DNA of 64,000 bases from Microlunatus antarcticus (GTDB lineage Bacteria > Actinomycetota > Actinomycetes > Propionibacteriales > Propionibacteriaceae). The stretch is taken from the NCBI RefSeq assembly GCF_014193425.1, contig NZ_JACHZG010000001.1, positions 620,001 to 684,000 on the forward strand, read 5' to 3'. The position numbers were made by a program, and so were the translations under genes. How positions within the stretch are numbered: the stretch's first letter is position 1; each line of letters starts with the position of its first letter. Below, piece after piece: positions 1 to 64,000 of the stretch. Under the pieces are notes generated by a model. It had not been told where the DNA came from. It did no database searches and worked only from the letters and a program-made list of their open reading frames with translations.

Positions 1-144
1 GAACGATCCAGCGACCCCCAGGCCGAGGACCGAGACCGCGAGCGCCGCGGCGCCGTGCTGCACCCAGCCACGCCGGTCGGAGCGGACGTCCTCGAGGAGC
101 GCTCGCTTGGCGTGGTCGCGCTGCGGCGGAAGCGTTCTCGGCAC
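1..144 (-). CDS. Truncated N-terminus of a membrane-anchored protein
   Basis: Only the first 48 codons lie in the window; the gene runs off its left edge. The GTG start at 144 is chosen because GAGGTG sits about five bases upstream. The visible part has a basic, charged cytoplasmic head of about 30 residues followed by a hydrophobic Ala/Val/Leu/Gly stretch (residues about 31-48). This looks like a single membrane anchor or uncleaved signal. It shares orientation with the M23 peptidase upstream, so it may be another envelope protein. The function cannot be told from this fragment. Confidence 0.55.
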   Translation of the reverse strand, partial: MPRTLPPQRDHAKRALLEDVRSDRRGWVQHGAAALAVSVLGLGVAGSF

Positions 145-366
145 TGATCACCTCGTGCAGCGGGCAGGGCTCGACGCCGTGCCGCCGCGGTTCGTGGGGG
201 GTCTCGCGGACGGGATGGGTCCCGTTCGCCACCAGGGGGGAGCGACGAGCGGGCCGCGAGAACCATAACGGAACCGTAACGGGAGGCCAAGTGACGGCGT
301 ACCACCGTTGAAACTGGTACTACCACTCCATTGGGGCTGTGCCCTCGACGTGACGGCGGTCCGGGA
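145..366. other. Intergenic region, 222 bases
   Basis: This stretch separates the M23 peptidase stop from the truncated gene at the left edge and should hold the promoter and leader of that truncated gene. A short direct repeat of the form ACGGAACCGTAACGG occurs near 268-282. I looked for a c-di-AMP (ydaO-type) riboswitch, which often precedes actinobacterial cell-wall hydrolases, and did not see its conserved core. No coding potential was recognised. Confidence 0.4.
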
Positions 367-1332
367 TCAGTGCGTCCGGACGCCGATGCTCTGCAGCCAG
401 GGGGTGGGGTCGACCGCCTTGTAGACGTCGCCGTACTTGACCCCGACGGGGTAGAGCTCGAAGTGCAGGTGCGCGCCGAAGGCCCGGCCGGTCTGACCGA
501 CGTAGCCGATCACCTGGCCCGCCTGCACGGTCTGACCGGTGGTCGCGGCCATCCGCGACATGTGCGAGTACATCGTGGTCTGTCCGTCGGCGTGACGCAC
601 GGCCACGTGGTTGCCGGCCCAGTCGCCGGTGTTACCGGCGAAGACGACGACGCCCGGCAGCACCGAGTGGATCGGCGTCCCGTACGCCGCCCGGAAGTCG
701 AGCCCGGTGTGGTAGCGCGACCAGTGGCCGTACTCGCCGAACTTGGAGCCGACGACACCGGTCGAGATCGGCAGCGTGCCGGTCGTGCCGGCGGGCAGCG
801 TGCCGGCCGTCCCCGTCACCGGGGTGGTGGCCTGGGTGCTCAGGGTCGGGTCGGTCAGCGTGGGGTCGGCGAGCGTCGGGTCGGCCGCGAGGCCCGCGTC
901 GACCGCGGCCTGGCGGGCGGCGACGGCCGCCTTGAGCCGGTCGGCGGCGATCTGCACGGCGGCCGCCTGCGTGGCGGCCTGGGCGGTGGTGAGCCGCTGC
1001 TGGCGGGCGGTGCCGGCGGCGCTGAGCGAGGTCCGGACGACGACCTGCGCCTCACGGGCGAGCGCGTCGCCGCGCTGGGCCGCGACCTCGGCGAGCAGGG
1101 CGGACTGGACAGCGGCGCTGCGCCGGCCGGCGGCGACCGGGTCGACGGGCGCGGGCTGGACGCGCGTCGTCCGCGCGGTGCCCTCGTCGGCGCTGGTGAC
1201 GAGGGAGGAGGAGCCGGCGGCCAGCAGGCCGACCACGGCGATCAGGAGGGCGACGATGGTGTTCGTCGCCAGCGTGCGCTGCTCGCTGGCGCCCCGGTGG
1301 GGCAGGCGGGACAGAGCAGCGGTCGTGGACAC
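367..1332 (-). CDS. M23 family metallopeptidase (LytM-type endopeptidase)
   Basis: This is a 321-residue envelope peptidase. A basic N-terminus and a membrane segment (about residues 26-44) are followed by an Ala-rich, probably helical stretch with many Gln and Arg (about 60-150), then a C-terminal M23/LytM domain (about 193-310). Zinc-binding residues are visible: H208 and D212 in YHTGLD, and H288/H290 in AHLHFE. These are the signatures of active enzymes that cut peptidoglycan stem-peptide crosslinks. The GTG at 1332 is preferred over an upstream in-frame start at 1413 because AAGGAGAG lies just before it and the membrane anchor then starts normally. The precise bond cleaved is not predictable. 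Confidence 0.88.
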   Translation of the reverse strand: MSTTAALSRLPHRGASEQRTLATNTIVALLIAVVGLLAAGSSSLVTSADEGTARTTRVQPAPVDPVAAGRRSAAVQSALLAEVAAQRGDALAREAQVVVRTSLSAAGTARQQRLTTAQAATQAAAVQIAADRLKAAVAARQAAVDAGLAADPTLADPTLTDPTLSTQATTPVTGTAGTLPAGTTGTLPISTGVVGSKFGEYGHWSRYHTGLDFRAAYGTPIHSVLPGVVVFAGNTGDWAGNHVAVRHADGQTTMYSHMSRMAATTGQTVQAGQVIGYVGQTGRAFGAHLHFELYPVGVKYGDVYKAVDPTPWLQSIGVRTH

Positions 1333-1431
1333 GCACTCTCCTTGCTCGAACAACCGGGACGAAGGCCGTCGAAGGGCTCCCGGAAGGCCAACCCAGCCGT
1401 GCGTGGGCCCCACTCCTCGACGCCCTCGATT

Positions 1432-2262
1432 CTAGGCGCGAACCGGGCCTTCTGCGGTCTTCGTCACCGATTCGCCACCCACGTGTTCCCGTCCGTTCGC
1501 CAGGAGGTCGGCGACCTCGTACGCGAGGGGGCGGTGGTGGGGCATCGAGAGGTGCCCGACCCCGTGGACGTCGACGTTGGTGACGTCGAGGTCGGGGTGC
1601 TCGAGGCGCGCGTTGCGGTGCGGCAGGACGAGGTGGTCGATGTCGCTCGCGTACGCCACGAAGCGCGTGCGGCACCCGGGCGCCGGCTCGGCGAGGGCGC
1701 GGACGACGGCGCTGCCGGGGGTCAGCGCGCGGGTCATCGGCAGCAGCGGCACCAGGGGGGAGAGGCGGGCCAGCTCGGTGCCGCCGTGCGGCGTCCCGAG
1801 GGTGACGAGGGTGTCCACGACGTCGTCGCCGCCCTGGCGCTGCACGAACCAGCGCGCGATCAGGCCCCCGAGGCTGTGCCCCACCACGTGCACCCGGTCG
1901 TGGCCGGTCGCCGTCGCCAGCGCCCGGACCCTCGTCCCGAGCGCCGTGGCCGCCTCGGCGACGTCGGCGGTCAGCAGGCCGTAGTCGTGCGCCGCGACGG
2001 TGGCGAAGCCGCGGCCGCGCAGCGTGGCGTCGAGGCGGGTGAAGATCGAGTGGTTGTCGACGATCCCGTGCACCAGCAGGATCGGGGTCGTGGCGGCGCC
2101 CGGGTCGTGCCGGACCAGGCCGCGCTGCCCGGCCGCGCTCGCGTTGCCCCGGCGGCGCCGGGTGCGTTCCACCGAGCCGGGCAGGGCGCCGAGCGGGTAC
2201 GCGACCAGGTGCGCACCGATCCAGGCTGCCTCGCGCACCAGACCGGGGAGGGCACGGACCAT
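1432..2262 (-). CDS. Alpha/beta-hydrolase, lipase/esterase-like
   Basis: This 276-residue protein has the alpha/beta-hydrolase signature set: an oxyanion-region HG (65-66, LLVHGI), the nucleophile elbow GHSLGG with Ser130, a candidate acid at D207 or D209, and a catalytic His near 237 (GVGHLSM). The layout matches triacylglycerol lipase/esterase-like proteins of actinobacteria (PGAP1/LipA-like). An N-terminal hydrophobic patch (about 8-25) could be a signal anchor, though it contains charged residues. It ends about 99 bases before the M23 gene on the same strand, so the two may be co-transcribed. The substrate is unknown. Confidence 0.82.
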   Translation of the reverse strand: MVRALPGLVREAAWIGAHLVAYPLGALPGSVERTRRRRGNASAAGQRGLVRHDPGAATTPILLVHGIVDNHSIFTRLDATLRGRGFATVAAHDYGLLTADVAEAATALGTRVRALATATGHDRVHVVGHSLGGLIARWFVQRQGGDDVVDTLVTLGTPHGGTELARLSPLVPLLPMTRALTPGSAVVRALAEPAPGCRTRFVAYASDIDHLVLPHRNARLEHPDLDVTNVDVHGVGHLSMPHHRPLAYEVADLLANGREHVGGESVTKTAEGPVRA

Positions 2263-2318
2263 CGGCCCACGGTACCCGCGGCGACGTCGGCGCCACGGCG
2301 CTGACTAGGCTCGACGCC

Positions 2319-2759
2319 ATGGTGCCGGGGCCGGAGCTGCGCAGCCCGCAGGGCACGGTCCCGCGACGCGTCGTCGTCGCCAAGCCGGGGCTCGACGGGC
2401 ACGACCGCGGGGCCAAGATCGTCGCCCGCGCGCTCCGTGACGCCGGCATGGAGGTCATCTACACCGGGCTGCACCAGACGCCCGAGCAGATCGTCGCCAC
2501 CGCCCTGGCCGAGGACGCGGACGCGATCGGCCTGTCCGTCCTGTCCGGCGCCCACCTCACGCTGTTCGCCCGCGTGCTCGACCTGCTGGCCGCGGAGGAC
2601 GCTTCGGACATCGTCGTCTTCGGGGGCGGGATCATCCCGCAGGCCGACCGGGCCGAGCTGCTCGAGCGCGGTGTCGCCGGCGTCTTCGGGCCGGGCGCGA
2701 GCATGGCCGACATCGTCGCCTGGGTCCGGGCGCACGTCCCGGAGCGGGAGGCCGGCTAG
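2319..2759 (+). CDS. Cobalamin-binding small subunit of a split acyl-CoA mutase
   Basis: This 146-residue protein is a stand-alone B12-binding domain of the methylmalonyl-CoA mutase C-terminal type. The base-off/His-on motif DxHxxG is present (D26, H28, G31 in GLDGHDRG), as are SVLSGAH (about 75-81) and the GGG nucleotide-loop motif (FGGGII, about 105). It lacks the TIM-barrel catalytic domain, so it must pair with a separate large subunit; the best candidate here is at 25634. It ends 73 bases before sucC in the same direction, which fits a propionyl-CoA to succinyl-CoA route. An isobutyryl-CoA mutase small subunit would look similar, so substrate assignment rests on the partner. Confidence 0.85.
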
Positions 2760-2832
2760 CGGGCCAGTAGGCTCGTCGATCGACCACGAACGACTCGGCG
2801 CCGCGCACGCGGGCGCCTCAGGAGGACCACGG

Positions 2833-4017
2833 ATGGACCTGTTCGAGTACCAGGCACGCGACATCTTCGAGGCCCACGGGGTGCCGGTGCTGCGCGGCAT
2901 CACCGCCACCACGCCGGAGCAGGCGGTCGAGGCCGCCCGGCAGCTGGGCACGCCCGTCGTCGTCGTCAAGGCGCAGGTCAAGGCCGGCGGACGCGGCAAG
3001 GCCGGCGGGGTCAAGCTGGCCCGCACGCCCGAGGAGGCCGGCGAGAGGGCCGCCGAGATCCTCGGCATGGACATCAAGGGCCTGACCGTCGAGACCGTCA
3101 TGGTCACCGAGGGCGCCGACATCGCCGAGGAGTACTACTTCTCGCTGCTGCTCGACCGGGCCAACCGCCGCTACCTCGCGATGGCCTCGAAGGAAGGCGG
3201 CATGGAGATCGAGCAGCTCGCCGTCGAGCGCCCCGAGGCCCTGGCCCGGATCCCCGTCGACCCGCTGGTCGGCATCGACGCCGCGAAGGCGGCCGAGATC
3301 GTCGCCGCCGCGGGCTTCGACGCCGACGTCGCGGAGGAGATCGGGCGCGTGATGCAGACGCTCGGCCAGGTCTACGAGGGCGAGGACGCCACGCTCGTCG
3401 AGGTGAACCCGCTGATCCTCACCGGCTCCGGCGACATCGTCGCCCTCGACGGCAAGGTCTCCCTCGACGAGAACGCGGCCTTCCGGCACGCCGAGCACGC
3501 GGCGCTGGCCGACACCTCCGCGGAGGACCCGCTGGAGGCGGCCGCCAAGGCCAAGGGCCTCAACTACGTCAAGCTCGACGGCTCGGTGGGCATCATCGGC
3601 AACGGCGCGGGCCTGGTCATGAGCACGCTCGACGTCGTCGCGTACGCCGGCTCCGGGCTCCCCGGCGAGCCCAAGCCCGCGAACTTCCTCGACATCGGCG
3701 GCGGCGCGAGCGCCGAGGTCATGGCCAACGGCCTCGAGATCATCCTGGGCGACGTCCAGGTGAAGAGCGTCTTCGTCAACGTCTTCGGCGGTATCACCGC
3801 CTGCGACGCGGTCGCCAACGGGATCGTGCAGGCGTACGCGCTGCTCGAGGGCCGCGGCGAGGCCGTGACGAAGCCCGTGGTCGTCCGGCTGGACGGCAAC
3901 AACGCCGAGCTGGGCCGCCAGATCCTCGTCGACGCGGGCCTGCCCGGTCTCGAGCAGGTGGACACGATGGACGGCGCCGCCGCCCGCGCCGCCGAGCTGG
4001 CCTCCCAGGCCGCCTGA
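2833..4017 (+). CDS. sucC: Succinate-CoA ligase, ADP-forming, beta subunit
   Basis: This 394-residue protein is full length for SucC. An ATP-grasp domain opens the protein ([18 protein letters not shown], then [14 protein letters not shown] at about 49-62). The C-terminal CoA-ligase domain carries the typical [10 protein letters not shown] and VNVFGGIT segments. It forms succinyl-CoA reversibly from succinate, CoA and a nucleoside triphosphate together with SucD. AGGAGG lies eight bases before the ATG. The sucD gene follows after 41 bases, so the two form an operon, likely including the upstream B12-binding subunit. Confidence 0.97.
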
Positions 4018-4058
4018 CCCGGTCCACGAGCGCAGAGAGCAACAGGAGCAACCAGAAC

Positions 4059-4940
4059 ATGTCGATCTTCCTCAACGCTGACAGCAAGGTCATCGTCCAG
4101 GGCATGACCGGGTCCGAGGGCCGCAAGCACACCGCGCGGATGCTGGCCTCGGGCACCCAGATCGTCGGCGGGGTGACGCCGGGCAAGGGCGGTCAGACCG
4201 TCGACTTCGACGGGACGAGCGTGCCCGTCTTCGGCTCGGTCGGGGAGGCCATGGAGGCCACCGGCGCCGACGTCACGGTCATCTTCGTCCCGGCCAAGTT
4301 CACCAAGGGCGCGGTCGTCGAGGCCATCGAGGCCAAGATCCCGCTGGCCGTCGTCATCACCGAGGGCGTCCCGGTCAAGGACACGGCCGAGTTCTACGCC
4401 CTCTCCCAGGGCTCGGACACCCGCCTGATCGGGCCGAACTGCCCCGGGCTGATCTCTCCCGGGCAGTCGAACGCGGGCATCATCCCCGCCGACATCACCC
4501 CGCCGGGACGCATCGGCCTGGTCAGCAAGTCCGGGACCCTGACCTACCAGATGATGTACGAGCTCCGCGACATCGGCTTCTCCTCGGCCGTCGGCATCGG
4601 CGGCGACCCGGTCATCGGGACGACGCACATCGACGCGCTGGCCGCGTTCCAGGCCGACCCCGACACCGACGCGATCGTCATGATCGGCGAGATCGGCGGC
4701 GACGCCGAGGAGCGTGCGGCGGAATTCATCAAGGCCAACGTCACCAAGCCCGTCGTCGGCTACGTCGCCGGCTTCACCGCACCGGAGGGCAAGACCATGG
4801 GCCACGCCGGGGCCATCGTCTCCGGCGGCGCCGGGACCGCGGCGGGCAAGCAGGAGGCCCTCGAGGCCGCCGGTGTGCGCGTCGGCAAGACCCCGAGCGA
4901 GACGGCGCAGATCATGCGCGAGGTCATCCAGGCGCTCTAG
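4059..4940 (+). CDS. sucD: Succinate-CoA ligase alpha subunit
   Basis: This 293-residue protein matches the usual SucD length. An N-terminal CoA-binding Rossmann domain ([11 protein letters not shown] at about 9-19) precedes the ligase domain. The phosphorylated active-site histidine lies in the conserved [10 protein letters not shown] segment near residue 248. It works with SucC in the TCA cycle. AGGAG lies before the ATG. A strong hairpin follows the gene (4956-5002), marking the end of the operon. Confidence 0.97.
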
Positions 4941-4955
4941 CTCGACGTCCGTCGA

Positions 4956-5002
4956 CAACGGGCGGGATCCTGCACCTCCACGGTGCGGGATCCCGCCCGT
5001 TG
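4956..5002 (+). terminator. Strong hairpin after sucCD
   Basis: Bases 4956-4970 and 4988-5002 form a perfect 15-bp stem, extended by an inner GCACC/GGTGC stem (4972-4976 with 4982-4986) around a five-base loop. It starts 16 bases after the sucD stop. No T-run follows, which is common for actinobacterial terminators. It probably ends sucD transcription and protects the transcript end. Confidence 0.75.
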
Positions 5003-5058
5003 CGGTTCTCGGACCTCGTCGGGCATCCACGGGCGACGCGGCGGGCGAAACATCACCC

Positions 5059-6291
5059 GTGCCTCTGCTCCCCGTCCCCCCGTCCACGGCCGACGGCGCG
5101 AGCGTGGCCGACGTCGAGCGGTGGGTGGCCGAGCACCTCGGTGACCTGACGCTCGAGGGTCCGGACGGCGTACGGGCCGGAGGGTTCGACGGCGGGCAGG
5201 CCGCGGCCGACACGGCCCTGGCCACCCTGGACATCAGCGGCTACGCGAACACCCGCAGCACCGTCCTCCCCGAGGAGCGTCGCGGCTCGAGCCGGCTCTC
5301 TCCCTACATCCGCTACGGCCTGCTCACGCTGCCGCGGGTGTGGGCCGCCGTGCAGGACGCGCCGTCCTTCGACCGCAAGCGGTTCCGCGACGAGCTGCTG
5401 TGGCAGGAGTACGCCCGCCACCTCTACTCCCGCCTCGGGCGCCGGCTGCGGTCGTCGCTGCGCAACGCGTCCCCGACCGAGGGCCGCCAGAGCTGGGACC
5501 GGCCGGCCTGGGACCGCTCGATGGCGTGCATGGACTTCGTCGTCGGCGAGCTCCACGACGAGGGCTGGGTCGTGAACCAGACCCGGATGTGGCTGGCGTC
5601 GCAGTGGGCCGTCCGGGCCGGCGCCGACTGGCGCGAGGGCGAGCAGGAGATGTTCGCCCACCTGCTCGACGGCTCCCGCGCGGCCAACGGCCTGGGCTGG
5701 CAGTGGACGACCGGGACCGGCAGCAGCAAGGCGTACGGGTTCAGCCGCTGGCAGGTGCAGAAGCGCGCCCCGCAGCTCTGCCGCCGCTGCCCGCTGCGCG
5801 ACGCCTGCCCGATCGAGGAGTGGCCCGAGGTGAGCCTGGACCGGGTGCCTGACCGCGCCGACCTGACGCGCGGGCCGATCCCGGCCGGTCCGGCCGAGGT
5901 CGAGGGGGACGGTGGGGAGGCGGTCTGGCTGACCGCGGAGTTGCTCGGCGACGACGACCCGGCCCTGGCGGCCGACGAGACGCGCCCGGCCGTGTTCGTC
6001 TTCGACGAGCCGCTGCTGGCCCGGCTGCGCCTCTCGGGCAAGCGGCTGGTCTTCCTCGCGCAGACCCTCGGGGAGCTGGCCGCCCGACGTGAGCTCGAGG
6101 TCCGCCGGGGCGACGTCGTCGACGAGCTCGACGGTCGACGGCTGGCGGCGACCTGGACCCCGGTGCCGGGCTGGCAGGAACGTTCCGCCCGCCTGCAGCC
6201 GGTCGAGGTCCACCCCTGGCCCTGGCTGGCCCGGCCCCGGCCGGCGTCGGTCGGCAGCTACACCGCCTGGCGGCGCGATCTCAAGGTCTGA
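5059..6291 (+). CDS. Photolyase/cryptochrome-like FAD-domain protein, apparently circularly permuted
   Basis: This protein is about 410 residues from the GTG at 5059; no clear ribosome site was found, so the start is uncertain. Residues about 40-250 resemble the C-terminal FAD-binding domain of DNA photolyases: a Gly/Ala helix, SRLSPYIRYG, a Trp-Gln-Glu-Tyr-Ala-Arg segment, and a WQWTTGTGSS-type segment. No antenna domain precedes it. Instead, residues about 310-370 (VFVFDEPLLARLRLSG, then a VRRGD segment) look like the alpha/beta domain that normally begins a photolyase. A Cys cluster C-x2-C-x5-C lies near residue 240. It probably binds FAD and acts in light-dependent repair or signalling, but this is inference. 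Confidence 0.75.
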   Translation: MPLLPVPPSTADGASVADVERWVAEHLGDLTLEGPDGVRAGGFDGGQAAADTALATLDISGYANTRSTVLPEERRGSSRLSPYIRYGLLTLPRVWAAVQDAPSFDRKRFRDELLWQEYARHLYSRLGRRLRSSLRNASPTEGRQSWDRPAWDRSMACMDFVVGELHDEGWVVNQTRMWLASQWAVRAGADWREGEQEMFAHLLDGSRAANGLGWQWTTGTGSSKAYGFSRWQVQKRAPQLCRRCPLRDACPIEEWPEVSLDRVPDRADLTRGPIPAGPAEVEGDGGEAVWLTAELLGDDDPALAADETRPAVFVFDEPLLARLRLSGKRLVFLAQTLGELAARRELEVRRGDVVDELDGRRLAATWTPVPGWQERSARLQPVEVHPWPWLARPRPASVGSYTAWRRDLKV

Positions 6292-6342
6292 GGGGCCCGA
6301 CCTGCCCGACGCGGATCGGCTGAAGGCCGGACCGGGCCGGGC

Positions 6343-8055
6343 TCACTGCTGCTGGGTCGCGCGCTGGACCGCGCGGACGGCGACGGTGTTCCAGTCGTCG
6401 CCGTCGACGTCGAGACCCTTCTGCGGGTTGAGGAAGACGAAGGCGACCTTGTCGCCGGACGACGCGATCCCGACGCGGAAGCGGGTCGTGGTGCCACCGG
6501 CCTTCTGCTCGACCTCGGTCGTCCAGCCGGTGACGGCGGCGCCCTCGGCGGCCACCCCGGTCACCTTGGTGGGGGAGTCGACGGTCGCGGTGAGCTTGCG
6601 CTCCTTGCAGCTCGACCAGTCGCTGCGGACCTTCTCGGCCAGCTTGGACGCGGTGTCCGCGTCCTTCACCGTGAGGACGATCTCGTTGAGGCCGAAGATC
6701 CCGGGCACGTCCTGGAGGAGGTAGACGCGCGAGCTCTTCGCCGTGGCGGCGGTCGTCGACCAGTTCACCGACTCGCACTGCGAGCCCGAGAAGTCCTCGC
6801 TCGGCGCCTGGACCGGCGTGCCCACCCAGGGGGCGGTGACCGAGCCCACGGGCGGCAGGTCGCCGGTGGCGAGGAAGCCCGGCTCGTCGCCGCCGGCCGG
6901 GGGCGGGCCGTCCTTGGTGCTGACGGTCGTCGCGCAGGCGCCGCCCGCCGGGCCGCACTGGCCGGTGACCACGGAGGCGACGGCCTTGGTCACGTCGTTC
7001 ACGTTGAGGGCGGTCTTGCCCGGGGTCGAGGCGTCGACCACGTCGAGGACGCGGCCGGTGCGGCTCGCCACCACCCAGTGCTGCGTGCGCTCTCCGCCGA
7101 CCGTGGAGTGGACGGCCACGGCCGTCGCCTCGTCGCCGACACCCTCGACGACGCGGCCGGTGAACAGCCAGTCGCCGGCCACCGCGCAGCTCCCCAGGGC
7201 CCGGCTCGTGGTCGCGAACGCCTGCGTCGCGTCCTCCACCGAGGCGTACGCCTGGGCGACGTGGACCGCCGACTGCGCACCGGAGCCGTCCGCGGTGAGC
7301 GTGCGGGTGATCGTCTGCTGCGCGGTCGGCGCGCCCTCGAGCGGGTCGCTGCCGAGGCACGCCGCCCCGGAGCCGTCCGGGACCGGGCCCCGGACGGTGC
7401 TGCCCGCGGTCCAGGTCCGGTTGCCGGCGATCAGCTGGGCACCCTCGACCGACAGCATCGACGTGTCGTCGAGCAGGGCCGTCGCGCTCGGGGTGACCGG
7501 GGCGCTCGACGAGGGGCCGGGGTCCCCGCCCGCGCCGGGCTGGTCGCGCACGCCGATGACGGCGGTGCCGATGGCGATGCCGACGACCACGACGGCGGCG
7601 ACCGCCCCGACCAGGACGGCCAGTCGACCGCGACGGCCGAGCCGGCGGGGCCGCTCGTCCAGGTCCTCGTCGTCGCTCCGGTCACCGGAGAGGCCGAGCG
7701 GCGCGGTCTCGGGCCGACCGGTCGTCCGCGGCAGGAGGGTGGTGGCGTCGTCCTCCGCGGGGCGGGTCGCCGGCGTGAAGTTCAGGCGCTTCGTGCGCGG
7801 CGCGGCGGTGGCGTCCTCGCCCTCGGCCCGGTCTGACGCGGCGGCCTCGGCCGGGGTCCCAGGCTTGTCCGGGGTCGCGGGGTCCGCGTCGCCCGGGGTG
7901 CGGACGGTGGCCGCGTCGGCGTCGGCGGCGTCCTCGCGGAAGATGGGGCGCGCCTCGTCCTCGGTGAAGCGGCCCTCGAGCCCGGCGCCGGTGTCCGGCG
8001 TCGGCTCGTCCGCACCGAAGGCTCGGCGCGGGCGGTTCGTAGGTCGGTCGGCCAT
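6343..8055 (-). CDS. Membrane-anchored protein with tandem PknH-like extracellular sensor domains
   Basis: This 570-residue protein has a long acidic, Pro/Ala-rich cytoplasmic region (about 1-165), one membrane helix (about 180-205, rich in Val, Ile and Ala), and an external part with two similar modules of about 180 residues. Each module has paired Cys and the S..C.......W or LG.C.V.GDW patterns of the PknH-type sensor domain. No kinase domain is attached. The ATG at 8055 follows GAGGAG at some distance. It is transcribed divergently from the DUF6350 gene. A role in sensing or binding at the cell surface is inferred only. Confidence 0.7.
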   Translation of the reverse strand: MADRPTNRPRRAFGADEPTPDTGAGLEGRFTEDEARPIFREDAADADAATVRTPGDADPATPDKPGTPAEAAASDRAEGEDATAAPRTKRLNFTPATRPAEDDATTLLPRTTGRPETAPLGLSGDRSDDEDLDERPRRLGRRGRLAVLVGAVAAVVVVGIAIGTAVIGVRDQPGAGGDPGPSSSAPVTPSATALLDDTSMLSVEGAQLIAGNRTWTAGSTVRGPVPDGSGAACLGSDPLEGAPTAQQTITRTLTADGSGAQSAVHVAQAYASVEDATQAFATTSRALGSCAVAGDWLFTGRVVEGVGDEATAVAVHSTVGGERTQHWVVASRTGRVLDVVDASTPGKTALNVNDVTKAVASVVTGQCGPAGGACATTVSTKDGPPPAGGDEPGFLATGDLPPVGSVTAPWVGTPVQAPSEDFSGSQCESVNWSTTAATAKSSRVYLLQDVPGIFGLNEIVLTVKDADTASKLAEKVRSDWSSCKERKLTATVDSPTKVTGVAAEGAAVTGWTTEVEQKAGGTTTRFRVGIASSGDKVAFVFLNPQKGLDVDGDDWNTVAVRAVQRATQQQ

Positions 8056-8239
8056 GGGCGGGACGTGCTCCTCGTGGCTGTGCAACGTGGTGGCTACGGG
8101 CGCACCGCGTCGCCACGCCGTCGTCGGTGCTGAGCCCCGGGCAGCGGATCCACCCCGGGCGAAGACCACCAAACTTTACCCCTGCTCTCGCGTGTCCCGC
8201 CCCGGTCGCGGTGCGACCGTGGGAAACCATGAGCGGGAC

Positions 8240-9559
8240 ATGGCTTCGTTGACCTCCCCCCGCCGTCCCGACGCGACCGAGCGGCACCGCGTCGTCCTCG
8301 AGGCGTCCGAGGCCGTCCGCGACGTCGACCGGACCGACGTCGACCCCGTCAGCTGGCCCGTGGCGGCCGTCGTCGGGGGCCTCGCCACCGCCGCGGTCGG
8401 CTGGGTGGTCGTGACCGGGCTGGTCGTCTGCGGCTGGCTGATGGGCGACGACGCCGGGCTGCCGGACGCGCTCCGGCTCGGCACCCGGCTCTGGCTCCTC
8501 GGCGGCGGCGTGCCGGTGACCGTCGGCGGGCTCGAGGTCAGCCTCGTGCCCTGGGGCCTGACCGTGGTGACCGCCGGACTGCTCTGGCGCTTCGGCGGCT
8601 ACGCGGCGCGGCGGGTCGCGCCGGGCAGCCGGACGGGACCGTTCGCGGTCGCGGCCGTCGTCACCCTCGCGTACGCGGCGCCCGTGCTCGTCGCCGCCGG
8701 GCTCTTCGGCGAGCCGTGGCGCGCGCCGGGTCGCTGGGCCGTCATCGTGCTCGTCCTCCTCGTTGCCGCCTGGGCCGGGGCCGGCTCGCGTGTCGGCCGA
8801 CCGGTCGGGTCGTCCTGGCCCACGCTGCTGACCGGTCTGCCGCGCGCGGTGGCCGGGGCCGTGGGCGTGCTGCTGCTGGCCGGAGCCGCCGTGCTGGTCC
8901 TCGGCCTGGTCACGGGCTGGGACCGGGTCGTCGGTCTGAACGACGCGCTCCAGGCCGGTGCCGTCGGCACCGTCCTGCTCGTCCTCGTCCAGGCGACCGT
9001 CCTGCCGAACGCCCTCGTCTGGTCCGGCTCGTACGCCCTCGGGTCCGGCTTCAGCCTGGGCAGCGGGTCCGTCGTCGCGCCCGCCGCGACCTCCGTCGGC
9101 GTCCTGCCGGGCCTGCCGCTGCTGGGCGCCCTGCCCGCCGCCGGCCCGGGCAGCACCCTTCAGCTGTGGTGGCTCGCGCTCGGTGCGGTGGCCGGGGCGC
9201 TCGCCGCCTGGCTCGTCCTGCGCGGCGGCGTCACCCGGCGCTTCGACGCCTCGACCCTGCTCGGCGGCCTGGCCGGCGTGGTCTCCGGCCTCGTCTTCAC
9301 CGTCCTGGCCTGGACCACGAGCGGCGACCTCGGGGTGGAGCGCCTGACCGGGCTCGGCCCGCGCCTGGTGCCCCTGCTCGTGATGAGCACCACGACGCTC
9401 GGGCTGTCCGGGATGGTCGCCGGTGCGGTCATCGGGGTCGTCCGTCACCTCGCGCGCCCGTCGGCGGAGGCCGAGGACGGGGGAGCGGAGGAGACCGAGG
9501 TCATCGACGCGGGCGACCCGACGCAGGAGACCGAGGAGACCGAGGTCATCGCTCGGTAG
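8240..9559 (+). CDS. DUF6350 family multi-pass membrane protein
   Basis: This 439-residue protein has about nine to ten hydrophobic helices of Val/Leu/Gly/Ala and an acidic C-terminal tail rich in Glu and Thr. Its position directly upstream of purN-purH matches the conserved location of DUF6350 proteins in actinobacteria. The function of the family is not established; a link to cell division has been proposed for some members. The ATG at 8240 is chosen as the first Met before a short polar head and the first helix. purN starts within about ten bases of its stop. Confidence 0.8.
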   Translation: MASLTSPRRPDATERHRVVLEASEAVRDVDRTDVDPVSWPVAAVVGGLATAAVGWVVVTGLVVCGWLMGDDAGLPDALRLGTRLWLLGGGVPVTVGGLEVSLVPWGLTVVTAGLLWRFGGYAARRVAPGSRTGPFAVAAVVTLAYAAPVLVAAGLFGEPWRAPGRWAVIVLVLLVAAWAGAGSRVGRPVGSSWPTLLTGLPRAVAGAVGVLLLAGAAVLVLGLVTGWDRVVGLNDALQAGAVGTVLLVLVQATVLPNALVWSGSYALGSGFSLGSGSVVAPAATSVGVLPGLPLLGALPAAGPGSTLQLWWLALGAVAGALAAWLVLRGGVTRRFDASTLLGGLAGVVSGLVFTVLAWTTSGDLGVERLTGLGPRLVPLLVMSTTTLGLSGMVAGAVIGVVRHLARPSAEAEDGGAEETEVIDAGDPTQETEETEVIAR

Positions 9560-9569
9560 GGTGGCCGCC

Positions 9570-10223
9570 GTGCCCGACCCCGCCCAGCGTGTCCCCGGTG
9601 ACGGGGGCGGCGCCTCCCCGGCCCGGCTGGTCGTCCTCCTCTCCGGCACCGGCACCCTGCTGCAGGCCCTCCTCGACGCGAGCGCGGACCCCGCGTACGG
9701 CGCCCGGGTCGTGGCCGTCGGGTCGGACCGCGAGGGCACCGTGGGCCTCGAGCGCGCCGCGGCGGCCGGCGTCGAGACGTTCGTCCACCCGCTGGCCGGC
9801 TCCCCGGACCGCGCGGCCTGGGACGAGGGCCTGGCCGACCGGGTCGCCGCGTACGAGCCGGACCTCGTCGTCAGCGCCGGCTTCATGAAGCTCGTCGGCC
9901 CGGGCTTCCTCGCCCGCTTCGGCGGTCGCACGATCAACACCCACCCCGCCCTGCTCCCCGCGTTCCCGGGGATGCACGGCCCCCGGGACGCCCTCGCGTA
10001 CGGGGTCAAGGTCACAGGTGCGACGGTGTTCCTCGTCGACGCCGGCGTCGACACCGGCGTCGTCCTCGACCAGGCCGTGGTCGACGTCCTCGACGACGAC
10101 ACGGTCGACTCGCTCCACGAACGGATCAAGGTCGCCGAACGCGACCTGCTGGTCTCCACCACCCACGCGCTGGTCACCCGCCCCTGGCGCGTGCTCGGCA
10201 GGAAGGTCCACTGGGACCGATGA
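9570..10223 (+). CDS. purN: Phosphoribosylglycinamide formyltransferase
   Basis: This 217-residue enzyme of de novo purine synthesis transfers a formyl group from 10-formyl-THF to GAR. Visible markers are [13 protein letters not shown] (substrate phosphate loop), [13 protein letters not shown], and the catalytic [12 protein letters not shown] segment with its Asn and His, followed by G[13 protein letters not shown]. GTG 9570 is preferred because GGTAGGGTGG lies just upstream; the in-frame GTG at 9561 is an alternative. Its stop overlaps the purH start (ATGA), indicating translational coupling. Confidence 0.95.
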
Positions 10224-11797
10224 GCTCCACCTCTGACCGCATCCCCGTCCGCCGCGCCCTCGTCTCGGTCTACGACAAGACCGGGCTGGCCGAGCTGGCC
10301 GCCGCCCTGGTCGAGGCCGGCGTCGAGATCGTCTCCACCGGCTCGACCGCGAAGACGATCGCCGCCGCGGGGCTACCCGTGACCGCGGTCGAGGACGTCA
10401 CCGGCTTCCCCGAGTGCCTCGACGGCCGCGTCAAGACGCTGCATCCCAAGGTCCACGCCGGCCTGCTGGCCGACCTCCGCCTGGAGTCGCACCGCAGCCA
10501 GCTCGACGAGCTCGGCATCGCGCCCTTCCAGCTGCTGGTGAGCAACCTCTACCCGTTCACCCAGACCGTCGCCTCGGGCGCCTCGGAAGAGGAGTGCATC
10601 GAGCAGATCGACATCGGCGGGCCCGCCATGGTCCGGGCCAGCGCCAAGAACCACGCGAGCATGACCGTCCTCACCTCGCCCGACCAGTACGCCGAGCTCC
10701 TCGACGCGCTCGGTGCCGGTGGCACGACGCTCGAGCAGCGCCAGCGGCTGGCCGCAGCCGCCTTCGTGCACACCGCCTCGTACGACGTCGCCGTCGCCTC
10801 CTGGATGGGCAGCGTGCTCACCGGCCCGTCGACCGGCTCGGGGAACGGGGACTTCCCCGGCTGGGTCGGCGCCACCTGGGACCTCTCCTCGACCCTGCGC
10901 TACGGGGAGAACCCGCACCAGGCCGCGGCGCTCTACCGCTCGCCGGGCGAGGGCCGTCCGCTCGCCGGCGCGGAGCAGCTGCACGGCAAGGAGATGTCCT
11001 ACAACAACTACGTCGACGCCGACGCCGCTCGGCGGGCCGCGTACGACTTCGCCGGACCGGCCGTCGCGATCATCAAGCACGCGAACCCGTGCGGCATCGC
11101 CGTGGGCGCCGACGTGGCCGAGGCGCACCGCAAGGCGCACGCCTGCGACCCGGTGTCCGCCTTCGGCGGCGTCATCGCCACGAACGTCCCCGTCAGCGTG
11201 GCCATGGCCGAGCAGGTCGCCGAGGTCTTCACCGAGGTGATCCTGGCGCCCGGGTACGAGGACGGCGCCGTCGAGGTGCTGGCGCGCAAGAAGAACATCC
11301 GCATCCTCGTCGTCGACCCGCTCGCCGACGGCGGGACCGAGTTCCGCCGGATCGACGGCGGGCTGCTGGTCCAGGAGCGCGACACGGTCGACGCCGACCA
11401 CGACCAGGCGTCGGGGTGGACGCTGGCCTGCGGCGAGCCGGCCGACGCCGCGACGCTGGCCGACCTCGAGTTCGCCTGGAAGGCGTGCCGCTCGGTCAAG
11501 TCCAACGCGATCCTGCTCGCCCACGACGGCGCCTCGGTCGGGATCGGGATGGGCCAGGTCAACCGGGTCGACTCCAGCCGCCTCGCGGTGACGCGGGCGG
11601 GCGAGCGGGCCGCCGGGTCGGTGGCGGCCTCGGACGCGTTCTTCCCCTTCCCCGACGGGCTCGAGATCCTCCTCGAGGCCGGCGTCCGCGCGGTCGTCCA
11701 GCCCGGCGGGTCGGTGCGCGACGACGCGGTCGTCGAGGCCGCCCGCGCGGCCGGCGCCACCCTCTACCTGAGCGGCGCGCGGCACTTCTACCACTGA
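10220..11797 (+). CDS. purH: Bifunctional AICAR transformylase / IMP cyclohydrolase
   Basis: This 525-residue enzyme is full length for PurH and does the last two steps to IMP. The N-terminal MGS-like IMP cyclohydrolase domain carries [18 protein letters not shown] and the [10 protein letters not shown] segment. The C-terminal transformylase domain carries the folate and AICAR segments (IKHANPCG near 285 and the KSNAILLA segment). It overlaps purN by four bases, and folD, which supplies 10-formyl-THF, follows 48 bases later. The three form a purine and one-carbon operon. Confidence 0.97.
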
Positions 11798-11845
11798 GCA
11801 CGTCCCCGACCCCCGCACACGCTCGAGATCACAGAGGCAGGACGC

Positions 11846-12700
11846 ATGACCGCAGAGACGCTGGACGGCAAGGCGCTGGCCGCCACGATCAAGGCCGAGC
11901 TCAAGGAGCGGGTGGCCGCGCTGGCCGAGCGCGGCATCGTCCCCGGGCTGGGGACCGTGCTCGTCGGCGACGACCCGGGCTCGCACTCCTACGTGCGCGG
12001 CAAGCACCGCGACTGCGCGCAGGTGGGCATCGCCTCGATCGAGGTGCAGCTCCCCGCGTCGACCAGCGCGGCCGAGCTGGAGCGCCGGATCCGCGAGCTC
12101 AACGACGACCCGGCCTGCACCGGCTTCATCGTGCAGCTGCCGCTGCCCGGCGCCCTCGACGACGGCTGGGCCCTCGAGCTCGTGGACCCGGGCAAGGACG
12201 CCGACGGCCTGCACCCGGTCAACCTCGGCCGGCTGGTGCTGGGGGAGCCCGGGCCGCTGCCCTGCACCCCGCGCGGCATCGTCGAGCTGCTGCGCCGCAA
12301 CGGCATCGGGCTGAGCGGCGCGGAGGTCTGCGTCGTCGGCCGCGGCACGACGGTCGGGCGTCCGCTGGGGCTGCTGCTGACCCGCAAGAGCGAGAACGCG
12401 ACGGTCACGCTGTGCCACACCGGCACGGTCGACGTGGCGGAGCACACCCGCCGGGCGGACATCGTCGTCGCCGCCGCCGGGCGGCCCGGCCTCATCACCG
12501 CCGACATGGTCAAGCCCGGCGCGGTGTGCGTCGACGTCGGCATCACGCGGACCGAGGCCGGCCTCGTCGGCGACCTCGACCCGAGCGTCCGCGAGGTCGC
12601 CTCCTGGGTGGCCCCGGTGCCCGGCGGCGTGGGCCCGATGACCCGGGCCATGCTCCTGACCAACGTCGTCGAGCGCGCCGAGGCGCTCGCCGGGGTGTGA
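11846..12700 (+). CDS. folD: Methylene-THF dehydrogenase / methenyl-THF cyclohydrolase
   Basis: This 284-residue bifunctional enzyme interconverts 5,10-methylene-THF and 10-formyl-THF, the formyl donor used by PurN and PurH upstream. Markers: the [12 protein letters not shown] segment with the catalytic Lys region (about 45-57), the [10 protein letters not shown] motif, the dinucleotide-binding [13 protein letters not shown] segment, and the C-terminal [10 protein letters not shown] motif. The stop overlaps the start of the following DUF3017 gene (GTGA). Confidence 0.96.
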
Positions 12701-13011
12701 ACGCGGTGCCGCGTCAGCGGGACCCCGCGGGCGGCGGTGCGGCCCGGCCACGGCGGCAGTGGCCGCTGCTCCTGGTATCGGCGCTTGTCCTGGGCGGGGT
12801 CGTCGCGGCGCTGCTCGGCCCGGACACGTGGCGGGCGGGCTGCCTCGTCGTCGGCGGTGCGCTCGTGCTCGGGGCCGTCCTGCGCCTGGTGCTGACCACG
12901 CGGCGGGCGGGGCTGCTGCGCGTGCGGAGCAAGGCCTTCGACGTCGGCGTCATGCTCCTCGCCGGTGGGGCGATCCTCGTCCTGAGCGTCGTCGTCCCCG
13001 CCGGCCGCTAG
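12697..13011 (+). CDS. DUF3017 small membrane protein
   Basis: This 104-residue protein has a short basic head and three predicted membrane helices (about 22-38, 44-60 and 82-100), with a basic loop between the second and third. Length and position directly after folD match DUF3017 of actinobacteria. It starts at GTG 12697, overlapping the folD stop by four bases, so it is translationally coupled. No function is known for the family. Confidence 0.82.
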
Positions 13012-13055
13012 GCCGACGGGGACGCGACGTGCTGCGGCCGTGCCGCTGCTGAGGC

Positions 13056-13781
13056 CTAGTTCGAGCCGCTCGCGAGGGCGACGACGGCGATGAGGCCGTA
13101 GATCACGACGAAGATGCCCCACAGCACGACGGCGATGATGCCGAGGATCCGACCGGTAGTGATGGTCGAGCGGTTGTTGTAGGCCGCCGGGTTGGCGTCG
13201 ATCTCCTTGAGGGCCTTGTTGCCCGAGGTGATCGCGAAGATCCCGACCACACCGCACACGACCAGGCCGACGATGCCGAGGACGAGGACCGTCGTGCCCG
13301 ACGGGTGCGGCTGAGGAGCCATCCCGTAGCCACCCTGGTAGGCGGCGCCGTAGGGAGCCGGCTGGCCGTACGGCGCCGGCTGTCCGTACGGGGCGGGCTG
13401 TCCGTAGGGGGCCGCGTCGGCGGGCTGGCCGTACTGGCCCTGGGGCTGGCCGTACTCGCCGCCCTGCGGCTGGCCGTACTCGCCCGGCTGCTGGTAGCCC
13501 TGCTGGCCGTACTCACCGCCCTGCGGCGGCCCGGACTCGGGCTGCGGCTGGCCGTACCCGCCCGGCTGGCCGTAGGCCGGGGGCTGCCCGTACTCGGAGG
13601 GCTGGCCGTACTCGGAGGGCTTCCCGTACTCCGACGGCTGGCCGTAGCCGCTCGGGCCCTGGTCGGGCGCGGGGGAGGACTCGCCCGAGGCGTGGCCCGG
13701 GTTCGTCTCGCCCGAGCTCGGCGGCTCGTACGGGTTGGACTGACCGCTGGGGCCCTGGTTCGGGTCGTTCGGCTCACTCAT
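13056..13781 (-). CDS. DUF4190-type membrane protein with YGQP-repeat head
   Basis: This protein has about 241 residues. The first two thirds are low complexity, built from repeats of the form YGQP, EYGQP or PYGQPA rich in Tyr, Gly, Gln and Pro. The C-terminal third holds two hydrophobic helices separated by a short loop with a conserved [11 protein letters not shown]-type segment, as in DUF4190 proteins. In-frame Met codons at 13793 and 13790 are alternative starts; none has a clear ribosome site. The disordered head may mediate surface or septal interactions, but this is unproven. A second DUF4190 gene lies immediately upstream. Confidence 0.75.
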
Positions 13782-13853
13782 GGCGGACATCATTCCGTAC
13801 GCACGGGTCTCGCGCGGCGTGACCGCGCGCAGGACACGAGCCGGATGTGACGT

Positions 13854-14167
13854 CTACGAGGCGCGGCCGGTGAGCACGACCACGACGACCACGACGGACA
13901 CGACCAGTCCGACGGCGAGCCCGACCGCGCCCGTGACGAGGCCGGCCGTCGCCATCGCCCGGCCGTCGTAGCGGTCGGGGAAGGCGTCGATGTCGCGCTG
14001 CGCCTCGCGGGCCGTCAGCACCCCGAGGAGGCCGACGATGCCGCCGACCCCGCAGAGGGCGCCGAGCACGACGCCCAGGATCCCCATCAGCAGGGCCCGT
14101 GGGGCCAGCGGGTGGGGCACCCGGACGGCGTCGGCCGGGTCGGCCGGCACCGGGGTGCCCGCCGACA

Positions 14168-14168
<1 letters not shown>
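13854..14168 (-). CDS. DUF4190 small membrane protein
   Basis: This 104-residue protein has two hydrophobic segments (about 26-50 and 75-100), with the AREAQRDIDAFPDRYDGRAM connector between them, similar to the DUF4190 domain next door but without a repeat head. Its ATG overlaps the mdh stop by four bases (ATGA), so it is translationally coupled to malate dehydrogenase. Why a membrane protein of unknown function should be coupled to mdh is unclear. Confidence 0.75.
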
Positions 14169-15169
<1,001 letters not shown>

Positions 15170-15254
15170 GGGTCTCCCTCGGTCGGTGCCGGCGCCCCGG
15201 GGCGCCGTTAACCTGACCGACGCTAGTCGACGTGACGAGCCGTGCGGAGGTCAG

Positions 15255-15830
15255 GTGGCGGTCCGGATCAGGGCGGACGAGGCGGCGGCCTTCGTCCGGA
15301 GCCGGCTGGCGGGGCGGAGCGAGACCCGCTGGGTGGGGATCGACGGCCTCGGCGCGTCCGGCAAGACGACGCTTGCGGCGACGGTGGCCGCGGCCCTGCC
15401 GGGATCCGTCGTGGTGCACGTCGACGACTTCGCGCGGCCCTCGGTGGAGACGTGGGAGCGGGACCGGTTCGTGGCCCAGGTCCTGGAACCGCTGGCGGTC
15501 GGGCGGCCCGCGCGCTACGAGCGCTGGGACTGGGCCTCCGACGCGTCTCTCGGCTGGGTCGACGTCGCCCCCGGCCTCCCGGTCGTGGTCGAGGGCGTGT
15601 CGAGCACCGACGTGCGCCTCGGGGTTCCCTGGGACGTGACCCTGTGGGTGGACGCCCCGGACGAGGTCCGCCTCGCTCGCGCGCTGGCGCGTGACGGCGA
15701 GGCGATGCGGGAGCAGTGGGTCGAGCGGTGGAGGCCGGCGGAGGAGGCGTACGAGGCCGCGCAGCGCCCGCAGGAGCGCGTCGACGCCGTGGTCGTCGAC
15801 GACTTCCTCCGGTTTTCTGCCTCTCGTTGA
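15255..15830 (+). CDS. P-loop uridine-kinase-like protein
   Basis: This 191-residue protein has a Walker A motif GLGASGKTT (about 30-38), a VHVDDF segment (Walker B-like, as in uridine kinases), a PLAVGRPARYERWDW segment, and VVVEGVSS. This is the arrangement of the uridine kinase / PRK-like family, which phosphorylates small metabolites. GTG 15255 follows GGAGG closely. A second, more distant member of the same fold lies at 49280. The true substrate is not known. Confidence 0.75.
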   Translation: MAVRIRADEAAAFVRSRLAGRSETRWVGIDGLGASGKTTLAATVAAALPGSVVVHVDDFARPSVETWERDRFVAQVLEPLAVGRPARYERWDWASDASLGWVDVAPGLPVVVEGVSSTDVRLGVPWDVTLWVDAPDEVRLARALARDGEAMREQWVERWRPAEEAYEAAQRPQERVDAVVVDDFLRFSASR

Positions 15831-15892
15831 GGTCTCTGCGGGACTGCGCGCTCAGACATGGCCACGAGGGTCAGAAATCCGGCGGACGGCCG

Positions 15893-16852
15893 TCAGCCCT
15901 CGCTGGCGTCAGCCTCACGCGCGCGCTTGCGCCGCTTGCCCTCGTGCATCGCGGCGACGCGGGCGACGGGGATCGTGTGGCCCTCGGCGACCAGGTCGGC
16001 CGGGAGCGTCTGCGGCGCGGGGAGCCGTTCGGCCCAGCTCGGGCGCGACCCGAGCAGCCCGGGCACCGTCCGCACGGTGAAGTCGGCGGGGGTGACGTCG
16101 TCGAGCTCGTCCCAGCCCAGCGGGAACGAGACCGTCGTGCCGGGTCGGACGCGCGGGCTGTAGACGGCGGCCAGCGTCCCGCCGCCGGCCCGGGTGGGGT
16201 CGAGGAAGACCTTCCCCGCGCGGTCCTCCTTGAGATAGGCGGTGGTCGTGAGCGTCGGGTCGATCCGTTCCGCCCGGACGGCCAGCGCGCGCGTGGCCGC
16301 GGCCGCGTCGCCCGTCGTCCCCGGGACGAGCGGCACCACGACGTGCACGCCCTTCGAGCCGCTGGTCTTGACCGCTCCGGCCAGCCCGGCCTCGTCGAGC
16401 GCCTGACGCACCACCCGCGCCGCCGCCACGACGACGTCGAAGCCGCTGCCCTCGGGCGGGTCGAGGTCCAGCACCAGGGCGGTGGGCCGGTCCGGCTCGC
16501 CCAGCCGGTAGAGCGGGACGTGGTACTCCACGGCCCGCTGGTTCCCGAACCACACGAGCGTCGTGACGTCCTCGGCCACGGCGTAGACGACCTCGCGGTG
16601 CGACGCCTCCGACCACTGCGGCACCCGCCGGACCGACTCCGGGGCGTACGCGGGCAGGTTCTTCTGCATGAAGGGCGGCTGGCCCGGCCGCACCCGGACC
16701 ACCGAGAGCGGCCGGTCCGCCAGCTCCGGCAGCATCACCGGCGCGACCGCCTCGAGGTGGTCGAGGAGGTCGCGCTTGGTGGCGTCGGCGCCGGCGAACA
16801 GCGCGTCGTCGAGGGAGCTCAGCGAGATCCCGTGACGCTGCTCGCCGGCCAC
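15893..16852 (-). CDS. LigD-type primase-polymerase domain protein
   Basis: This 319-residue protein matches the polymerase (PolDom, archaeo-eukaryotic primase superfamily) part of bacterial NHEJ ligase LigD. The metal-binding DLDPPEG motif lies near 150, SGSKGVHVVVPL follows, and the TAYLKEDRAGKVFLD segment is present. It stands alone: no ligase, phosphoesterase or Ku gene is nearby. Free-standing PolDoms are known in actinobacteria and can fill gaps or extend ends in repair. It is followed convergently by the kinase-like gene at 15255. Confidence 0.9.
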   Translation of the reverse strand: MAGEQRHGISLSSLDDALFAGADATKRDLLDHLEAVAPVMLPELADRPLSVVRVRPGQPPFMQKNLPAYAPESVRRVPQWSEASHREVVYAVAEDVTTLVWFGNQRAVEYHVPLYRLGEPDRPTALVLDLDPPEGSGFDVVVAAARVVRQALDEAGLAGAVKTSGSKGVHVVVPLVPGTTGDAAAATRALAVRAERIDPTLTTTAYLKEDRAGKVFLDPTRAGGGTLAAVYSPRVRPGTTVSFPLGWDELDDVTPADFTVRTVPGLLGSRPSWAERLPAPQTLPADLVAEGHTIPVARVAAMHEGKRRKRAREADASEG

Positions 16853-16868
16853 CGGTCTGCCCTGCGCC

Positions 16869-19091
16869 CTAGGCGTTGAGGTCGGTCAGGACCCCGTTCA
16901 GCGTGGCCGACGGGGTCATGACCTCACGGACCTTTGTGACGTCGGGACGGTAGTAGCCGCCGATGTCGACCGGGTGGCCCTGCACCGCGGCAAGCTCGCC
17001 GACGATCGTCTCCTCGCCCTCGGCCAGCCGCCGGGCGGTGTCCTTCATCGCCGCCGCCAGCTCGGGGTCGTCGCTCTGCGCGGCGAGCTCCTCGGCCCAG
17101 TAGCGGGCGAGGTAGTAGTGGCTGCCGCGGTTGTCGATGGTGCCGAGCCGACGACCGGGGGAGCGGTTCTCGTTGAGGAACGTCCCCGTCGCGCGGTCGA
17201 GGGTGTCGGCGAGGACCTGCGCCCGGGCGTTGCCGGTCGTCTGCGCGAGGTGCTCGAGGCTGACCGCCAACGCCAGGAACTCGCCCAGGCTGTCCCAGCG
17301 CAGGTAGTCCTCGCGGACCAGCTGCTGCACGTGCTTGGGCGCGGAGCCGCCGGCCCCGGTCTCGAAGAGCCCGCCGCCGTTGATCAGCGGGACGACCGAG
17401 AGCATCTTGGCCGACGTCCCCAGCTCGAGGATCGGGAACAGGTCGGTGAGGTAGTCGCGCAGCACGTTCCCGGTGACCGAGATCGTGTCCTCGCCGCGGC
17501 GGATCCGTTCCAGCGAGAACGCGGTCGCCTCCACCGGCGGCAGGATCGAGATCTCGAGGCCGTCGGTGTCGTGGTCGGCCAGGTAGATGTGCACGAGGCG
17601 GATCAGGTTCGCGTCGTGCGCCCGGCCCTCGTCGAGCCAGAAGACCGTCGGCTTGCCGGTCGCCCGCGCGCGGGTCACGGCGAGCTTGACCCAGTCGCGG
17701 ATGGCGACGTCCTTGGTCTGGCACATGCGCCAGACGTCCCCGGTCTCGACGGGCGTCTGCAGGACGACGGAACCGTCCTCGGCCACCACCCGGACGGTGC
17801 CGGGCCGGTCGACCTCGAACGTCTTGTCGTGGCTGCCGTACTCCTCGGCGGCCTGCGCCATCAGCCCGACGTTGGGCACGGAGCCCATCGTCGTGACGTC
17901 GTACGCGCCGTGCGCCCGGCAGTCGTCGATGACGACCTGGTAGATGCCGGCGTACGAGGAGTCCGGGATGACCGCGAGGGTGTCGGCCTCCGCGCCGTCC
18001 GGGCCCCACATGTGCCCGCCGATGCGGATCATGGCCGGCATGGAGGCGTCGACGATGACGTCGCTCGGGACGTGCAGGTTGGTGATGCCGCGGTCGGAGT
18101 CGACCATCGCCAGCGGCGGGCCGGCGGCCAGGCCGGCGTCGATCGCGGCGCGGATCTCGGCGCCCTGGGGCAGCGCGTCGAGCCCGGCCAGGATCGCGCC
18201 GAGGCCGTTGTTGCCGTTGAGCCCGGCAGGGAGGAGGACGTCGCCGTACGCGGCGAAGACGTCGGGCAGGAACGCGCGGACCACGTGGCCGAAGATGATC
18301 GGGTCCGAGACCTTCATCATCGTGGCCTTGAGGTGCACCGAGAACAGCACGCCCTCGGCGCGGGCGCGGGCGATCTGCTCGGCCAGGAAGGCGTCGAGCG
18401 CGGCGACGTGCATCGCGGTGGCGTCGACGACCTCGCCGGCCCGGACCGCCACCTTGTCCTTGAGGACCGTGGTGGTGCCGTCCTCGCCCACGAGCTCGAT
18501 CCGCAGGGAGCCGGCCTCGTCGATCACGGCGGAGGTCTCGCTCGAGCGGAAGTCGTCCGCGGCCATGTGCGCGACGTTGGTCTTGCTGGTGGAGGACCAG
18601 GCGCCCATCGAGTGCGGGTGCGAGCGGGCGTACTGCTTCACCGAGGCGGGGGCGCGCCGGTCGCTGTTGCCCTCGCGGAGGACGGGGTTGACCGCGCTGC
18701 CCATGACCTTGCCGTAGCGGGCGCGGACGTCGCGCTCCTCGTCGGTCGAGGGGGAGTCGGGGTAGTCGGGGAGCGCGAAGCCCTGCGACTGCAGCTCGGC
18801 GACCGCGGCCTTGAGCTGGGGGACGGAGGCGGAGACGTTCGGGAGCTTGATGATGTTGGCCTGCGGCGTCTGCGCCAGTCGGCCGAGCTCGCCCAGTGCG
18901 TCCGGCAGCTGCTGCTCGGGCGGCAGCCGGTCCGCGAACTGGGCGATGATGCGGCCCGAGAGGGAGATGTCCCGCGTCTCGACCTCCACCCCCGCCTGGG
19001 CCGTGAAGGCCTGGATGACGGGCAGCAGGGAGTAGGTCGCCAGCATCGGCGCCTCGTCGGTGTGGGTGTAGATGATCGTCGCGTCGCTCAC
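16869..19091 (-). CDS. icd: NADP-dependent isocitrate dehydrogenase, monomeric type
   Basis: The 740-residue length and motifs ([15 protein letters not shown] near 90-105, [14 protein letters not shown] near 134-147, and [17 protein letters not shown]) identify the large monomeric IDH found in actinobacteria and some proteobacteria, not the dimeric form. It converts isocitrate to 2-oxoglutarate and supplies NADPH. A nested palindrome lies just upstream (19144-19204). Confidence 0.97.
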
Positions 19092-19143
19092 CCCAAGAAC
19101 CTATCGCGCGCGTCTGCGCGCACCCCACACCCCCGCAAACCCG

Positions 19144-19204
19144 CGCGAGCGGTAGGTTGCCGCGCGATCTACCGCAGTAGATGCACCGCAACCTACCGCT
19201 CGCG
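19144..19204. terminator. Nested perfect palindrome between ugd and icd
   Basis: Bases 19144-19160 and 19188-19204 are a perfect 17-bp inverted repeat. Inside it, ATCTAC (19167-19172) and GTAGAT (19177-19182) form a second small hairpin. It lies 29 bases past the ugd stop, so on the minus strand it probably terminates ugd, and it sits just upstream of the icd start. A regulatory or cruciform role is also possible. Confidence 0.6.
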
Positions 19205-19233
19205 GGCAGGTCAGACGGGTGGGACGAGCTGGG

Positions 19234-20550
19234 TCACATGGTGGCGGCGCGGCCGATCTGGACGACCTTCCAGCCGGCGTTGCGCCAGGTGGGGGCGTGC
19301 AGCTTGAGGCGGCCGTCGATGATGATCTGGGCCTTGACCAGGTGCGACAGCTTCTCCGGGTCGAGCTGGCGGAACTCGGGCCACTCGGTCAGGTGCAGGA
19401 CCATCTCGGCGCCGAGCATGGCCTGCTCGACGCTGGCGACCTGGGTGAAGCCCTCGCGGGGAGGGAGCCGGGCCTCGGGGTCGTAGATCCGGACGTCGGC
19501 ACCGGCCTCGTGGAGGCGGTCGGCGACGGTCAGGGCGGGGGAGTTGCGGGTGTCGTCGGTGCCCGGCTTGAAGGCGGCGCCGAGGACGGCGATGCGCTTG
19601 CCGGCGACGTCGCCGCCGGCCTGCTCGATCGCGAGGTCGGCGATCTCGTTGCGCTGGCCGGTGTTGATCGCCTCGACCGCGTGGATGAACTCGCTCAGCA
19701 CGTTGACGCCGAGCTCCTCGGCGCGGACGGCGAGGGCGGCGATGTCCTTGGGCAGGCAACCGCCGCCGAAGCCGAGGCCGGCGTTGAGGAACTCGCGGCC
19801 GATGCGCTTGTCGAAGCCGATCGCGTCGGCCAGCAGGACGACGTCACCGCCCGCGGCCTGGCACATCTGCGCCATCGCGTTGATGAAGCTGATCTTGGTG
19901 GCGAGGAACGAGTTGGCCGCGACCTTGATCAGCTCGGCGGTCGCGATGTCGCAGCGGACGACCGGGGTCCGGTCGCTGAGCGGCAGGGCGTAGATCTCGG
20001 CGAGCACGTCGAGCGCGTGCTGGGAGTGGGTGCCGAAGACCAGCCGGTCGGGATGCAGGGTGTCCTCGACCGCGTACGCCTCGCGCAGGAACTCGGGGTT
20101 CCAGGCGACCTCGACGGCGTCGCCGGCGGGGGCGAGCTCGCGGATGCGGGCCTCGAGCTGCATCGCGGTGCCGACCGGGACCGTGGACTTGCCCACGACG
20201 AGGCAGGGCTCGGTCAGCAGCGGCGCGAGGCTCTCGATCGCCGAGTAGAGCTGGCGGAGGTCGGCCTTGCCGTTCGGCTGGGACGGGGTGCCGAGGGCGA
20301 GGAAGTGGACGTCGGCCCAGTCCGCGATCTCGGTGTAGTCGGTGGTGAAGCGGAGGCGGCCGGTGGAGGTGTGCTTCTCCAGCAGCGGCTCGAGGCCCAC
20401 CTCGAAGATGTGGGACTGGCCGGCGTTGAGGATCTTGACCTTGTCCTCATCGATGTCGATGCCGACCACCTGGTGGCCGAACTCGGCCATGCCGGCGGCG
20501 TGCGTGGCTCCCAGGTAGCTGGTGCCGATGACGCTGACGCGAAGAGTCAT
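19234..20550 (-). CDS. ugd: UDP-glucose 6-dehydrogenase
   Basis: This 438-residue enzyme oxidises UDP-glucose to UDP-glucuronate with NAD+, supplying precursors for envelope polysaccharide. It shows the N-terminal Rossmann motif (VIGTSYLGATHAAGMAEFG), the GTPS and GKSTVPVGT segments, and the catalytic Cys in GFGGGCLPKD (near 270), followed by the C-terminal NAD-sugar domain (GAAFKPGTDDTRNSP). It is transcribed divergently from the CNNM-type gene. Confidence 0.93.
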   Translation of the reverse strand: MTLRVSVIGTSYLGATHAAGMAEFGHQVVGIDIDEDKVKILNAGQSHIFEVGLEPLLEKHTSTGRLRFTTDYTEIADWADVHFLALGTPSQPNGKADLRQLYSAIESLAPLLTEPCLVVGKSTVPVGTAMQLEARIRELAPAGDAVEVAWNPEFLREAYAVEDTLHPDRLVFGTHSQHALDVLAEIYALPLSDRTPVVRCDIATAELIKVAANSFLATKISFINAMAQMCQAAGGDVVLLADAIGFDKRIGREFLNAGLGFGGGCLPKDIAALAVRAEELGVNVLSEFIHAVEAINTGQRNEIADLAIEQAGGDVAGKRIAVLGAAFKPGTDDTRNSPALTVADRLHEAGADVRIYDPEARLPPREGFTQVASVEQAMLGAEMVLHLTEWPEFRQLDPEKLSHLVKAQIIIDGRLKLHAPTWRNAGWKVVQIGRAATM

Positions 20551-20769
20551 GGCGGCATCTTGGCATGCTTAGTACGCCAGAGGGTATTTCCTCAGGCCCC
20601 CTCGCGCGGGTGAATGATGTCACCCGGCTCAAGTGGCACCGTTGCCGCCCCCTGTGGTAGCGACTTCACGACGGACCGTGCCGGACGTTCCCGGCGCGCC
20701 TGGCCGGTGGTCGATATCCTCGTCGTCCGCCTCCGAAGGAGCACCTGAGTCCCCCGTGGACCATCCGCG

Positions 20770-22110
20770 ATGAACCCCACGCTCGTCAACGCCCTCGTCG
20801 TCCTCCTCCTGATCCTGATCAGCGGGGTCTTCGTCGCCGCCGAGATGTCCCTCGTCTCGCTGCGCGACAGCCAGATCAAGCAGATGGCCCACCGGGGCCG
20901 CCGTGGCAAGGCCGTCGCCCGGCTGAACGAGAACCCGAACCGGTTCCTGTCCGCCGTGCAGATCGGCGTCACGCTGACCGGCTTCCTGAGCGCGGCCTTC
21001 GGCGGGGCGACGCTCGAGGCCGCGGTCTCGCCGCTCCTGATCCGCTGGTTCGGCTGGAGCGAGCAGGTCTCCTCGACGGTGGCGCTGATCGTCATCACGG
21101 TGCTCATCGCCTACGTCTCGATCGTGCTCGGGGAGCTGACGGCCAAGCGGCTGGCCCTGCAGAGCACCGAGGCGTACGCGATGGCGCTCGCCCCGATCGT
21201 CGACCTGGTGGCCCGGGTGCTCCGGCCGGTCATCTGGCTGCTGGGCGTGTCCACGAACTTCCTGGTGAAGCTGCTCGGCGGCGACCCCGGGGCGGGCCGC
21301 GAGGAGGTCAGCGACGAGGAGATCCGGGCGCTGGTCAGCGGCTCGAGCACCCTGGGCGCGGAGGAGCGCCGGATCGTGGACGACGTCTTCGACGCCGGGG
21401 AGCGCAGCCTGCGCGAGGTGATGCTGCCGCGCACCGAGGTCGACTTCATCTCCGGCGACATGCCGGCGCACAAGGCCGTCCGGGAGCTGCTCCGCTCCCC
21501 GCACTCGCGCTACCCCGTGACGGGGGAGTCGGCTGACGACGTCCTCGGCTTCGTCCACGTGCGCGACCTACTCGACCCCGAGGTCAGCACCCGCAACACC
21601 CGCGTGTCCGACCTCGCCCGCCCGGTGCTGCGGATGCCCGACACGGTGCGCGTCCTGCACGCCCTGTCGGAGATGCGGCGCGACCGCTCGCACCTGGCGA
21701 TCGTGGTCGACGAGTACGGCGGCACCGCCGGCATCGTGACGATGGAGGACCTCGTCGAGGAGCTCGTCGGGGACATCAGCGACGAGTACGACGTCGTCGT
21801 GCCGGAGCGTCCCGGCGTGCGCGGCAACCTCACCGTCGACGGCCTGACGACGCTCGAGGACTTCGCCGACCTGACCGGTCTCGAGCTGGCCGAGGGGCCG
21901 TACGACACGGTCGCCGGCTTCTTCATGGCCCAGCTCGGCCAGCTGCCCGCCCTCGGTGATTCGGCCGTCGCCGACGGGCGCCCGGTCGGGGACGAGGAGG
22001 CCGACCCGGTCAGCCTCTCCCTGCGCGTGAGCGAGCTCGACGGCCGCCGCGCCTCCGCGTTCGTCGTCCACCGCGTCGACGGCAGCGAGCTCACCCCGCC
22101 CCCCGAGTAG
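20770..22110 (+). CDS. CNNM/CorC-type transporter-associated membrane protein
   Basis: This 446-residue protein has an N-terminal DUF21 (CNNM) domain with about four membrane helices (FVAAEMSLVSLRDSQIKQM is typical), paired CBS domains (MLPRTEVDFI, and the IVVDEYGGTAGIVTMEDLVEE segment), and a C-terminal CorC/HlyC domain. Family members are linked to Mg2+/Co2+ efflux rather than haemolysis. It starts at ATG 20770; a candidate -10 (GATATCCT) lies near 20713. A palindromic repeat element follows the gene. Confidence 0.9.
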   Translation: MNPTLVNALVVLLLILISGVFVAAEMSLVSLRDSQIKQMAHRGRRGKAVARLNENPNRFLSAVQIGVTLTGFLSAAFGGATLEAAVSPLLIRWFGWSEQVSSTVALIVITVLIAYVSIVLGELTAKRLALQSTEAYAMALAPIVDLVARVLRPVIWLLGVSTNFLVKLLGGDPGAGREEVSDEEIRALVSGSSTLGAEERRIVDDVFDAGERSLREVMLPRTEVDFISGDMPAHKAVRELLRSPHSRYPVTGESADDVLGFVHVRDLLDPEVSTRNTRVSDLARPVLRMPDTVRVLHALSEMRRDRSHLAIVVDEYGGTAGIVTMEDLVEELVGDISDEYDVVVPERPGVRGNLTVDGLTTLEDFADLTGLELAEGPYDTVAGFFMAQLGQLPALGDSAVADGRPVGDEEADPVSLSLRVSELDGRRASAFVVHRVDGSELTPPPE

Positions 22111-22168
22111 CCCGCGCCCCGAGTTCGCCGCGCTCCGGGTCCGTCGCCCTTGTCCTCGGGTCCGGTCT

Positions 22169-22260
22169 CAGGAGTTTCACGTTCACGTGAAACTCTGCTG
22201 CTCAGCACGGCAGATCTGGTGCGCAAAGCAGGAGTTTTTCACGTAAACGTGAAACTCCTG
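22169..22260. repeat. 92-base palindromic element, copy 1
   Basis: The element has perfect 14-bp terminal inverted repeats (22169-22182 with 22247-22260) and two internal ACGT-centred palindromes. It aligns without gaps over 92 bases with the element at 41822 (about 71 of 92 identical). It lies between two convergent genes. It may act as a bidirectional terminator or be a small non-autonomous mobile (MITE/REP-like) element. Confidence 0.8.
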
Positions 22261-22300
22261 GGGCTCGTGGGATGAGCGGCGGGGCGAGCGGGACGGGCGG

Positions 22301-22813
22301 TCAGAGCTCGATCGCGGGGCTGAGGACCGTACGGCCGGGCGGGTGCAGGGCGAACTTCGCCAGGCCCTTCGGCACCGACTCCAGCACGAACCGACCGTCC
22401 TCGTCCGCGTCGACCTCGAGCGTGGCGCCGTCGAGCAGCAGCTCGACCCGCATCGCGGCGCCCGGCGCGATCCATCCGTCGACACGGACCGTGCCGTCGG
22501 GGGCGTCGGTCAGCGTGACCATCGTGTCGAGCGTCTCGCTCGTGAAGGTGACCGTCCGGACGGACTCCGTCTCGCCGGCCCGTGAGCCCGAGGGGGCCAG
22601 GTCGACGAGCGTCAGCGTCGCGACCTCGGTCTCCAGCGCGTCCAGCGTCAGCGCGAACTCGATCCGGTCGACCAGCCCGTCGGGCACCGGGTCGTGCTGC
22701 TGCCACAGGGCGCCGAGCCGTTCGAGCAGGGCGACGTCCTCGGCCGAGACCGGTTCCGCGGCGGCCGCCAGCTCCTCCGGGGTGGCGCCGCCCCCGGGGG
22801 TGGACGCGTTCAC
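22301..22813 (-). CDS. Sigma-factor-coupled hypothetical protein
   Basis: This 170-residue acidic protein has no membrane segment. The N-terminal half is helical and rich in Ala, Leu and Glu. The second half looks like a small beta-sandwich (short strands such as GTVRVDGWIAPG, VELLLDGATLEVDADEDGRFV, then FALHPPG), similar to carboxypeptidase-regulatory-like folds. Its GTG overlaps the stop of the sigma factor gene by four bases, so it is made with it. It may regulate that sigma factor, but no anti-sigma motif such as the zinc HxxxCxxC is present. Confidence 0.7.
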   Translation of the reverse strand: MNASTPGGGATPEELAAAAEPVSAEDVALLERLGALWQQHDPVPDGLVDRIEFALTLDALETEVATLTLVDLAPSGSRAGETESVRTVTFTSETLDTMVTLTDAPDGTVRVDGWIAPGAAMRVELLLDGATLEVDADEDGRFVLESVPKGLAKFALHPPGRTVLSPAIEL

Positions 22814-23442
22814 GCGGCACCCCACTGCGGGTCGGCCGCGAGCGCGAGCCGCAGCTTGGCCAGGCACCGGCCGCGCGTCGGCCCGATGCTGCCCACCGGC
22901 ATCCCGAGGGCGCGCGCGATCTGGGCGTAGTCCGGCTTCGTCGCGAAGGCGATGACGCGGAGCAGGGTCTGGCAGCGTTCCGGGAGCTGCTGGACGTGGC
23001 GCCAGAGGACGTCGTCGGCCTCGGCCCCGGCCACCTGCTCGCCGACCTCGGGCGCGCCGTCGGTCTCGCTCGCCCGCGTGGTCTCGACGTCCTCGGGCCG
23101 CACCTTGTCCTGGCCACGCGAGACCCGCCACGCCTCCCGCTTGGCCGAGACCACCAGCCACTGCAGGACCGCGTTCGGCTCGAGGATCGTGTCGCCGTGG
23201 CGCACCAGGCTCAGCCAGACCGTCTGCAGCACGTCCTCGGCGGCCGCGGCGTCCAGACGGGTCGCGCGCACGGTGTGCCACAGCAGCGGCGTCAGGGTCC
23301 GGACCAGGTCGCCCATCGCCGAGCCGTCGCCGGCCCGGTAGGCGGCGAACATCCGGCCGGCCCGTACGGCGAGGCTGTCCTCGACCGCACCGCCGGTCAC
23401 CACGACCACGTCCGCACGACAGCCTCCAGCCTTGCGGCTCAC
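22810..23442 (-). CDS. ECF-like RNA polymerase sigma factor
   Basis: This protein has about 210 residues. The region 2 helix is seen as GRMFAAYRAGDGSAMGDLVRT followed by the AAEDVLQTVWLSLVRH segment. Region 4 carries the helix-turn-helix (LPERCQTLLRVIAFATKPDYAQIARALGMPVGSIGPTRGRCL). GTG 23442 follows GAGGAG by three bases. GTG codons a little downstream and an open frame up to 23610 make the start uncertain. It is co-translated with the following acidic protein, suggesting a sigma/partner pair. Confidence 0.85.
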   Translation of the reverse strand: MSRKAGGCRADVVVVTGGAVEDSLAVRAGRMFAAYRAGDGSAMGDLVRTLTPLLWHTVRATRLDAAAAEDVLQTVWLSLVRHGDTILEPNAVLQWLVVSAKREAWRVSRGQDKVRPEDVETTRASETDGAPEVGEQVAGAEADDVLWRHVQQLPERCQTLLRVIAFATKPDYAQIARALGMPVGSIGPTRGRCLAKLRLALAADPQWGAA

Positions 23443-23540
23443 GGGCTCCTCGAGCCCGACGGCCCCGACCTGTCCTGATTCATACCGCAGCAGAGGCGCG
23501 AGCAACAGTCCCTGATACGTGCCTTCTGTCTCCGCTCCGC

Positions 23541-23650
23541 TCCGACGCGGCCCAGGCTCTGACCCGATGCCTTCCTCGTCGATCGTGACGACGGAAGAAC
23601 GTGTCGTCACGCTCTCCTCGTCCAGGCACCGGCGCCTGGTCCGGCGGCGG
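23541..23650. repeat. Dispersed direct repeat, copy A
   Basis: These about 110 bases align without gaps to 27234-27343 in the same orientation (about 86 of 110 identical). The best conserved part holds a 9-bp inverted repeat, CGTGACGAC (23584-23592) with GTCGTCACG (23603-23611). The copy lies between the antiporter stop and the sigma factor start. With copy B it brackets the antiporter and the mutase large-subunit gene. Confidence 0.75.
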
Positions 23651-23682
23651 TCGTCTTCAGGCGCTCGTGCGCGCGGTCCCTC

Positions 23683-25593
23683 TCACCCCAACCGCTCGTC
23701 GACGTAGCACCAACGCCAGTCCTCGCCGGGCTCGAAGCTGCGCATGACCTTGTGCTTCTCGGCGTGGAAGTGCTTGTCGGCGTGGCGGCCGACGGAGGAG
23801 TCGCAGCAGCCGACGTTGCCGCAGGCCAGGCAGATCCGCAGGTGCACGGGGGTGGTGCCCTCGCGGACGCAGTCCAGGCAGCGCCCGTCACCGATGGGCT
23901 CGACCTCGGTCGGGGCGTCCTCGAGGTGCTGGCACGGACCGATGGGGTCGACCGGCGTCCGGACCTCGTCGTCGGCCTCGTCGATCTCGTCGGCGCGCTC
24001 GCCGGAGATCGTCAGCATCGACTCTTCGATGTCGAACGAGTCGAGGACCTCCTCGACGACCTCGTGGTCGACCGTGCCGTTGGACCGCACCTTGAGGACG
24101 GCGTCGCGCTGGACCTGGAGGGTCTGCAGCCGCAGCCGGCGGTAGGCCTCGGCCGGCGTCTCGCGGTTGCTGTGGTCGCCGAGGCGCTCCCAGAGCCGCT
24201 CGGGCCCGGCGTTGAGACGGTCCCGGACGCGGGTCACGACCTCGGGGTTGTCGGCGGACCCGCTGAGGTCTTCGAGCGCCTTGAGGGCCGCGGTGGTCGA
24301 GGTGGTGAGCACGGTCGCGGCCTGGAGCGCGTCGGAGCGTGCGTCGGGCCCCCGCAGGCGGAGCTTGCGGACCAGCGGCGGCAGGGTCAGGCCCTGGAGC
24401 AGCAGCGTGCTGAAGGTGACGACCATCGCCGCGAAGATCAGCACCGGGCGGATCTCGTGGGTGAACTCGTTGTCCGGGATCAGCAGCACCGCGGCCAGCG
24501 TGACGACGCCGCGCAGGCCGGCCCAGCCGACCACGAGCGTGGCCTGCCACGGGACCTTCACCTCGTCGTCGTCGTTGTCGCGACGGCGTCGGAAGAGCGA
24601 GATCCGCATGAGGAACACCCAGGCCATGCGCAGCACGACGACCGTGGCCAGGACGGCGAGGCAGAAGCCGGCGATCTGGCCGCCCGACAGCGGCGAGGCG
24701 CCAAGGGCGAGGACGGTACGGCGGGCCTGGAGCCCGATCAGCAGGAACACGGTGTTCTCGAGCAGGAACTGGATCGTGCCCCAGTTGACGCGCTCGTTCA
24801 GCCGGCTCTGACCGCTCTGGATGATCTGCGACTTGTGCCCGAGCAGCAGCCCGGCGGTGACGACGGCGATGACACCGGAGCCGTGGGACTCGTGGTAGCC
24901 GAGCTCCTCCGCGGGCAGGTAGGCGGCGAACGGGACCATGAAGGAGATCGCGGTGTCGTAGACCGGCCGGCGCACCCGCACCCGGATCAGCGCCGCCAGC
25001 AGGCCGACGGCCAGGCCCACGGCGACGCCGCCCACGAGGGCGATGAGGAAGCCGAGACCCGCGTCGGCGATCGAGAACGTGCCGCCGATGGCGGCGATGG
25101 CCACCCGCAGGCAGGTGATGGCGGTCGCGTCGTTGACCAGCGACTCGCCCTCGAGGATCGTCACCACGCGCCGGGGCAGGCCGACGCTGCGGGCGATCGA
25201 GGTGGCGGCGACAGCGTCCGGCGGTGCGACGACCGCGCCCAGGGCCAGCGCGATCGGAAAGCTCACGGGCAGCAGCCACCAGGTGACCAGACCGACCCCG
25301 AGGGCGGTGATGACCACGAGCAGGACCGACAGGTACGCGATCGGGCGCAGGTTGTGCCGGAAGTCGATGATCGAGGTCCGGATCGCCGCCGAGTAGAGCA
25401 GCGGCGGCAGGAAGCCGAGGAGCACGACCTCGCTGGTCAGCACCGGCTCGTCGATGAACGGGATGTACGACGCGCCCACCCCGACGAGGAGCAGCAGGAG
25501 CGGCGCGGAGAAGCGCAGCCGGTCGGCCAGGCCGCTGACCGCGACCACCACGGCCGCGATCCCGAGCACCTCCAGAGCGATCTCCACGGGCAC
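23683..25593 (-). CDS. Na+/H+ antiporter (CPA1) with C-terminal UBP-type zinc finger
   Basis: This 636-residue protein has about twelve membrane helices with CPA1 antiporter signatures (GAVVAPPDAVAATSI near 120-135, and the LEGESLVNDATA segment), then a cytoplasmic helical region. The last about 85 residues form a Cys/His-rich ZnF-UBP domain: CQHL, CLDC, CLACGNVGCC, and spaced His in GRHADKHFHAEKH. It exchanges Na+ or K+ for protons across the membrane. The zinc finger family binds ubiquitin C-termini in eukaryotes; its bacterial ligand is unknown. The start is GTG 25593, directly before the first helix. Confidence 0.9.
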   Translation of the reverse strand: MPVEIALEVLGIAAVVVAVSGLADRLRFSAPLLLLLVGVGASYIPFIDEPVLTSEVVLLGFLPPLLYSAAIRTSIIDFRHNLRPIAYLSVLLVVITALGVGLVTWWLLPVSFPIALALGAVVAPPDAVAATSIARSVGLPRRVVTILEGESLVNDATAITCLRVAIAAIGGTFSIADAGLGFLIALVGGVAVGLAVGLLAALIRVRVRRPVYDTAISFMVPFAAYLPAEELGYHESHGSGVIAVVTAGLLLGHKSQIIQSGQSRLNERVNWGTIQFLLENTVFLLIGLQARRTVLALGASPLSGGQIAGFCLAVLATVVVLRMAWVFLMRISLFRRRRDNDDDEVKVPWQATLVVGWAGLRGVVTLAAVLLIPDNEFTHEIRPVLIFAAMVVTFSTLLLQGLTLPPLVRKLRLRGPDARSDALQAATVLTTSTTAALKALEDLSGSADNPEVVTRVRDRLNAGPERLWERLGDHSNRETPAEAYRRLRLQTLQVQRDAVLKVRSNGTVDHEVVEEVLDSFDIEESMLTISGERADEIDEADDEVRTPVDPIGPCQHLEDAPTEVEPIGDGRCLDCVREGTTPVHLRICLACGNVGCCDSSVGRHADKHFHAEKHKVMRSFEPGEDWRWCYVDERLG

Positions 25594-25633
25594 ATGCTGT
25601 CAGGGGGACCAAGGGCGGTGGGACCATCGAGGG

Positions 25634-27214
<1,581 letters not shown>

Positions 27215-27233
27215 GTCTTCTGTCCTCGCCCGC

Positions 27234-27343
27234 TCGGACGCGGATCGCGCTCTGACCCGACGCTTTCGTCGTCGCGCGTGACGACGGAGAGACGTGTCGT
27301 CACGCGCTCCTCCTCAACGCGTCGGCGCGCGATCCGGCGCGGG
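27234..27343. repeat. Dispersed direct repeat, copy B
   Basis: This is the partner of the copy at 23541-23650 at a constant offset of 3693 bases. The hairpin arms CGTGACGAC (27277-27285) and GTCGTCACG (27296-27304) are fully conserved. It lies between convergent genes (the mutase and the siderophore-interacting protein), so it may serve as a terminator or be a mobile remnant. Confidence 0.75.
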
Positions 27344-27417
27344 TCAGGTCGTGACCGGCGCCCCTTCCCTGTACCCGGGAGCGCGGGACGGGTATGCCGC
27401 GCGACCGGGCGGGGCGC

Positions 27418-28311
27418 CTACAGACCCACCCGCTCCAGGGCCTCGTCGTACAGCTCCAGCGCGTCCTCGCTCGTCGCGCCGGCGGCGACGGCCTCGGTGT
27501 AGACGGCCTCCAGCGTCGGGGCCACCTCGGCGTAGCGGGCGTCCCAGCGCTCGGAGTCGAGGCGCCAGTAGCCGAGGAGGGTGCAGCGCGCCACCGGCAT
27601 CCCGCGCTCGTGGCGCAGGTGCTTGCGGACGGCGCGCGAGGCGCTCGCCTCGGCGGCGAACCAGACGTAGCCCGGGGCGTCCGGCGTCACGAGCCGGGCC
27701 ACCGTCTCGGCCAGCCGGCTCGGGCCGGAGTCGTTCCCGGAACCCTCCAGCCACGTCCACGTCACGTCCCCGGCGGTCGGGACCTCGATCCGGTCCGCCG
27801 CCTCCGGCACCTCGGCCAGGACGTACGCCCGGGTGCCGGCCGGCAGCTCCTCGACGGCCCGCGCCAGGGCAGGCAGCCCGGCCAGGTCGGCGACCAGCAG
27901 CTGCCAGGTCGCGTCGGCCGGCGGCCGGTACCAGCCCATCGCCTCGGTCAGGTAGATCACGTCGCCCGGCTCCGCCTTCTGGGCCCAGGTCGAGGCGATG
28001 CCGCCCTCGTGGACGACGAAGTCGACCCACATCCGCCCGGTGTCGGCGTCCCAGCGCCGGACCGTGTAGCTGCGCATCGGCGGCTGGTCGTCGGGGTCGG
28101 GGTAGTCCTGCGTCCCGTCCGGCATCGTGACCGGGCGGGCGACCTCGCGCGACCCGGGGGCGGGCAGGACGAGGACCAGGCGCTCGTCGGGCACGCCGCT
28201 GGACTCCCACGTCCGCAGGCCGTCACCGCCCAGCTCGACGCGGACCAGGTGCGGGGTGAGCCGGCGCGTGGCGAGCACCTCCGCGCGGTGGTAGACGTCG
28301 TAGTAGCCCAC
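27418..28311 (-). CDS. Siderophore-interacting protein, FAD-dependent ferric reductase
   Basis: This 297-residue protein of the SIP/ViuB family releases iron from ferric siderophores by reduction in the cytoplasm. It shows the FAD-binding beta-barrel (PMRSYTVRRWD, then VDFVVHEGGIASTWA near 98-112) and the C-terminal NAD(P)H-binding SIP domain (WFAAEASASRAVRKHLRHERG and LGYWR). GTG 28311 has AGGAG five bases upstream. An IdeR-type iron box lies 50 bases upstream, so expression should rise when iron is low. Confidence 0.92.
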   Translation of the reverse strand: MGYYDVYHRAEVLATRRLTPHLVRVELGGDGLRTWESSGVPDERLVLVLPAPGSREVARPVTMPDGTQDYPDPDDQPPMRSYTVRRWDADTGRMWVDFVVHEGGIASTWAQKAEPGDVIYLTEAMGWYRPPADATWQLLVADLAGLPALARAVEELPAGTRAYVLAEVPEAADRIEVPTAGDVTWTWLEGSGNDSGPSRLAETVARLVTPDAPGYVWFAAEASASRAVRKHLRHERGMPVARCTLLGYWRLDSERWDARYAEVAPTLEAVYTEAVAAGATSEDALELYDEALERVGL

Positions 28312-28360
28312 GGTGCTCCTGCTCCTCGGGGGACCGGTGGCGCGGTCGCCGCCGGTCGAG

Positions 28361-28379
28361 TTAGGAGAGCCTAACCTTG
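28361..28379. promoter_or_regulatory. IdeR/DtxR-type iron box
   Basis: TTAGGAGAGCCTAACCTTG matches the 19-base IdeR/DmdR consensus (TTAGGTTAGGCTAACCTAA) at 14 positions. It sits about 50 bases upstream of the siderophore-interacting protein start, where iron-loaded IdeR would block transcription. The divergent M20 amidohydrolase starts about 97 bases to the other side and could be affected, though that is less likely. Confidence 0.8.
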
Positions 28380-28475
28380 CGAACGGTCCCGGTCCACGGA
28401 CCGGCGGTTCCCGTCTGGTTACGGGTCGTCCCAACTCACCCGCGGCCCGGACGGCGCGTGACAGACTGCACGGCG

Positions 28476-29726
28476 ATGTCTGCTCCCGTCGACGACCATG
28501 TGCGCCGTGCCCGGATCGTCGCCGAGGTCGACGCCCTGCACGAGCGGCTGATCGCCATCCGCCGTGACCTCCACGCCCACCCCGAGGTCGGCAACGCCGA
28601 GCACCGCACCACCGCGCGGGTGGTGGAGGTCCTCGAGTCCGTGGGTCTGGTCGCCAAGATCCTGCCGATCGGCACCGGCGCGTGGTGCGACGTGCTCCCG
28701 TACGGCTACGACGAGAGCGAGGGGCTGGTCGGGCTGCGCGCCGACCTCGACGCCCTCCCGATCCCCGACGGCAGCGCCGTCGACTTCGCCTCCAAGGTGC
28801 CCGGCGTCGCCCACGCCTGCGGGCACGACGTCCACACGACGATCGTCCTCGGCGTCGGGATGGTGCTGGCCCGGCTGCGCGAGGAGGGCCTGCTGACCCG
28901 CGGCGTACGGCTGATCTTCCAGCCGGCCGAGGAGACGAGCCCCGGCGGCGCGGTCGACGCGATCGACGGCGGCGTCCTCACCGACGTCACCGAGGTCTAC
29001 GCGCTCCACTGCGACCCGCGGACGGACGCCGGCCAGATCGCCCTCAAGGTCGGCCCGGTCACCTCGGCGGTCAGCCAGATCGGCGTCACGCTCAACGGCA
29101 CCGGCGGCCACACCTCACGCCCGCACCTCACGCAGGACGTCGTCGCCGCCCTCGGCGTGCTCGTCACGCAGCTGCAGCTGGTCTTCGCGCGCCGGGTCGA
29201 CCCGCGCAGCGGCGTCTCGATGATGTGGGGCAAGGTCACCGCCGGCTCGGCCCCCAACGCGATCCCCAGCAGCGGCCAGGCCCTCGGGACGCTCCGGGCG
29301 CTGGACCTCCCGGGCTGGGAGCAGGCCAAGGCGCTGCTGCCCGAGCTGGTGGGCCAGCTCGTCGCCCCGTTCGGCGTCGAGGCCCGCGTCGCGATCAACG
29401 AGGGCACGCCGCCCGCCGTGAACGCGCAGTCCGGCGTCGACCGGCTGGCCGCCGCCGGCGAGGCGATGCTCGGCCCGGACGGCGTCACCGCGACCGAGCA
29501 GTCGCTCGGGGGCGAGGACTTCAGCTGGATGCTCCTGCAGGTGCCCGGCGCCATGGCCCGCCTCGGTGTGCGCACCGCCGGGAGCGCCACCTGGCCCGAC
29601 ATCCACCACCCGAGCTTCCGCGTCGACGAGAGCTGCATCGCCGTCGGGGTCAAGGTGCTGGCCGACCTGGCCAGCAGCCACGGCGTCGAGGCCACGCCCA
29701 CGCCCCTGGTGCCGCCCGCGTCGTGA
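28476..29726 (+). CDS. M20 family amidohydrolase (AmiA/HipO-like)
   Basis: This 416-residue metal-dependent amidohydrolase has the M20D pattern: RRDLHAHPEVGNAEHRT near 28-44, RADLDALP near 89-96, the metal-binding ACGHDVHTT near 112-120, FQPAEETSPGGA, and a small dimerisation domain (GTGGHTSRPHLTQD). Relatives hydrolyse N-acyl amino acids or similar amides. Homologues lie next to nucleoside salvage genes in other actinobacteria, as here, where the BMP nucleoside operon follows. The exact substrate is unknown. Confidence 0.88.
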   Translation: MSAPVDDHVRRARIVAEVDALHERLIAIRRDLHAHPEVGNAEHRTTARVVEVLESVGLVAKILPIGTGAWCDVLPYGYDESEGLVGLRADLDALPIPDGSAVDFASKVPGVAHACGHDVHTTIVLGVGMVLARLREEGLLTRGVRLIFQPAEETSPGGAVDAIDGGVLTDVTEVYALHCDPRTDAGQIALKVGPVTSAVSQIGVTLNGTGGHTSRPHLTQDVVAALGVLVTQLQLVFARRVDPRSGVSMMWGKVTAGSAPNAIPSSGQALGTLRALDLPGWEQAKALLPELVGQLVAPFGVEARVAINEGTPPAVNAQSGVDRLAAAGEAMLGPDGVTATEQSLGGEDFSWMLLQVPGAMARLGVRTAGSATWPDIHHPSFRVDESCIAVGVKVLADLASSHGVEATPTPLVPPAS

Positions 29727-29772
29727 CCGGATGGTGACCCTCACGGTTCGAGGTCGGGGGGTCGCGAGCCGC

Positions 29773-29778
29773 TAGAGT
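29773..29778 (+). promoter_or_regulatory. Candidate -10 box for the nucleoside operon
   Basis: TAGAGT within GCTAGAGTG lies about 117 bases before the BMP lipoprotein start, in the 168-base gap after the amidohydrolase. It resembles an actinobacterial -10 hexamer. No convincing -35 was identified, so this is a tentative call. Confidence 0.35.
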
Positions 29779-29894
29779 GCTCTTCGCCGGGGGTCGACCC
29801 TGGTGACGCGAGGTTTCCTCGCCGTGGCCACTGCCGGCCGCATGATCTCTTGACCGAGCGCCCGCACGCAGCACCCGAACGAGGAGACCCACCC

Positions 29895-31013
29895 GTGAAG
29901 AAGACCCTGACCCTGGTGGGCGTGCTGGCGACGTCCGCCGCCCTGGCCCTGTCCGGCTGCGCGCAGGCCCCCGGCACCGATCCGGGCGCCTCGGCCGCGC
30001 CGAGCGGTGCGGCCTCGTCCGGCGGGACCGACGCCGCGGGCTTCAAGGCCTGCATGGTGTCCGACTCGGGCGGCTTCGACGACAAGTCGTTCAACCAGAC
30101 CGCGTACAAGGGCCTCACCGACGCAAAGACCATGCTCGGCATCGAGACCGGCCAGGTCGAGTCGAACGCCGCCGCCGACTACGCCAAGAACGTCCAGTCG
30201 ATGGTCGACGCGAAGTGCAACATCATCGTCACCGTCGGCTTCGCGCTGAGCGACGACACCCTGGCCTCCGCCAAGGCCAACCCGAGCATCAAGTACGCGA
30301 TCGTCGACAACAACGACCCGACGACCTACCCGGCCGCCACGAACCTCAAGCCGCTGGTCTTCAACACCGCGCAGTCCAGCTTCCTCGCCGGCTACCTCGC
30401 CGCGGGCATGAGCCAGACCAAGAAGGTCGCCACCTTCGGCGGGCAGAAGTTCCCGACCGTCACGATCTTCATGGACGGCTTCGCCCAGGGCGTGGAGTAC
30501 TACAACACCCAGAAGAAGGCCGACGTCCAGGTCCTCGGCTGGGACTCGGCCAAGCAGGACGGCCAGTTCGTCGGCAGCTTCGAGGACCAGAAGGGCGGCC
30601 AGCGCGTCGCCCAGGGCCTCATCAGCCAGGGGGCCGACATCGTCCTCCCGGTCGCGGGTCCCGCGGGCCTCGGCGCCCTCCAGGCCACCAAGGCCAGCGG
30701 CGGCAAGGCCAACGCGATCTGGGTCGACACCGACGGCTGCGTGAGCGCCGAGACCTACTGCTCGAGCATCATCACGAGCGTCACCAAGGGCCTCGACGTC
30801 TCGGTCACCGACGCGATCAAGGCGGCCAAGGACGGCTCGTTCGACAACAAGCCGTACGTCGGCACGCTGGAGAACGACGGGACCGGCCTCGCACCGTACC
30901 ACGACTTCGACGCCAAGGTCCCGGCCGAGCTGAAGACCGAGGTCGACGCCCTCAAGGCCGACATCGTCGCGGGCAAGATCACCATCGAGTCCAAGTCGCA
31001 GCCCACCTCCTGA
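29895..31013 (+). CDS. BMP-family nucleoside-binding lipoprotein
   Basis: This 372-residue solute-binding protein has a lipoprotein signal (MKKTLTLVGVLATSA, then lipobox LSGC near 19-22). The mature domain is a BMP/PnrA-like fold with the GGFDDKSFNQTAYKG motif typical of purine nucleoside binders and an internal VNAIWVDTDG-type segment. It delivers nucleosides to the ABC transporter encoded immediately downstream. GTG 29895 follows GAGGAG by nine bases. Confidence 0.93.
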   Translation: MKKTLTLVGVLATSAALALSGCAQAPGTDPGASAAPSGAASSGGTDAAGFKACMVSDSGGFDDKSFNQTAYKGLTDAKTMLGIETGQVESNAAADYAKNVQSMVDAKCNIIVTVGFALSDDTLASAKANPSIKYAIVDNNDPTTYPAATNLKPLVFNTAQSSFLAGYLAAGMSQTKKVATFGGQKFPTVTIFMDGFAQGVEYYNTQKKADVQVLGWDSAKQDGQFVGSFEDQKGGQRVAQGLISQGADIVLPVAGPAGLGALQATKASGGKANAIWVDTDGCVSAETYCSSIITSVTKGLDVSVTDAIKAAKDGSFDNKPYVGTLENDGTGLAPYHDFDAKVPAELKTEVDALKADIVAGKITIESKSQPTS

Positions 31014-31014
31014 G

Positions 31015-32619
31015 GTGACTGCTTCCTCCTCCGAGGTCGTGGACCCCGCACCGCCGCCCGCCACCGGGCTGGCGCTGCGGGGCATCACCAAGCGCTTCGG
31101 CTCGCTGGTGGCCAACGACGGCGTCGACCTCGACATCGTGCCGGGCGAGATCCACTGCCTGCTCGGGGAGAACGGCGCCGGCAAGTCGACGCTGATGAAC
31201 GTCCTCTACGGGCTGCTGAGCCCCGACGAGGGCCAGATCTTCGTCGACGGCTCGCCGGTGGTGATCCGCAACCCGAAGGAGGCCATCGCCGACGGGATCG
31301 GCATGGTCCACCAGCACTTCATGCTGGTCGAGGTCTTCACCGTCGCGGAGAACCTGGTGCTCGGACGCGAGGGCGGCATCGGCCTGAGCATGGGCCGCGC
31401 CCGCCGTACGGTGCGCCAGCTGTCCGAGCGCTACCGCTTCGACGTCGACCCCGACGCGGTGGTCGAGGACCTGCCCGTCGGGGTCCAGCAGCGGGTGGAG
31501 ATCCTCAAGGCCCTCGCCAACGACGCGCGGTTCCTGATCTTCGACGAGCCCACCGCGGTGCTGACGCCGCAGGAGATCGACGAGCTGATCGACGTCATGC
31601 GTGCGCTGCGCGACGAGGGCAAGGCCGTCGTCTTCATCACCCACAAGCTCCGCGAGGTCCGCGAGATCGCGGACAAGATCACCGTCATCCGGCGCGGTGC
31701 GGTGGTCGGCACCGCCAGCCCCGAGGACTCCGAGGCCCGCCTCGCCGAGCTCATGGTCGGCCGCGCGGTCAACCTGGTCGTCGACAAGGAGCCCGCGCAG
31801 CCCAGCGCTGCGGCCCGGCTCCAGCTGTCCGGCGTCTCCGTCGCCAACGCCGCGGGCCAGGTCGTCGTCGACGACCTCGACCTCGACGTGCACGGCGGCG
31901 AGATCGTCTGCGTCGCGGGCGTCCAGGGCAACGGGCAGAGCGAGCTCGCCGACGCCCTGCTCGGCACCCTGCCCGTCACCTCCGGCTCGATCACCCTGGA
32001 CGGCAGACCGATCAGCGGGCGTACGCCGAAGGAGATCATCGACGCCGGCCTCGGCTTCGTGCCCGAGGACCGCCAGCACGACGGCTTCGTCGGCAGCTTC
32101 ACCGTCGCCGAGAACCTCGTCCTCAACACCTACGACGAGGCCCCGTACGCCCACGGCATCCGTCTGGACCTCGGCCGGATCCGCGACAACGCCGACGAGC
32201 GGGTGGGGGAGTTCGACATCCGGACGCAGACCATCGACACCCCCGTCAGCTCGCTGTCGGGCGGCAACCAGCAGAAGGTCGTCCTCGCCCGGGAGCTGTC
32301 CCGGCCCCTGGCCGCGCTCGTCGCGAGCCAGCCGACCCGCGGCGTCGACGTCGGCGCGATCGAGTTCCTGCACTCGCGCCTGGTCGCCGAGCGCGACCGC
32401 GGCACCGCGGTCCTCATCGTCTCCACCGAGCTCGACGAGGTCGCCGCGCTCGCCGACCGTGTGGCCGTCATGTACCGCGGCCGCATCGTCGGCGTCGTCC
32501 CCCCGGACACCTCGCGGGAGGTCCTCGGCCTGATGATGGCGGGCGTGCCCGCCGACGAGGCCCTCGCCACGGCGTCTCCCGGGCGCACGTCTCCCCAACC
32601 CGTCGAAGGGCAGCGATGA
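31015..32619 (+). CDS. Nucleoside ABC transporter ATP-binding protein, two ABC domains
   Basis: This 534-residue protein has two fused ABC modules as in YufO/RbsA-type transporters. The first has Walker A GENGAGKST (near 47-55), a signature region VGVQQRVEILKAL and Walker B LIFDEPTAVL. The second has a divergent Walker A (VQGNGQSELADAL) and signature LSGGNQQKVVLAREL, normal for this subfamily. It powers nucleoside import with the two permeases. GTG 31015 lies one base after the lipoprotein stop, and its own stop overlaps the next gene. Confidence 0.95.
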   Translation: MTASSSEVVDPAPPPATGLALRGITKRFGSLVANDGVDLDIVPGEIHCLLGENGAGKSTLMNVLYGLLSPDEGQIFVDGSPVVIRNPKEAIADGIGMVHQHFMLVEVFTVAENLVLGREGGIGLSMGRARRTVRQLSERYRFDVDPDAVVEDLPVGVQQRVEILKALANDARFLIFDEPTAVLTPQEIDELIDVMRALRDEGKAVVFITHKLREVREIADKITVIRRGAVVGTASPEDSEARLAELMVGRAVNLVVDKEPAQPSAAARLQLSGVSVANAAGQVVVDDLDLDVHGGEIVCVAGVQGNGQSELADALLGTLPVTSGSITLDGRPISGRTPKEIIDAGLGFVPEDRQHDGFVGSFTVAENLVLNTYDEAPYAHGIRLDLGRIRDNADERVGEFDIRTQTIDTPVSSLSGGNQQKVVLARELSRPLAALVASQPTRGVDVGAIEFLHSRLVAERDRGTAVLIVSTELDEVAALADRVAVMYRGRIVGVVPPDTSREVLGLMMAGVPADEALATASPGRTSPQPVEGQR

Positions 32620-33830
32620 GCACCACCACGGCCCCGAGGCCCACGGCGCCGAGACCCGCACCGCGTCCGCGGCCGCGCAAGCCGTTCCCGTGGACCGACG
32701 TGGTCACCACCGTCGCCGCGTTCGTGCTCGCGTTCCTCGTCGGCGCCGTGCTGATGATCGTGTCCGACACCGAGGTGCGCTCGAAGTTCACCTACTTCTT
32801 CGCGCGACCCTCGGACGCCGTCGTCGCGTCGCTCGACAAGGTCGGGGGCGCGTACGGGGCCCTCGTCGCCGGGTCCGTCGGCGGCTACGGGCCGATCACC
32901 GAGACGACCGCGCAGGCCGCACCGCTGATCTGCGCCGGGCTCGGCGTCGCGCTCGCCTTCCGGGCGGGGCTGTTCAACATCGGCGCCCAGGGCCAGGCGA
33001 TCATCGGCTCGATCTTCGCCGCGTACGTCGGCTTCAGCTTTCACCTGCCGCCGGGGATCCACCTCCTGGTCGCGGTGGTCTTCGGGCTCCTCGGGGGTGC
33101 GATCTGGGGCGGGCTGGTCGGCTGGCTCAAGGCCGGGGCCGGGGCGCACGAGGTGATCGTCACGATCATGCTCAACTACGTCGCCGCCGGGCTGCTCGAC
33201 TACCTCCTCACCACCACCGTGTTCCAGCGCCCGGGCCGGACCGACCCGATCTCGCCGATCGTCGACTTCAGCGCCACCTTCCCGCGCCTGGTCGGGGGCC
33301 AGCTCCACCTCGGCTTCGGCCTGGCGATCCTGGCCGCCGTCTTCGTCTGGTGGTTCCTGGAGCGGTCCACGACCGGCTTCGCCATCCGCGCGGTCGGGGC
33401 CAACCCGCACGCCGCGGCCACGGCGGGCATGAGCGTCGCGCGGACCACGATCATCACGATGGCCGTCGCCGGTGGCCTCGCGGGCCTCGCCGGCGTCCAG
33501 GCAGCCCTCGGCCCGTCCGCGTCGGGGCTGCCCGTGCCGCTCTCGGCCGGCATCGTCGGCTCGATCGGCTTCGACGCCATCACCGTCGCCCTGCTCGGCC
33601 GGTCCACGCCGCTCGGCACCGTGCTGGCCGGGCTGCTCTTCGGGGCCCTGCACGCCGGTGGCCTGGCCATGCAGAGCGTCGCGCAGACGCCACTCACCCT
33701 GACCACGGCGCTGCAGGCGCTGATCGTCCTCTTCGTCGCCGCCCCCGCGCTGGTCACGAAGCTGATCCCGTTCGTCCGGACCCGCAAGGCCCACGCGTCC
33801 GGTCCCGTGCCCGAGGGAGGCCTCGCGTGA
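32616..33830 (+). CDS. Nucleoside ABC transporter permease 1
   Basis: This 404-residue permease of the BPD_transp_2 (RbsC/YufP-like) family has about eight to nine membrane helices after a Pro/Arg-rich cytoplasmic head. Typical segments are AFRAGLFNIGAQGQ (near 110-123) and the cytoplasmic coupling loop ITMAVAGGLAGLAGV. It overlaps the ATPase stop by four bases and is overlapped by the second permease, so all are coupled. Confidence 0.94.
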   Translation: MSTTTAPRPTAPRPAPRPRPRKPFPWTDVVTTVAAFVLAFLVGAVLMIVSDTEVRSKFTYFFARPSDAVVASLDKVGGAYGALVAGSVGGYGPITETTAQAAPLICAGLGVALAFRAGLFNIGAQGQAIIGSIFAAYVGFSFHLPPGIHLLVAVVFGLLGGAIWGGLVGWLKAGAGAHEVIVTIMLNYVAAGLLDYLLTTTVFQRPGRTDPISPIVDFSATFPRLVGGQLHLGFGLAILAAVFVWWFLERSTTGFAIRAVGANPHAAATAGMSVARTTIITMAVAGGLAGLAGVQAALGPSASGLPVPLSAGIVGSIGFDAITVALLGRSTPLGTVLAGLLFGALHAGGLAMQSVAQTPLTLTTALQALIVLFVAAPALVTKLIPFVRTRKAHASGPVPEGGLA

Positions 33831-35137
33831 CCGCCCTCGACCCCGCCCCGCGGACGGACGCCGCGTCCTCGACCGCCCTCCCGTCCGCCGAGGTCGTCGA
33901 GTCGGGCGAGAAGCGGCGCCAGCGGCTCTCCACCGGCGTGCTCATCGGCGTCGTCGGGGTGCTGCTGCTGATCGCGCTGGGCTCGACGCGGGGGGAGGCG
34001 CGCTTCGCCCTGTCCGACGCCTTCGACGAGGTCCAGCTGCCGACCGTCCCGCTGCCCGGCGTCGCGACGGTCGTCGTCTGCGCGGTGCTGTGCCTCGCCG
34101 CGGCGGCCGCGTTCCTCAGCGGCCGGGTCCGCGGTCGGTGGGCCGTCATCGCCGCCGTCGTCGCGGGCGTCGCCGTCCTGCTCGGCTTCCTGACCTGGGC
34201 GGCCGCCGGACGGGACCTGCCGTTCCCGGTGAGCAACCAGTTCGCCGGCACCCTGTCGCTGGCCACGCCGCTGGTCTTCGGCGCCCTGTGCGGCGTGCTC
34301 TGCGAGCGGGCCGGCGTGGTGAACGTGAGCATCGAGGGCCAGTTCCTCGCCGCCGCCTTCGCAGCCGCCGTCGTCGGCAGCATCACCCAGTCCGTGCCCG
34401 CCGCGATGATCGCCGCGGTCGTCGCCGGGCTGGCCATGGCCGCCCTGCTGGCGCTGTTCTCGATCAACTACCTGGTCAACCAGGTCGTCCTCGGCGTCGT
34501 GCTCAACCTGCTCGCCGTCGGCGTCACGGGCTTCCTCTTCGACCAGCTCGTGCAGCCAGCGTCCAGCACGTACAACAACGCCCCGGTCCTGGAGCCCATC
34601 GCGATCCCCGGGCTCTCGTCGATCCCGTTCTTCGGCCGGGTGCTCTTCGACCAGAACGTCCTCGCCTACCTCGCGATCATCGCCGTCGTCGTGGTCTGGG
34701 TCCTGCTCTACCGCACGACCTGGGGCCTGCGGGTCCGGTCGGTGGGGGAGCACCCGCAGGCCGCGGACACGGTCGGGATCAGCGTCCGCGGCGTCCGCTG
34801 GTCGGCGGTGCTGGCGGGTGGCGTGCTCGCCGGGCTGGGCGGCTCGTTCTTCACCCTGGCCTCGACGGGGCAGTTCACCAAGGAGTTCACGGTCGGCAAC
34901 GGGTTCATCGCCCTCGCCGCCCTGATCATGGGCCGCTGGCGGCCGGTGCTGGCGACGATCATGTGCCTGTTCTTCGGCTTCGTGACCCAGATGGCCTCGC
35001 AGCTGCAGACCCTCAGCACCCCGATGCCGAGCCAGCTGCTGCTCGTCCTGCCCTACATCGCCACGATCATCGCCGTCGCCGGGCTGGTGGGTCGCGTACG
35101 CCCGCCCGCGGCCGACGGAGTCCCCTATGAGAAGTGA
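33827..35137 (+). CDS. Nucleoside ABC transporter permease 2
   Basis: This 436-residue permease of the same family forms a heterodimer with permease 1. It carries the conserved CERAGVVNVSIEGQFLAAAF and VNQVVLGVVLNLLAVG segments and a GGVLAGLGGSFFTL coupling loop. A distinct extra N-terminal part with two helices precedes the core. GTG 33827 overlaps the previous stop, and the cytidine deaminase gene begins 11 bases inside its 3' end. Confidence 0.94.
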   Translation: MTALDPAPRTDAASSTALPSAEVVESGEKRRQRLSTGVLIGVVGVLLLIALGSTRGEARFALSDAFDEVQLPTVPLPGVATVVVCAVLCLAAAAAFLSGRVRGRWAVIAAVVAGVAVLLGFLTWAAAGRDLPFPVSNQFAGTLSLATPLVFGALCGVLCERAGVVNVSIEGQFLAAAFAAAVVGSITQSVPAAMIAAVVAGLAMAALLALFSINYLVNQVVLGVVLNLLAVGVTGFLFDQLVQPASSTYNNAPVLEPIAIPGLSSIPFFGRVLFDQNVLAYLAIIAVVVVWVLLYRTTWGLRVRSVGEHPQAADTVGISVRGVRWSAVLAGGVLAGLGGSFFTLASTGQFTKEFTVGNGFIALAALIMGRWRPVLATIMCLFFGFVTQMASQLQTLSTPMPSQLLLVLPYIATIIAVAGLVGRVRPPAADGVPYEK

Positions 35138-35555
35138 CGAGATCGACTGGGACCTCCTGCGGGCGCGGGCGGTCGAGATGATGGAGCGGGCGTACGCGCC
35201 GTACTCGGGCTACCCGGTCGGTGCGGCCGCGCTCGTCGACGACGGTCGGCTCGTCGGCGGCTGCAACGTCGAGAACGCCGCGTACGGGGTCACGCTCTGC
35301 GCCGAGTGCGGGCTCGTCTCCGACCTCGTCTCCGGCGGCGGGGGGCGGCTCGTCGCGTTCAGCTGCTGCGACGCCAACGGCGAGCGCCTGATGCCGTGCG
35401 GCCGGTGCCGTCAGCTCCTGTGGGAGCACGGCGGCGCCGAGCTGCTCGTCGACACCCCGGCTGGCGTCCTGCCCATGACCGAGGTCCTCCCGCAGGCCTT
35501 CGGGACGGAGGACCTGGCCAAGGTCGGTCCGCGAGAGACTGACCCACATGCCTGA
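35127..35555 (+). CDS. cdd: Cytidine deaminase
   Basis: This 142-residue zinc enzyme converts cytidine and deoxycytidine to uridine forms. It shows APYSGYPVGAAA, the substrate-binding NVENAAYG, the first zinc and catalytic site CAEC (Cys-Ala-Glu), and the second pair PCGRCRQ. Length is typical of the homotetrameric type. It overlaps the permease gene and the following adenosine deaminase gene, linking uptake with deamination. Confidence 0.96.
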   Translation: MRSDEIDWDLLRARAVEMMERAYAPYSGYPVGAAALVDDGRLVGGCNVENAAYGVTLCAECGLVSDLVSGGGGRLVAFSCCDANGERLMPCGRCRQLLWEHGGAELLVDTPAGVLPMTEVLPQAFGTEDLAKVGPRETDPHA

Positions 35556-36624
35556 GCTCGATGTCGAACGCCTCCGCGCGCTGCCCAAGGTCTCGCTCCA
35601 CGACCACCTCGACGGCGGCGTGCGCGCCGCGACCGTCCTGGAGCTGTCCGCCGAGGTCGGGCACGAGCTGCCGCCGGCCGCGGCCGCCGGTGCGGAGGCC
35701 CTCGGGCGCTGGTTCGTCGAGGCCGCCGACTCCGGCTCGCTGGTCCGCTACCTCGAGACCTTCGAGCACACCGTCGCGGTCATGCAGACGCGGGAGAACC
35801 TGCGCCGCGTCGCCCGGGAGTTCGTCGAGGACCTCGCCTCCGACGGTGTCGTCTACGGCGAGACGCGCTGGGCGCCCGAGCAGCACACGCAGCAGGGGCT
35901 GACCCAGGCCGAGGCCGTCGCCGCCGTGTCGGAGGGTCTCCGCGACGGGATCGAGGCGAGCCGGGCCCGGGGCCGCACGATCGTCGTCCGCCAGCTGCTC
36001 ACCTCGATGCGTCACGTGGAGCCCAACCTCACCGCCGCCGACCTGGTCCTGGCCGACCGGAGCGGGACGGTCGCGGGCTTCGACATCGCGGGCGCCGAGG
36101 ACGGCTTCCCGCCCGAGCGCTTCCTCGCCTCGTTCGTCCACCTCCGCACGCACGGCTGGCCGTACACGATCCACGCCGGCGAGGCCGCCGGCGTCGACTC
36201 GATCGCCGGCGCCGTCCTCGCCTGCGGCGCCAACCGGGTGGGGCACGGGGTGCGGATCGTCGAGGACATCACCGGCCTGGACGGGGACGCCGCGCTCGGG
36301 TCGGTCGCTGCGTACGTCCGCGACCGCCGGGTCCCGCTCGAGCTGTGCCCGTCGTCGAACGTCCAGACGGGCGCCGTGCCCTCGGTGGCCGCCCACCCGA
36401 TCGCCCGTCTCGACGAGCTCGGGTTCCTGGTCACCGTCAACTGCGACAACCAGCTGATGAGCGGCACGACCCTGACCCGCGAGATGGGCCTGCTGGTCAG
36501 CGAGCTGGGCTACGACCTCGCCGGCCTGCGCCGCCTGACCCTCAATGCCGCCGAGAGCGTCTTCTGGTCCTACCCCGAGCGCCGTCGCCTCATCGAGGAC
36601 GTGATCCTCCCGGCCTACGGGTGA
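35548..36624 (+). CDS. add: Adenosine deaminase
   Basis: This 358-residue enzyme converts adenosine to inosine. It has metal-binding HDHLDGG near 18-24, the FDIAGAE segment, HAGEAAG with catalytic His and Glu (near 209-215), VGHGVRI, and a C-terminal NCDNQLMSG in place of the usual NTDDP-type motif, with the key Asp kept. It overlaps cdd by eight bases and the next small gene by four bases, completing the nucleoside operon. Confidence 0.95.
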   Translation: MPELDVERLRALPKVSLHDHLDGGVRAATVLELSAEVGHELPPAAAAGAEALGRWFVEAADSGSLVRYLETFEHTVAVMQTRENLRRVAREFVEDLASDGVVYGETRWAPEQHTQQGLTQAEAVAAVSEGLRDGIEASRARGRTIVVRQLLTSMRHVEPNLTAADLVLADRSGTVAGFDIAGAEDGFPPERFLASFVHLRTHGWPYTIHAGEAAGVDSIAGAVLACGANRVGHGVRIVEDITGLDGDAALGSVAAYVRDRRVPLELCPSSNVQTGAVPSVAAHPIARLDELGFLVTVNCDNQLMSGTTLTREMGLLVSELGYDLAGLRRLTLNAAESVFWSYPERRRLIEDVILPAYG

Positions 36625-37043
36625 GCCGGGCCCCGCGCATCGCTCCCTACCGGGTGTCGTACCGGCTCGCGCTCGGGCCGGACGGATCGGTCTACCGCGT
36701 ACGGGACGTGACCACCGAGCAGCCCCACCTGCTCGTCGTGTCCGCCGAGGACGAGCGCACGGCGACCGACCGGGTGGCTGCGCGGCTCGCCGGGCTCGAC
36801 CCGGACCTCGTGGTCCGCACGGGCGCCGGCGAGCAGCTCTGGGCCGTGCTGCTGCCGGAGCAGGAGCAGCGGGCGGTGGAGCTCGTGGGTCTCGGCGGCG
36901 TCCCGCGGCAGAACTGGCTGACCGACGGGCGGGGCTGGCCGTCACGGCACACGCGGTCCTGGTCGCTGGTCGTCCTCCGCACGGTCCTGGCCCTCGTGGT
37001 GCTCGGCGTGCTCCTCTGGGTCGGGCACCTGCTGCGGACCTAG
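36621..37043 (+). CDS. Hypothetical tail-anchored protein
   Basis: This 140-residue protein has a soluble mixed alpha/beta N-terminal part (about 1-110) and one C-terminal membrane helix (about 116-136, Val/Leu-rich). GTG 36621 overlaps the add stop by four bases, so it is translated with the nucleoside operon. No known family was recognised. Confidence 0.65.
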   Translation: MSRAPRIAPYRVSYRLALGPDGSVYRVRDVTTEQPHLLVVSAEDERTATDRVAARLAGLDPDLVVRTGAGEQLWAVLLPEQEQRAVELVGLGGVPRQNWLTDGRGWPSRHTRSWSLVVLRTVLALVVLGVLLWVGHLLRT

Positions 37044-37080
37044 CCCGGTCTCTCGGACCGTGGGCCCTGGGTCCCGAGCC

Positions 37081-38301
37081 TCAGGCCACGCCGGTGCGCA
37101 GCAGGTCGACGAACACCGCGGACGTGGTCTCCACCTGCGCCACCGGGACGTTCTCGTCCGGGCCGTGCGCGAGGCGGACGTCGCCGGGGCCGTAGTGCAG
37201 CGTCGGGACGCCGGCCCCGTTGTAGAGGCGGAGGTCGCTGCCCCACGGCGCGCCCAGCACCCCCGGGACCTCACCGCCCGTCACCGCCGCGTGCGCCGCG
37301 CCGACCTGGGCCGCGAACGGGTGCCCCGTCGGCAGGTGACCGCCCGCGAACCGGCCGCCCGGCCACGTGACCACCGGCGGGTGGTCGCGCAGGTACGGGT
37401 GCTCGTCCGCCGCCTCGGCGACCGCGGCCTCCAGCTCCGCCCTTGCCGCCGCCGGGTCCTCCTCGACCCGGAGGCCGTAGCGGCCCTCCGCGACCAGGCG
37501 GTCGGGCACGCTGCTGGCCCAGTCGCCGGCCTGCAGCCGTCCGACCGAGAGCGGGTAGGGCACGGGCAGGTGGTCCAGCAGCGGCTCGCGGACGCGGTTG
37601 CGCCGCTCGGACAGCCGGGCCAGCGCAGCGTGGAGCGGCAGGTAGGCGTCGATCGCCGACACCCCGGCGTACGCGGTGCTGCCGTGGGTGGCGAGGCCCG
37701 GCACCTCGAGGCGGAACGTGAGCGACCCGGCGTTCGCCGTCACGAGCCCGAGGTCGGTCGGCTCGGGGATCACGCACGCCCGGCCGCTGTGACCGCGGAC
37801 CAGGGTCGCGTACGCGCCCAGCCCGCCGTCCTCCTCGCCGACCACGCAGTGCACCGCGAACGGCGGCACCCCGGCGACGTCGGGTCCCAGCGCCGCGACC
37901 GCGCCGAGGACGGCGGCGAGCCCGCCCTTCATGTCGCACGCGCCGCGGCCCACGAGGCGGCCGGCGGAGACGACCGGCGCGTACGGCGCCCCGCTCCAGG
38001 CGGTCAGGTCGCCGGGCGGCACCACGTCGACGTGGCTGGACAGCACGAGCCCGACGTCCTCGCCGGGCTGGTTGACCGCGACGAGCCCCCACGCCTCGGA
38101 CCGGTCGACCTCCTCGCCGGGGTAGCCCGGGTCTGAGCGCAGCGCGTCGAGGTCGAGCGGCCAGAGGTCGACGGTCAGCCCGAGGTCGCCCAGCCGCTCT
38201 GCGAGCAGGTGCTGGATCCCCACCTCGTCCGCGGAACCACCCTCGCTCGGCACGGCGACCAGGTCGCGCAGGATCCCCTCGACGGGTGGTGGGAGCGGCA
38301 C
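37081..38301 (-). CDS. M20 family peptidase, ArgE/DapE-like
   Basis: This 406-residue metallopeptidase has the M20A pattern: SSHVDVVPPGD near 89-98 with the first metal ligand, GRGACDMKGGLAAVLGA near 119-135, the catalytic VVGEEDGGLGA, a dimerisation domain (ATHGSTAYAG), and a final metal-binding His (LAHGPDENV). It likely removes an acyl group or cleaves a small peptide. GTG 38301 is chosen because the family begins near there; ATG 38331 is an alternative without a ribosome site. Substrate is uncertain (succinyl-DAP, acetylornithine or a dipeptide). Confidence 0.87.
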   Translation of the reverse strand: MPLPPPVEGILRDLVAVPSEGGSADEVGIQHLLAERLGDLGLTVDLWPLDLDALRSDPGYPGEEVDRSEAWGLVAVNQPGEDVGLVLSSHVDVVPPGDLTAWSGAPYAPVVSAGRLVGRGACDMKGGLAAVLGAVAALGPDVAGVPPFAVHCVVGEEDGGLGAYATLVRGHSGRACVIPEPTDLGLVTANAGSLTFRLEVPGLATHGSTAYAGVSAIDAYLPLHAALARLSERRNRVREPLLDHLPVPYPLSVGRLQAGDWASSVPDRLVAEGRYGLRVEEDPAAARAELEAAVAEAADEHPYLRDHPPVVTWPGGRFAGGHLPTGHPFAAQVGAAHAAVTGGEVPGVLGAPWGSDLRLYNGAGVPTLHYGPGDVRLAHGPDENVPVAQVETTSAVFVDLLRTGVA

Positions 38302-38379
38302 GGTCCGATCATGGCGGACGACGATGAGCATCCGTCACCGAGTACGGGGCCTGATCCGCATCGTTCCGCCCGAAGGGCG

Positions 38380-38895
38380 TCAGCCCATCGACTTCTGGCC
38401 GTCGATCGTCTCGCGCAGGATGTCGGCGTGGCCGGCGTGCTGGGCGATCTCGGCCACCAGGTGGATGAACACGCGCCGGTTGCTCCAGACCTCGTCCGGC
38501 GGGAACCACGGCGCCTGCGGCAGCGGGTGCGTCTCGTCCAGGTCGACCTCGCGCACGAGGGCGTCGGTCCGCGCGGCCACCGCGTCCCACGCGGCGATCG
38601 CGCCCGCGAGCGTCTCGTCGGGCAGCAGGCGGAACCCGTCCTTGAACGCCTCGAACAGCGCCGGGTCCGGGTTCTCCCAGTCGATCTCCTGGCCACCCTG
38701 CGGACCGTGCTCGACGAAGTCCAGCCACTGCGCCACGGTGGCCGTGACGTGCTTGACCAGGCCGCCGAGGCTCAGCGCGCTCACGGTCGGGGTCAGCCGG
38801 GCCTGCTCGTCGTCCAGCCCCTGCACCGTGACCAGGAACAGGCCGCGGTGCTTCGTGAGGACGGCGACGATCTCGTCGCGCTCGGTGCTGCTCAT
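38380..38895 (-). CDS. DinB-superfamily (DUF664) protein
   Basis: This 171-residue protein has a four-helix bundle with the DinB-like metal triad: a His in GGLVKHVTATV (near 49) and two in HLVAEIAQHAGHADILRE (near 149-157). Members act as metal-dependent thiol transferases or are of unknown role. It is transcribed divergently from the YafY-type regulator at 38985, and a palindrome sits between them, suggesting control by that regulator. Confidence 0.87.
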   Translation of the reverse strand: MSSTERDEIVAVLTKHRGLFLVTVQGLDDEQARLTPTVSALSLGGLVKHVTATVAQWLDFVEHGPQGGQEIDWENPDPALFEAFKDGFRLLPDETLAGAIAAWDAVAARTDALVREVDLDETHPLPQAPWFPPDEVWSNRRVFIHLVAEIAQHAGHADILRETIDGQKSMG

Positions 38896-38944
38896 CTGCG
38901 TCTCCTTCGGGCTCGATCAGGACGAGACCCACGCTAGGACCCAT

Positions 38945-38974
38945 TGCGGCCACTTCCTGACCGCGATGGCCGCA
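38945..38974. promoter_or_regulatory. Candidate operator between dinB-like and yafY-like genes
   Basis: TGCGGCCA (38945-38952) and TGGCCGCA (38967-38974) form an 8-bp inverted repeat with a 14-base spacer in the 89-base divergent gap. It ends ten bases before the regulator start, so binding there would fit autorepression and control of the divergent gene. Confidence 0.55.
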
Positions 38975-38984
38975 GACTCAGCGC

Positions 38985-39980
38985 ATGGCGAACACCAGCT
39001 CGCGCACCCTGCGCCTGCTCTCCCTGCTGCAGACCCGGCGCTGGTGGCCCGGACCGCTGCTCGCGGAACGTCTCGACGTGTCGCCGCGGACCCTGCGCCG
39101 CGACGTCGACCGGCTCCGCGAGCTCGGCTACCCCGTGGACGCCGCGCCCGGGGTCGAGGGCGGGTACGCGCTCGCGGCCGGGACCGCCCTGCCGCCGCTG
39201 GTCGTCGACGACGAGGAGGCCATGGCGCTCGCGGTGGCGATCCAGTCCCAGCTGGTCGCCGGCACCGGGGGAGAGGCGGCCGTCCGCGCGTTCACGAAGG
39301 TGGTGCAGGTGATGCCGCGCCGGCTGCGGCTCCGCCTCGACGCCGTGCAGGCCGCGACCACGCCGGCGCGGTGGGGCGACGAGCCGACCGAGCACCTCGA
39401 CCACGAGGTGCTCGCCGTGCTCGCTCTCGCCTGCCGCGACGGTGAACGCGTCCGCTTCAGCTACGCGACGGTGTCCCGAGGGTCCTCCTTCCGGCGCCTG
39501 GAGCCCTTGCGGCTCGTGCCGCTCGGCCGACGCTGGTACCTCGTCGGCTACGACCTGGACCGGGCGGACTGGCGGACGTTCCGGATCGACCGGATCAGCG
39601 CCGCGGAGGGGACCGGGGTGCCCTTCGCGCCGCGTACGCCGCCCTTCGACGACGTCGCCGCGTTCGTCCTCGCCGGCGTGCAGGGGGCCGAGGCCCGCGG
39701 TGCCGGGACCCATGAGGTCGAGGCGGTCGTCGAGGCCCCGGCGGCCGCGGTGACCGCACGGATCGGGGGCTGGGCCCGGGTCGAGGAACGGACCGACCAG
39801 ACGTGCACGTTCCGGATGGAGACCGACGACCTCGGGCGCGCACTGATCGCCCTTGCCATGATCGGCGCCCCCTTCACCGTCGTCCGCCCGCCCGAGCTCG
39901 CCACAAGGGTCCGGGCCTGGGCCGACCGCTTCACCGCTGCCGCGCGGAACTCGGAGGCTGCCGCCGTCGCGCACGACTAG
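38985..39980 (+). CDS. YafY-type HTH/WYL transcriptional regulator
   Basis: This 331-residue regulator has an N-terminal winged helix ([20 protein letters not shown] near 26-45), a linker, and a WYL ligand-sensing domain (FSYATVSR near 155, then [23 protein letters not shown] near 182-204), plus a WCX-like C-terminus. Such proteins sense DNA-damage or nucleic-acid-derived ligands. It likely controls its divergent DinB-like neighbour. Confidence 0.9.
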
Positions 39981-39991
39981 GCTCGACCGTC

Positions 39992-41782
39992 GTGGCTCGC
40001 ATCCTGACCGCTGTCGCCTGGCCGTACGCGAACGGCCCCCGACACATCGGTCACGTCTCCGGTTTCGGTGTTCCCTCCGACGTCTTCAGCCGCTTCATGC
40101 GGATGAGCGGGCACGACGTCCTGATGGTGTCGGGCACGGACGAGTTCGGCACCCCGATCGGCGTCCAGGCCGAGCGCGAGGGGCTGACCAACCGCGAGGC
40201 GGCGGACAAGTACAACCGCGTGATCGTCGAGGACCTGCAGGGGCTCGGGCTCTCGTACGACCTCTTCACCCGCACGACGACGCTGAACCACGCGGCCGTC
40301 GTGCAGGAGCTGTTCCTCGCGCTGCACAAGAACGGCTACGTCGTGGCCAAGGTGCAGATGGGTGCGCTCAGCCCGTCCACCGGCCGCACCCTGCCGGACC
40401 GCTACATCGAGGGCACCTGCCCGATCTGCGGCTACGGCAGCGCGCGCGGCGACCAGTGCGACAACTGCGGCAACCAGCTCGACCCGATCGACCTGATCGA
40501 CCCGAGGTCCAAGATCAACGGCGAGACGCCCGAGTTCGTCGAGACCGAGCACTTCTTCCTCGACCTGCCCTCGCTGGCCGGCTCGCTCAGTGCGTGGCTC
40601 GCGACCCGGACCGACTGGCGGCCCAACGTGCTCAAGTTCAGCGAGAACCTCATCGCCGAGCTCAAGCCGCGCGCCATCACCCGCGACATCGACTGGGGGG
40701 TGCCGATCCCGCTCGACGGCTGGCGCGACCAGCCGATGAAGCGGCTCTACGTCTGGTTCGACGCGGTGATCGGCTACCTCTCCGCCGCGATCGAGTGGGC
40801 GAAGCGGTCGGGCGACCCCGAGGCCTGGCGCCAGTGGTGGACCGACCCCGAGGCCCGGAGCTACTACTTCATGGGCAAGGACAACATCGTCTTCCACTCG
40901 GTGATCTGGCCGGGCATCCTGCTCGGGCAGAACGGCGAGGGCGACCACGGCGGCGAACCGGGCGGCTTCGGCGTGCTCGACCTGCCCAGCGAGGTCGTCT
41001 CGAGCGAGTACCTGACGATGAGCGGCGCGAAGTTCTCCACCAGCCGCAACCAGGTCATCTACGTGGGCGACTTCCTGCGCGAGTTCGGCCCGGACGCGCT
41101 GCGCTACTTCATCGCCGTCGCGGGTCCGGAGACCACCGACTCCGACTTCACCTGGGACGAGTTCGTGCGCCGCACCAACTTCGAGCTGGCGAACGAGTGG
41201 GGCAACCTGGTCAACCGCTCGATCTCGCTGGCCTGGAAGAACAACGGGGCGATCCCGGAGCCGGGCGAGCTGCACGACGTCGACCGCGCGCTGCTGGAGA
41301 CCGCGGCGCAGTCGTACGAGACGGTCGGCGGCCTGCTCGGGCGCAACCGGTTCAAGGCCGCGATCAGCGAGGCGATGCGGCTGGTGCAGTCGGCCAACCG
41401 CTACCTCTCCGAGACCGAGCCGTGGAAGCTCAAGGACGACCCGGCCCGGCGCGACACCGTCCTGCACACCGCGCTCCAGGTCGTCAGCGACGCGAACACG
41501 ATGCTGACCCCGTTCCTGCCGCACGCGGCGCAGAAGGTGTTCGAGGCGCTGGGCGGCGAGGGAGTGTGGGCCGCGCAGCCGGAGATCCGGACGGTCGCCG
41601 AGGAGGGCGGCCCGGACTACCCGGTGCTGATGGGCGACTACGCGAACGAGCAGGCCGTCTGGGCCAGCCGCCCGATCGTCGTCGGCACGCCCCTGGTCAA
41701 GCCGACGCCGCTGTTCACCAAGCTCGACGAGGAGCTCGGCCGGACGGGTCCCTCCTGGGCCCCAATTGCCCCTCCCGCCTGA
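39992..41782 (+). CDS. metG: Methionyl-tRNA synthetase
   Basis: This 596-residue class I synthetase charges tRNA-Met. It has [11 protein letters not shown] (the HIGH motif near 20), a single zinc knuckle [17 protein letters not shown], the KMSKS-equivalent AKFSTS (near 350), and an anticodon-binding helical domain (WGNLVNRS). The C-terminal tRNA-binding domain found in some MetG is absent, as in the mycobacterial type. GTG 39992 follows the regulator gene by 11 bases. Confidence 0.97.
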
Positions 41783-41821
41783 CCGGCGTCAACCTCTCCC
41801 AAGCCGAGTCCCCTCTGGCCT

Positions 41822-41913
41822 CAGGACTTTCACGTCAACGTGAAAGTCCGGTACTCACCACGGCAGATATGCCGTGGTAAGTGCCGGTTTTTCACGTGAA
41901 CGTGAAAGTCCTG
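41822..41913. repeat. 92-base palindromic element, copy 2
   Basis: The whole element can fold into one near-continuous hairpin: 14-bp outer arms (41822-41835 with 41900-41913), a 2x2 internal loop, a second arm (41838-41851 with 41884-41897) with one wobble and one mismatch, then ACCACGGCA (41857-41865) with TGCCGTGGT (41870-41878) around a GATA loop. It matches the element at 22169 in length and layout. It lies 39 bases after metG and could terminate it. Confidence 0.82.
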
Positions 41914-42009
41914 TGACTCGCGCTCCGGTACGGGGGAGCGTGCCGGAAGCGGACGCCAGGGCAGGAGGCGCACCTGCGCGTACGAGGGTCGCGTCCTAGC
42001 ATCAGACGC

Positions 42010-42861
42010 ATGACCGACGTCGCTCAGACCAGGCCCGGACCGTCCCTCGAGGGCCTCGACGAGGAGGCCCGCGCGATCGTCGCGGGGCTCTACGGCGACG
42101 GGATCGTCGCGCGCCAGGGAGCCTTCTCCACCGCGTGGGTCGACCAGCTGAACGAGGACGTGCTGGCCGCGTTCGAGGAGGCCCGGCAGCGCGAGGGCGG
42201 GGCGGTCAGCCGTGGCCCGAACCGCTACTACGTCGAGGTGCACCCCGAGCAGCTGCGGGGCTTCGTCGACCTGGTGACGCACCCATGGGTGACGAAGGTC
42301 TGCGAGACCGTGCTGGGGCCCGACTACGAGATCGTGGAGATCGGCTTCGACATCCCCTTCGCCGGGGCCAAGGACCAGCCGTGGCACCGCGACTTCCCGT
42401 CGCCGCCGGAGACGTACGAGCAGGGCCGGCTCACCTCGCTCGCCTTCAACGTGACCACGGTCGACACCACCGAGGACATGGGTCCCTTCAACATCTCGCT
42501 GGGCACCCAGTTCGAGGCCGGGCTCGAGTTCGACCACCAGCAGTTCCCGGACCGCGCCGAGTGGCCGCGCTACGAGGCGGGCAGCGTCTACAAGACGCCC
42601 CAGCGTGGCGACGTCTCGGCCCGCTCCGCCCTGACGATCCACCGCGGCACGGCGAACCGCTCCGAGCTCGCCCGCCCCGTCGTCGTCCTGGGCGTCGACG
42701 CGCCGGGCGCCGGGCACGACGCGCTGCACGACCCGATGGTCACGCGGGCCTTCCACGACGCGCTGCCGCCCGAGCTGCGCCGCCACCTGCACGCGCGCGT
42801 GGTGGACGAGCTCGTGCCGATCGTGCAGAAGCACGACATCGAGGGCCTGGTGATGGGGTAG
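42010..42861 (+). CDS. Phytanoyl-CoA dioxygenase family protein
   Basis: This 283-residue Fe(II)/2-oxoglutarate-dependent oxygenase-like protein has a cupin core. The iron facial triad is suggested by HRD in QPWHRDFPSP (near 125-127) and a distal His in LTIHRGTANRS (near 214), followed by the Arg (LARPVVVLGV) that binds 2-oxoglutarate. Substrate cannot be predicted; relatives hydroxylate lipids or secondary metabolites. It stands alone after the repeat element. Confidence 0.83.
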   Translation: MTDVAQTRPGPSLEGLDEEARAIVAGLYGDGIVARQGAFSTAWVDQLNEDVLAAFEEARQREGGAVSRGPNRYYVEVHPEQLRGFVDLVTHPWVTKVCETVLGPDYEIVEIGFDIPFAGAKDQPWHRDFPSPPETYEQGRLTSLAFNVTTVDTTEDMGPFNISLGTQFEAGLEFDHQQFPDRAEWPRYEAGSVYKTPQRGDVSARSALTIHRGTANRSELARPVVVLGVDAPGAGHDALHDPMVTRAFHDALPPELRRHLHARVVDELVPIVQKHDIEGLVMG

Positions 42862-42918
42862 GCCCCCGAGCTCCCCGAACGCCCCGCCGTACGCGGTCCC
42901 GCCTCGTACGGTGGGCTC

Positions 42919-43329
42919 GTGACCGCGCCGACCCTCTCGCCCCTGCCCGACGCCCTGCTGACCCTGCTGCGCGGGACCGCGCCCTGCTTCGTCGCGACAG
43001 TGATGCCCGACGGCTCGCCGCAGCTGACCGAGACCTGGGTCGACACCGACGGCGAGCACGTGGTGATCAACACCGTCGAGGGCTTCCAGAAGGTGCGCAA
43101 CCTGCGCCGCGACCCCCGCGTCTCGCTCAACGTCTGCGACCCGACGGACGTCAGCCGCTACTACGAGGTCCGCGGGCACGTCGTCGACATCACCGCCGAG
43201 GGCGGCTGGGAGCACATCGAGCAGCTCTCGCAGCGCTACACCGGCGGTCCGTACCAGAACTACGGCGGCCGCCCGAGCGTCCGCCTGATCGTCACGATTG
43301 CCGTCGACAAGGTGCGTTCGCCCTACTGA
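42919..43329 (+). CDS. PPOX-class flavin/F420-dependent oxidoreductase
   Basis: This 136-residue split-barrel protein of the pyridoxamine-phosphate-oxidase-like superfamily has FVATVMPDGSPQLTETWVDTDGEH in its first half and a VRNLRRDPRVSLNVCD segment, typical of small actinobacterial flavin- or F420-binding reductases. The reaction is unknown. GTG 42919 gives the normal family length. Confidence 0.87.
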   Translation: MTAPTLSPLPDALLTLLRGTAPCFVATVMPDGSPQLTETWVDTDGEHVVINTVEGFQKVRNLRRDPRVSLNVCDPTDVSRYYEVRGHVVDITAEGGWEHIEQLSQRYTGGPYQNYGGRPSVRLIVTIAVDKVRSPY

Positions 43330-43366
43330 GCCCGGCCCGCGGGTCGCCCGCAGGCTTCGTCCGCTA

Positions 43367-43380
43367 GACTATACATAGTC
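43367..43380. promoter_or_regulatory. Inverted repeat in the MFS promoter
   Basis: GACTAT and ATAGTC, separated by two bases, form a short palindrome 33 bases before the MFS start. It overlaps the AT-rich CTATACATAG, which could be the -10 region. A MarR- or TetR-type operator is plausible. A weak IdeR-like half site (AGGCTAAC) overlaps at 43381. Confidence 0.45.
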
Positions 43381-43412
43381 AGGCTAACGAACGAGAGCGA
43401 AGGACCGCGGTG

Positions 43413-44696
43413 ATGACCGGCACGACGACCACGACGAGGAGCGCGGAAGCGCCCCCCAGCATCCTGCGGCAGCCGAAGTCGGTCTGGGCCGTGGCGTTCG
43501 CGTGCGTCATCGCGTTCATGGGGATCGGCCTCGTCGACCCGATCCTGCCGGCGATCAGCGCCCAGCTCGGCGCCACGACGGCCCAGACGGAGCTGCTGTT
43601 CACCAGCTATCTGCTCGTCACCGGCCTCGCGATGTTCTTCACGAGCTTCGTCTCCAGCCGGCTCGGCGCCAAGCCCACGCTGCTCGTCGGTCTGGCCCTG
43701 ATCGTGCTCTTCGCCGCGCTGGCCGGCGCGAGCGGCTCGGTGAACGAGGTCATCGGCTTCCGGGCGGGCTGGGGGCTCGGGAACGCGCTGTTCATCTCGA
43801 CCGCGCTGGCCACGATCGTCGGCGCGGCGAGCGGCGGCGCCGACCGCGCGATCATCCTGTACGAGGCCGCGCTCGGCCTGGGCATCGCCATCGGCCCCCT
43901 GCTGGGTGGAGCGCTGGGCAGCATCAGCTGGCGGGGGCCGTTCTTCGGCACTGCAGTGCTGATGGGCGTCGGGCTGCTGGCCATCGTCGTGCTGCTGGGG
44001 AAGATCCCCGCGCCGACCACTCGGGTGCCGCTGTCCGCCACGTTCCGAGCGCTGCGGAACCCGGCGCTGCTGACCCTCGGGCTGACGGCGCTCTTCTACA
44101 ACTTCGGCTTCTTCTCCCTCCTCGCCTACACGCCCTTCCCGCTCGAGACCGCGGCGAAGAGCGCCGGCTACGCCGACTTCGGCGCGCACGAGCTCGGCCT
44201 GATCTTCTGCGGCTGGGGGCTGTGCGTGGCCATCACCTCGGTCTTCGTCGCGCCGCGGCTGACGGCCCGTCTCGGGCGGCAGCGGACCCTCTACGCGATG
44301 CTCGTGCTGCTGGCCCTCGACCTGGCCGCGATGGCCGTGCTCGTGGACCGGCTCTGGGTGCTGGTCGGCTGCACCATCGGGGGCGGCCTCTTCCTCGGCG
44401 TGATGAACACGGTGCTGACGGAGTCGGCCATGGAGGCCACGGAGCTGCCCCGCGCCGTCGCCTCGTCGACCTACTCCGGCATCCGCTTCGTCGGAGGCGC
44501 CATCGCCCCGGCCCTGGCCGGCGTGCTGGCCGCGGCCATCAGCCCGGCCGCTCCGTACGTGGTCGGCGCGGCTGCGCTCGTCGTCGCGATCGGCGTCCTG
44601 CTGGTCGGTCGGCAGCACCTGGCGCACCTCGACGCCCACCCCGAGCCGGAGCCGGTGGACGAGCAGGCGGCCGTCCTCACCGCCGCCGACAGCTGA
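43413..44696 (+). CDS. MFS multidrug-type exporter
   Basis: This 427-residue transporter has twelve predicted membrane helices. Helix 1 has the FMGIGLVDPILPAIS motif seen in drug:H+ antiporters, the A-like loop is SSRLGAKPTLLVG, and motif C-like ALGLGIAIGPLLGGALG is in helix 5 (near 155-172). It likely exports a drug or small metabolite. ATG 43413 has AAGGA eight bases upstream. The promoter carries a short inverted repeat, but no regulator gene is adjacent. Confidence 0.9.
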   Translation: MTGTTTTTRSAEAPPSILRQPKSVWAVAFACVIAFMGIGLVDPILPAISAQLGATTAQTELLFTSYLLVTGLAMFFTSFVSSRLGAKPTLLVGLALIVLFAALAGASGSVNEVIGFRAGWGLGNALFISTALATIVGAASGGADRAIILYEAALGLGIAIGPLLGGALGSISWRGPFFGTAVLMGVGLLAIVVLLGKIPAPTTRVPLSATFRALRNPALLTLGLTALFYNFGFFSLLAYTPFPLETAAKSAGYADFGAHELGLIFCGWGLCVAITSVFVAPRLTARLGRQRTLYAMLVLLALDLAAMAVLVDRLWVLVGCTIGGGLFLGVMNTVLTESAMEATELPRAVASSTYSGIRFVGGAIAPALAGVLAAAISPAAPYVVGAAALVVAIGVLLVGRQHLAHLDAHPEPEPVDEQAAVLTAADS

Positions 44697-44729
44697 GCGG
44701 CCCGCGGATCGTCGTACCCCTGGGGAGCG

Positions 44730-45584
44730 CTAGTCGCGGAACGCGGTGACCACCGCGGCCATGTCGTCGGCACCGTGCCCCTGCGCGGCGGCGGCGTCGA
44801 AGCAGGCCACGACCGCCTCGGTCAGCGTCGTCCGGGTCCCGGACTGCTCCTCGACGGCCCGGATCAGCCCCAGGTCCTTGCGGACCCCGTCGAGCGCGAA
44901 CGACGCCGGGTACGCGTCCTTCAGCATCATCGCGCCCTTCAGGTGCACGTACGGCGAGTCGCTCGCACCCCCGTCGAGGGCGTCCAGGAACAGCTGCGGG
45001 TCGAGCCCGAGCTGCGTGGCCAGCCCGACGGACTGACCCACCGCGGCGGTCAGGGTCCCGACGAACGCGTTGCAGACGAGCTTGAGCGCCGACCCGCGGC
45101 CGGGCTCGGTGCCAACCCAGATGGTCTTCGACCCCATGGCCTCGAACGCGGGGGCCACCCGCTCGCGCAGCTCCTTGGCGCCCGACGCCAGGAAGACCAG
45201 CGCGCCCTGCTCCGCCGGCTGCTTCGTCCCCAGCACCGGGGCGTCGACGAACGGGGCGCCGAAGCGGCTCGCCAGGTCGGCGACACGTTCCGTCCCCTCC
45301 GGCCCGATGGTGCTGCACTGCACCCAGACCGCCCCGTTCCCGGTCGCGGGGAGCGCCTCGGCCATGACCTCGAGCACGGCCTCGGTGTCGAAGAGCATCA
45401 CCAGCACGACGTCGGCATCGGCGACCGCCTCGGCCGCGGTCGCGTACACCCGGGCGCCGTCGTCGGCCAGCGGTTCCGCCTTGTCGCGGGTGCGGTTCCA
45501 CGCGTTCACCTCGATGTCGGCCCGCCGCAGCGACCGCACCATCCCCGCACCCATGACACCCGTCCCCAGGACCGCTGCTCGCAT
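44730..45584 (-). CDS. NAD(P)-dependent 3-hydroxyisobutyrate dehydrogenase-like oxidoreductase
   Basis: This 284-residue beta-hydroxyacid dehydrogenase has the N-terminal VLGTGVMGAGMVRSL dinucleotide site (about 5-19), a CSTIGPEGT segment, the FVDAPVLGTKQPAEQG substrate loop, and the catalytic Lys in GSALKLVCNAFVG (near 170). It could reduce a small semialdehyde or glyoxylate-type substrate. ATG 45584 is preferred because GGAAGG lies eight bases upstream; ATG 45593 is possible. Confidence 0.9.
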   Translation of the reverse strand: MRAAVLGTGVMGAGMVRSLRRADIEVNAWNRTRDKAEPLADDGARVYATAAEAVADADVVLVMLFDTEAVLEVMAEALPATGNGAVWVQCSTIGPEGTERVADLASRFGAPFVDAPVLGTKQPAEQGALVFLASGAKELRERVAPAFEAMGSKTIWVGTEPGRGSALKLVCNAFVGTLTAAVGQSVGLATQLGLDPQLFLDALDGGASDSPYVHLKGAMMLKDAYPASFALDGVRKDLGLIRAVEEQSGTRTTLTEAVVACFDAAAAQGHGADDMAAVVTAFRD

Positions 45585-45708
45585 GCTCGTCATCCTTCCA
45601 GGGCTCCGGGGGCGACGGATGTGGGCTTCGGGCTGCGAAGGGCTCAGGGATCTCTTAGGGTTCCTATGCGCGGGGGCGACGGGCTCCCGCCTCAGCTCGA
45701 GGAGCCCC

Positions 45709-46617
45709 GTGTCCGATCTCGTGTCCGTCGCTGACGCCGCCGTCGTCCAGCGCCGCCGCTTCCTGCGCGGAGGGGCCCTGGCGGCTGCCGCCGCTGGAGG
45801 CGCCGTGCTGGCGACCGCCTCGTCCGCGGTCCCCGCCTCTGCCGCGACCGGGGACGACCTCAAGCTCGGCGCGCTCAACGACGCGGGCACGGCCACGACC
45901 GGCCTGAGCACCAGCGGCGAGAAGGTCGCGGCGCTCCAGCTGACCAACGCCAACGGCGCCACGTTGCGGCTGACCTCGTACGGCGAAGAGGTCGGCGACC
46001 TCGACCTGCCGATCGGGTCGATCGTCAACAGCGACTACGGCCCCTACATCAGCGTCTCGGACGGGGAGGGCGGCACGTACCTCAGCTATCTCGCCACCGC
46101 GGACGACGTCACGGCCCTGACGACGACCGCACCTGTCCAGCCGCGCCGGATCTGGGACTCGAAGGCCAAGAAGGGCACCGTCGTCGGCAAGTCGTCGTCC
46201 AAGGCGATCGACTCCAAGGGTCGGCTGGTGAAGGGCGAGTGGGTCGACCTCCGGGTCGCCGGGACGAACGAGGAGACCTCGCCGGTCGCGGCGTTCCTGA
46301 CCCTGGCCAGCAGCGGGTCGAGCAAGGACGGCTTCTTCAGCGCCTACCTCCCCGGGGACCGGCCGACCGGGACGGTCTCGGCCTTCTTCCTCAAGGGCAA
46401 GACGATGTCCGGGACGGCGTACGCGGCGCTGGGGGTCGACGGCACGTCCTTCACGGTGCGCGTCTACGCGTCCCAGACGACGTACGTCACCGTCGACCTG
46501 AGCGGGCTGACGAGCTACGGCTTCCCCGGGCCCGACTACACCGGGGCGGCAGACGTGCGTCGGTCCGGTTCCTCGGCCCGTCGGGCTGCCGTCCGCAAGG
46601 CGCGCCGGGCCCGATGA
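45709..46617 (+). CDS. Tat-exported hypothetical protein, paralog 1
   Basis: This 302-residue protein has a Tat signal: QRRRFLRGG (about 14-22), an Ala/Gly hydrophobic stretch and cleavage near PASA-AT (about 45). The mature part holds a beta-rich domain with RRIWDSKAKKG, a variant of the RLLDTR-x-G motif of actinobacterial secreted repeat proteins, and a C-terminal TTYVTVDLSGLTSYG-type ending followed by an Arg/Ala-rich tail. GTG 45709 follows GAGGAG. It is paired with a related gene at 46759. Function is unknown. Confidence 0.8.
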   Translation: MSDLVSVADAAVVQRRRFLRGGALAAAAAGGAVLATASSAVPASAATGDDLKLGALNDAGTATTGLSTSGEKVAALQLTNANGATLRLTSYGEEVGDLDLPIGSIVNSDYGPYISVSDGEGGTYLSYLATADDVTALTTTAPVQPRRIWDSKAKKGTVVGKSSSKAIDSKGRLVKGEWVDLRVAGTNEETSPVAAFLTLASSGSSKDGFFSAYLPGDRPTGTVSAFFLKGKTMSGTAYAALGVDGTSFTVRVYASQTTYVTVDLSGLTSYGFPGPDYTGAADVRRSGSSARRAAVRKARRAR

Positions 46618-46758
46618 CCTGAGCCGGTCGCTGCCCCGGTCCTCGGACCAGGTCCGGGGCGGCGATCTGGCCAAATGTCAGCGCGGCACTCAGGTCTCTC
46701 TTATCGTTCGGGACGCGAGATATCCGCCCTCGCTTCCCCCGAACCCCCAGGAGCACTA

Positions 46759-47415
46759 ATGTCCGACGTCCTCTCCGCCGCCGACGAAGCCGTCCTCCAG
46801 CGCCGCGGCTTCCTCCGAGGTGGAGCCCTGCTGGCGGCGGCAGCCGGTGGCGCTGTCGCGGCGAGCGCCACCAGTGCGCTCCCGGCCAGCGCAGCACCGT
46901 TGCCCTTCGGCGGGGCGTCGATCACGATCCCCGTCCCGCCGCAGCGGCTGCTCGACACGCGGAGCGCCGAGGGCCTGAAGGCCATCGTGGCGTCCTCCAA
47001 GGGGGCGCTGGACTCCAAGAACCGCCTCAAGGGGGGTGCCTGGATCGACGTGGCCGTCGCGACGACCGCCGAGGACCCGGAGCTGGACCTCGTCGCGGTG
47101 TTCGTCAACCTCAAGAGCCTCGCCTCGACCAAGGGCGGCTCGCTCGTGGTGAGCGAACCGGGCGAGAAGCCGACGGGCACGACGGTCACCTACCGCAAGG
47201 ATGAGACGACCACGAACAGCGCGTTCGTCGGGCTCGGGACCACCGGCGACAGCTACACGGTCCGGATCTTCGCGACCTCCACCAGCCACGTCACGCTCGA
47301 CCTGACCGGTGGCGAGCTCTTCTTCGACTCCTCCGTGCCCGTCATCGACGGGCGGAGCGCCAAGCGGACGAGCGCGACCCGCCTGCAGAAGGCGGTTCAG
47401 GCCGTCGAGCGCTGA
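46759..47415 (+). CDS. Tat-exported hypothetical protein, paralog 2
   Basis: This 218-residue protein has a Tat signal nearly identical in layout to its neighbour (QRRGFLRGG at 14-22, cleavage near PASA-AP). The mature domain has QRLLDTRSAEG, a VFVNLKSLAS strand, and a TSHVTLDLTGGELFF end, matching the RLLDTR-type secreted beta domain more clearly than paralog 1. The two probably arose by tandem duplication. CAGGAG precedes the ATG. A surface or extracellular role is inferred. Confidence 0.82.
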   Translation: MSDVLSAADEAVLQRRGFLRGGALLAAAAGGAVAASATSALPASAAPLPFGGASITIPVPPQRLLDTRSAEGLKAIVASSKGALDSKNRLKGGAWIDVAVATTAEDPELDLVAVFVNLKSLASTKGGSLVVSEPGEKPTGTTVTYRKDETTTNSAFVGLGTTGDSYTVRIFATSTSHVTLDLTGGELFFDSSVPVIDGRSAKRTSATRLQKAVQAVER

Positions 47416-47510
47416 CCGAGCGCCCTGGTCTCGGGGCAGGCTCCGTCTCGGCTGCGACCAGCCGGGGCGGAGCACGTCCGGTCCTTCGACCGTCGCGCCA
47501 CACTGGTGGC

Positions 47511-47876
47511 GTGGCCGTGCCGGAGGACAAGACCTGCGCGAGCTGCGGCCGTCGGATCGAGTGGCGGCAGAAGTGGGCCAAGAACTGGGACGACGTGCGC
47601 TACTGCAGCGACGCCTGCCGCCGTCGCAAGCTCACCTCGGTGGACGTCCGGCTGGAGGAGCTGCTCCGTGTGCTCGTCCGCAAGGGCGGCCGGCAGGGCG
47701 TCGACCCCGACGACGCCGCCCGCTGCGTCGACCCACAGGCGTGGCAGGCGCTGCACGAGCCCGCCCGCCGTGCCGCCCGTCGGCTCGTGGCGGCCGAGGT
47801 CGCGGTGATGGTGCAGAACGGACGGGTCGTCGACCCGTCGACGGCGAAGGGCGCCGTTCGGATCCGTCCGGCCTGA
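47511..47876 (+). CDS. DUF2256-DUF3253 fusion protein
   Basis: This 121-residue protein has an N-terminal zinc-ribbon-like CASCGRRIEWRQKW...RYCSDACRR segment (C-x2-C and C-x3-C) typical of DUF2256, and a C-terminal winged-helix-like region with LHEPARRAARRLVAAE of DUF3253. Neither family has a proven function. GTG 47511 is used; GTG 47517 is also possible. Confidence 0.82.
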   Translation: MAVPEDKTCASCGRRIEWRQKWAKNWDDVRYCSDACRRRKLTSVDVRLEELLRVLVRKGGRQGVDPDDAARCVDPQAWQALHEPARRAARRLVAAEVAVMVQNGRVVDPSTAKGAVRIRPA

Positions 47877-47904
47877 GCCCGCCGTTCGGGTCTTGCCCGG
47901 TGTG

Positions 47905-47917
47905 GTAAAACGTTTAA
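47905..47917. promoter_or_regulatory. AT-rich palindrome upstream of the sugar-efflux gene
   Basis: TAAAACGTTTAA contains the perfect palindrome AAACGTTT (47908-47915), unusually AT-rich for this sequence and similar to the core of LacI-family operators. It lies upstream of the sugar-efflux-type MFS gene. A sugar-responsive operator is plausible but no regulator gene is close. Confidence 0.4.
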
Positions 47918-48109
47918 GAGAGCCTGGCTAAGCAAGCGGTCGGGTCTCGGGCTGCTGGCCGCGACGAAGCCGCCTCGCCCGTCCCCGTCGTCGAGCCCGA
48001 TCGAGACCCCGCCACGTCTGCCGCACGCACGTCCACCCGCCTGCCCGTCGCCCTCGTCCTGCACCACCGGTTCTACCGGTCGGCGCTCCTCGCCCTCCTG
48101 CTGTCCGGG

Positions 48110-49276
48110 ATGGCGACGTCCGCCGCGGTCCCGCAGCTCACGACGTTCTTCGTCACCGAGCTCGGTGCGACGCTGCCGCAGGCCGGGCTCTACTACCTCA
48201 CCAACGTCACCGCGCCGGTCGTCGGCTTCGCGCTGGGCCGGCTGTCGGACCAGCGCCCGGACCGGCTGACCCTCTTCCGCCTGGGCGCCGTCGTCGGCGC
48301 GGTGGGCTGGACCGCCATGGGTCTCGTCACCTCGCTCTGGATGCCGTTCGTCATCAGCGTCGTCGCGCTCGGCGTCGCCGGGGCAGCCGGGGCCCAGGTG
48401 TACGCGGCCGTCCGCGACGAGCTGAGCCGCCGTACGGCCGAGCTCGCTCCCGGGCTGGACGTCCAGGTCATCTCCACCGTGCGGATGGGCTTCACCCTCG
48501 GCTGGGTCGTCGGGCCGGTCCTCGGCACGGTCGTCGGCAGCGTCCTGGGGCTGCGCGCCGTGCTCTTCATGACCGCCGCGCTCTCGCTCCTGCAGCTCGT
48601 CCCGATGATCGGGGTGCGGGCGCCGCGCTTCGTGGCGCCCACCGCGCCGGGCGTCGCTCCGACCCGGCGGGGTTCCCGACGGGCCCTGCTGCCGCTGCTC
48701 GCCTTCTGCGGGCTGGTGATGGTCGCGGCCAGCGGGGACACGGTCAAGTTCGCCTACCTGCCGCTCTACATGAGCGAGCAGCTCCACCTCCCGGCGGCGG
48801 TCCGGGGCGGCGTCATCGCCCTGCAACCCGTCTGCGAGCTGGCGCTCATGCCGCTGGCGGCGCGGCTGGCCGGCCGGTACGGACCGATGAAGGTCGTCAT
48901 GGCGGGCACGGTCTGCGCCGTCGCCGCGCACCTCTGCTACGCGACGAGCACGACCGTGGTCGGCCTCGTCGTCGCCCAGGTGCTGCTCTCCGCGATGTGG
49001 GCCGGGATGGCCGGCCTCGGGGTGTCCGTGGCCCAGGAGCTCTACCCGAGCGGGGTCGGCGTGGCGTCGTCGACGTTCATGAGCTCGCTGGTCTTCTCCT
49101 CGACCTTCGGCGGGCTGCTCGGCAGCGCGTTCGTCTCCGGCCTCGGGATCCCGGGGGTCTTCGTGGTCCCCGCCGTGCTCAGCGCGCTCGCGCTGGTCGG
49201 GATGGCGGTCCTGGCTCGCCGCCTCGGCCGCCGTACGCAGGCGCCGGTCGAGGACCTGGTCGGCGCGGGCGTCTAG
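48110..49276 (+). CDS. Sugar-efflux (SET) type MFS transporter
   Basis: This protein has 388 residues from ATG 48110. Helix 2 and loops resemble SetA/SetB sugar efflux proteins (YYLTNVTAPVVGFALGRLSDQRPDR), with about eleven to twelve helices in total. Starting at this ATG cuts into helix 1. The same frame stays open upstream to a TAA near 47921 without any ATG, GTG or TTG, and translation there gives the missing helix half (HHRFYRSALLALLLSG). A CTG at 47924 could be the true start. It may export a sugar or sugar analogue. Confidence 0.82.
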   Translation: MATSAAVPQLTTFFVTELGATLPQAGLYYLTNVTAPVVGFALGRLSDQRPDRLTLFRLGAVVGAVGWTAMGLVTSLWMPFVISVVALGVAGAAGAQVYAAVRDELSRRTAELAPGLDVQVISTVRMGFTLGWVVGPVLGTVVGSVLGLRAVLFMTAALSLLQLVPMIGVRAPRFVAPTAPGVAPTRRGSRRALLPLLAFCGLVMVAASGDTVKFAYLPLYMSEQLHLPAAVRGGVIALQPVCELALMPLAARLAGRYGPMKVVMAGTVCAVAAHLCYATSTTVVGLVVAQVLLSAMWAGMAGLGVSVAQELYPSGVGVASSTFMSSLVFSSTFGGLLGSAFVSGLGIPGVFVVPAVLSALALVGMAVLARRLGRRTQAPVEDLVGAGV

Positions 49277-49279
49277 CGC

Positions 49280-49882
49280 TCAGGCGCGGGTGCCGCGCAC
49301 GACGGCGAGCGCCTCGCCGAAGCCGACCGGGCGGCAGCCGTACGCCAGGGCGTGGGCGCGCAGTGCCGGCTCGGCCCGGAACAGGGCCAGCCCGCGCCGG
49401 AGGAGGACCGGGACCGGCTTGCGGTGCTCGGAGACGTCGCGGACGAAGCGGAAGAGCAGGGTCTGCAGGCGGGGCCGGTCGAGGTAGATCGCGTCCATCT
49501 CCAGGCCGGCCGCGCGGCAGGCCGGGACGAGGTCCGGGGCGAAGAGGCCTTCGGCCACGAACGTCGCTGCGTCCCCGAGCTCGACCGTGCGCAGCCCCGT
49601 ACGGCGGCTGGTCGCGATGTCGTAGACGGGCACCTCCGCGGACCCGGTCCGGCAGAGCGACACCAGCGCCGCGAGCGCCGCCCCGGCGTCCCAGCTGCCC
49701 GGGTCGTCCCAGTCGACGGCGGGGGCCTCGTCGGCCCCCACCGTGGTGGTCGTCCGGGGGTTGGCCGGGTCGTCCTCGTCGCGGTAGAAGTCGTCGAGGT
49801 TGACCCGCGGGCAGGCGACCACGGAGACGAGCCGGGACTTGCCGCTCCCCGAGGGACCGGCGAGCAGGACGAGCGCGGGCAC
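49280..49882 (-). CDS. P-loop uridine-kinase-like protein
   Basis: This 200-residue protein has Walker A GPSGSGKS (about 9-16), the VNLDDFYRDEDDP segment (uridine-kinase-like Asp site), and VFVAEGLFAPDLV. It probably phosphorylates a nucleoside or similar small molecule. It ends three bases from the MFS stop (convergent) and starts 34 bases after the lysine aminotransferase stop on the same strand. Confidence 0.82.
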   Translation of the reverse strand: MPALVLLAGPSGSGKSRLVSVVACPRVNLDDFYRDEDDPANPRTTTTVGADEAPAVDWDDPGSWDAGAALAALVSLCRTGSAEVPVYDIATSRRTGLRTVELGDAATFVAEGLFAPDLVPACRAAGLEMDAIYLDRPRLQTLLFRFVRDVSEHRKPVPVLLRRGLALFRAEPALRAHALAYGCRPVGFGEALAVVRGTRA

Positions 49883-49916
49883 CGGGCGATCCTAGGCCCG
49901 CCCGGCGCCCGCGGGA

Positions 49917-51251
49917 TCAGGCCGAGACGCGCGCCACCGAGCGCTCGAGGGCGGTGACGGCCTCGTCGAGCTCCTCCGCCGTGACGACCAGCGCCGGGCG
50001 GAAGCGGATGGAACGTTCGCCGCAGGGGAGGGCGACGACCTGCTCGTGCTCGAAGAGGTCCACGACCACGGAGTCGCGGGTCGTCCGGTCGGCGAGGTCG
50101 ACGGCGGCGAAGAGGCCGCGCCCGCGCGGGTTGTCCATGACCGGCGAGCCGGCCGCGACGCGCTGCAGCCCCGCGAGGAGGTGCTCGCCCATGGCCGCGG
50201 CGTGCTCGAAGAGCCCGTCCGACTCCATGATCTCGAGCATCCGGCGAGACCGGACCATGTCGACCAGGCCGCCGCCCCAGGTGGAGTTGATCCGGCCCTG
50301 GACGACGAAGACGTTCTGCTCGACCTCGTCCACCCGGCCGCCGGCCATGATCCCGCCGACCTGCGCCTTCTTGGAGAACGCGACGACGTCGGGAGTCACG
50401 CCGAGCTGCTGGTAGGCCCACGCGTTGCCGGTCGTGCCGACGCCGGTCTGCACCTCGTCGAAGATCATCAGGGCGTCGTGGTCGTGGGCGAGCTGCTTCA
50501 TCCGCGCGAAGAACTCGGGCCGGACGTGGTTGTCGCCGCCCTCGCCCTGGATCGGCTCGGCGATGAAGGCGGCGATGTCGTGCGGGTGGGCCCGGAACGC
50601 GCGCTCGGCCTGCTCCAGCGCGTGCGCCTCGGCGGCCTCGACCTCGTCCAGGTGGTCGGCGAGCGGGAAGCGCACGGCGGGCACGTCGATGCGCGGCCAG
50701 TCGAACTTCGGGAAGCGGTCGGTCTTGTTCGGCTCGGTGTTGGTCAGCGACATCGTGTAGCCGCTGCGCCCGTGGAACGCCCGGCTCAGGTGCATGATCT
50801 TGGTCCCGAGCTCACGGCTGCGGCCGTGGGACTCGTTCCAGCGGCTCTTCCAGTCGAACGCGACCTTGAGCGCGTTCTCGACGGCGAGCGCCCCGCCCTC
50901 GACGAAGAACAGGTGCGGCAGGGCCGGATCGCCCAGCACCCGCGCGAACGTCGCGACGAAGTCGGCGTACGCGGTGCTGTAGACGTCCGGGTTGGCCGGC
51001 TTGTGCAGCGCGACCTGGCCGAGCTCGGCGACGAAGCTCGGGTCGTCGGCCAGGCCGGGGTGGTTGAAGCCCAGCGGCGACGACGCGAAGAACGTGTAGA
51101 GGTCGAGGTAGCGCCGACCCGTGCGGGAGTCGACGATGCGCGAGCCGCGGCTGCGCTCGAGGTCGACGACGAGGGCGGCGGGGTCGGTCAGGAGGTGCGT
51201 GGCGAGCACCTCGTGCACCTCGGCGGGCGTCAGTCGGGTCTGTTCGGCCAT
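49917..51251 (-). CDS. lat: L-lysine 6-transaminase
   Basis: This 444-residue PLP enzyme of fold type I has length and motifs of LAT: GRRYLDLYTFFASSPLGFNHPGL near the start, the FIAEPIQGEGGDNHVRPEFF segment, IFDEVQTGVG near 268-277, and the PLP-binding Lys in VVAFSKKAQVGGIMAGGR (near 300). It moves the epsilon-amino group of lysine to 2-oxoglutarate, the first step of lysine catabolism or of aminoadipate formation. A palindrome lies just upstream of its start. Confidence 0.95.
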   Translation of the reverse strand: MAEQTRLTPAEVHEVLATHLLTDPAALVVDLERSRGSRIVDSRTGRRYLDLYTFFASSPLGFNHPGLADDPSFVAELGQVALHKPANPDVYSTAYADFVATFARVLGDPALPHLFFVEGGALAVENALKVAFDWKSRWNESHGRSRELGTKIMHLSRAFHGRSGYTMSLTNTEPNKTDRFPKFDWPRIDVPAVRFPLADHLDEVEAAEAHALEQAERAFRAHPHDIAAFIAEPIQGEGGDNHVRPEFFARMKQLAHDHDALMIFDEVQTGVGTTGNAWAYQQLGVTPDVVAFSKKAQVGGIMAGGRVDEVEQNVFVVQGRINSTWGGGLVDMVRSRRMLEIMESDGLFEHAAAMGEHLLAGLQRVAAGSPVMDNPRGRGLFAAVDLADRTTRDSVVVDLFEHEQVVALPCGERSIRFRPALVVTAEELDEAVTALERSVARVSA

Positions 51252-51269
51252 GTCTGCTCCTTGGGTCGT

Positions 51270-51296
51270 GTCTGGCAGAAAGATATCCTGCCAGAC
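51270..51296. promoter_or_regulatory. Candidate operator of lat
   Basis: GTCTGGCAG (51270-51278) and CTGCCAGAC (51288-51296) form a perfect 9-bp inverted repeat with a nine-base AT-rich spacer, 19 bases upstream of the lat start. It likely overlaps the promoter. Lrp-type control of lat is known in mycobacteria; here the nearby ArsR-type gene is another candidate regulator. Confidence 0.6.
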
Positions 51297-51366
51297 CAGA
51301 GGAGCGCGGGAAAATCGGCGGGTGAGGCCCCGTACGACAAGAGTTAACCCGGCTGTGGCGGGACCG

Positions 51367-51750
51367 TCACGTGGGCGGCAGGGCGGCTCGGGGGTCGGCC
51401 AGCGGGAACTCGGGGTCCGGGGCGAGCGAGCCGTCGGGTGCGATGTGGTCGAAGATCTGGTGCACCAGCGTCAGGACGTGCGGGTCGTCGACCGTGTAGA
51501 TCTGCCGGCGGCCGTCCCGGCGGGCGCTGACCAGCCCGGCGAGCCGGAGCTTGGTCAGGTGCTGGCTGGCCGTGGCGATGCTCACCCCGGCCTTCTCCGA
51601 GAGGGTGCCGACGTCGTGCTCCCCGGCGGCGGCCAGGGCGACCAGGTGCAGCCGCACCGGCGTCCCGAGCAGGGCGAACGTCCGGGCGGCGACGTCGAGC
51701 TGGTCACCGGTGGGCTCGGTCGTCACCCCCTGATCATGCCCGCCGCCCAC
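51367..51750 (-). CDS. ArsR-family transcriptional regulator
   Basis: This winged-helix protein has about 127 residues. The ArsR core is seen in ARTFALLGTPVRLHLVALAAAGEHDVGTL and the recognition helix region VSIATASQHLTKLRLAGLVSARRDGRRQIYTV. The CxC metal motif of ArsR/SmtB sensors is absent, so it may sense another ligand. GTG 51726 is an alternative start. It lies upstream of lat on the same strand, with the lat operator-like palindrome between them. Confidence 0.88.
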   Translation of the reverse strand: MGGGHDQGVTTEPTGDQLDVAARTFALLGTPVRLHLVALAAAGEHDVGTLSEKAGVSIATASQHLTKLRLAGLVSARRDGRRQIYTVDDPHVLTLVHQIFDHIAPDGSLAPDPEFPLADPRAALPPT

Positions 51751-51827
51751 CCCGGGTCAGGCGTCCGTGGCTCGCGTCACGTCACTTCGATACTTGCGCG
51801 AACGACGAAACGTGACAGGGTGGGGGC

Positions 51828-53081
51828 ATGCGCGCGCTCCGACCGGTCCTCCTCTGCCTGCTGCTGGCGGTCCCTGCGGTCGCCCTGCGGCTCACCGGGA
51901 CCGAGGTGGCCCCGGGCGTGGCCCTGCTGACGTTCGGGATCGCGGTCGTGGCGTCGTCGTTCGTGCTGGCCTGGGCGGCCGAGGCGGCCGAGGTCGACAT
52001 CGCGGGCGGGCTGGCCATCGCCGTGCTCGCCGTGATCGCCGTGCTGCCCGAGTACGCGGTCGACCTCTACTTCGCCTACACCGCCGGCTCGCGCCCCGAG
52101 TACGTGCAGTTCGCCGCCGCCAACATGACCGGCTCGAACCGCCTGCTCCTCGGCCTCGGCTGGTCGCTCGTCGTGCTGCTGGCCCTCTACGTGGCCCGGC
52201 GGCGCACCGGCCGCCCGGTGAAGGAGCTCGTCCTCGACCCCGCGTACCGCATCGAGATCGGGTTCCTCGCGCTCGCGTCGCTGCTCGCGCTCGTCGTGCC
52301 CGCGACCGGGGAGATCCACCTCTGGCTGGGGCTCGTCCTGCTCGGTGTCTTCGTCTTCTACCTGGTCCGCATGGCGCGCTCGGGCTCCGACGACGAGCAC
52401 GACCTCGTCGGACCCGCGGCCCGGATCGGCGCCCTGCCCACCCGCACGCGACGCATCACGGTGGTGGCCATGTTCGTGGTGGCCGCGCTGGTCATCCTGG
52501 CCTCGGCCGAGCCGTTCGCCGACGCCCTGGTGCACAGCGGCCAGGCGCTGGGGATCGACCAGTTCCTGCTCGTGCAGTGGCTCGCGCCGCTGTCCTCGGA
52601 GGCGCCGGAGCTGATCATCGCGATGATCTTCGCGCTGCGGGGCAAGGGCGGGGCCGCCCTCGGCCTGCTCGTGTCGGCCAAGGTCAACCAGTGGACGCTG
52701 CTCGTCGGCAGCCTGCCGATCGCCTACCTCGCCGGCGGCGGCTCGACCAGCCTGGTGCTGGACTCCCGCCAGGTCGAGGAGTTCGCCCTGACCGTCGCGC
52801 AGACCCTGATGGGGATCGCGGTGCTGATCACGCTGCGCTTCCCGCGCTGGGCCGCGTGGACCCTGCTGGCGCTGTTCGGGATCCAGTTCGGCGTGCCCGG
52901 GACGGGTGGCCGGCTGGTCCTGACCGGCGTCTACCTCGTGCTCGCAACGGTCGCGCTGGTGATCAACCGGCACAGCGTCCTGCCCACCCTCGCCGCGCCG
53001 TTCCGGCGGACGCAGAGCGTCGTCAGCGCGGCTGCGGCGGACGTCAGAGAGCTTCAGCCGAGCGGATCGGCGGGTCGGTAG
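51828..53081 (+). CDS. CaCA-type sodium/calcium (cation) exchanger
   Basis: This 417-residue protein has about eleven helices and two inverted alpha-repeats. The first has AVLPEYAVDLYFAYT and ANMTGSNRLLLG (near 65-105); the second has LSSEAPELIIAMIFALRG and KVNQWTLLVGSLP (near 258-300). Conserved Glu residues in both repeats coordinate cations in this family. It likely exports Ca2+ in exchange for Na+ or H+. Its 3' end overlaps the convergent kinase gene by 38 bases. Confidence 0.88.
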   Translation: MRALRPVLLCLLLAVPAVALRLTGTEVAPGVALLTFGIAVVASSFVLAWAAEAAEVDIAGGLAIAVLAVIAVLPEYAVDLYFAYTAGSRPEYVQFAAANMTGSNRLLLGLGWSLVVLLALYVARRRTGRPVKELVLDPAYRIEIGFLALASLLALVVPATGEIHLWLGLVLLGVFVFYLVRMARSGSDDEHDLVGPAARIGALPTRTRRITVVAMFVVAALVILASAEPFADALVHSGQALGIDQFLLVQWLAPLSSEAPELIIAMIFALRGKGGAALGLLVSAKVNQWTLLVGSLPIAYLAGGGSTSLVLDSRQVEEFALTVAQTLMGIAVLITLRFPRWAAWTLLALFGIQFGVPGTGGRLVLTGVYLVLATVALVINRHSVLPTLAAPFRRTQSVVSAAAADVRELQPSGSAGR

Positions 53082-53904
53082 GCCTCGCCCACCCCGGCCA
53101 CGCCGGTCGCTGCCGCGGGAGGCAGCGCGCGACGAGGTCCAGCGCCGCCCGGACCGACGGGCGGGTCGAGGGGTCGGGCGCGGTGAGGCGCTCGACCGCG
53201 TCGGCCAGCGCGGCCGAGCCCGGACCCGGCCAACGTCGGGCCAGGGTCTCGCGGAGCACCGCGCCCACGCCGTAGACGTCCATGGCCGCGCTGACCGGCT
53301 CGCACGCCTCCATCTCGGGGCTGGCGTAGCCGAGCGTCCCCACGGGACGGCCCGCGGGCTGGCGGCTGCCCAGGCGACGGGAGCTGCCGAGATCGATCAG
53401 CACGGCGTGGCCGTCGCGGACCACGACGTTGGCGGGGGTGACGTCGAGGTGGGCGACCCCGCGGGCGTGCAGGGGCAGGAGCGCGCTGAGCAGCTGGCTG
53501 CCCAGCAGCGCCGCCGCCCCCGCGGGGATACGACGACGAGCCAGCAGGTCGTCGAGGTCGGAGCCGCCGACGTGCTCCTGCACGACGTACGGCAGCCCGG
53601 CGCCGAGGTCGTGGCGGTAGAGGTGCGGGAGGTGCGGGTGGAGGATGCCCTCCAGCGCCCGGACCTCGCGGCCGAGGGACGCCCGGGCGCGCGGGTGGTC
53701 GACCTGGTGCGGCCGCGGGAGCTTGACCACGACCGGGGCCCACAGGAGCCCGCACCAGCCCAGCCACGCCTCGCAGCGGCCACCGACCCCCAGCCGGCGC
53801 CACGCCTGCACGTCCGGGACCAGGGGTGCTCCCTCCGCCACGACCCAGACCGGGTCGCCGTCGTCGTCGACCTCGGTCGTCGAGGTCCGCTGCTCGACCG
53901 TCAT
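53044..53904 (-). CDS. Soluble Ser/Thr protein kinase of the RS-peptide locus
   Basis: This 286-residue protein is a Hanks-type kinase domain with no membrane helix or sensor. Key residues are present: a Gly-rich loop LGVGGRCEAW (38-47), Lys61 (VVVKLP), Glu80, the catalytic HLDVTPAN (D154, N159), a DLG in place of DFG (171-173), and a substrate-loop GTLGYASPE. It should be an active cytosolic kinase. It lies 85 bases after two Ser/Arg-repeat peptide genes on the same strand, with a hairpin between, suggesting those peptides as substrates. GAGGAAGAG precedes the ATG. Confidence 0.88.
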   Translation of the reverse strand: MTVEQRTSTTEVDDDGDPVWVVAEGAPLVPDVQAWRRLGVGGRCEAWLGWCGLLWAPVVVKLPRPHQVDHPRARASLGREVRALEGILHPHLPHLYRHDLGAGLPYVVQEHVGGSDLDDLLARRRIPAGAAALLGSQLLSALLPLHARGVAHLDVTPANVVVRDGHAVLIDLGSSRRLGSRQPAGRPVGTLGYASPEMEACEPVSAAMDVYGVGAVLRETLARRWPGPGSAALADAVERLTAPDPSTRPSVRAALDLVARCLPRQRPAWPGWARPTDPPIRSAEAL

Positions 53905-53950
53905 CGCCTGCTCTTCCTCGTCAGAGATCTGGGGTGCCCCTCGTGCGTAG

Positions 53951-53982
53951 GACGGGCCGTCCCGGGGTGGGGACGGCCCGTC
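53951..53982 (-). terminator. Hairpin between RS peptide genes and kinase
   Basis: A perfect 13-bp stem (53951-53963 with 53970-53982) closes a six-base loop, starting eight bases past the stop of the first RS peptide. On the minus strand it would partly terminate transcription or protect the transcript, giving much more peptide than kinase message. This is a common layout in peptide-modification operons. Confidence 0.7.
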
Positions 53983-53989
53983 GGGTGCG

Positions 53990-54088
53990 TCAGGAGCGCG
54001 AACGGCTCCGGCTCCGGCTGCGGCTCCGGCTGCGCGAGCGGCCGTGCTTCCGGTCGGCCACGAGGGCCTTGATGCGGATGATCTTCAT
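53990..54088 (-). CDS. RS-repeat peptide 1 (32 residues)
   Basis: This small gene encodes MKIIRIKALVADRKHG followed by eight Arg-Ser dipeptides. The ATG at 54088 has a near-perfect ribosome site (AGGAGGTGA, nine bases upstream), so translation should be strong. The peptide is very basic (charge about +13 before modification) with no Cys. The RS units use varied codons (CGC, CGG, CGT; AGC, TCG, TCC), so this is not a simple DNA repeat expansion. It sits between an ABC exporter and a Ser/Thr kinase. Likely a secreted or phosphorylated peptide; function is unknown. Confidence 0.8.
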   Translation of the reverse strand: MKIIRIKALVADRKHGRSRSRSRSRSRSRSRS

Positions 54089-54176
54089 GCGTGTTCACCT
54101 CCTCGTGAGCTGGTGGACTGGTCGGACGTGCTGGCGAGCGGGCGTTCCCGGGGTCCGGGGCTGACCGCCCGACCCG

Positions 54177-54272
54177 TCAGGAGCGCGAACGGCTGCGGCT
54201 GCGGGACCGGCTGCGGCTGCGCGAGCGGCCGTGCTTCCGGTCGGCCGCGAGGCGCTTGATGCGGATGATCAT
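54177..54272 (-). CDS. RS-repeat peptide 2 (31 residues)
   Basis: This tandem paralog of peptide 1 encodes MIIRIKRLAADRKHG and again exactly eight Arg-Ser dipeptides. Its ATG overlaps the ABC exporter stop (ATGA), so it is translationally coupled to it. Compared with peptide 1, the head differs at three positions (one Lys lost, A to R, V to A), while all differences in the RS part are synonymous, including an AGC to TCC serine switch. That pattern indicates selection on the RS tail. It is probably a substrate or cargo of the neighbouring kinase and exporter. Confidence 0.8.
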   Translation of the reverse strand: MIIRIKRLAADRKHGRSRSRSRSRSRSRSRS

Positions 54273-56005
54273 GAGGTCATCACCCCCTCCCGGGTCTCGT
54301 GGCGGGCGACGGCACCGAGCGGTGCGGTCGAGCTCTGGGTCAGGTGGACGATGCGGTCGGCGACGCGCGCCAGGGCCGGGTCATGGGTCACCAGGAGGGT
54401 CGTGCGCCGGGCGGTCGTGGCCCGGACCGCGTCGATCACGTGCGCCGCGGAGGCCGCGTCGAGCGAGGCGGTCGGCTCGTCGAGCAGCACCAGCCGGGCC
54501 GGCGAGACGGCGGCCCGCGCCAGGGCGACCCGGCGTCGCTGACCGCCCGACAGCCGCAGGCCGCCCTCGCCCAGCGGGGTGTCGTAGGCCAGCGGCAGCC
54601 GGTCCACGAACTCGTCCACGTGGGTCCGGGCGCACGCCTCGACGACCTGGGCCCGGGTCGCGGTCCGCGACCCGAAGGCGACGTTCTGGGCGAGGGTCGC
54701 GTCCAGCAGCCAGGGGTCCTGCGGCACGTAGGCGATCTGCTCGCGGACGCTCTGCCGGGTCCAGCGGCGCAGGTCGGTGCCGTCGACCAGGATCGTCCCG
54801 GTCTCGGGGTCCCACAGCCGGAGGAGCAGCAGGAGCAGGGTGCTCTTGCCGACCCCGCTCGGGCCGAACAGGCACACGGTCTCGCCGCGCTCGATCGTCA
54901 GGTCCACGTCCGCGAGCACCGGGCGCCCGGGCTCGTAGCCGAACCCGACCCCCCGGAACTCCACCGGCCCGAGCAGCGCCGGGGCCACCACGGCCCCGGC
55001 CGCGTCGGGTCCCTCCGGCTCGGCCTCGAGGACGTCGTTGATCCGGTCGGCGCTCGCGCCGGCCCGGGCCCAGACGCCGGACAGGCGGGTGAGGGCGCGG
55101 ACGGGGGAGTAGAGGTCGCGCAGGTAGCCGAGCACCACGAGCAGGCCGCCCGTGCTCAGCGACCCGTTAGTGACCTGGAGGCCGCCGGCGACCAGGACCA
55201 GGGCGGCGCCGAGCGCCAGCACGAGGTCGGCGTACGGGGTCCAGCGGGTCTCGACGTCGACGGCGGCGACGTTCGTCCGGAGCAGGTCGGCGTTCGTGCT
55301 GCCGAAGTCGCCGACCGCGCGGTCGACGCGGCCGAAGGCCTGGACGGCGACGACGTTGCGGAGCAGGTCGGTCGCCGTCGTGCTCAGCCGACCGGCCGCG
55401 GAACGGGCCGCGACCTGGCTGGAGCGGACGCGACGGCGCTGGTGGACGGCCAGCACCGCGAGCAGCGGGACGACGAGCAGGCCGAGCAGCGCGAGCCACG
55501 GGTCGAGCGCGACCAGGACGACGGTGACGCCGACGAGCATGAGCACGTCGGGCACGAGGCTGAGCGTCGTGGCCGCGACCGCGTCGAGGACCCGGCCGAC
55601 GTCCGAGGTGAGCCGGGAGACGACCTCGGCGCTGCGGGTGCCCGCGTGCCAGCGCAGGGAGAGCCGCAGGCTGCGGCTGAGGACGTCGTGGCGCAGACCG
55701 GCACCCAGCCGCTCGGCCGTCCGCTCGGCGGAGCGGGTCGCGCCGAGGTCGAGCAGGCTGACCAGCACGCTGGTGAGGAGCGTCGTGACCCCGGCGCCGA
55801 CCAGCAGGAGCGCGGGGTCGACGCCGGCGAGGACGGGCGGGATGCCGTCACGCTCGATGGCCCAGTCGACGGCGAGCGCCAGCGGCCAGGGCCGGGCGAG
55901 CTCCGCCCCCACCTGCAGCACCGACAGGCCGCAGGAGGCGACCAGCGCACGACGGTGCGTTCGGGCCGGCTCCACGACGAGGCGGAGGAGGGAGGAGGTG
56001 CTCAC
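54269..56005 (-). CDS. ABC exporter (fused membrane and ATPase domains) of the RS-peptide locus
   Basis: This 578-residue type I ABC half-transporter has six membrane helices (about 1-310), then an ATPase domain with Walker A GPSGVGKST (near 378), Q-loop, signature LSGGQRRRVALARA (near 483), Walker B LVLLDEPTASLD and the switch His in VTHDP. It has no C39 peptidase domain, so it would not cleave a leader. It exports a small molecule or peptide as a dimer. The second RS peptide gene overlaps its stop, suggesting the RS peptides as cargo. GTG 56005 lies at the family start. Confidence 0.9.
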   Translation of the reverse strand: MSTSSLLRLVVEPARTHRRALVASCGLSVLQVGAELARPWPLALAVDWAIERDGIPPVLAGVDPALLLVGAGVTTLLTSVLVSLLDLGATRSAERTAERLGAGLRHDVLSRSLRLSLRWHAGTRSAEVVSRLTSDVGRVLDAVAATTLSLVPDVLMLVGVTVVLVALDPWLALLGLLVVPLLAVLAVHQRRRVRSSQVAARSAAGRLSTTATDLLRNVVAVQAFGRVDRAVGDFGSTNADLLRTNVAAVDVETRWTPYADLVLALGAALVLVAGGLQVTNGSLSTGGLLVVLGYLRDLYSPVRALTRLSGVWARAGASADRINDVLEAEPEGPDAAGAVVAPALLGPVEFRGVGFGYEPGRPVLADVDLTIERGETVCLFGPSGVGKSTLLLLLLRLWDPETGTILVDGTDLRRWTRQSVREQIAYVPQDPWLLDATLAQNVAFGSRTATRAQVVEACARTHVDEFVDRLPLAYDTPLGEGGLRLSGGQRRRVALARAAVSPARLVLLDEPTASLDAASAAHVIDAVRATTARRTTLLVTHDPALARVADRIVHLTQSSTAPLGAVARHETREGVMTS

Positions 56006-56109
56006 GGCATCCACACTCGGTCGGGCCCGGTGCAGCCCGCCATCGGACCTTCGGGCTAGTCCGATCGTCCGACGGCGCGGGGACGTCCGCGGGCTTACGC
56101 TCGCTGACC

Positions 56110-57441
56110 ATGGTCGATCCACGACGGCGACGGCGCGCCGACCCGCAGGCGCCCGTGTCCGTGGCCGGCCTCGTGCTGCGGTTCAGCCTGGCCGGGCTCG
56201 TGGTGATGGCGCTGCTGGGGACGGTGCTGGCCGTGCTCGCCCGGCAGGCGGGGACCGAGCAGGCGGTCGACTCGGCCCGTCAGGTGGCGTACGTCGCCGG
56301 GCGAGGCATCGCCGAGCCCCGCCTCACCGACGCGGTGCTCGCCGGCGACCCCGCGGCCCTGCGTGCGCTCGACGTCGACCTGCACCGCTACGTGCTGCAG
56401 GGCTCGCTGGTGCGGGTCAAGCTCTGGCGTGCCGACGGGCGCATCCTCTACTCCGACGAGCCGCGCCTGGTGGGGCAGGGCTTCCCGCTCCAGGAGGACG
56501 AGACGGAGGCGCTCGAGCAGGGGCTCGTCGACTCCGAGATCAGCGACCTCTCGGCACCCGAGAACGTCTACGAGCGGCCGTTCGGCAAGCTGCTCGAGGT
56601 GTACGTCGGACTCACCTCCGCCAGCGGGGAGCGGCTGCTCTTCGAGGCGTACTTCCGCTACGACGCCGTGGTCACCGCCGCCGAGGCGCAGTGGCGCAAG
56701 TACGCGCCGCCCACGCTGGCCGGGCTCCTCGCGCTCCAGCTGGTGCAGATCCCGTTCGCCTGGTCGCTCGCCCGCCGGCTCCAGCGTCAGCAGCGCGAGC
56801 GTCAGCGCCTGCTCCAGCGGGCGGTCGACGCCTCCCAGGTGGAGCGACGTCGCATCGCCGGGGACCTGCACGACGGCGTCGTCCAGGACCTGACCGGCCT
56901 CACGTACGCCCTCGACGCGGCGCGACTCGGTCCCGACCGGCCGGACGGGCACCGCGAGCTGGTCGGTCGGGCGGCGAAGCAGCTGCGGGCCAGCGTCGCG
57001 GACCTGCGCACGCTGCTGGTCGAGATCTACCCGCCGGACCTCGCCGTCGAGGGGCTGCCCGCCGCGCTGACCGATCTCGCCGCGGGGCTGGAGCGCGCGG
57101 GTCTCCGCGTGGACCTCGACGTCGAGGACTCCGCCGACCTGCCGCTGGACGTGGCGTCGGTGCTCTTCCGCAGCGGGCAGGAGGTGCTGCGCAACGTCGT
57201 CGCGCACAGCGACGCCCGGCACGTCGCCCTGCAGGCCGGTCGGCGCGACGGGGTGGCGAGCCTCGTGGTGGACGACGACGGCCGCGGCTTCGACGCGGCG
57301 GACCTCGACCGCCGCTTCGCCGAGGGGCACATCGGGCTGCGGTCGCTGGGCGACCTGATCGACGACTCGGGGGGCACGTTGTCCGTCCGCTCCGCCCCGG
57401 GCCAGGGGACGCGCGTCGAGATCGTGGTGCCGGTCGCATGA
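56110..57441 (+). CDS. Sensor histidine kinase, NarL-type (HisKA_3)
   Basis: This 443-residue membrane sensor has helix 1 at about 20-42, an extracellular domain of about 160 residues, and helix 2 near 200-220. The HisKA_3 dimerisation helix has the phospho-accepting H254 in ERRRIAGDLHDGVVQDL, and a HATPase domain follows (GQEVLRNVVAHSDA, VVDDDGRGFD, HIGLRSLGD). It is divergent from the RS-peptide ABC exporter with a 104-base gap and is coupled by ATGA overlap to its response regulator, so it may control this locus. Confidence 0.93.
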   Translation: MVDPRRRRRADPQAPVSVAGLVLRFSLAGLVVMALLGTVLAVLARQAGTEQAVDSARQVAYVAGRGIAEPRLTDAVLAGDPAALRALDVDLHRYVLQGSLVRVKLWRADGRILYSDEPRLVGQGFPLQEDETEALEQGLVDSEISDLSAPENVYERPFGKLLEVYVGLTSASGERLLFEAYFRYDAVVTAAEAQWRKYAPPTLAGLLALQLVQIPFAWSLARRLQRQQRERQRLLQRAVDASQVERRRIAGDLHDGVVQDLTGLTYALDAARLGPDRPDGHRELVGRAAKQLRASVADLRTLLVEIYPPDLAVEGLPAALTDLAAGLERAGLRVDLDVEDSADLPLDVASVLFRSGQEVLRNVVAHSDARHVALQAGRRDGVASLVVDDDGRGFDAADLDRRFAEGHIGLRSLGDLIDDSGGTLSVRSAPGQGTRVEIVVPVA

Positions 57442-58100
57442 ACGGAACCGGCACCGTCTCCGTGCTGCTGGTCGACGACCACGCCATCGTCCGCGGCGGG
57501 CTGCGCGCGCTGCTCTCGACGACCACCGACCTCGTGGTCGTGGGGGAGGCGGGCGACGCCGACGAGGCGGTCCGCCTCGCCCGGGAGCTGCGACCCGACG
57601 TCGTGCTGATGGACCTGTCCATGCCCGGGACCGACGGCGTCCGGGCCACGGCGGCCCTGCTGGTCGTGCACCCGGAGGCCCACGTCCTCGTCCTGACCTC
57701 GTTGGCCGAGCAGCGCTGGATCCTCGACGCGCTCGAGGCCGGGGCCGAGGGCTACCTCCTCAAGCACAGCGAGCCCGAGGTGATCATGGCCGGCATCCGC
57801 GAGGTCGTCGCCGGCGGCTCGCCGTTGGACCCGAAGGCCGCCCGGACGCTCCTGACCAGCCGGCGGTCGGCGCCGGTCCCCGCGTCGACCCGGGCGACCT
57901 CGCCGTTGAGCGAGCGCGAGGAGGAGGTGCTGGCCATGGTCGCGGAGGGGCTGCCCAACAAGACGATCGGGCGCCGGCTCGGCATCACCGAGCGCACGGT
58001 CAAGGCACACCTCACGAACGTCTTCGCCCGGCTGGGCGTCGCCGACCGCACCCAGGCCGCCCTGTGGCACCAGCGGCGGGACCTGGACGCCGGGTCCTGA
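57438..58100 (+). CDS. NarL/LuxR-family response regulator
   Basis: This 220-residue regulator has a receiver domain with acidic pocket D13/D14, phospho-acceptor D59 (VLMDLSMPG) and a Lys in GYLLKHS near 107, then a LuxR-type HTH (LSEREEEVLAMVAEGLPNKTIGRRLGITERTVKAHL). It is activated by the upstream sensor, whose stop it overlaps by four bases. Targets are unknown; the divergent ABC/RS-peptide/kinase operon is the nearest candidate. Confidence 0.95.
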   Translation: MNGTGTVSVLLVDDHAIVRGGLRALLSTTTDLVVVGEAGDADEAVRLARELRPDVVLMDLSMPGTDGVRATAALLVVHPEAHVLVLTSLAEQRWILDALEAGAEGYLLKHSEPEVIMAGIREVVAGGSPLDPKAARTLLTSRRSAPVPASTRATSPLSEREEEVLAMVAEGLPNKTIGRRLGITERTVKAHLTNVFARLGVADRTQAALWHQRRDLDAGS

Positions 58101-58174
58101 GCGCCCCGACCGCGGGCAGGTACTAGCACCTTGGTCCAGCAGACAGCGGCGGTGCACCCGAGGACGCTGGAGGG

Positions 58175-58955
58175 ATGAGCAGGCCCACCCCACCCGTCGA
58201 CCCCGCACCGGACGTCCGCGGGAGGACCGTGGTGTGGTCGGCGGGCTCGTCCCCGACGCGTGGTCGCAGAGGCTCCGGAAGCGCGTGGCGCGCCGCCGGT
58301 CTCGTCCTGGCCTCGGTCGCCGCCGTCCTCACCCTCGCGTACGCGGTGCAGGCCTGGCACGTCATCGCGCCGCCGACCGCGGGAGCCTCCGTCCCCCTGT
58401 GGCTGCCGGACGCGCTGCCCGTCGACGAGGCCCGGGCGGTCGACGCCTCCAGGCCGTCGTCGCGGCCGTCCCCGGTCCCCACCGCCGGCCGCGTGTCCCC
58501 GGCACCGGTGACCGCCCCCACCTCGGGGCCGCACCCCGTGGCGCCTCGTAGCAGCGAGGCGCACCACGCGGACCGGACGGCGACGGCGGGGCCACGGGCC
58601 CTCCGGCGGCTCGTCGTCCGGCTCCCGCTTGGCCTCCGGCTCGGACGACTCCCACCGTCCGACGAGGCACTCGACCTCCTCCTCGAGCGGCCACGGCGGC
58701 GGGTCCGACGACGAGGGGTCGAGCGGCTCGTCGGGCGGCGGTGCCGATCACCACGGGTCGAGCGGTGGGGGTGGTGCCGACGACGGTGGCTCGGGCCGCG
58801 GCAGCTCGGGGAGCGGGCACTCGAGCGGCAAGGACGGCTCCGGCAAGGGCGGCTCCGACAAGGACGAGTCCGGCAAGGGTGAGTCCGGGAAGGGCCACTC
58901 CGGCAAGGACGCCGGCGGCGAGCGCGACGGCGGGAGCGGTGGGTCGGGCTCCTGA
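58175..58955 (+). pseudogene. Single-pass Ser/Gly-rich membrane protein, apparently frameshifted
   Basis: The reading frame from ATG 58175 gives a polar head, one membrane helix (about 43-62) and a Pro/Ala/Ser-rich region. After about 58590 this frame turns into Arg/Leu-rich sequence with poor codon use and stops at 58882. The next frame (+1) then shows excellent G/C third positions and a coherent tail to 58955 rich in Ser, Gly, Asp and Lys (SGKG, SDKDESGKG units). A one-base shift near the G-run at 58588-58591 would join them into about 260 residues. This could be a sequencing error, a real mutation or a programmed shift. Confidence 0.55.
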
Positions 58956-59066
58956 CGTCCGCGGGTCGTAGTCCCATCGTCCACTGGCGGCTACGACCTC
59001 GACGTCTGGAGGATGGCCGGGCCGGCGAGACCTCGCCGCCAGCCCCCCCGAACCCAGGAGCCTCCC

Positions 59067-59933
59067 GTGCCCCTCGCCCGCCCCCTCGTGCCCGCCCTGC
59101 GTGCCGCCCTCGTGGCCACCACCGTCCTCGCCACCGCCGCGCTCGGCGTGGCGACCGCCCCGACCGCCTCGGCCAAGGCGGACCCGACCGGCGACTTCGC
59201 CGTGACCGTCAACGGCACCACCTACAACCCCGCGCCGGGCAAGGACGTCAAGCTCAAGGACGTCACCCCCTCGGGACGGATCGCCGTACGCGGCGTCAAC
59301 GTCCGCTTCGACCTCGACGTGTCGACCTTCGGCGTCTACGACTACACGCTGACCGGAGCACCTTCGGCCGACCGCATGGTCACCACGCCGACCGTCGTCT
59401 TCGCGTCGAAGGTGCCCACCCTGACCGCAGCCCAGCGCTCCGGCGCGCGGCTGTCGCAGCTCGAGGTCAGGGACGACACCCTCACCGCGATCCTCACCAC
59501 CTCGGCCGGCAAGCTCAAGGTCCAGGCAAAGGACGCCCCGGCCGGCGGCATCTTCCAGATGGAGCCGGAGTTCGCCGGTCCGGTGACGCTGACCCACGTG
59601 CTCGGCCCGAACCTGTTCTACTTCGTCAACCCGTACACCAACAAGATCAACTTCGGCGACGGCCTGGACCCGGTGACCTCCGGCAGCGGTGCGCACCAGA
59701 TGCTGCTCGGCAAGGACAGCCCCCAGGTGGCGACGAAGACGAGCCAGGACCGGACCACCACGACGTGGGTCGTCCAGCCCGGCGGACGCCTGGGTGGGGT
59801 TCTGGGCGAGGACGCCATCGAGCTCTCGGCGGGCGCCACGAATTGCACCAGCCAGTGCCAGGCGCAGAACCAGGTCCGTGGCTCGCTGCCCGTCCCGCCG
59901 CTGCCGACGAACCCGACCCCGATCGGCGGCTGA
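59067..59933 (+). CDS. Secreted hypothetical protein
   Basis: This 288-residue protein has a Sec signal peptide (basic head, hydrophobic helix about 12-30, cleavage near ASA-KA about 36). The mature part is beta-rich with Thr/Val/Gly strands (FAVTVNGTTYNPAPGKDV, VRFDLDVSTFGVYDYTLTG) and a possible Cys pair (NCTSQCQAQ) near the C-terminus, ending in a Pro-rich tail. GTG 59067 follows CAGGAG. No family was recognised. It lies convergently to the phospho-sugar mutase. Confidence 0.75.
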   Translation: MPLARPLVPALRAALVATTVLATAALGVATAPTASAKADPTGDFAVTVNGTTYNPAPGKDVKLKDVTPSGRIAVRGVNVRFDLDVSTFGVYDYTLTGAPSADRMVTTPTVVFASKVPTLTAAQRSGARLSQLEVRDDTLTAILTTSAGKLKVQAKDAPAGGIFQMEPEFAGPVTLTHVLGPNLFYFVNPYTNKINFGDGLDPVTSGSGAHQMLLGKDSPQVATKTSQDRTTTTWVVQPGGRLGGVLGEDAIELSAGATNCTSQCQAQNQVRGSLPVPPLPTNPTPIGG

Positions 59934-59944
59934 CGCGCCGGCGC

Positions 59945-61621
59945 TCAGCCCAGGCCGAGCGCGGCCGACATCTCCTGCCGCAGGCGGGTCAGCGTCCCGC
60001 TGGCCCGCCTGCGGTCGTCCTCGAGGCCCCGGGTCTGGTCGAGCGGTACCCGCGCCTCGAGGTAGGCCTTGAGCTTGGGCTCGGTCCCGGAGGGCCGGAC
60101 GACCACCCGGACGGTCGCGCCCTCGAGCCGGACGGCGTCGGTCGGCGGCAGGTCACCCAGGCCCCCCGACAGGTCGGTCACCGCGACCGGCTCGCCGACG
60201 AGCGTCGCGGGCGGCCGGGCCCGCAGCCGGGCCATCGCCTGCGTGATCTGGTCGAGGTCCTCGACCCGGACCGAGAGCTGACCGGTCAGCACGACGCCGT
60301 ACGTCGTCGCGATCTCGTCGAGGCGTTCCGCCAGGGTCGACCCGGCCGCCTTGAGCGCGGAGGTCAGGGCCAGCACCCGGACGAGCGCGGTCATGCCGTC
60401 CTTGTCGTGGACCGCGGCGGGGTCGACGCAGTAGCCGATCGCCTCCTCGTAGCCGAAGGCCAGCCCCGGCACACGCCCGATCCACTTGAAGCCGGTCAGC
60501 GTCGTGGCGCTCGGCTGCCCGTACGCCGCCGCCACCGTGGCCAGCTGCGTGCTGGAGACGACCGAGCACGCGTACGTGCCGGTGGTCCCGCGGCGCAGCG
60601 CGTCCTCGCCGAGCAGCACACCGAGCTCGTCGCCGGTCAGCATCCGCCAGCCCGACCCCGGGAACGAGGCGGCGACGGCGCAGCGGTCGGCGTCGGGGTC
60701 GTTCGCCACGACCACGTCGGCGTCGACCCGTTCGCCGAGGGCGAGGGCGAGGTCGATCGCGCCGGGCTCCTCGGGGTTGGGGAAGGCGACGGTGGGGAAG
60801 TCCGGGTCGGGCTCGGCCTGCTCGGCCACGACCGACGGCGCGCCGAAGCCGGCCCGGGCCACGACGTCGAGCACGAGGCCGCCGCCCACCCCGTGCAGCG
60901 GTGTGTAGGCCCAGCGCAGCGCGCGGGGGGCGTCCGCGTCGACGAGCGAGGCCGCGCGGGCGGCGTAGGCGTCGAGCAGCGGGGCGCCGACGCGGGCGTA
61001 CGCGTCGCTGCGCCGGACGTGGCCGAGCGGGTGGCGGGCCACGTCGTCGATGCGGGCGGCGATCTCGGCGTCCGCGGGCGGCACGATCTGGGAGCCGTCG
61101 GCGAGGTAGACCTTGTAGCCGTTGTCCTCGCGGGGGTTGTGCGACGCGGTGACGACGACGCCGGCGACGCAGCCGAGGTGCAGGATGCCGAAGGCCACGA
61201 CCGGGGTCGGCACGGGACCCGCGGTCACCACGGCCTCGAACCCGGCGGCCGCCAGCACCTCGCCGGTGTCGCGGGCGAACCGTTCCGAGCCGTGCCGGGC
61301 GTCGTAGCCGACCAGCACCTTCGTGCCGTGCGCGTCGCGCAGCGCGACCTGGTCGCGCAGGTAGGCGGCGAGGCCGGCCGCGGCCTGGGTGACGACGACG
61401 CGGTTCATGCGGTTCGGGCCGGGACCGAGCCGGCCGCGCAGCCCGGCGGTGCCGAAGGCGAGCCGACCGGTGAACGACTCGGTCAGCTCGGCGAGGGCCT
61501 GGGCGTCGCCGCTCTCGGCCGACTGCAGCAGCCGTTCGGCCTCGGCGCGGGTCTGCGGGTCGGGGTCCTGCGCGGACCAGGCCTCGACGGCCTCGCGCAG
61601 GGTCGGCGGGACGGTGCTCAC
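59945..61621 (-). CDS. Phospho-sugar mutase (alpha-D-phosphohexomutase family)
   Basis: This 558-residue enzyme has all four domains of the family: phosphoserine loop TASHNPRED (near 157-165), metal-binding DPDADRCAV (near 290-298), sugar-binding GYEEAIGYCVD (near 395), and phosphate-binding RPSGTEPKLKAY near the end. Its direct neighbour is purine nucleoside phosphorylase, as for PmmB and DeoD in mycobacteria. A phosphopentomutase-like role in salvage is therefore likely besides glucose- or mannose-phosphate conversion. Confidence 0.92.
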   Translation of the reverse strand: MSTVPPTLREAVEAWSAQDPDPQTRAEAERLLQSAESGDAQALAELTESFTGRLAFGTAGLRGRLGPGPNRMNRVVVTQAAAGLAAYLRDQVALRDAHGTKVLVGYDARHGSERFARDTGEVLAAAGFEAVVTAGPVPTPVVAFGILHLGCVAGVVVTASHNPREDNGYKVYLADGSQIVPPADAEIAARIDDVARHPLGHVRRSDAYARVGAPLLDAYAARAASLVDADAPRALRWAYTPLHGVGGGLVLDVVARAGFGAPSVVAEQAEPDPDFPTVAFPNPEEPGAIDLALALGERVDADVVVANDPDADRCAVAASFPGSGWRMLTGDELGVLLGEDALRRGTTGTYACSVVSSTQLATVAAAYGQPSATTLTGFKWIGRVPGLAFGYEEAIGYCVDPAAVHDKDGMTALVRVLALTSALKAAGSTLAERLDEIATTYGVVLTGQLSVRVEDLDQITQAMARLRARPPATLVGEPVAVTDLSGGLGDLPPTDAVRLEGATVRVVVRPSGTEPKLKAYLEARVPLDQTRGLEDDRRRASGTLTRLRQEMSAALGLG

Positions 61622-61631
61622 GCGGACCTCC

Positions 61632-62444
61632 TCAGAGCGCGGCGGCGATGCCGGCGAGCAGGCTCCGGAGGCGCGGTGCGGCGGCGGCGCCGGCCTCGAG
61701 CACCTCCTCGTGGTGCAGCGGCGTGGGGGAGATGCCGGCGGCCAGGTTGGTCACCAGGCTCAGCCCGAGCACCTCCGCGCCGAGCTCGCGGGCGGCGATG
61801 GTCTCGAGGCCCGTCGACATCCCGACGAGGTCGGCGCCGAGCACGCCGGCCATGAGGACCTCCGACGGGGTCTCGAAGGACGGGCCGTGGAACTGCGCGT
61901 AGACGCCCTCGGGCAGGCCGGGGTCGACGGTGCGGGCGAGGTCGCGCAGCCGCTTCGAGTAGCCCTCGGTCATGTCGATGAACCGGGCCCCGACGAGCGG
62001 GTTGGCCCCGGTGAGGTTGATGTGGTCGCGCATCAGCACGACGGTGCCGGCGGGACGGTCGAGCTTGAGCCCGCCGCAGCCGTTGGTCAGCACGACGGTC
62101 GTCGCACCTGCGGCGATCGCGGTGCGGACGCCGTGCACGACCGGCGCGACGCCCCGGCCCTCGTAGTAGTGCGTGCGTCCGGTGAGCACCGCGGCCGTCT
62201 TGCCGGACGCCGTCCGGACGATCCGCAGCAGCCCGCCGTGGCCGATCACCACCGGTGCGCTGAAGCCGGGCAGGTCGCCCAGCGGGCAGCTCCCGATCTC
62301 CTCGCCGAGGTCGTCTGACGCCGCCGCCCAGCCCGAGCCGAGCGTGAACGACACGTCGATCCCGTCGATCCCGAAGCGCTCCCGGATCGCCTGCGCGGCC
62401 TGGTTCGCGAGCTCGTACGGGTCGGGTCCGGTCGGCGAAGGCAT
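61632..62444 (-). CDS. Purine nucleoside phosphorylase
   Basis: This 270-residue trimeric-type PNP splits inosine and guanosine with phosphate. It shows LGSGWAAASDDL (phosphate-binding), GRTHYYEGRGVAPVVHGVRTA, TNGCGGLKLD, and the purine-site Glu in VYAQFHGPSFETPSE followed by GADLVGMSTGLE. It completes the salvage path begun by the add/cdd operon. It lies ten bases before the phospho-sugar mutase gene on the same strand, likely one operon. Confidence 0.95.
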   Translation of the reverse strand: MPSPTGPDPYELANQAAQAIRERFGIDGIDVSFTLGSGWAAASDDLGEEIGSCPLGDLPGFSAPVVIGHGGLLRIVRTASGKTAAVLTGRTHYYEGRGVAPVVHGVRTAIAAGATTVVLTNGCGGLKLDRPAGTVVLMRDHINLTGANPLVGARFIDMTEGYSKRLRDLARTVDPGLPEGVYAQFHGPSFETPSEVLMAGVLGADLVGMSTGLETIAARELGAEVLGLSLVTNLAAGISPTPLHHEEVLEAGAAAAPRLRSLLAGIAAAL

Positions 62445-62488
62445 GGGTCGACCCTAGCGACGTACGTTCCCGGAGCCCGCCCAAGGGT

Positions 62489-63448
62489 TCAGAAGGCGTT
62501 GACGCCCGCCAGCTCGACCGAGAGGTCCCACAGCCAGGCCGCCTGCTCGGGGTCGATCGCGTACGGCCGGACGCCCGGCTGGTCGTCGGTCGACACGCGG
62601 GCGACCTCGACGTCCTCGAGGTAGACGCCGCCGAGCCCGTCCAGCCGCGGGCTCGTCGCCGCCCACACCGTCGTCGCCGCGCCCTGCTCGGTGCTCTTGA
62701 AGTCGACGAGCGGGTGGCCGTTCGAGTCGATCCAGCCCAGCCCCTGCTGCTCCTCGCGCGAGAGGTGGCGCTGCAGCGGGGTCAGGATGCCGCCGGGGTG
62801 GAGGGCGAACGCCTGGACGCCCGACTCGGCGGCGAGCTCGTCCAGCCGGACGGCGAACAGCACGTTCGCGGTCTTGGCCTGCCCGTACGCCTCCCACTTG
62901 TCGTAGTCGCCGCGTGTGAACATCGGGTCGTCCCAGCGGATCGGGCTGCGCCGGTGGCCGGCCGACGAGACGGAGACCACGCGGCCAGCACCCGCGGCGA
63001 TCAGCGGCCAGAGCCGGTTGACGAGGGCGAAGTGGCCGAGGTGGTTGGTGGCGAGCTGGGCCTCCCAGCCGGGGCCGACGCGGGTCTCGGGCGTGGCCAT
63101 GATGCCGGCGTTGTCGATCATGAGGTCGATCGCGCGGCCCTGCGCGAGCACGCCATCGGCGAAGGCCTGGACGCTGCCCAGGTCTCCCAGGTCGAGGGTG
63201 CCGACGCTGGTGCGCTCGAGGCCCGCGAGTGCCTCCGCAGCGGCCTCGGGCCGCCGGGCGGGGACGAGCACGTCGGCGCCCGCGCTCACGAGGGCGCGGG
63301 TCGTCTCCAGCCCGATGCCGGAGTAGCCGCCGGTGACGACGGCGAGGCGGCCGGTGAGGTCGACGCCCTCGACGACCTCGGCGGCGGTGCTCTTGGCGCC
63401 GAAGCCGGAGCCGACGGGTTCCTGCGGGGTGCGGGTCCAGGTGTTCAT
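62489..63448 (-). CDS. Short-chain dehydrogenase/reductase
   Basis: This 319-residue SDR of the retinol-dehydrogenase/WW-oxidoreductase-like type has the NAD(P) site VVTGGYSGIGLETTR (about 38-52), DNAGIM (near 112), the catalytic Ser in VVSVSSAGH, and the catalytic YGQAK (Tyr and Lys near 190-194). It oxidises or reduces a hydroxyl/carbonyl substrate that cannot be predicted. Confidence 0.93.
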   Translation of the reverse strand: MNTWTRTPQEPVGSGFGAKSTAAEVVEGVDLTGRLAVVTGGYSGIGLETTRALVSAGADVLVPARRPEAAAEALAGLERTSVGTLDLGDLGSVQAFADGVLAQGRAIDLMIDNAGIMATPETRVGPGWEAQLATNHLGHFALVNRLWPLIAAGAGRVVSVSSAGHRRSPIRWDDPMFTRGDYDKWEAYGQAKTANVLFAVRLDELAAESGVQAFALHPGGILTPLQRHLSREEQQGLGWIDSNGHPLVDFKSTEQGAATTVWAATSPRLDGLGGVYLEDVEVARVSTDDQPGVRPYAIDPEQAAWLWDLSVELAGVNAF

Positions 63449-63467
63449 GCCTCGACCGTAGGCGCGC

Positions 63468-63914
63468 TCACCAGCCGCTGCGGCAGGGCCTTCCGCGGAG
63501 CTCGGTCAGGTAGTCCTCGGGGGCGCCGGCGGACTGGGCCGCGTCGGCGAGGATGCCGAGGGTGCGGGCGCTGGGCATGCCGCCCTCGAAGTCGTCGAGG
63601 ACGTAGACCCAGGCGGTCTTGATCCCGTCGAGCGTCTCGACCCGGACGCGGACCTTCTTGTAGAGGCCGGAGGCGTCGGCGCTCTCCCACTGGTCGAGCG
63701 TCGACTCGTCGGCGGAGGTCACGTCGTACACGGCCACGAACACGTGCTCGGCCTCGTGCGCCTCCACGAGCGTCGGCAGGGCGCCGTCGAAGCCGTCTCC
63801 GCCGAAGGTCAGCCGCCAGCCGGGGATCCAGCCGGTCCAGCGCAGCGGGCTGTGGGGACAGCGCCCGGACATCTGCGCGGGGTCCAGGTTGCTCCCGTAG
63901 GCGGCGTACAGCAC
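63468..63914 (-). CDS. Gamma-glutamylcyclotransferase-like protein
   Basis: This 148-residue GGCT-fold protein has AAYGSNLDPAQM (substrate loop, about 4-15), a WRLTFGGDGFDGALPTL segment and the candidate catalytic Glu in DQWESADASGLYKKV (near 77). Related proteins release 5-oxoproline from gamma-glutamyl amines. The start is GTG 63914. The SDR gene follows on the same strand. Confidence 0.87.
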   Translation of the reverse strand: MLYAAYGSNLDPAQMSGRCPHSPLRWTGWIPGWRLTFGGDGFDGALPTLVEAHEAEHVFVAVYDVTSADESTLDQWESADASGLYKKVRVRVETLDGIKTAWVYVLDDFEGGMPSARTLGILADAAQSAGAPEDYLTELRGRPCRSGW

Positions 63915-64000
63915 GCACGGAGATTATCCCGACGGCGAGCGCGGAGGGCGCTTGCTCACGCCCACCGGCGCGAAGGTCCCCGCGACCCTGAGACGATGGG

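What the first reader, a model, noticed from the sequence alone, without database searches (positions are those of the whole stretch)
53044..56005. Undescribed locus: ABC exporter, two RS-repeat microproteins and a soluble Ser/Thr kinase
On one strand lie an ABC exporter (54269-56005), two tandem genes for 31- and 32-residue peptides (54177-54272, 53990-54088), a 13-bp hairpin (53951-53982) and a soluble kinase (53044-53904). Each peptide is a conserved basic head (shared IIRIK-x-L-x-ADRKHG) plus exactly eight Arg-Ser units. Seen directly: ATGA overlap of exporter and peptide 2, a strong ribosome site on peptide 1, and all kinase catalytic residues. Inference: the kinase phosphorylates the RS tails, much as SRPK kinases do for eukaryotic SR proteins, and the exporter may secrete the product. 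Lanthipeptide synthetases also use kinase-like domains on Ser, but no lyase or cyclase is present here.
Basis: partly seen in the sequence, partly recalled or inferred. Interest (0 to 1): 0.93.

Follow-up and report, generated by a model that had tools for sequence, protein, structure and literature searches.

The report
Bacterial kinase, Arg-Ser peptide, exporter cassette
Some actinobacteria carry a compact three-gene cassette, a tiny serine- or threonine-rich peptide (often pure Arg-Ser repeats) between an export pump and a small protein kinase; the genes keep company across distant species, which suggests that the kinase decorates the peptide with phosphates and the pump exports it.

Summary
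In detail: exporter, two (Arg-Ser)8 microproteins, hairpin and soluble kinase lie where stated. It is also conserved. Kinase searches found 12 further loci in 12 genomes, including three Actinoplanes and three genomes outside the window's class. All 13 loci show exporter, microprotein, hairpin, kinase, in that order on one strand. Kinase and exporter identities agree (12 loci, Mantel r 0.94).

Arg-Ser becomes Arg-Thr in some loci; in two the tail has almost no Arg yet stays Ser/Thr-rich. The constant is a hydroxyl-rich tail behind a variable head, so SRPK/SR protein is a partial analogy. A shared head motif is not established. No phosphoSer lyase or LanC domain was recognised in the cassette proteins; LanC-like genes were not found in 6 of 13 genomes, the window's included.

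Best reading: a kinase-only, exported phosphopeptide (RiPP-like) system, beside a two-component system in 8 of 13 loci. Closest precedents are phospeptin and the LanL kinase domain, but the kinase is of another clade and no library searched names the peptides. Phosphorylation, export and function are inferred.

The parts
54269..56005 (-). ABC exporter half-transporter (membrane domain + ATPase, no C39 peptidase recognised), first gene of the cassette
   Evidence: orthologues 44-81% identical to it in the 11 other loci aligned (L145 left out, frame disrupted); no peptidase family among the Pfam hits of these 12 exporters at E <= 0.001
54177..54272 (-). microprotein A, 31 aa: head IIRIKRLAADRKHG + (Arg-Ser)8; start codon overlaps exporter stop
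   Evidence: synonymous-change test; alignment
53990..54088 (-). microprotein B, 32 aa: head IIRIKALVADRKHG + (Arg-Ser)8; Shine-Dalgarno-like GGAGG 9 nt upstream
   Evidence: alignment; SD-like purine stretch before all 14 peptide genes
53951..53982 (-). 13-bp G+C-rich hairpin without T-run between microprotein B and the kinase
   Evidence: hairpin in the same gap of 13 of 13 loci; z -2.4 or lower in 12 of 13, L145 -1.34; no terminator-like site by the T-run scan
53044..53904 (-). soluble Hanks-type Ser/Thr kinase, 286 aa, acidic N-terminal tag DDDGDPVW before the kinase fold
   Evidence: family on one side of a branch with SH-aLRT 97
56110..57441 (+). divergent sensor histidine kinase (HisKA_3, HATPase_c); adjacent, probable regulator, not universal
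   Evidence: related ORF in L038, L039, L049, L050
57438..58100 (+). LuxR/NarL-type response regulator; adjacent, probable regulator, not universal
   Evidence: LuxR-type regulators beside the cassette in L039, L048 and L049 too; in L112 and L113 an OmpR-type regulator and histidine kinase lie downstream instead

Best explanation
A three-gene cassette makes and exports a small phosphopeptide. The microprotein is a precursor with an N-terminal head, perhaps a recognition segment, and a Ser/Thr-rich C-terminal core, here (Arg-Ser)8. The soluble Hanks-type kinase phosphorylates the core hydroxyls repeatedly, turning a strongly cationic tail (+10 here) into a zwitterionic or acidic one. The ABC exporter carries the product, perhaps unprocessed, across the membrane. 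A strong ribosome site and a hairpin after the peptide gene would favour much peptide over little enzyme. In 8 of 13 loci a neighbouring two-component system probably sets expression. Shown here: anatomy, order, conservation, selection on the peptide, agreeing histories of kinase and exporter. Inferred: translation, head recognition, phosphorylation, export, outside function.
For: Exporter-peptide-hairpin-kinase on one strand in 13 of 13 loci, across the window's genus, Actinoplanes and its family, another family of the order, and genomes outside the class. In the comparison of neighbouring ORFs of 90 aa or more, only exporter and kinase recur throughout (exporter in 13 of 13 loci; the kinase of L113 fell to the ORF filter there and is shown). 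Kinase and exporter identities correlate over 66 pairs of 12 loci, Mantel r 0.941, 0 of 5000 permutations as high. Tails keep Ser/Thr (4-13 of the last 20 residues) while Arg/Lys/His there varies from 0 to 12, so hydroxyls are the constant. Synonymous-biased changes. Catalytic residues kept. Acidity of the kinase N-tag tracks tail charge, r -0.70. Precedent: the LanL kinase domain alone phosphorylates its precursor 2-4 times (PMC2843593, passages); phospeptin is a poly-phosphorylated RiPP held to be a final product (PMC9259500, section 8).
Against: No biochemical or expression data. The exporter has no recognised C39 peptidase and no leader cleavage site is evident, so export of this peptide is inferred from order alone. 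The window kinase has Thr in place of the HRDxK lysine and lacks the third glycine of the Gly-loop. A common head motif is not established: over ten heads it beats 100 of 100 shuffles, but over eight, with one each of the related pairs L112/L113 and L048/L050, 30 of 100 shuffles do as well (the first test gave the real set more restarts than the shuffles). The charge correlation is confounded by descent, uses 13 points, one with an incomplete tag (L145), and whole-kinase charge shows none (r 0.05). No two-component neighbour was seen in 5 of 13 (BLAST only). [quoted passage not shown] In L145, a fragmented assembly, exporter and kinase frames are disrupted.
Confidence: 0.48

Rival explanations
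1. Cationic antimicrobial peptide with kinase immunity: the unmodified Arg-rich peptide is the weapon, the kinase phosphorylates it inside the producer to neutralise it, and the exporter ejects it.
For: Tail charge +8 to +10 in the three loci of the window genus and +4 to +10 in Actinoplanes; exporter in every locus; patchy distribution (3 of 67 Actinoplanes genomes), as bacteriocin clusters often have (recalled); two tandem peptide genes in the window.
Against: Two loci (L112, L113) have tails of net charge -1 and no basic repeat, yet keep kinase and exporter. No further large gene that could give immunity is shared by all loci; phosphatases were not searched for.
Confidence: 0.19
2. Intracellular SR-like regulator: the RS peptide binds RNA or forms condensates controlled by phosphorylation, or acts as pseudosubstrate or regulator of kinase or exporter; the exporter moves something else.
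For: RS repeats resemble SR-domain tails (recalled); no peptidase domain in the exporters; most peptides are strongly basic.
Against: Arg is not kept in the tails of L112 and L113 and is sparse in L144. An exporter is the constant neighbour, and its history agrees with the kinase's.
Confidence: 0.18
3. Dehydrated (lanthipeptide-like) product: the kinase activates Ser/Thr and a phosphoSer/Thr lyase elsewhere in the genome eliminates phosphate.
For: LanKC/LanL and class V enzymes pair kinases with lyases on Ser/Thr (PMC9486802 passages); 7 of 13 genomes carry LANC_like genes; 5 of 14 peptides have Cys, L144 three.
Against: LANC_like not found in 6 of 13 genomes, including the window's and both closest relatives (some assemblies incomplete; lyases alone not searched). 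The three enzymes from these genomes that NCBIfam names LanL or LanKC score only 39-64 bits in their kinase domain against >=372 for the family and lie far away in the tree. 9 of 14 peptides have no Cys.
Confidence: 0.08
4. Chance repeat: the small ORFs are untranslated and the RS runs are a by-product of G+C-rich repeats.
For: ORFs are short, and such repeats can arise by slippage in high-GC DNA (recalled).
Against: Conserved position in 13 of 13 loci with SD-like sequence before all 14 peptide genes, synonymous-biased changes, Ser split between TCN and AGY codons, RS to RT replacement with alternation kept.
Confidence: 0.03

Closest known systems
Phospeptin (EmbA/EmbM), a poly-phosphorylated RiPP
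   Same: One small precursor modified by a sole kinase-type maturase; the phosphorylated linear peptide is held to be the end product (PMC9259500 section 8).
   Different: [quoted passage not shown] that it is LanM-type is recalled); here the enzyme is a free Hanks-type kinase, the core is often Arg-Ser/Arg-Thr, and an exporter is always next door.
LanL / LanKC (class IV/III) lanthipeptide systems, including RamC of SapB (RamS recalled)
   Same: Small precursor, Hanks-like kinase acting on Ser/Thr, ABC transporter genes nearby (venL, venA, venT, venH, PMC2843593 passages); the LanL kinase domain alone gives multiply phosphorylated precursor.
   Different: No lyase or cyclase domain in the 286-aa enzyme or recognised in the cassette proteins; kinase of another clade; no Cys in 9 of 14 peptides.
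Class V lanthipeptide kinase + HopA1-type lyase (CaoK/CaoY)
   Same: Separate, stand-alone kinase that iteratively phosphorylates a precursor (PMC9486802 passages).
   Different: CaoK is APH-type; here Pkinase matches 13 of 13 (best 3.4e-34) and APH 6 of 13 (best 3.7e-9); no HopA1 family among the Pfam hits of the cassette proteins.
SRPK kinases and eukaryotic SR proteins
   Same: Kinase paired with Arg-Ser dipeptide repeats (SR-protein features recalled).
   Different: Compact bacterial Hanks kinase, 25-46-aa peptides, Arg dispensable in some loci, exporter partner.
PknB/StkP-type bacterial Ser/Thr kinases
   Same: Fold and catalytic motifs; best PDB profile and structure matches.
   Different: 286 aa with no domain but the kinase recognised, non-RD, tied to one peptide and one exporter.

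Membership tests
Class III/IV lanthipeptide synthetase system | Kinase fused to phosphoSer/Thr lyase and LanC-like cyclase | tested here: not met
   286 aa, kinase domain only; LanL and LanKC models match only their kinase part, 73 and 41 bits against cut-offs of 650 and 575; no LANC family among 13 members
Class III/IV lanthipeptide synthetase system | LanC-like cyclase available in the genome | tested here: inconclusive
   no match in the window genome and in 5 further of the 13 genomes; present in 7 of 13; completeness of the six 92-100%
Phosphorylated RiPP (phospeptin-like) | Small precursor with Ser/Thr core beside a kinase-type maturase | tested here: met
   13 of 13 loci
Phosphorylated RiPP (phospeptin-like) | Leader segment recognised by the maturase | tested here: inconclusive
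   head motif 0 of 100 shuffles as good over ten heads, 30 of 100 over eight less related ones
Phosphorylated RiPP (phospeptin-like) | Maturase is a LanM-type dehydration domain | tested here: not met
   Pkinase PF00069 in 13 of 13; no lanthipeptide dehydratase family listed
Phosphorylated RiPP (phospeptin-like) | Stable phosphate on the final peptide | not testable with these tools
   needs mass spectrometry
Class V lanthipeptides | HopA1-type lyase partner | tested here: inconclusive
   no third large gene shared by all loci; genomes not searched for PF17914
SRPK / SR protein system | Arg-Ser dipeptide repeats as substrate | tested here: inconclusive
   RS in window, L038, L039, L050 (some Lys), broken in L049, mixed with RT in L101; RT in L048, L104, L145, L146; sparse in L144; none in L112, L113
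SRPK / SR protein system | Kinase of the SRPK family | tested here: inconclusive
   no SRPK among the 60 of 667 profile hits or the 50 VIA rows shown; PknB first
Peptidase-containing ABC transporters (PCAT, bacteriocin export) | N-terminal C39 peptidase domain | tested here: not met
   no C39 family in 12 of 12 exporters at E <= 0.001
ABC exporter (half-transporter) | ABC_membrane plus ABC_tran in one chain | tested here: met
   12 of 12; the L145 exporter, frame-disrupted, was left out of A8
Active Hanks-type Ser/Thr kinase | VAIK Lys, alpha-C Glu, HRD Asp/Asn, DFG Asp, APE Glu | tested here: met
   K61, E80, D154, N159, D171, E197 invariant in 13 of 13; activity itself not testable here

The most novel reading that the evidence does not exclude
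A new class of ribosomal peptide product: exported, multiply phosphorylated, zwitterionic Arg-pSer/Arg-pThr peptides made by a dedicated stand-alone Hanks kinase, with no lyase or cyclase. It would be a bacterial parallel to SR-tail phosphorylation, and a living example of the 'stand-alone kinase plus precursor' stage from which LanL synthetases were proposed to have evolved (PMC2843593 abstract passage), though this kinase clade is not the closest kin of LanL kinases.
Probability: 0.4. Interest if true: 0.87.

Novelty: new variant of a known kind. Interest (0 to 1): 0.75.

Why it matters
Stable phosphopeptides appear to be rare end products among ribosomal peptides: phospeptin and salivaricin 10 were the two that the searches brought up. 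A minimal exporter-peptide-kinase cassette would be a compact model of how one kinase decorates many Ser/Thr sites on a repeat, which can be rebuilt with two short genes. It would also offer a test of the idea that lanthipeptide synthetases grew from stand-alone kinases. Phosphorylated Arg-Ser peptides are zwitterionic polymers of a kind not known to me as secreted bacterial products, with possible roles at surfaces, with metals or minerals, or in competition.

Tried and rejected
Plasmids: no match to the window kinase at 1e-20. Phages: 12 records with distant kinases only, all <60% identity. PADLOC: the kinase hits PD-T4-6 and mad6 models by its kinase domain, the exporter hits mad3, AriA and mad8 ATPase parts; neighbouring genes were not scanned with PADLOC. 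Pfam and NCBIfam name none of the peptides (two peptides; all 14 with Pfam; best E 0.033, low complexity). Sigma-70-type promoter and T-run terminator scans over 52900-56300: none found. Foldseek and VIA-align give ordinary protein kinases; the large rmsd of whole-chain rows (5.9-9.3 A) suggests a lobe orientation in the model that I do not interpret. LanKC/LanL kinases are not among the rows shown, which says nothing either way. Exporter beside kinase without peptide: L140 (37% exporter, kinase outside the clade); not counted in the family. Kinases next in score (up to 220 bits) were not counted. Where they were given loci from L038 on, a search with the window exporter found only L140 and unrelated ABC pieces in L053, L063-L065 and L148; loci L001-L037 were scanned only for R[ST] runs (outside the family only one weak run, in L043), and six of the 36 matches were given no locus and were not examined. 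Papers: searches showed no description of this cassette; listings were capped (for instance 20 of 2,227, 20 of 860), and only one library of open papers was searched.


Full report
WHAT IS THERE. On the minus strand of the window lie, in order, an ABC exporter (54269-56005), microprotein A (54177-54272), microprotein B (53990-54088), a 13-bp hairpin (53951-53982) and a kinase (53044-53904). The two peptides read MIIRIKRLAADRKHG(RS)8 and MKIIRIKALVADRKHG(RS)8. In all six frames of the 64-kb window there is no other run of five or more R[ST] units. Ser is written by TCG, TCC and AGC, and differences between A, B and the nearest relative are mostly synonymous: 2, 3 and 2 replaced codons of 28 against 6.2, 10.9 and 8.0 in random-substitution simulations (P 0.002, then 0 of 20,000 twice). 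So the repeat is held at protein level.

CONSERVATION. A single-sequence search of 57 genomes, the window's own included, showed two close kinases besides the window's (71% and 60% identity) and then a drop to 40% or less. A scan of genome contigs gave 19 loci, three of them Actinoplanes with this cassette (L048-L050). Profiles built step by step (A1, A3, A4, A6) gave G341, G577, G1073 and G813 and G1301, G1288, G1274. Carriers: 3 of 20 genomes of the window's genus; 2 of 394 in the class sample, the window's own and G341; 3 of 67 Actinoplanes-genus genomes; 2 of 341 in the family of G341; 5 of 354 in the family of Actinoplanes; 3 of 197 in the window's family; 4 of 296 in the phylum sample; and 3 of 3 in the family of G1301. 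Samples overlap; one search scored only six candidates per genome and seven to twelve; carriers were judged by score gap plus neighbourhood. In a common scoring the 13 kinases reach 372 bits or more and the next kinase 220 (the profile was built from these 13). They fall on one side of a branch (SH-aLRT 97, 49 rows, quick tree). Their neighbour in the tree is a clade of soluble kinases of about 300 aa without this exporter.

ANATOMY IN ALL LOCI. Each of the 13 loci has the exporter (44-81% identical to the window's in the 11 others aligned; L145 is disrupted), a small ORF, and the kinase on the same strand. An SD-like sequence precedes all 14 peptide genes. A G+C-rich hairpin fills the gap before the kinase in 13 of 13; folding energy is 2.4-6.0 standard deviations below shuffles in 12 of 13, and L145 is weak, z -1.34. 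Exporter and kinase identities agree over 12 loci (Mantel r 0.941, 0 of 5000 permutations) and the two quick trees show no conflict between supported groups. A comparison of neighbouring ORFs of 90 aa or more found no other gene shared by all loci (ORFs filtered by codon G+C, which dropped the L113 kinase). In the window, L038, L039, L048, L049 and L050 a histidine kinase and/or LuxR-type regulator lies divergently beside the exporter (L039 has a further regulator downstream); in L112 and L113 an OmpR-type regulator and a histidine kinase follow the cassette. That is 8 of 13; Pfam was run on ten of these genes, L038 and L050 rest on BLAST, and none was seen by BLAST beside the other five.

THE PEPTIDES. 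L038 MIIIRIKGLVADRKHGRSRSRSRSRSYSRSRSRY; L039 MKAFHLGIKGLLSKRSHSRSRSRSRSRSRSRSRG; L048 MAGRRIQSPLQHRGGRKQTRTRTRTRTRTRTRG; L049 MAGRIQTPLEYWKKHHGKHDHSRSDSRSKSRSKSRCD; L050 MAGRIQTPLEYRKRHHKKRRHSRSRSRSKSRSRSRCH; L101 MVKKAIRKHRTRTRSRSRSRSRSHG; L104 MSTTHSSLIRGLAEAYPAQTSQRRTRTRTRGRTRTGHRRGHGRGHR; L112 MCWNGKAEWNGRGWHRGRVRGTHDVFKPSGSAADTTTVTTMDETR; L113 MCWGAKAADFRRGWWRVRGMHNVFTSQSNTSTDNTSTTVTTT; L144 (GTG start) MSSAFRSGGVKGLAQVHAAGCGWRTSTTSRSCSSRSQSCD; L145 MSRGRGRGRRVRGGHKVFSHHGGPSASSMSRSRTRTRTRTRG; L146 MSRGRGRGRRVRGGHKVFSHHGGHSASSMSKSRTRTRTRTRTRG. Ser or Thr make up 4 to 13 of the last 20 residues in every one; basic residues there range from 0 to 12. Hydroxyl residues are therefore the constant, and alternation with Arg is common but not required. 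The heads look as if they shared [IV]-[KRQ]-G-like letters. Over ten heads this beats 100 of 100 shuffled sets, but with one each of the related pairs L112/L113 and L048/L050 it does not (30 of 100 shuffles as good; an earlier, less even test is). So the split into leader and core is plausible, not shown.

THE KINASE. Pkinase (PF00069) in 13 of 13; no lyase or LanC family in any. K61, E80, D154, N159, D171 and E197 are invariant. The catalytic loop is HLD/HVD, so these are non-RD kinases; the window copy has Thr where nearly all others have Lys. An AlphaFold2 model (pLDDT 86.9, 13 sequences) is a protein kinase. In front of the fold sits an acidic tag (DDDGDPVW in the window). Its charge falls as tail charge rises (r -0.70, 13 loci), and it is neutral in L112 and L113, whose tails are not basic; this fits substrate contact but is confounded by descent, L145 enters with an incomplete tag, and whole-kinase charge shows no such trend (r 0.05).

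MECHANISM. I take the cassette as a phosphopeptide maker and exporter. Steps shown: gene order, conservation, selection on the peptide, an intact catalytic set. Steps inferred: translation of the peptides; recruitment of the kinase by the head; phosphorylation of core Ser/Thr one after another; export of the product; strong translation of the peptide and the downstream hairpin keeping substrate above enzyme. A kinase domain cut out of LanL does the phosphorylation step on its own precursor (2-4 phosphates, PMC2843593 passages), though the isolated ThurKC kinase domain did not (PMC10604976 passages), so activity must be measured. A finished RiPP that carries phosphates exists (phospeptin, PMC9259500, section 8 read), and salivaricin 10 keeps a phosphothreonine (PMC13219514 passages).

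COMPARISON AND LIMITS. It works like phospeptin or like a LanL system stripped to its kinase, but it is a member of neither: no lanthipeptide dehydration domain, no lyase, no cyclase, and a different kinase clade. LANC_like genes were not found in 6 of 13 genomes, including the window's, which argues against a lanthionine product as the general rule; stand-alone lyases were not searched. It resembles SRPK/SR proteins only in the loci with Arg-Ser tails. Against my reading stand: no peptidase domain or visible cleavage site, no expression data, the Thr in the window's catalytic loop, the unproven head motif, the patchy spread (most genomes searched lack it), and disrupted exporter and kinase frames in L145 (an assembly of 960 contigs). 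Nine paper searches, several with capped lists, in one open library showed no description of it; that is not proof of absence.

Noticed in passing
L069, L011, L119, L125, L126, L129 and other kinase loci: A sister clade (15 rows) of soluble kinases of about 300 aa in several families, up to 220 bits to the family profile, without the exporter or an R[ST] peptide beside them; their partners are unknown.
   Followed up: partly
L140 (1-3798): An exporter (37% identical) directly followed by a kinase outside the clade with no peptide between: possibly a different exporter-kinase pair.
   Followed up: partly
L145 (4591-7793): Exporter and kinase reading frames are disrupted in this fragmented assembly (960 contigs); intact relatives exist in the same family.
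   Followed up: no
window 56006-56109: Only about 100 bp separate the cassette from the divergent histidine kinase, so the promoters of both probably lie here; the sigma-70 scan found no match.
   Followed up: partly
window 53044-53904: The Lys of the HRDxK motif is Thr in the window kinase (HLDVTPAN), a possible clue to altered substrate handling.
   Followed up: partly
window as a whole: Genome sizes and group structure made me think of Propionibacteriaceae (Microlunatus-like) for the host; this is a guess from memory and was not tested.
   Followed up: no
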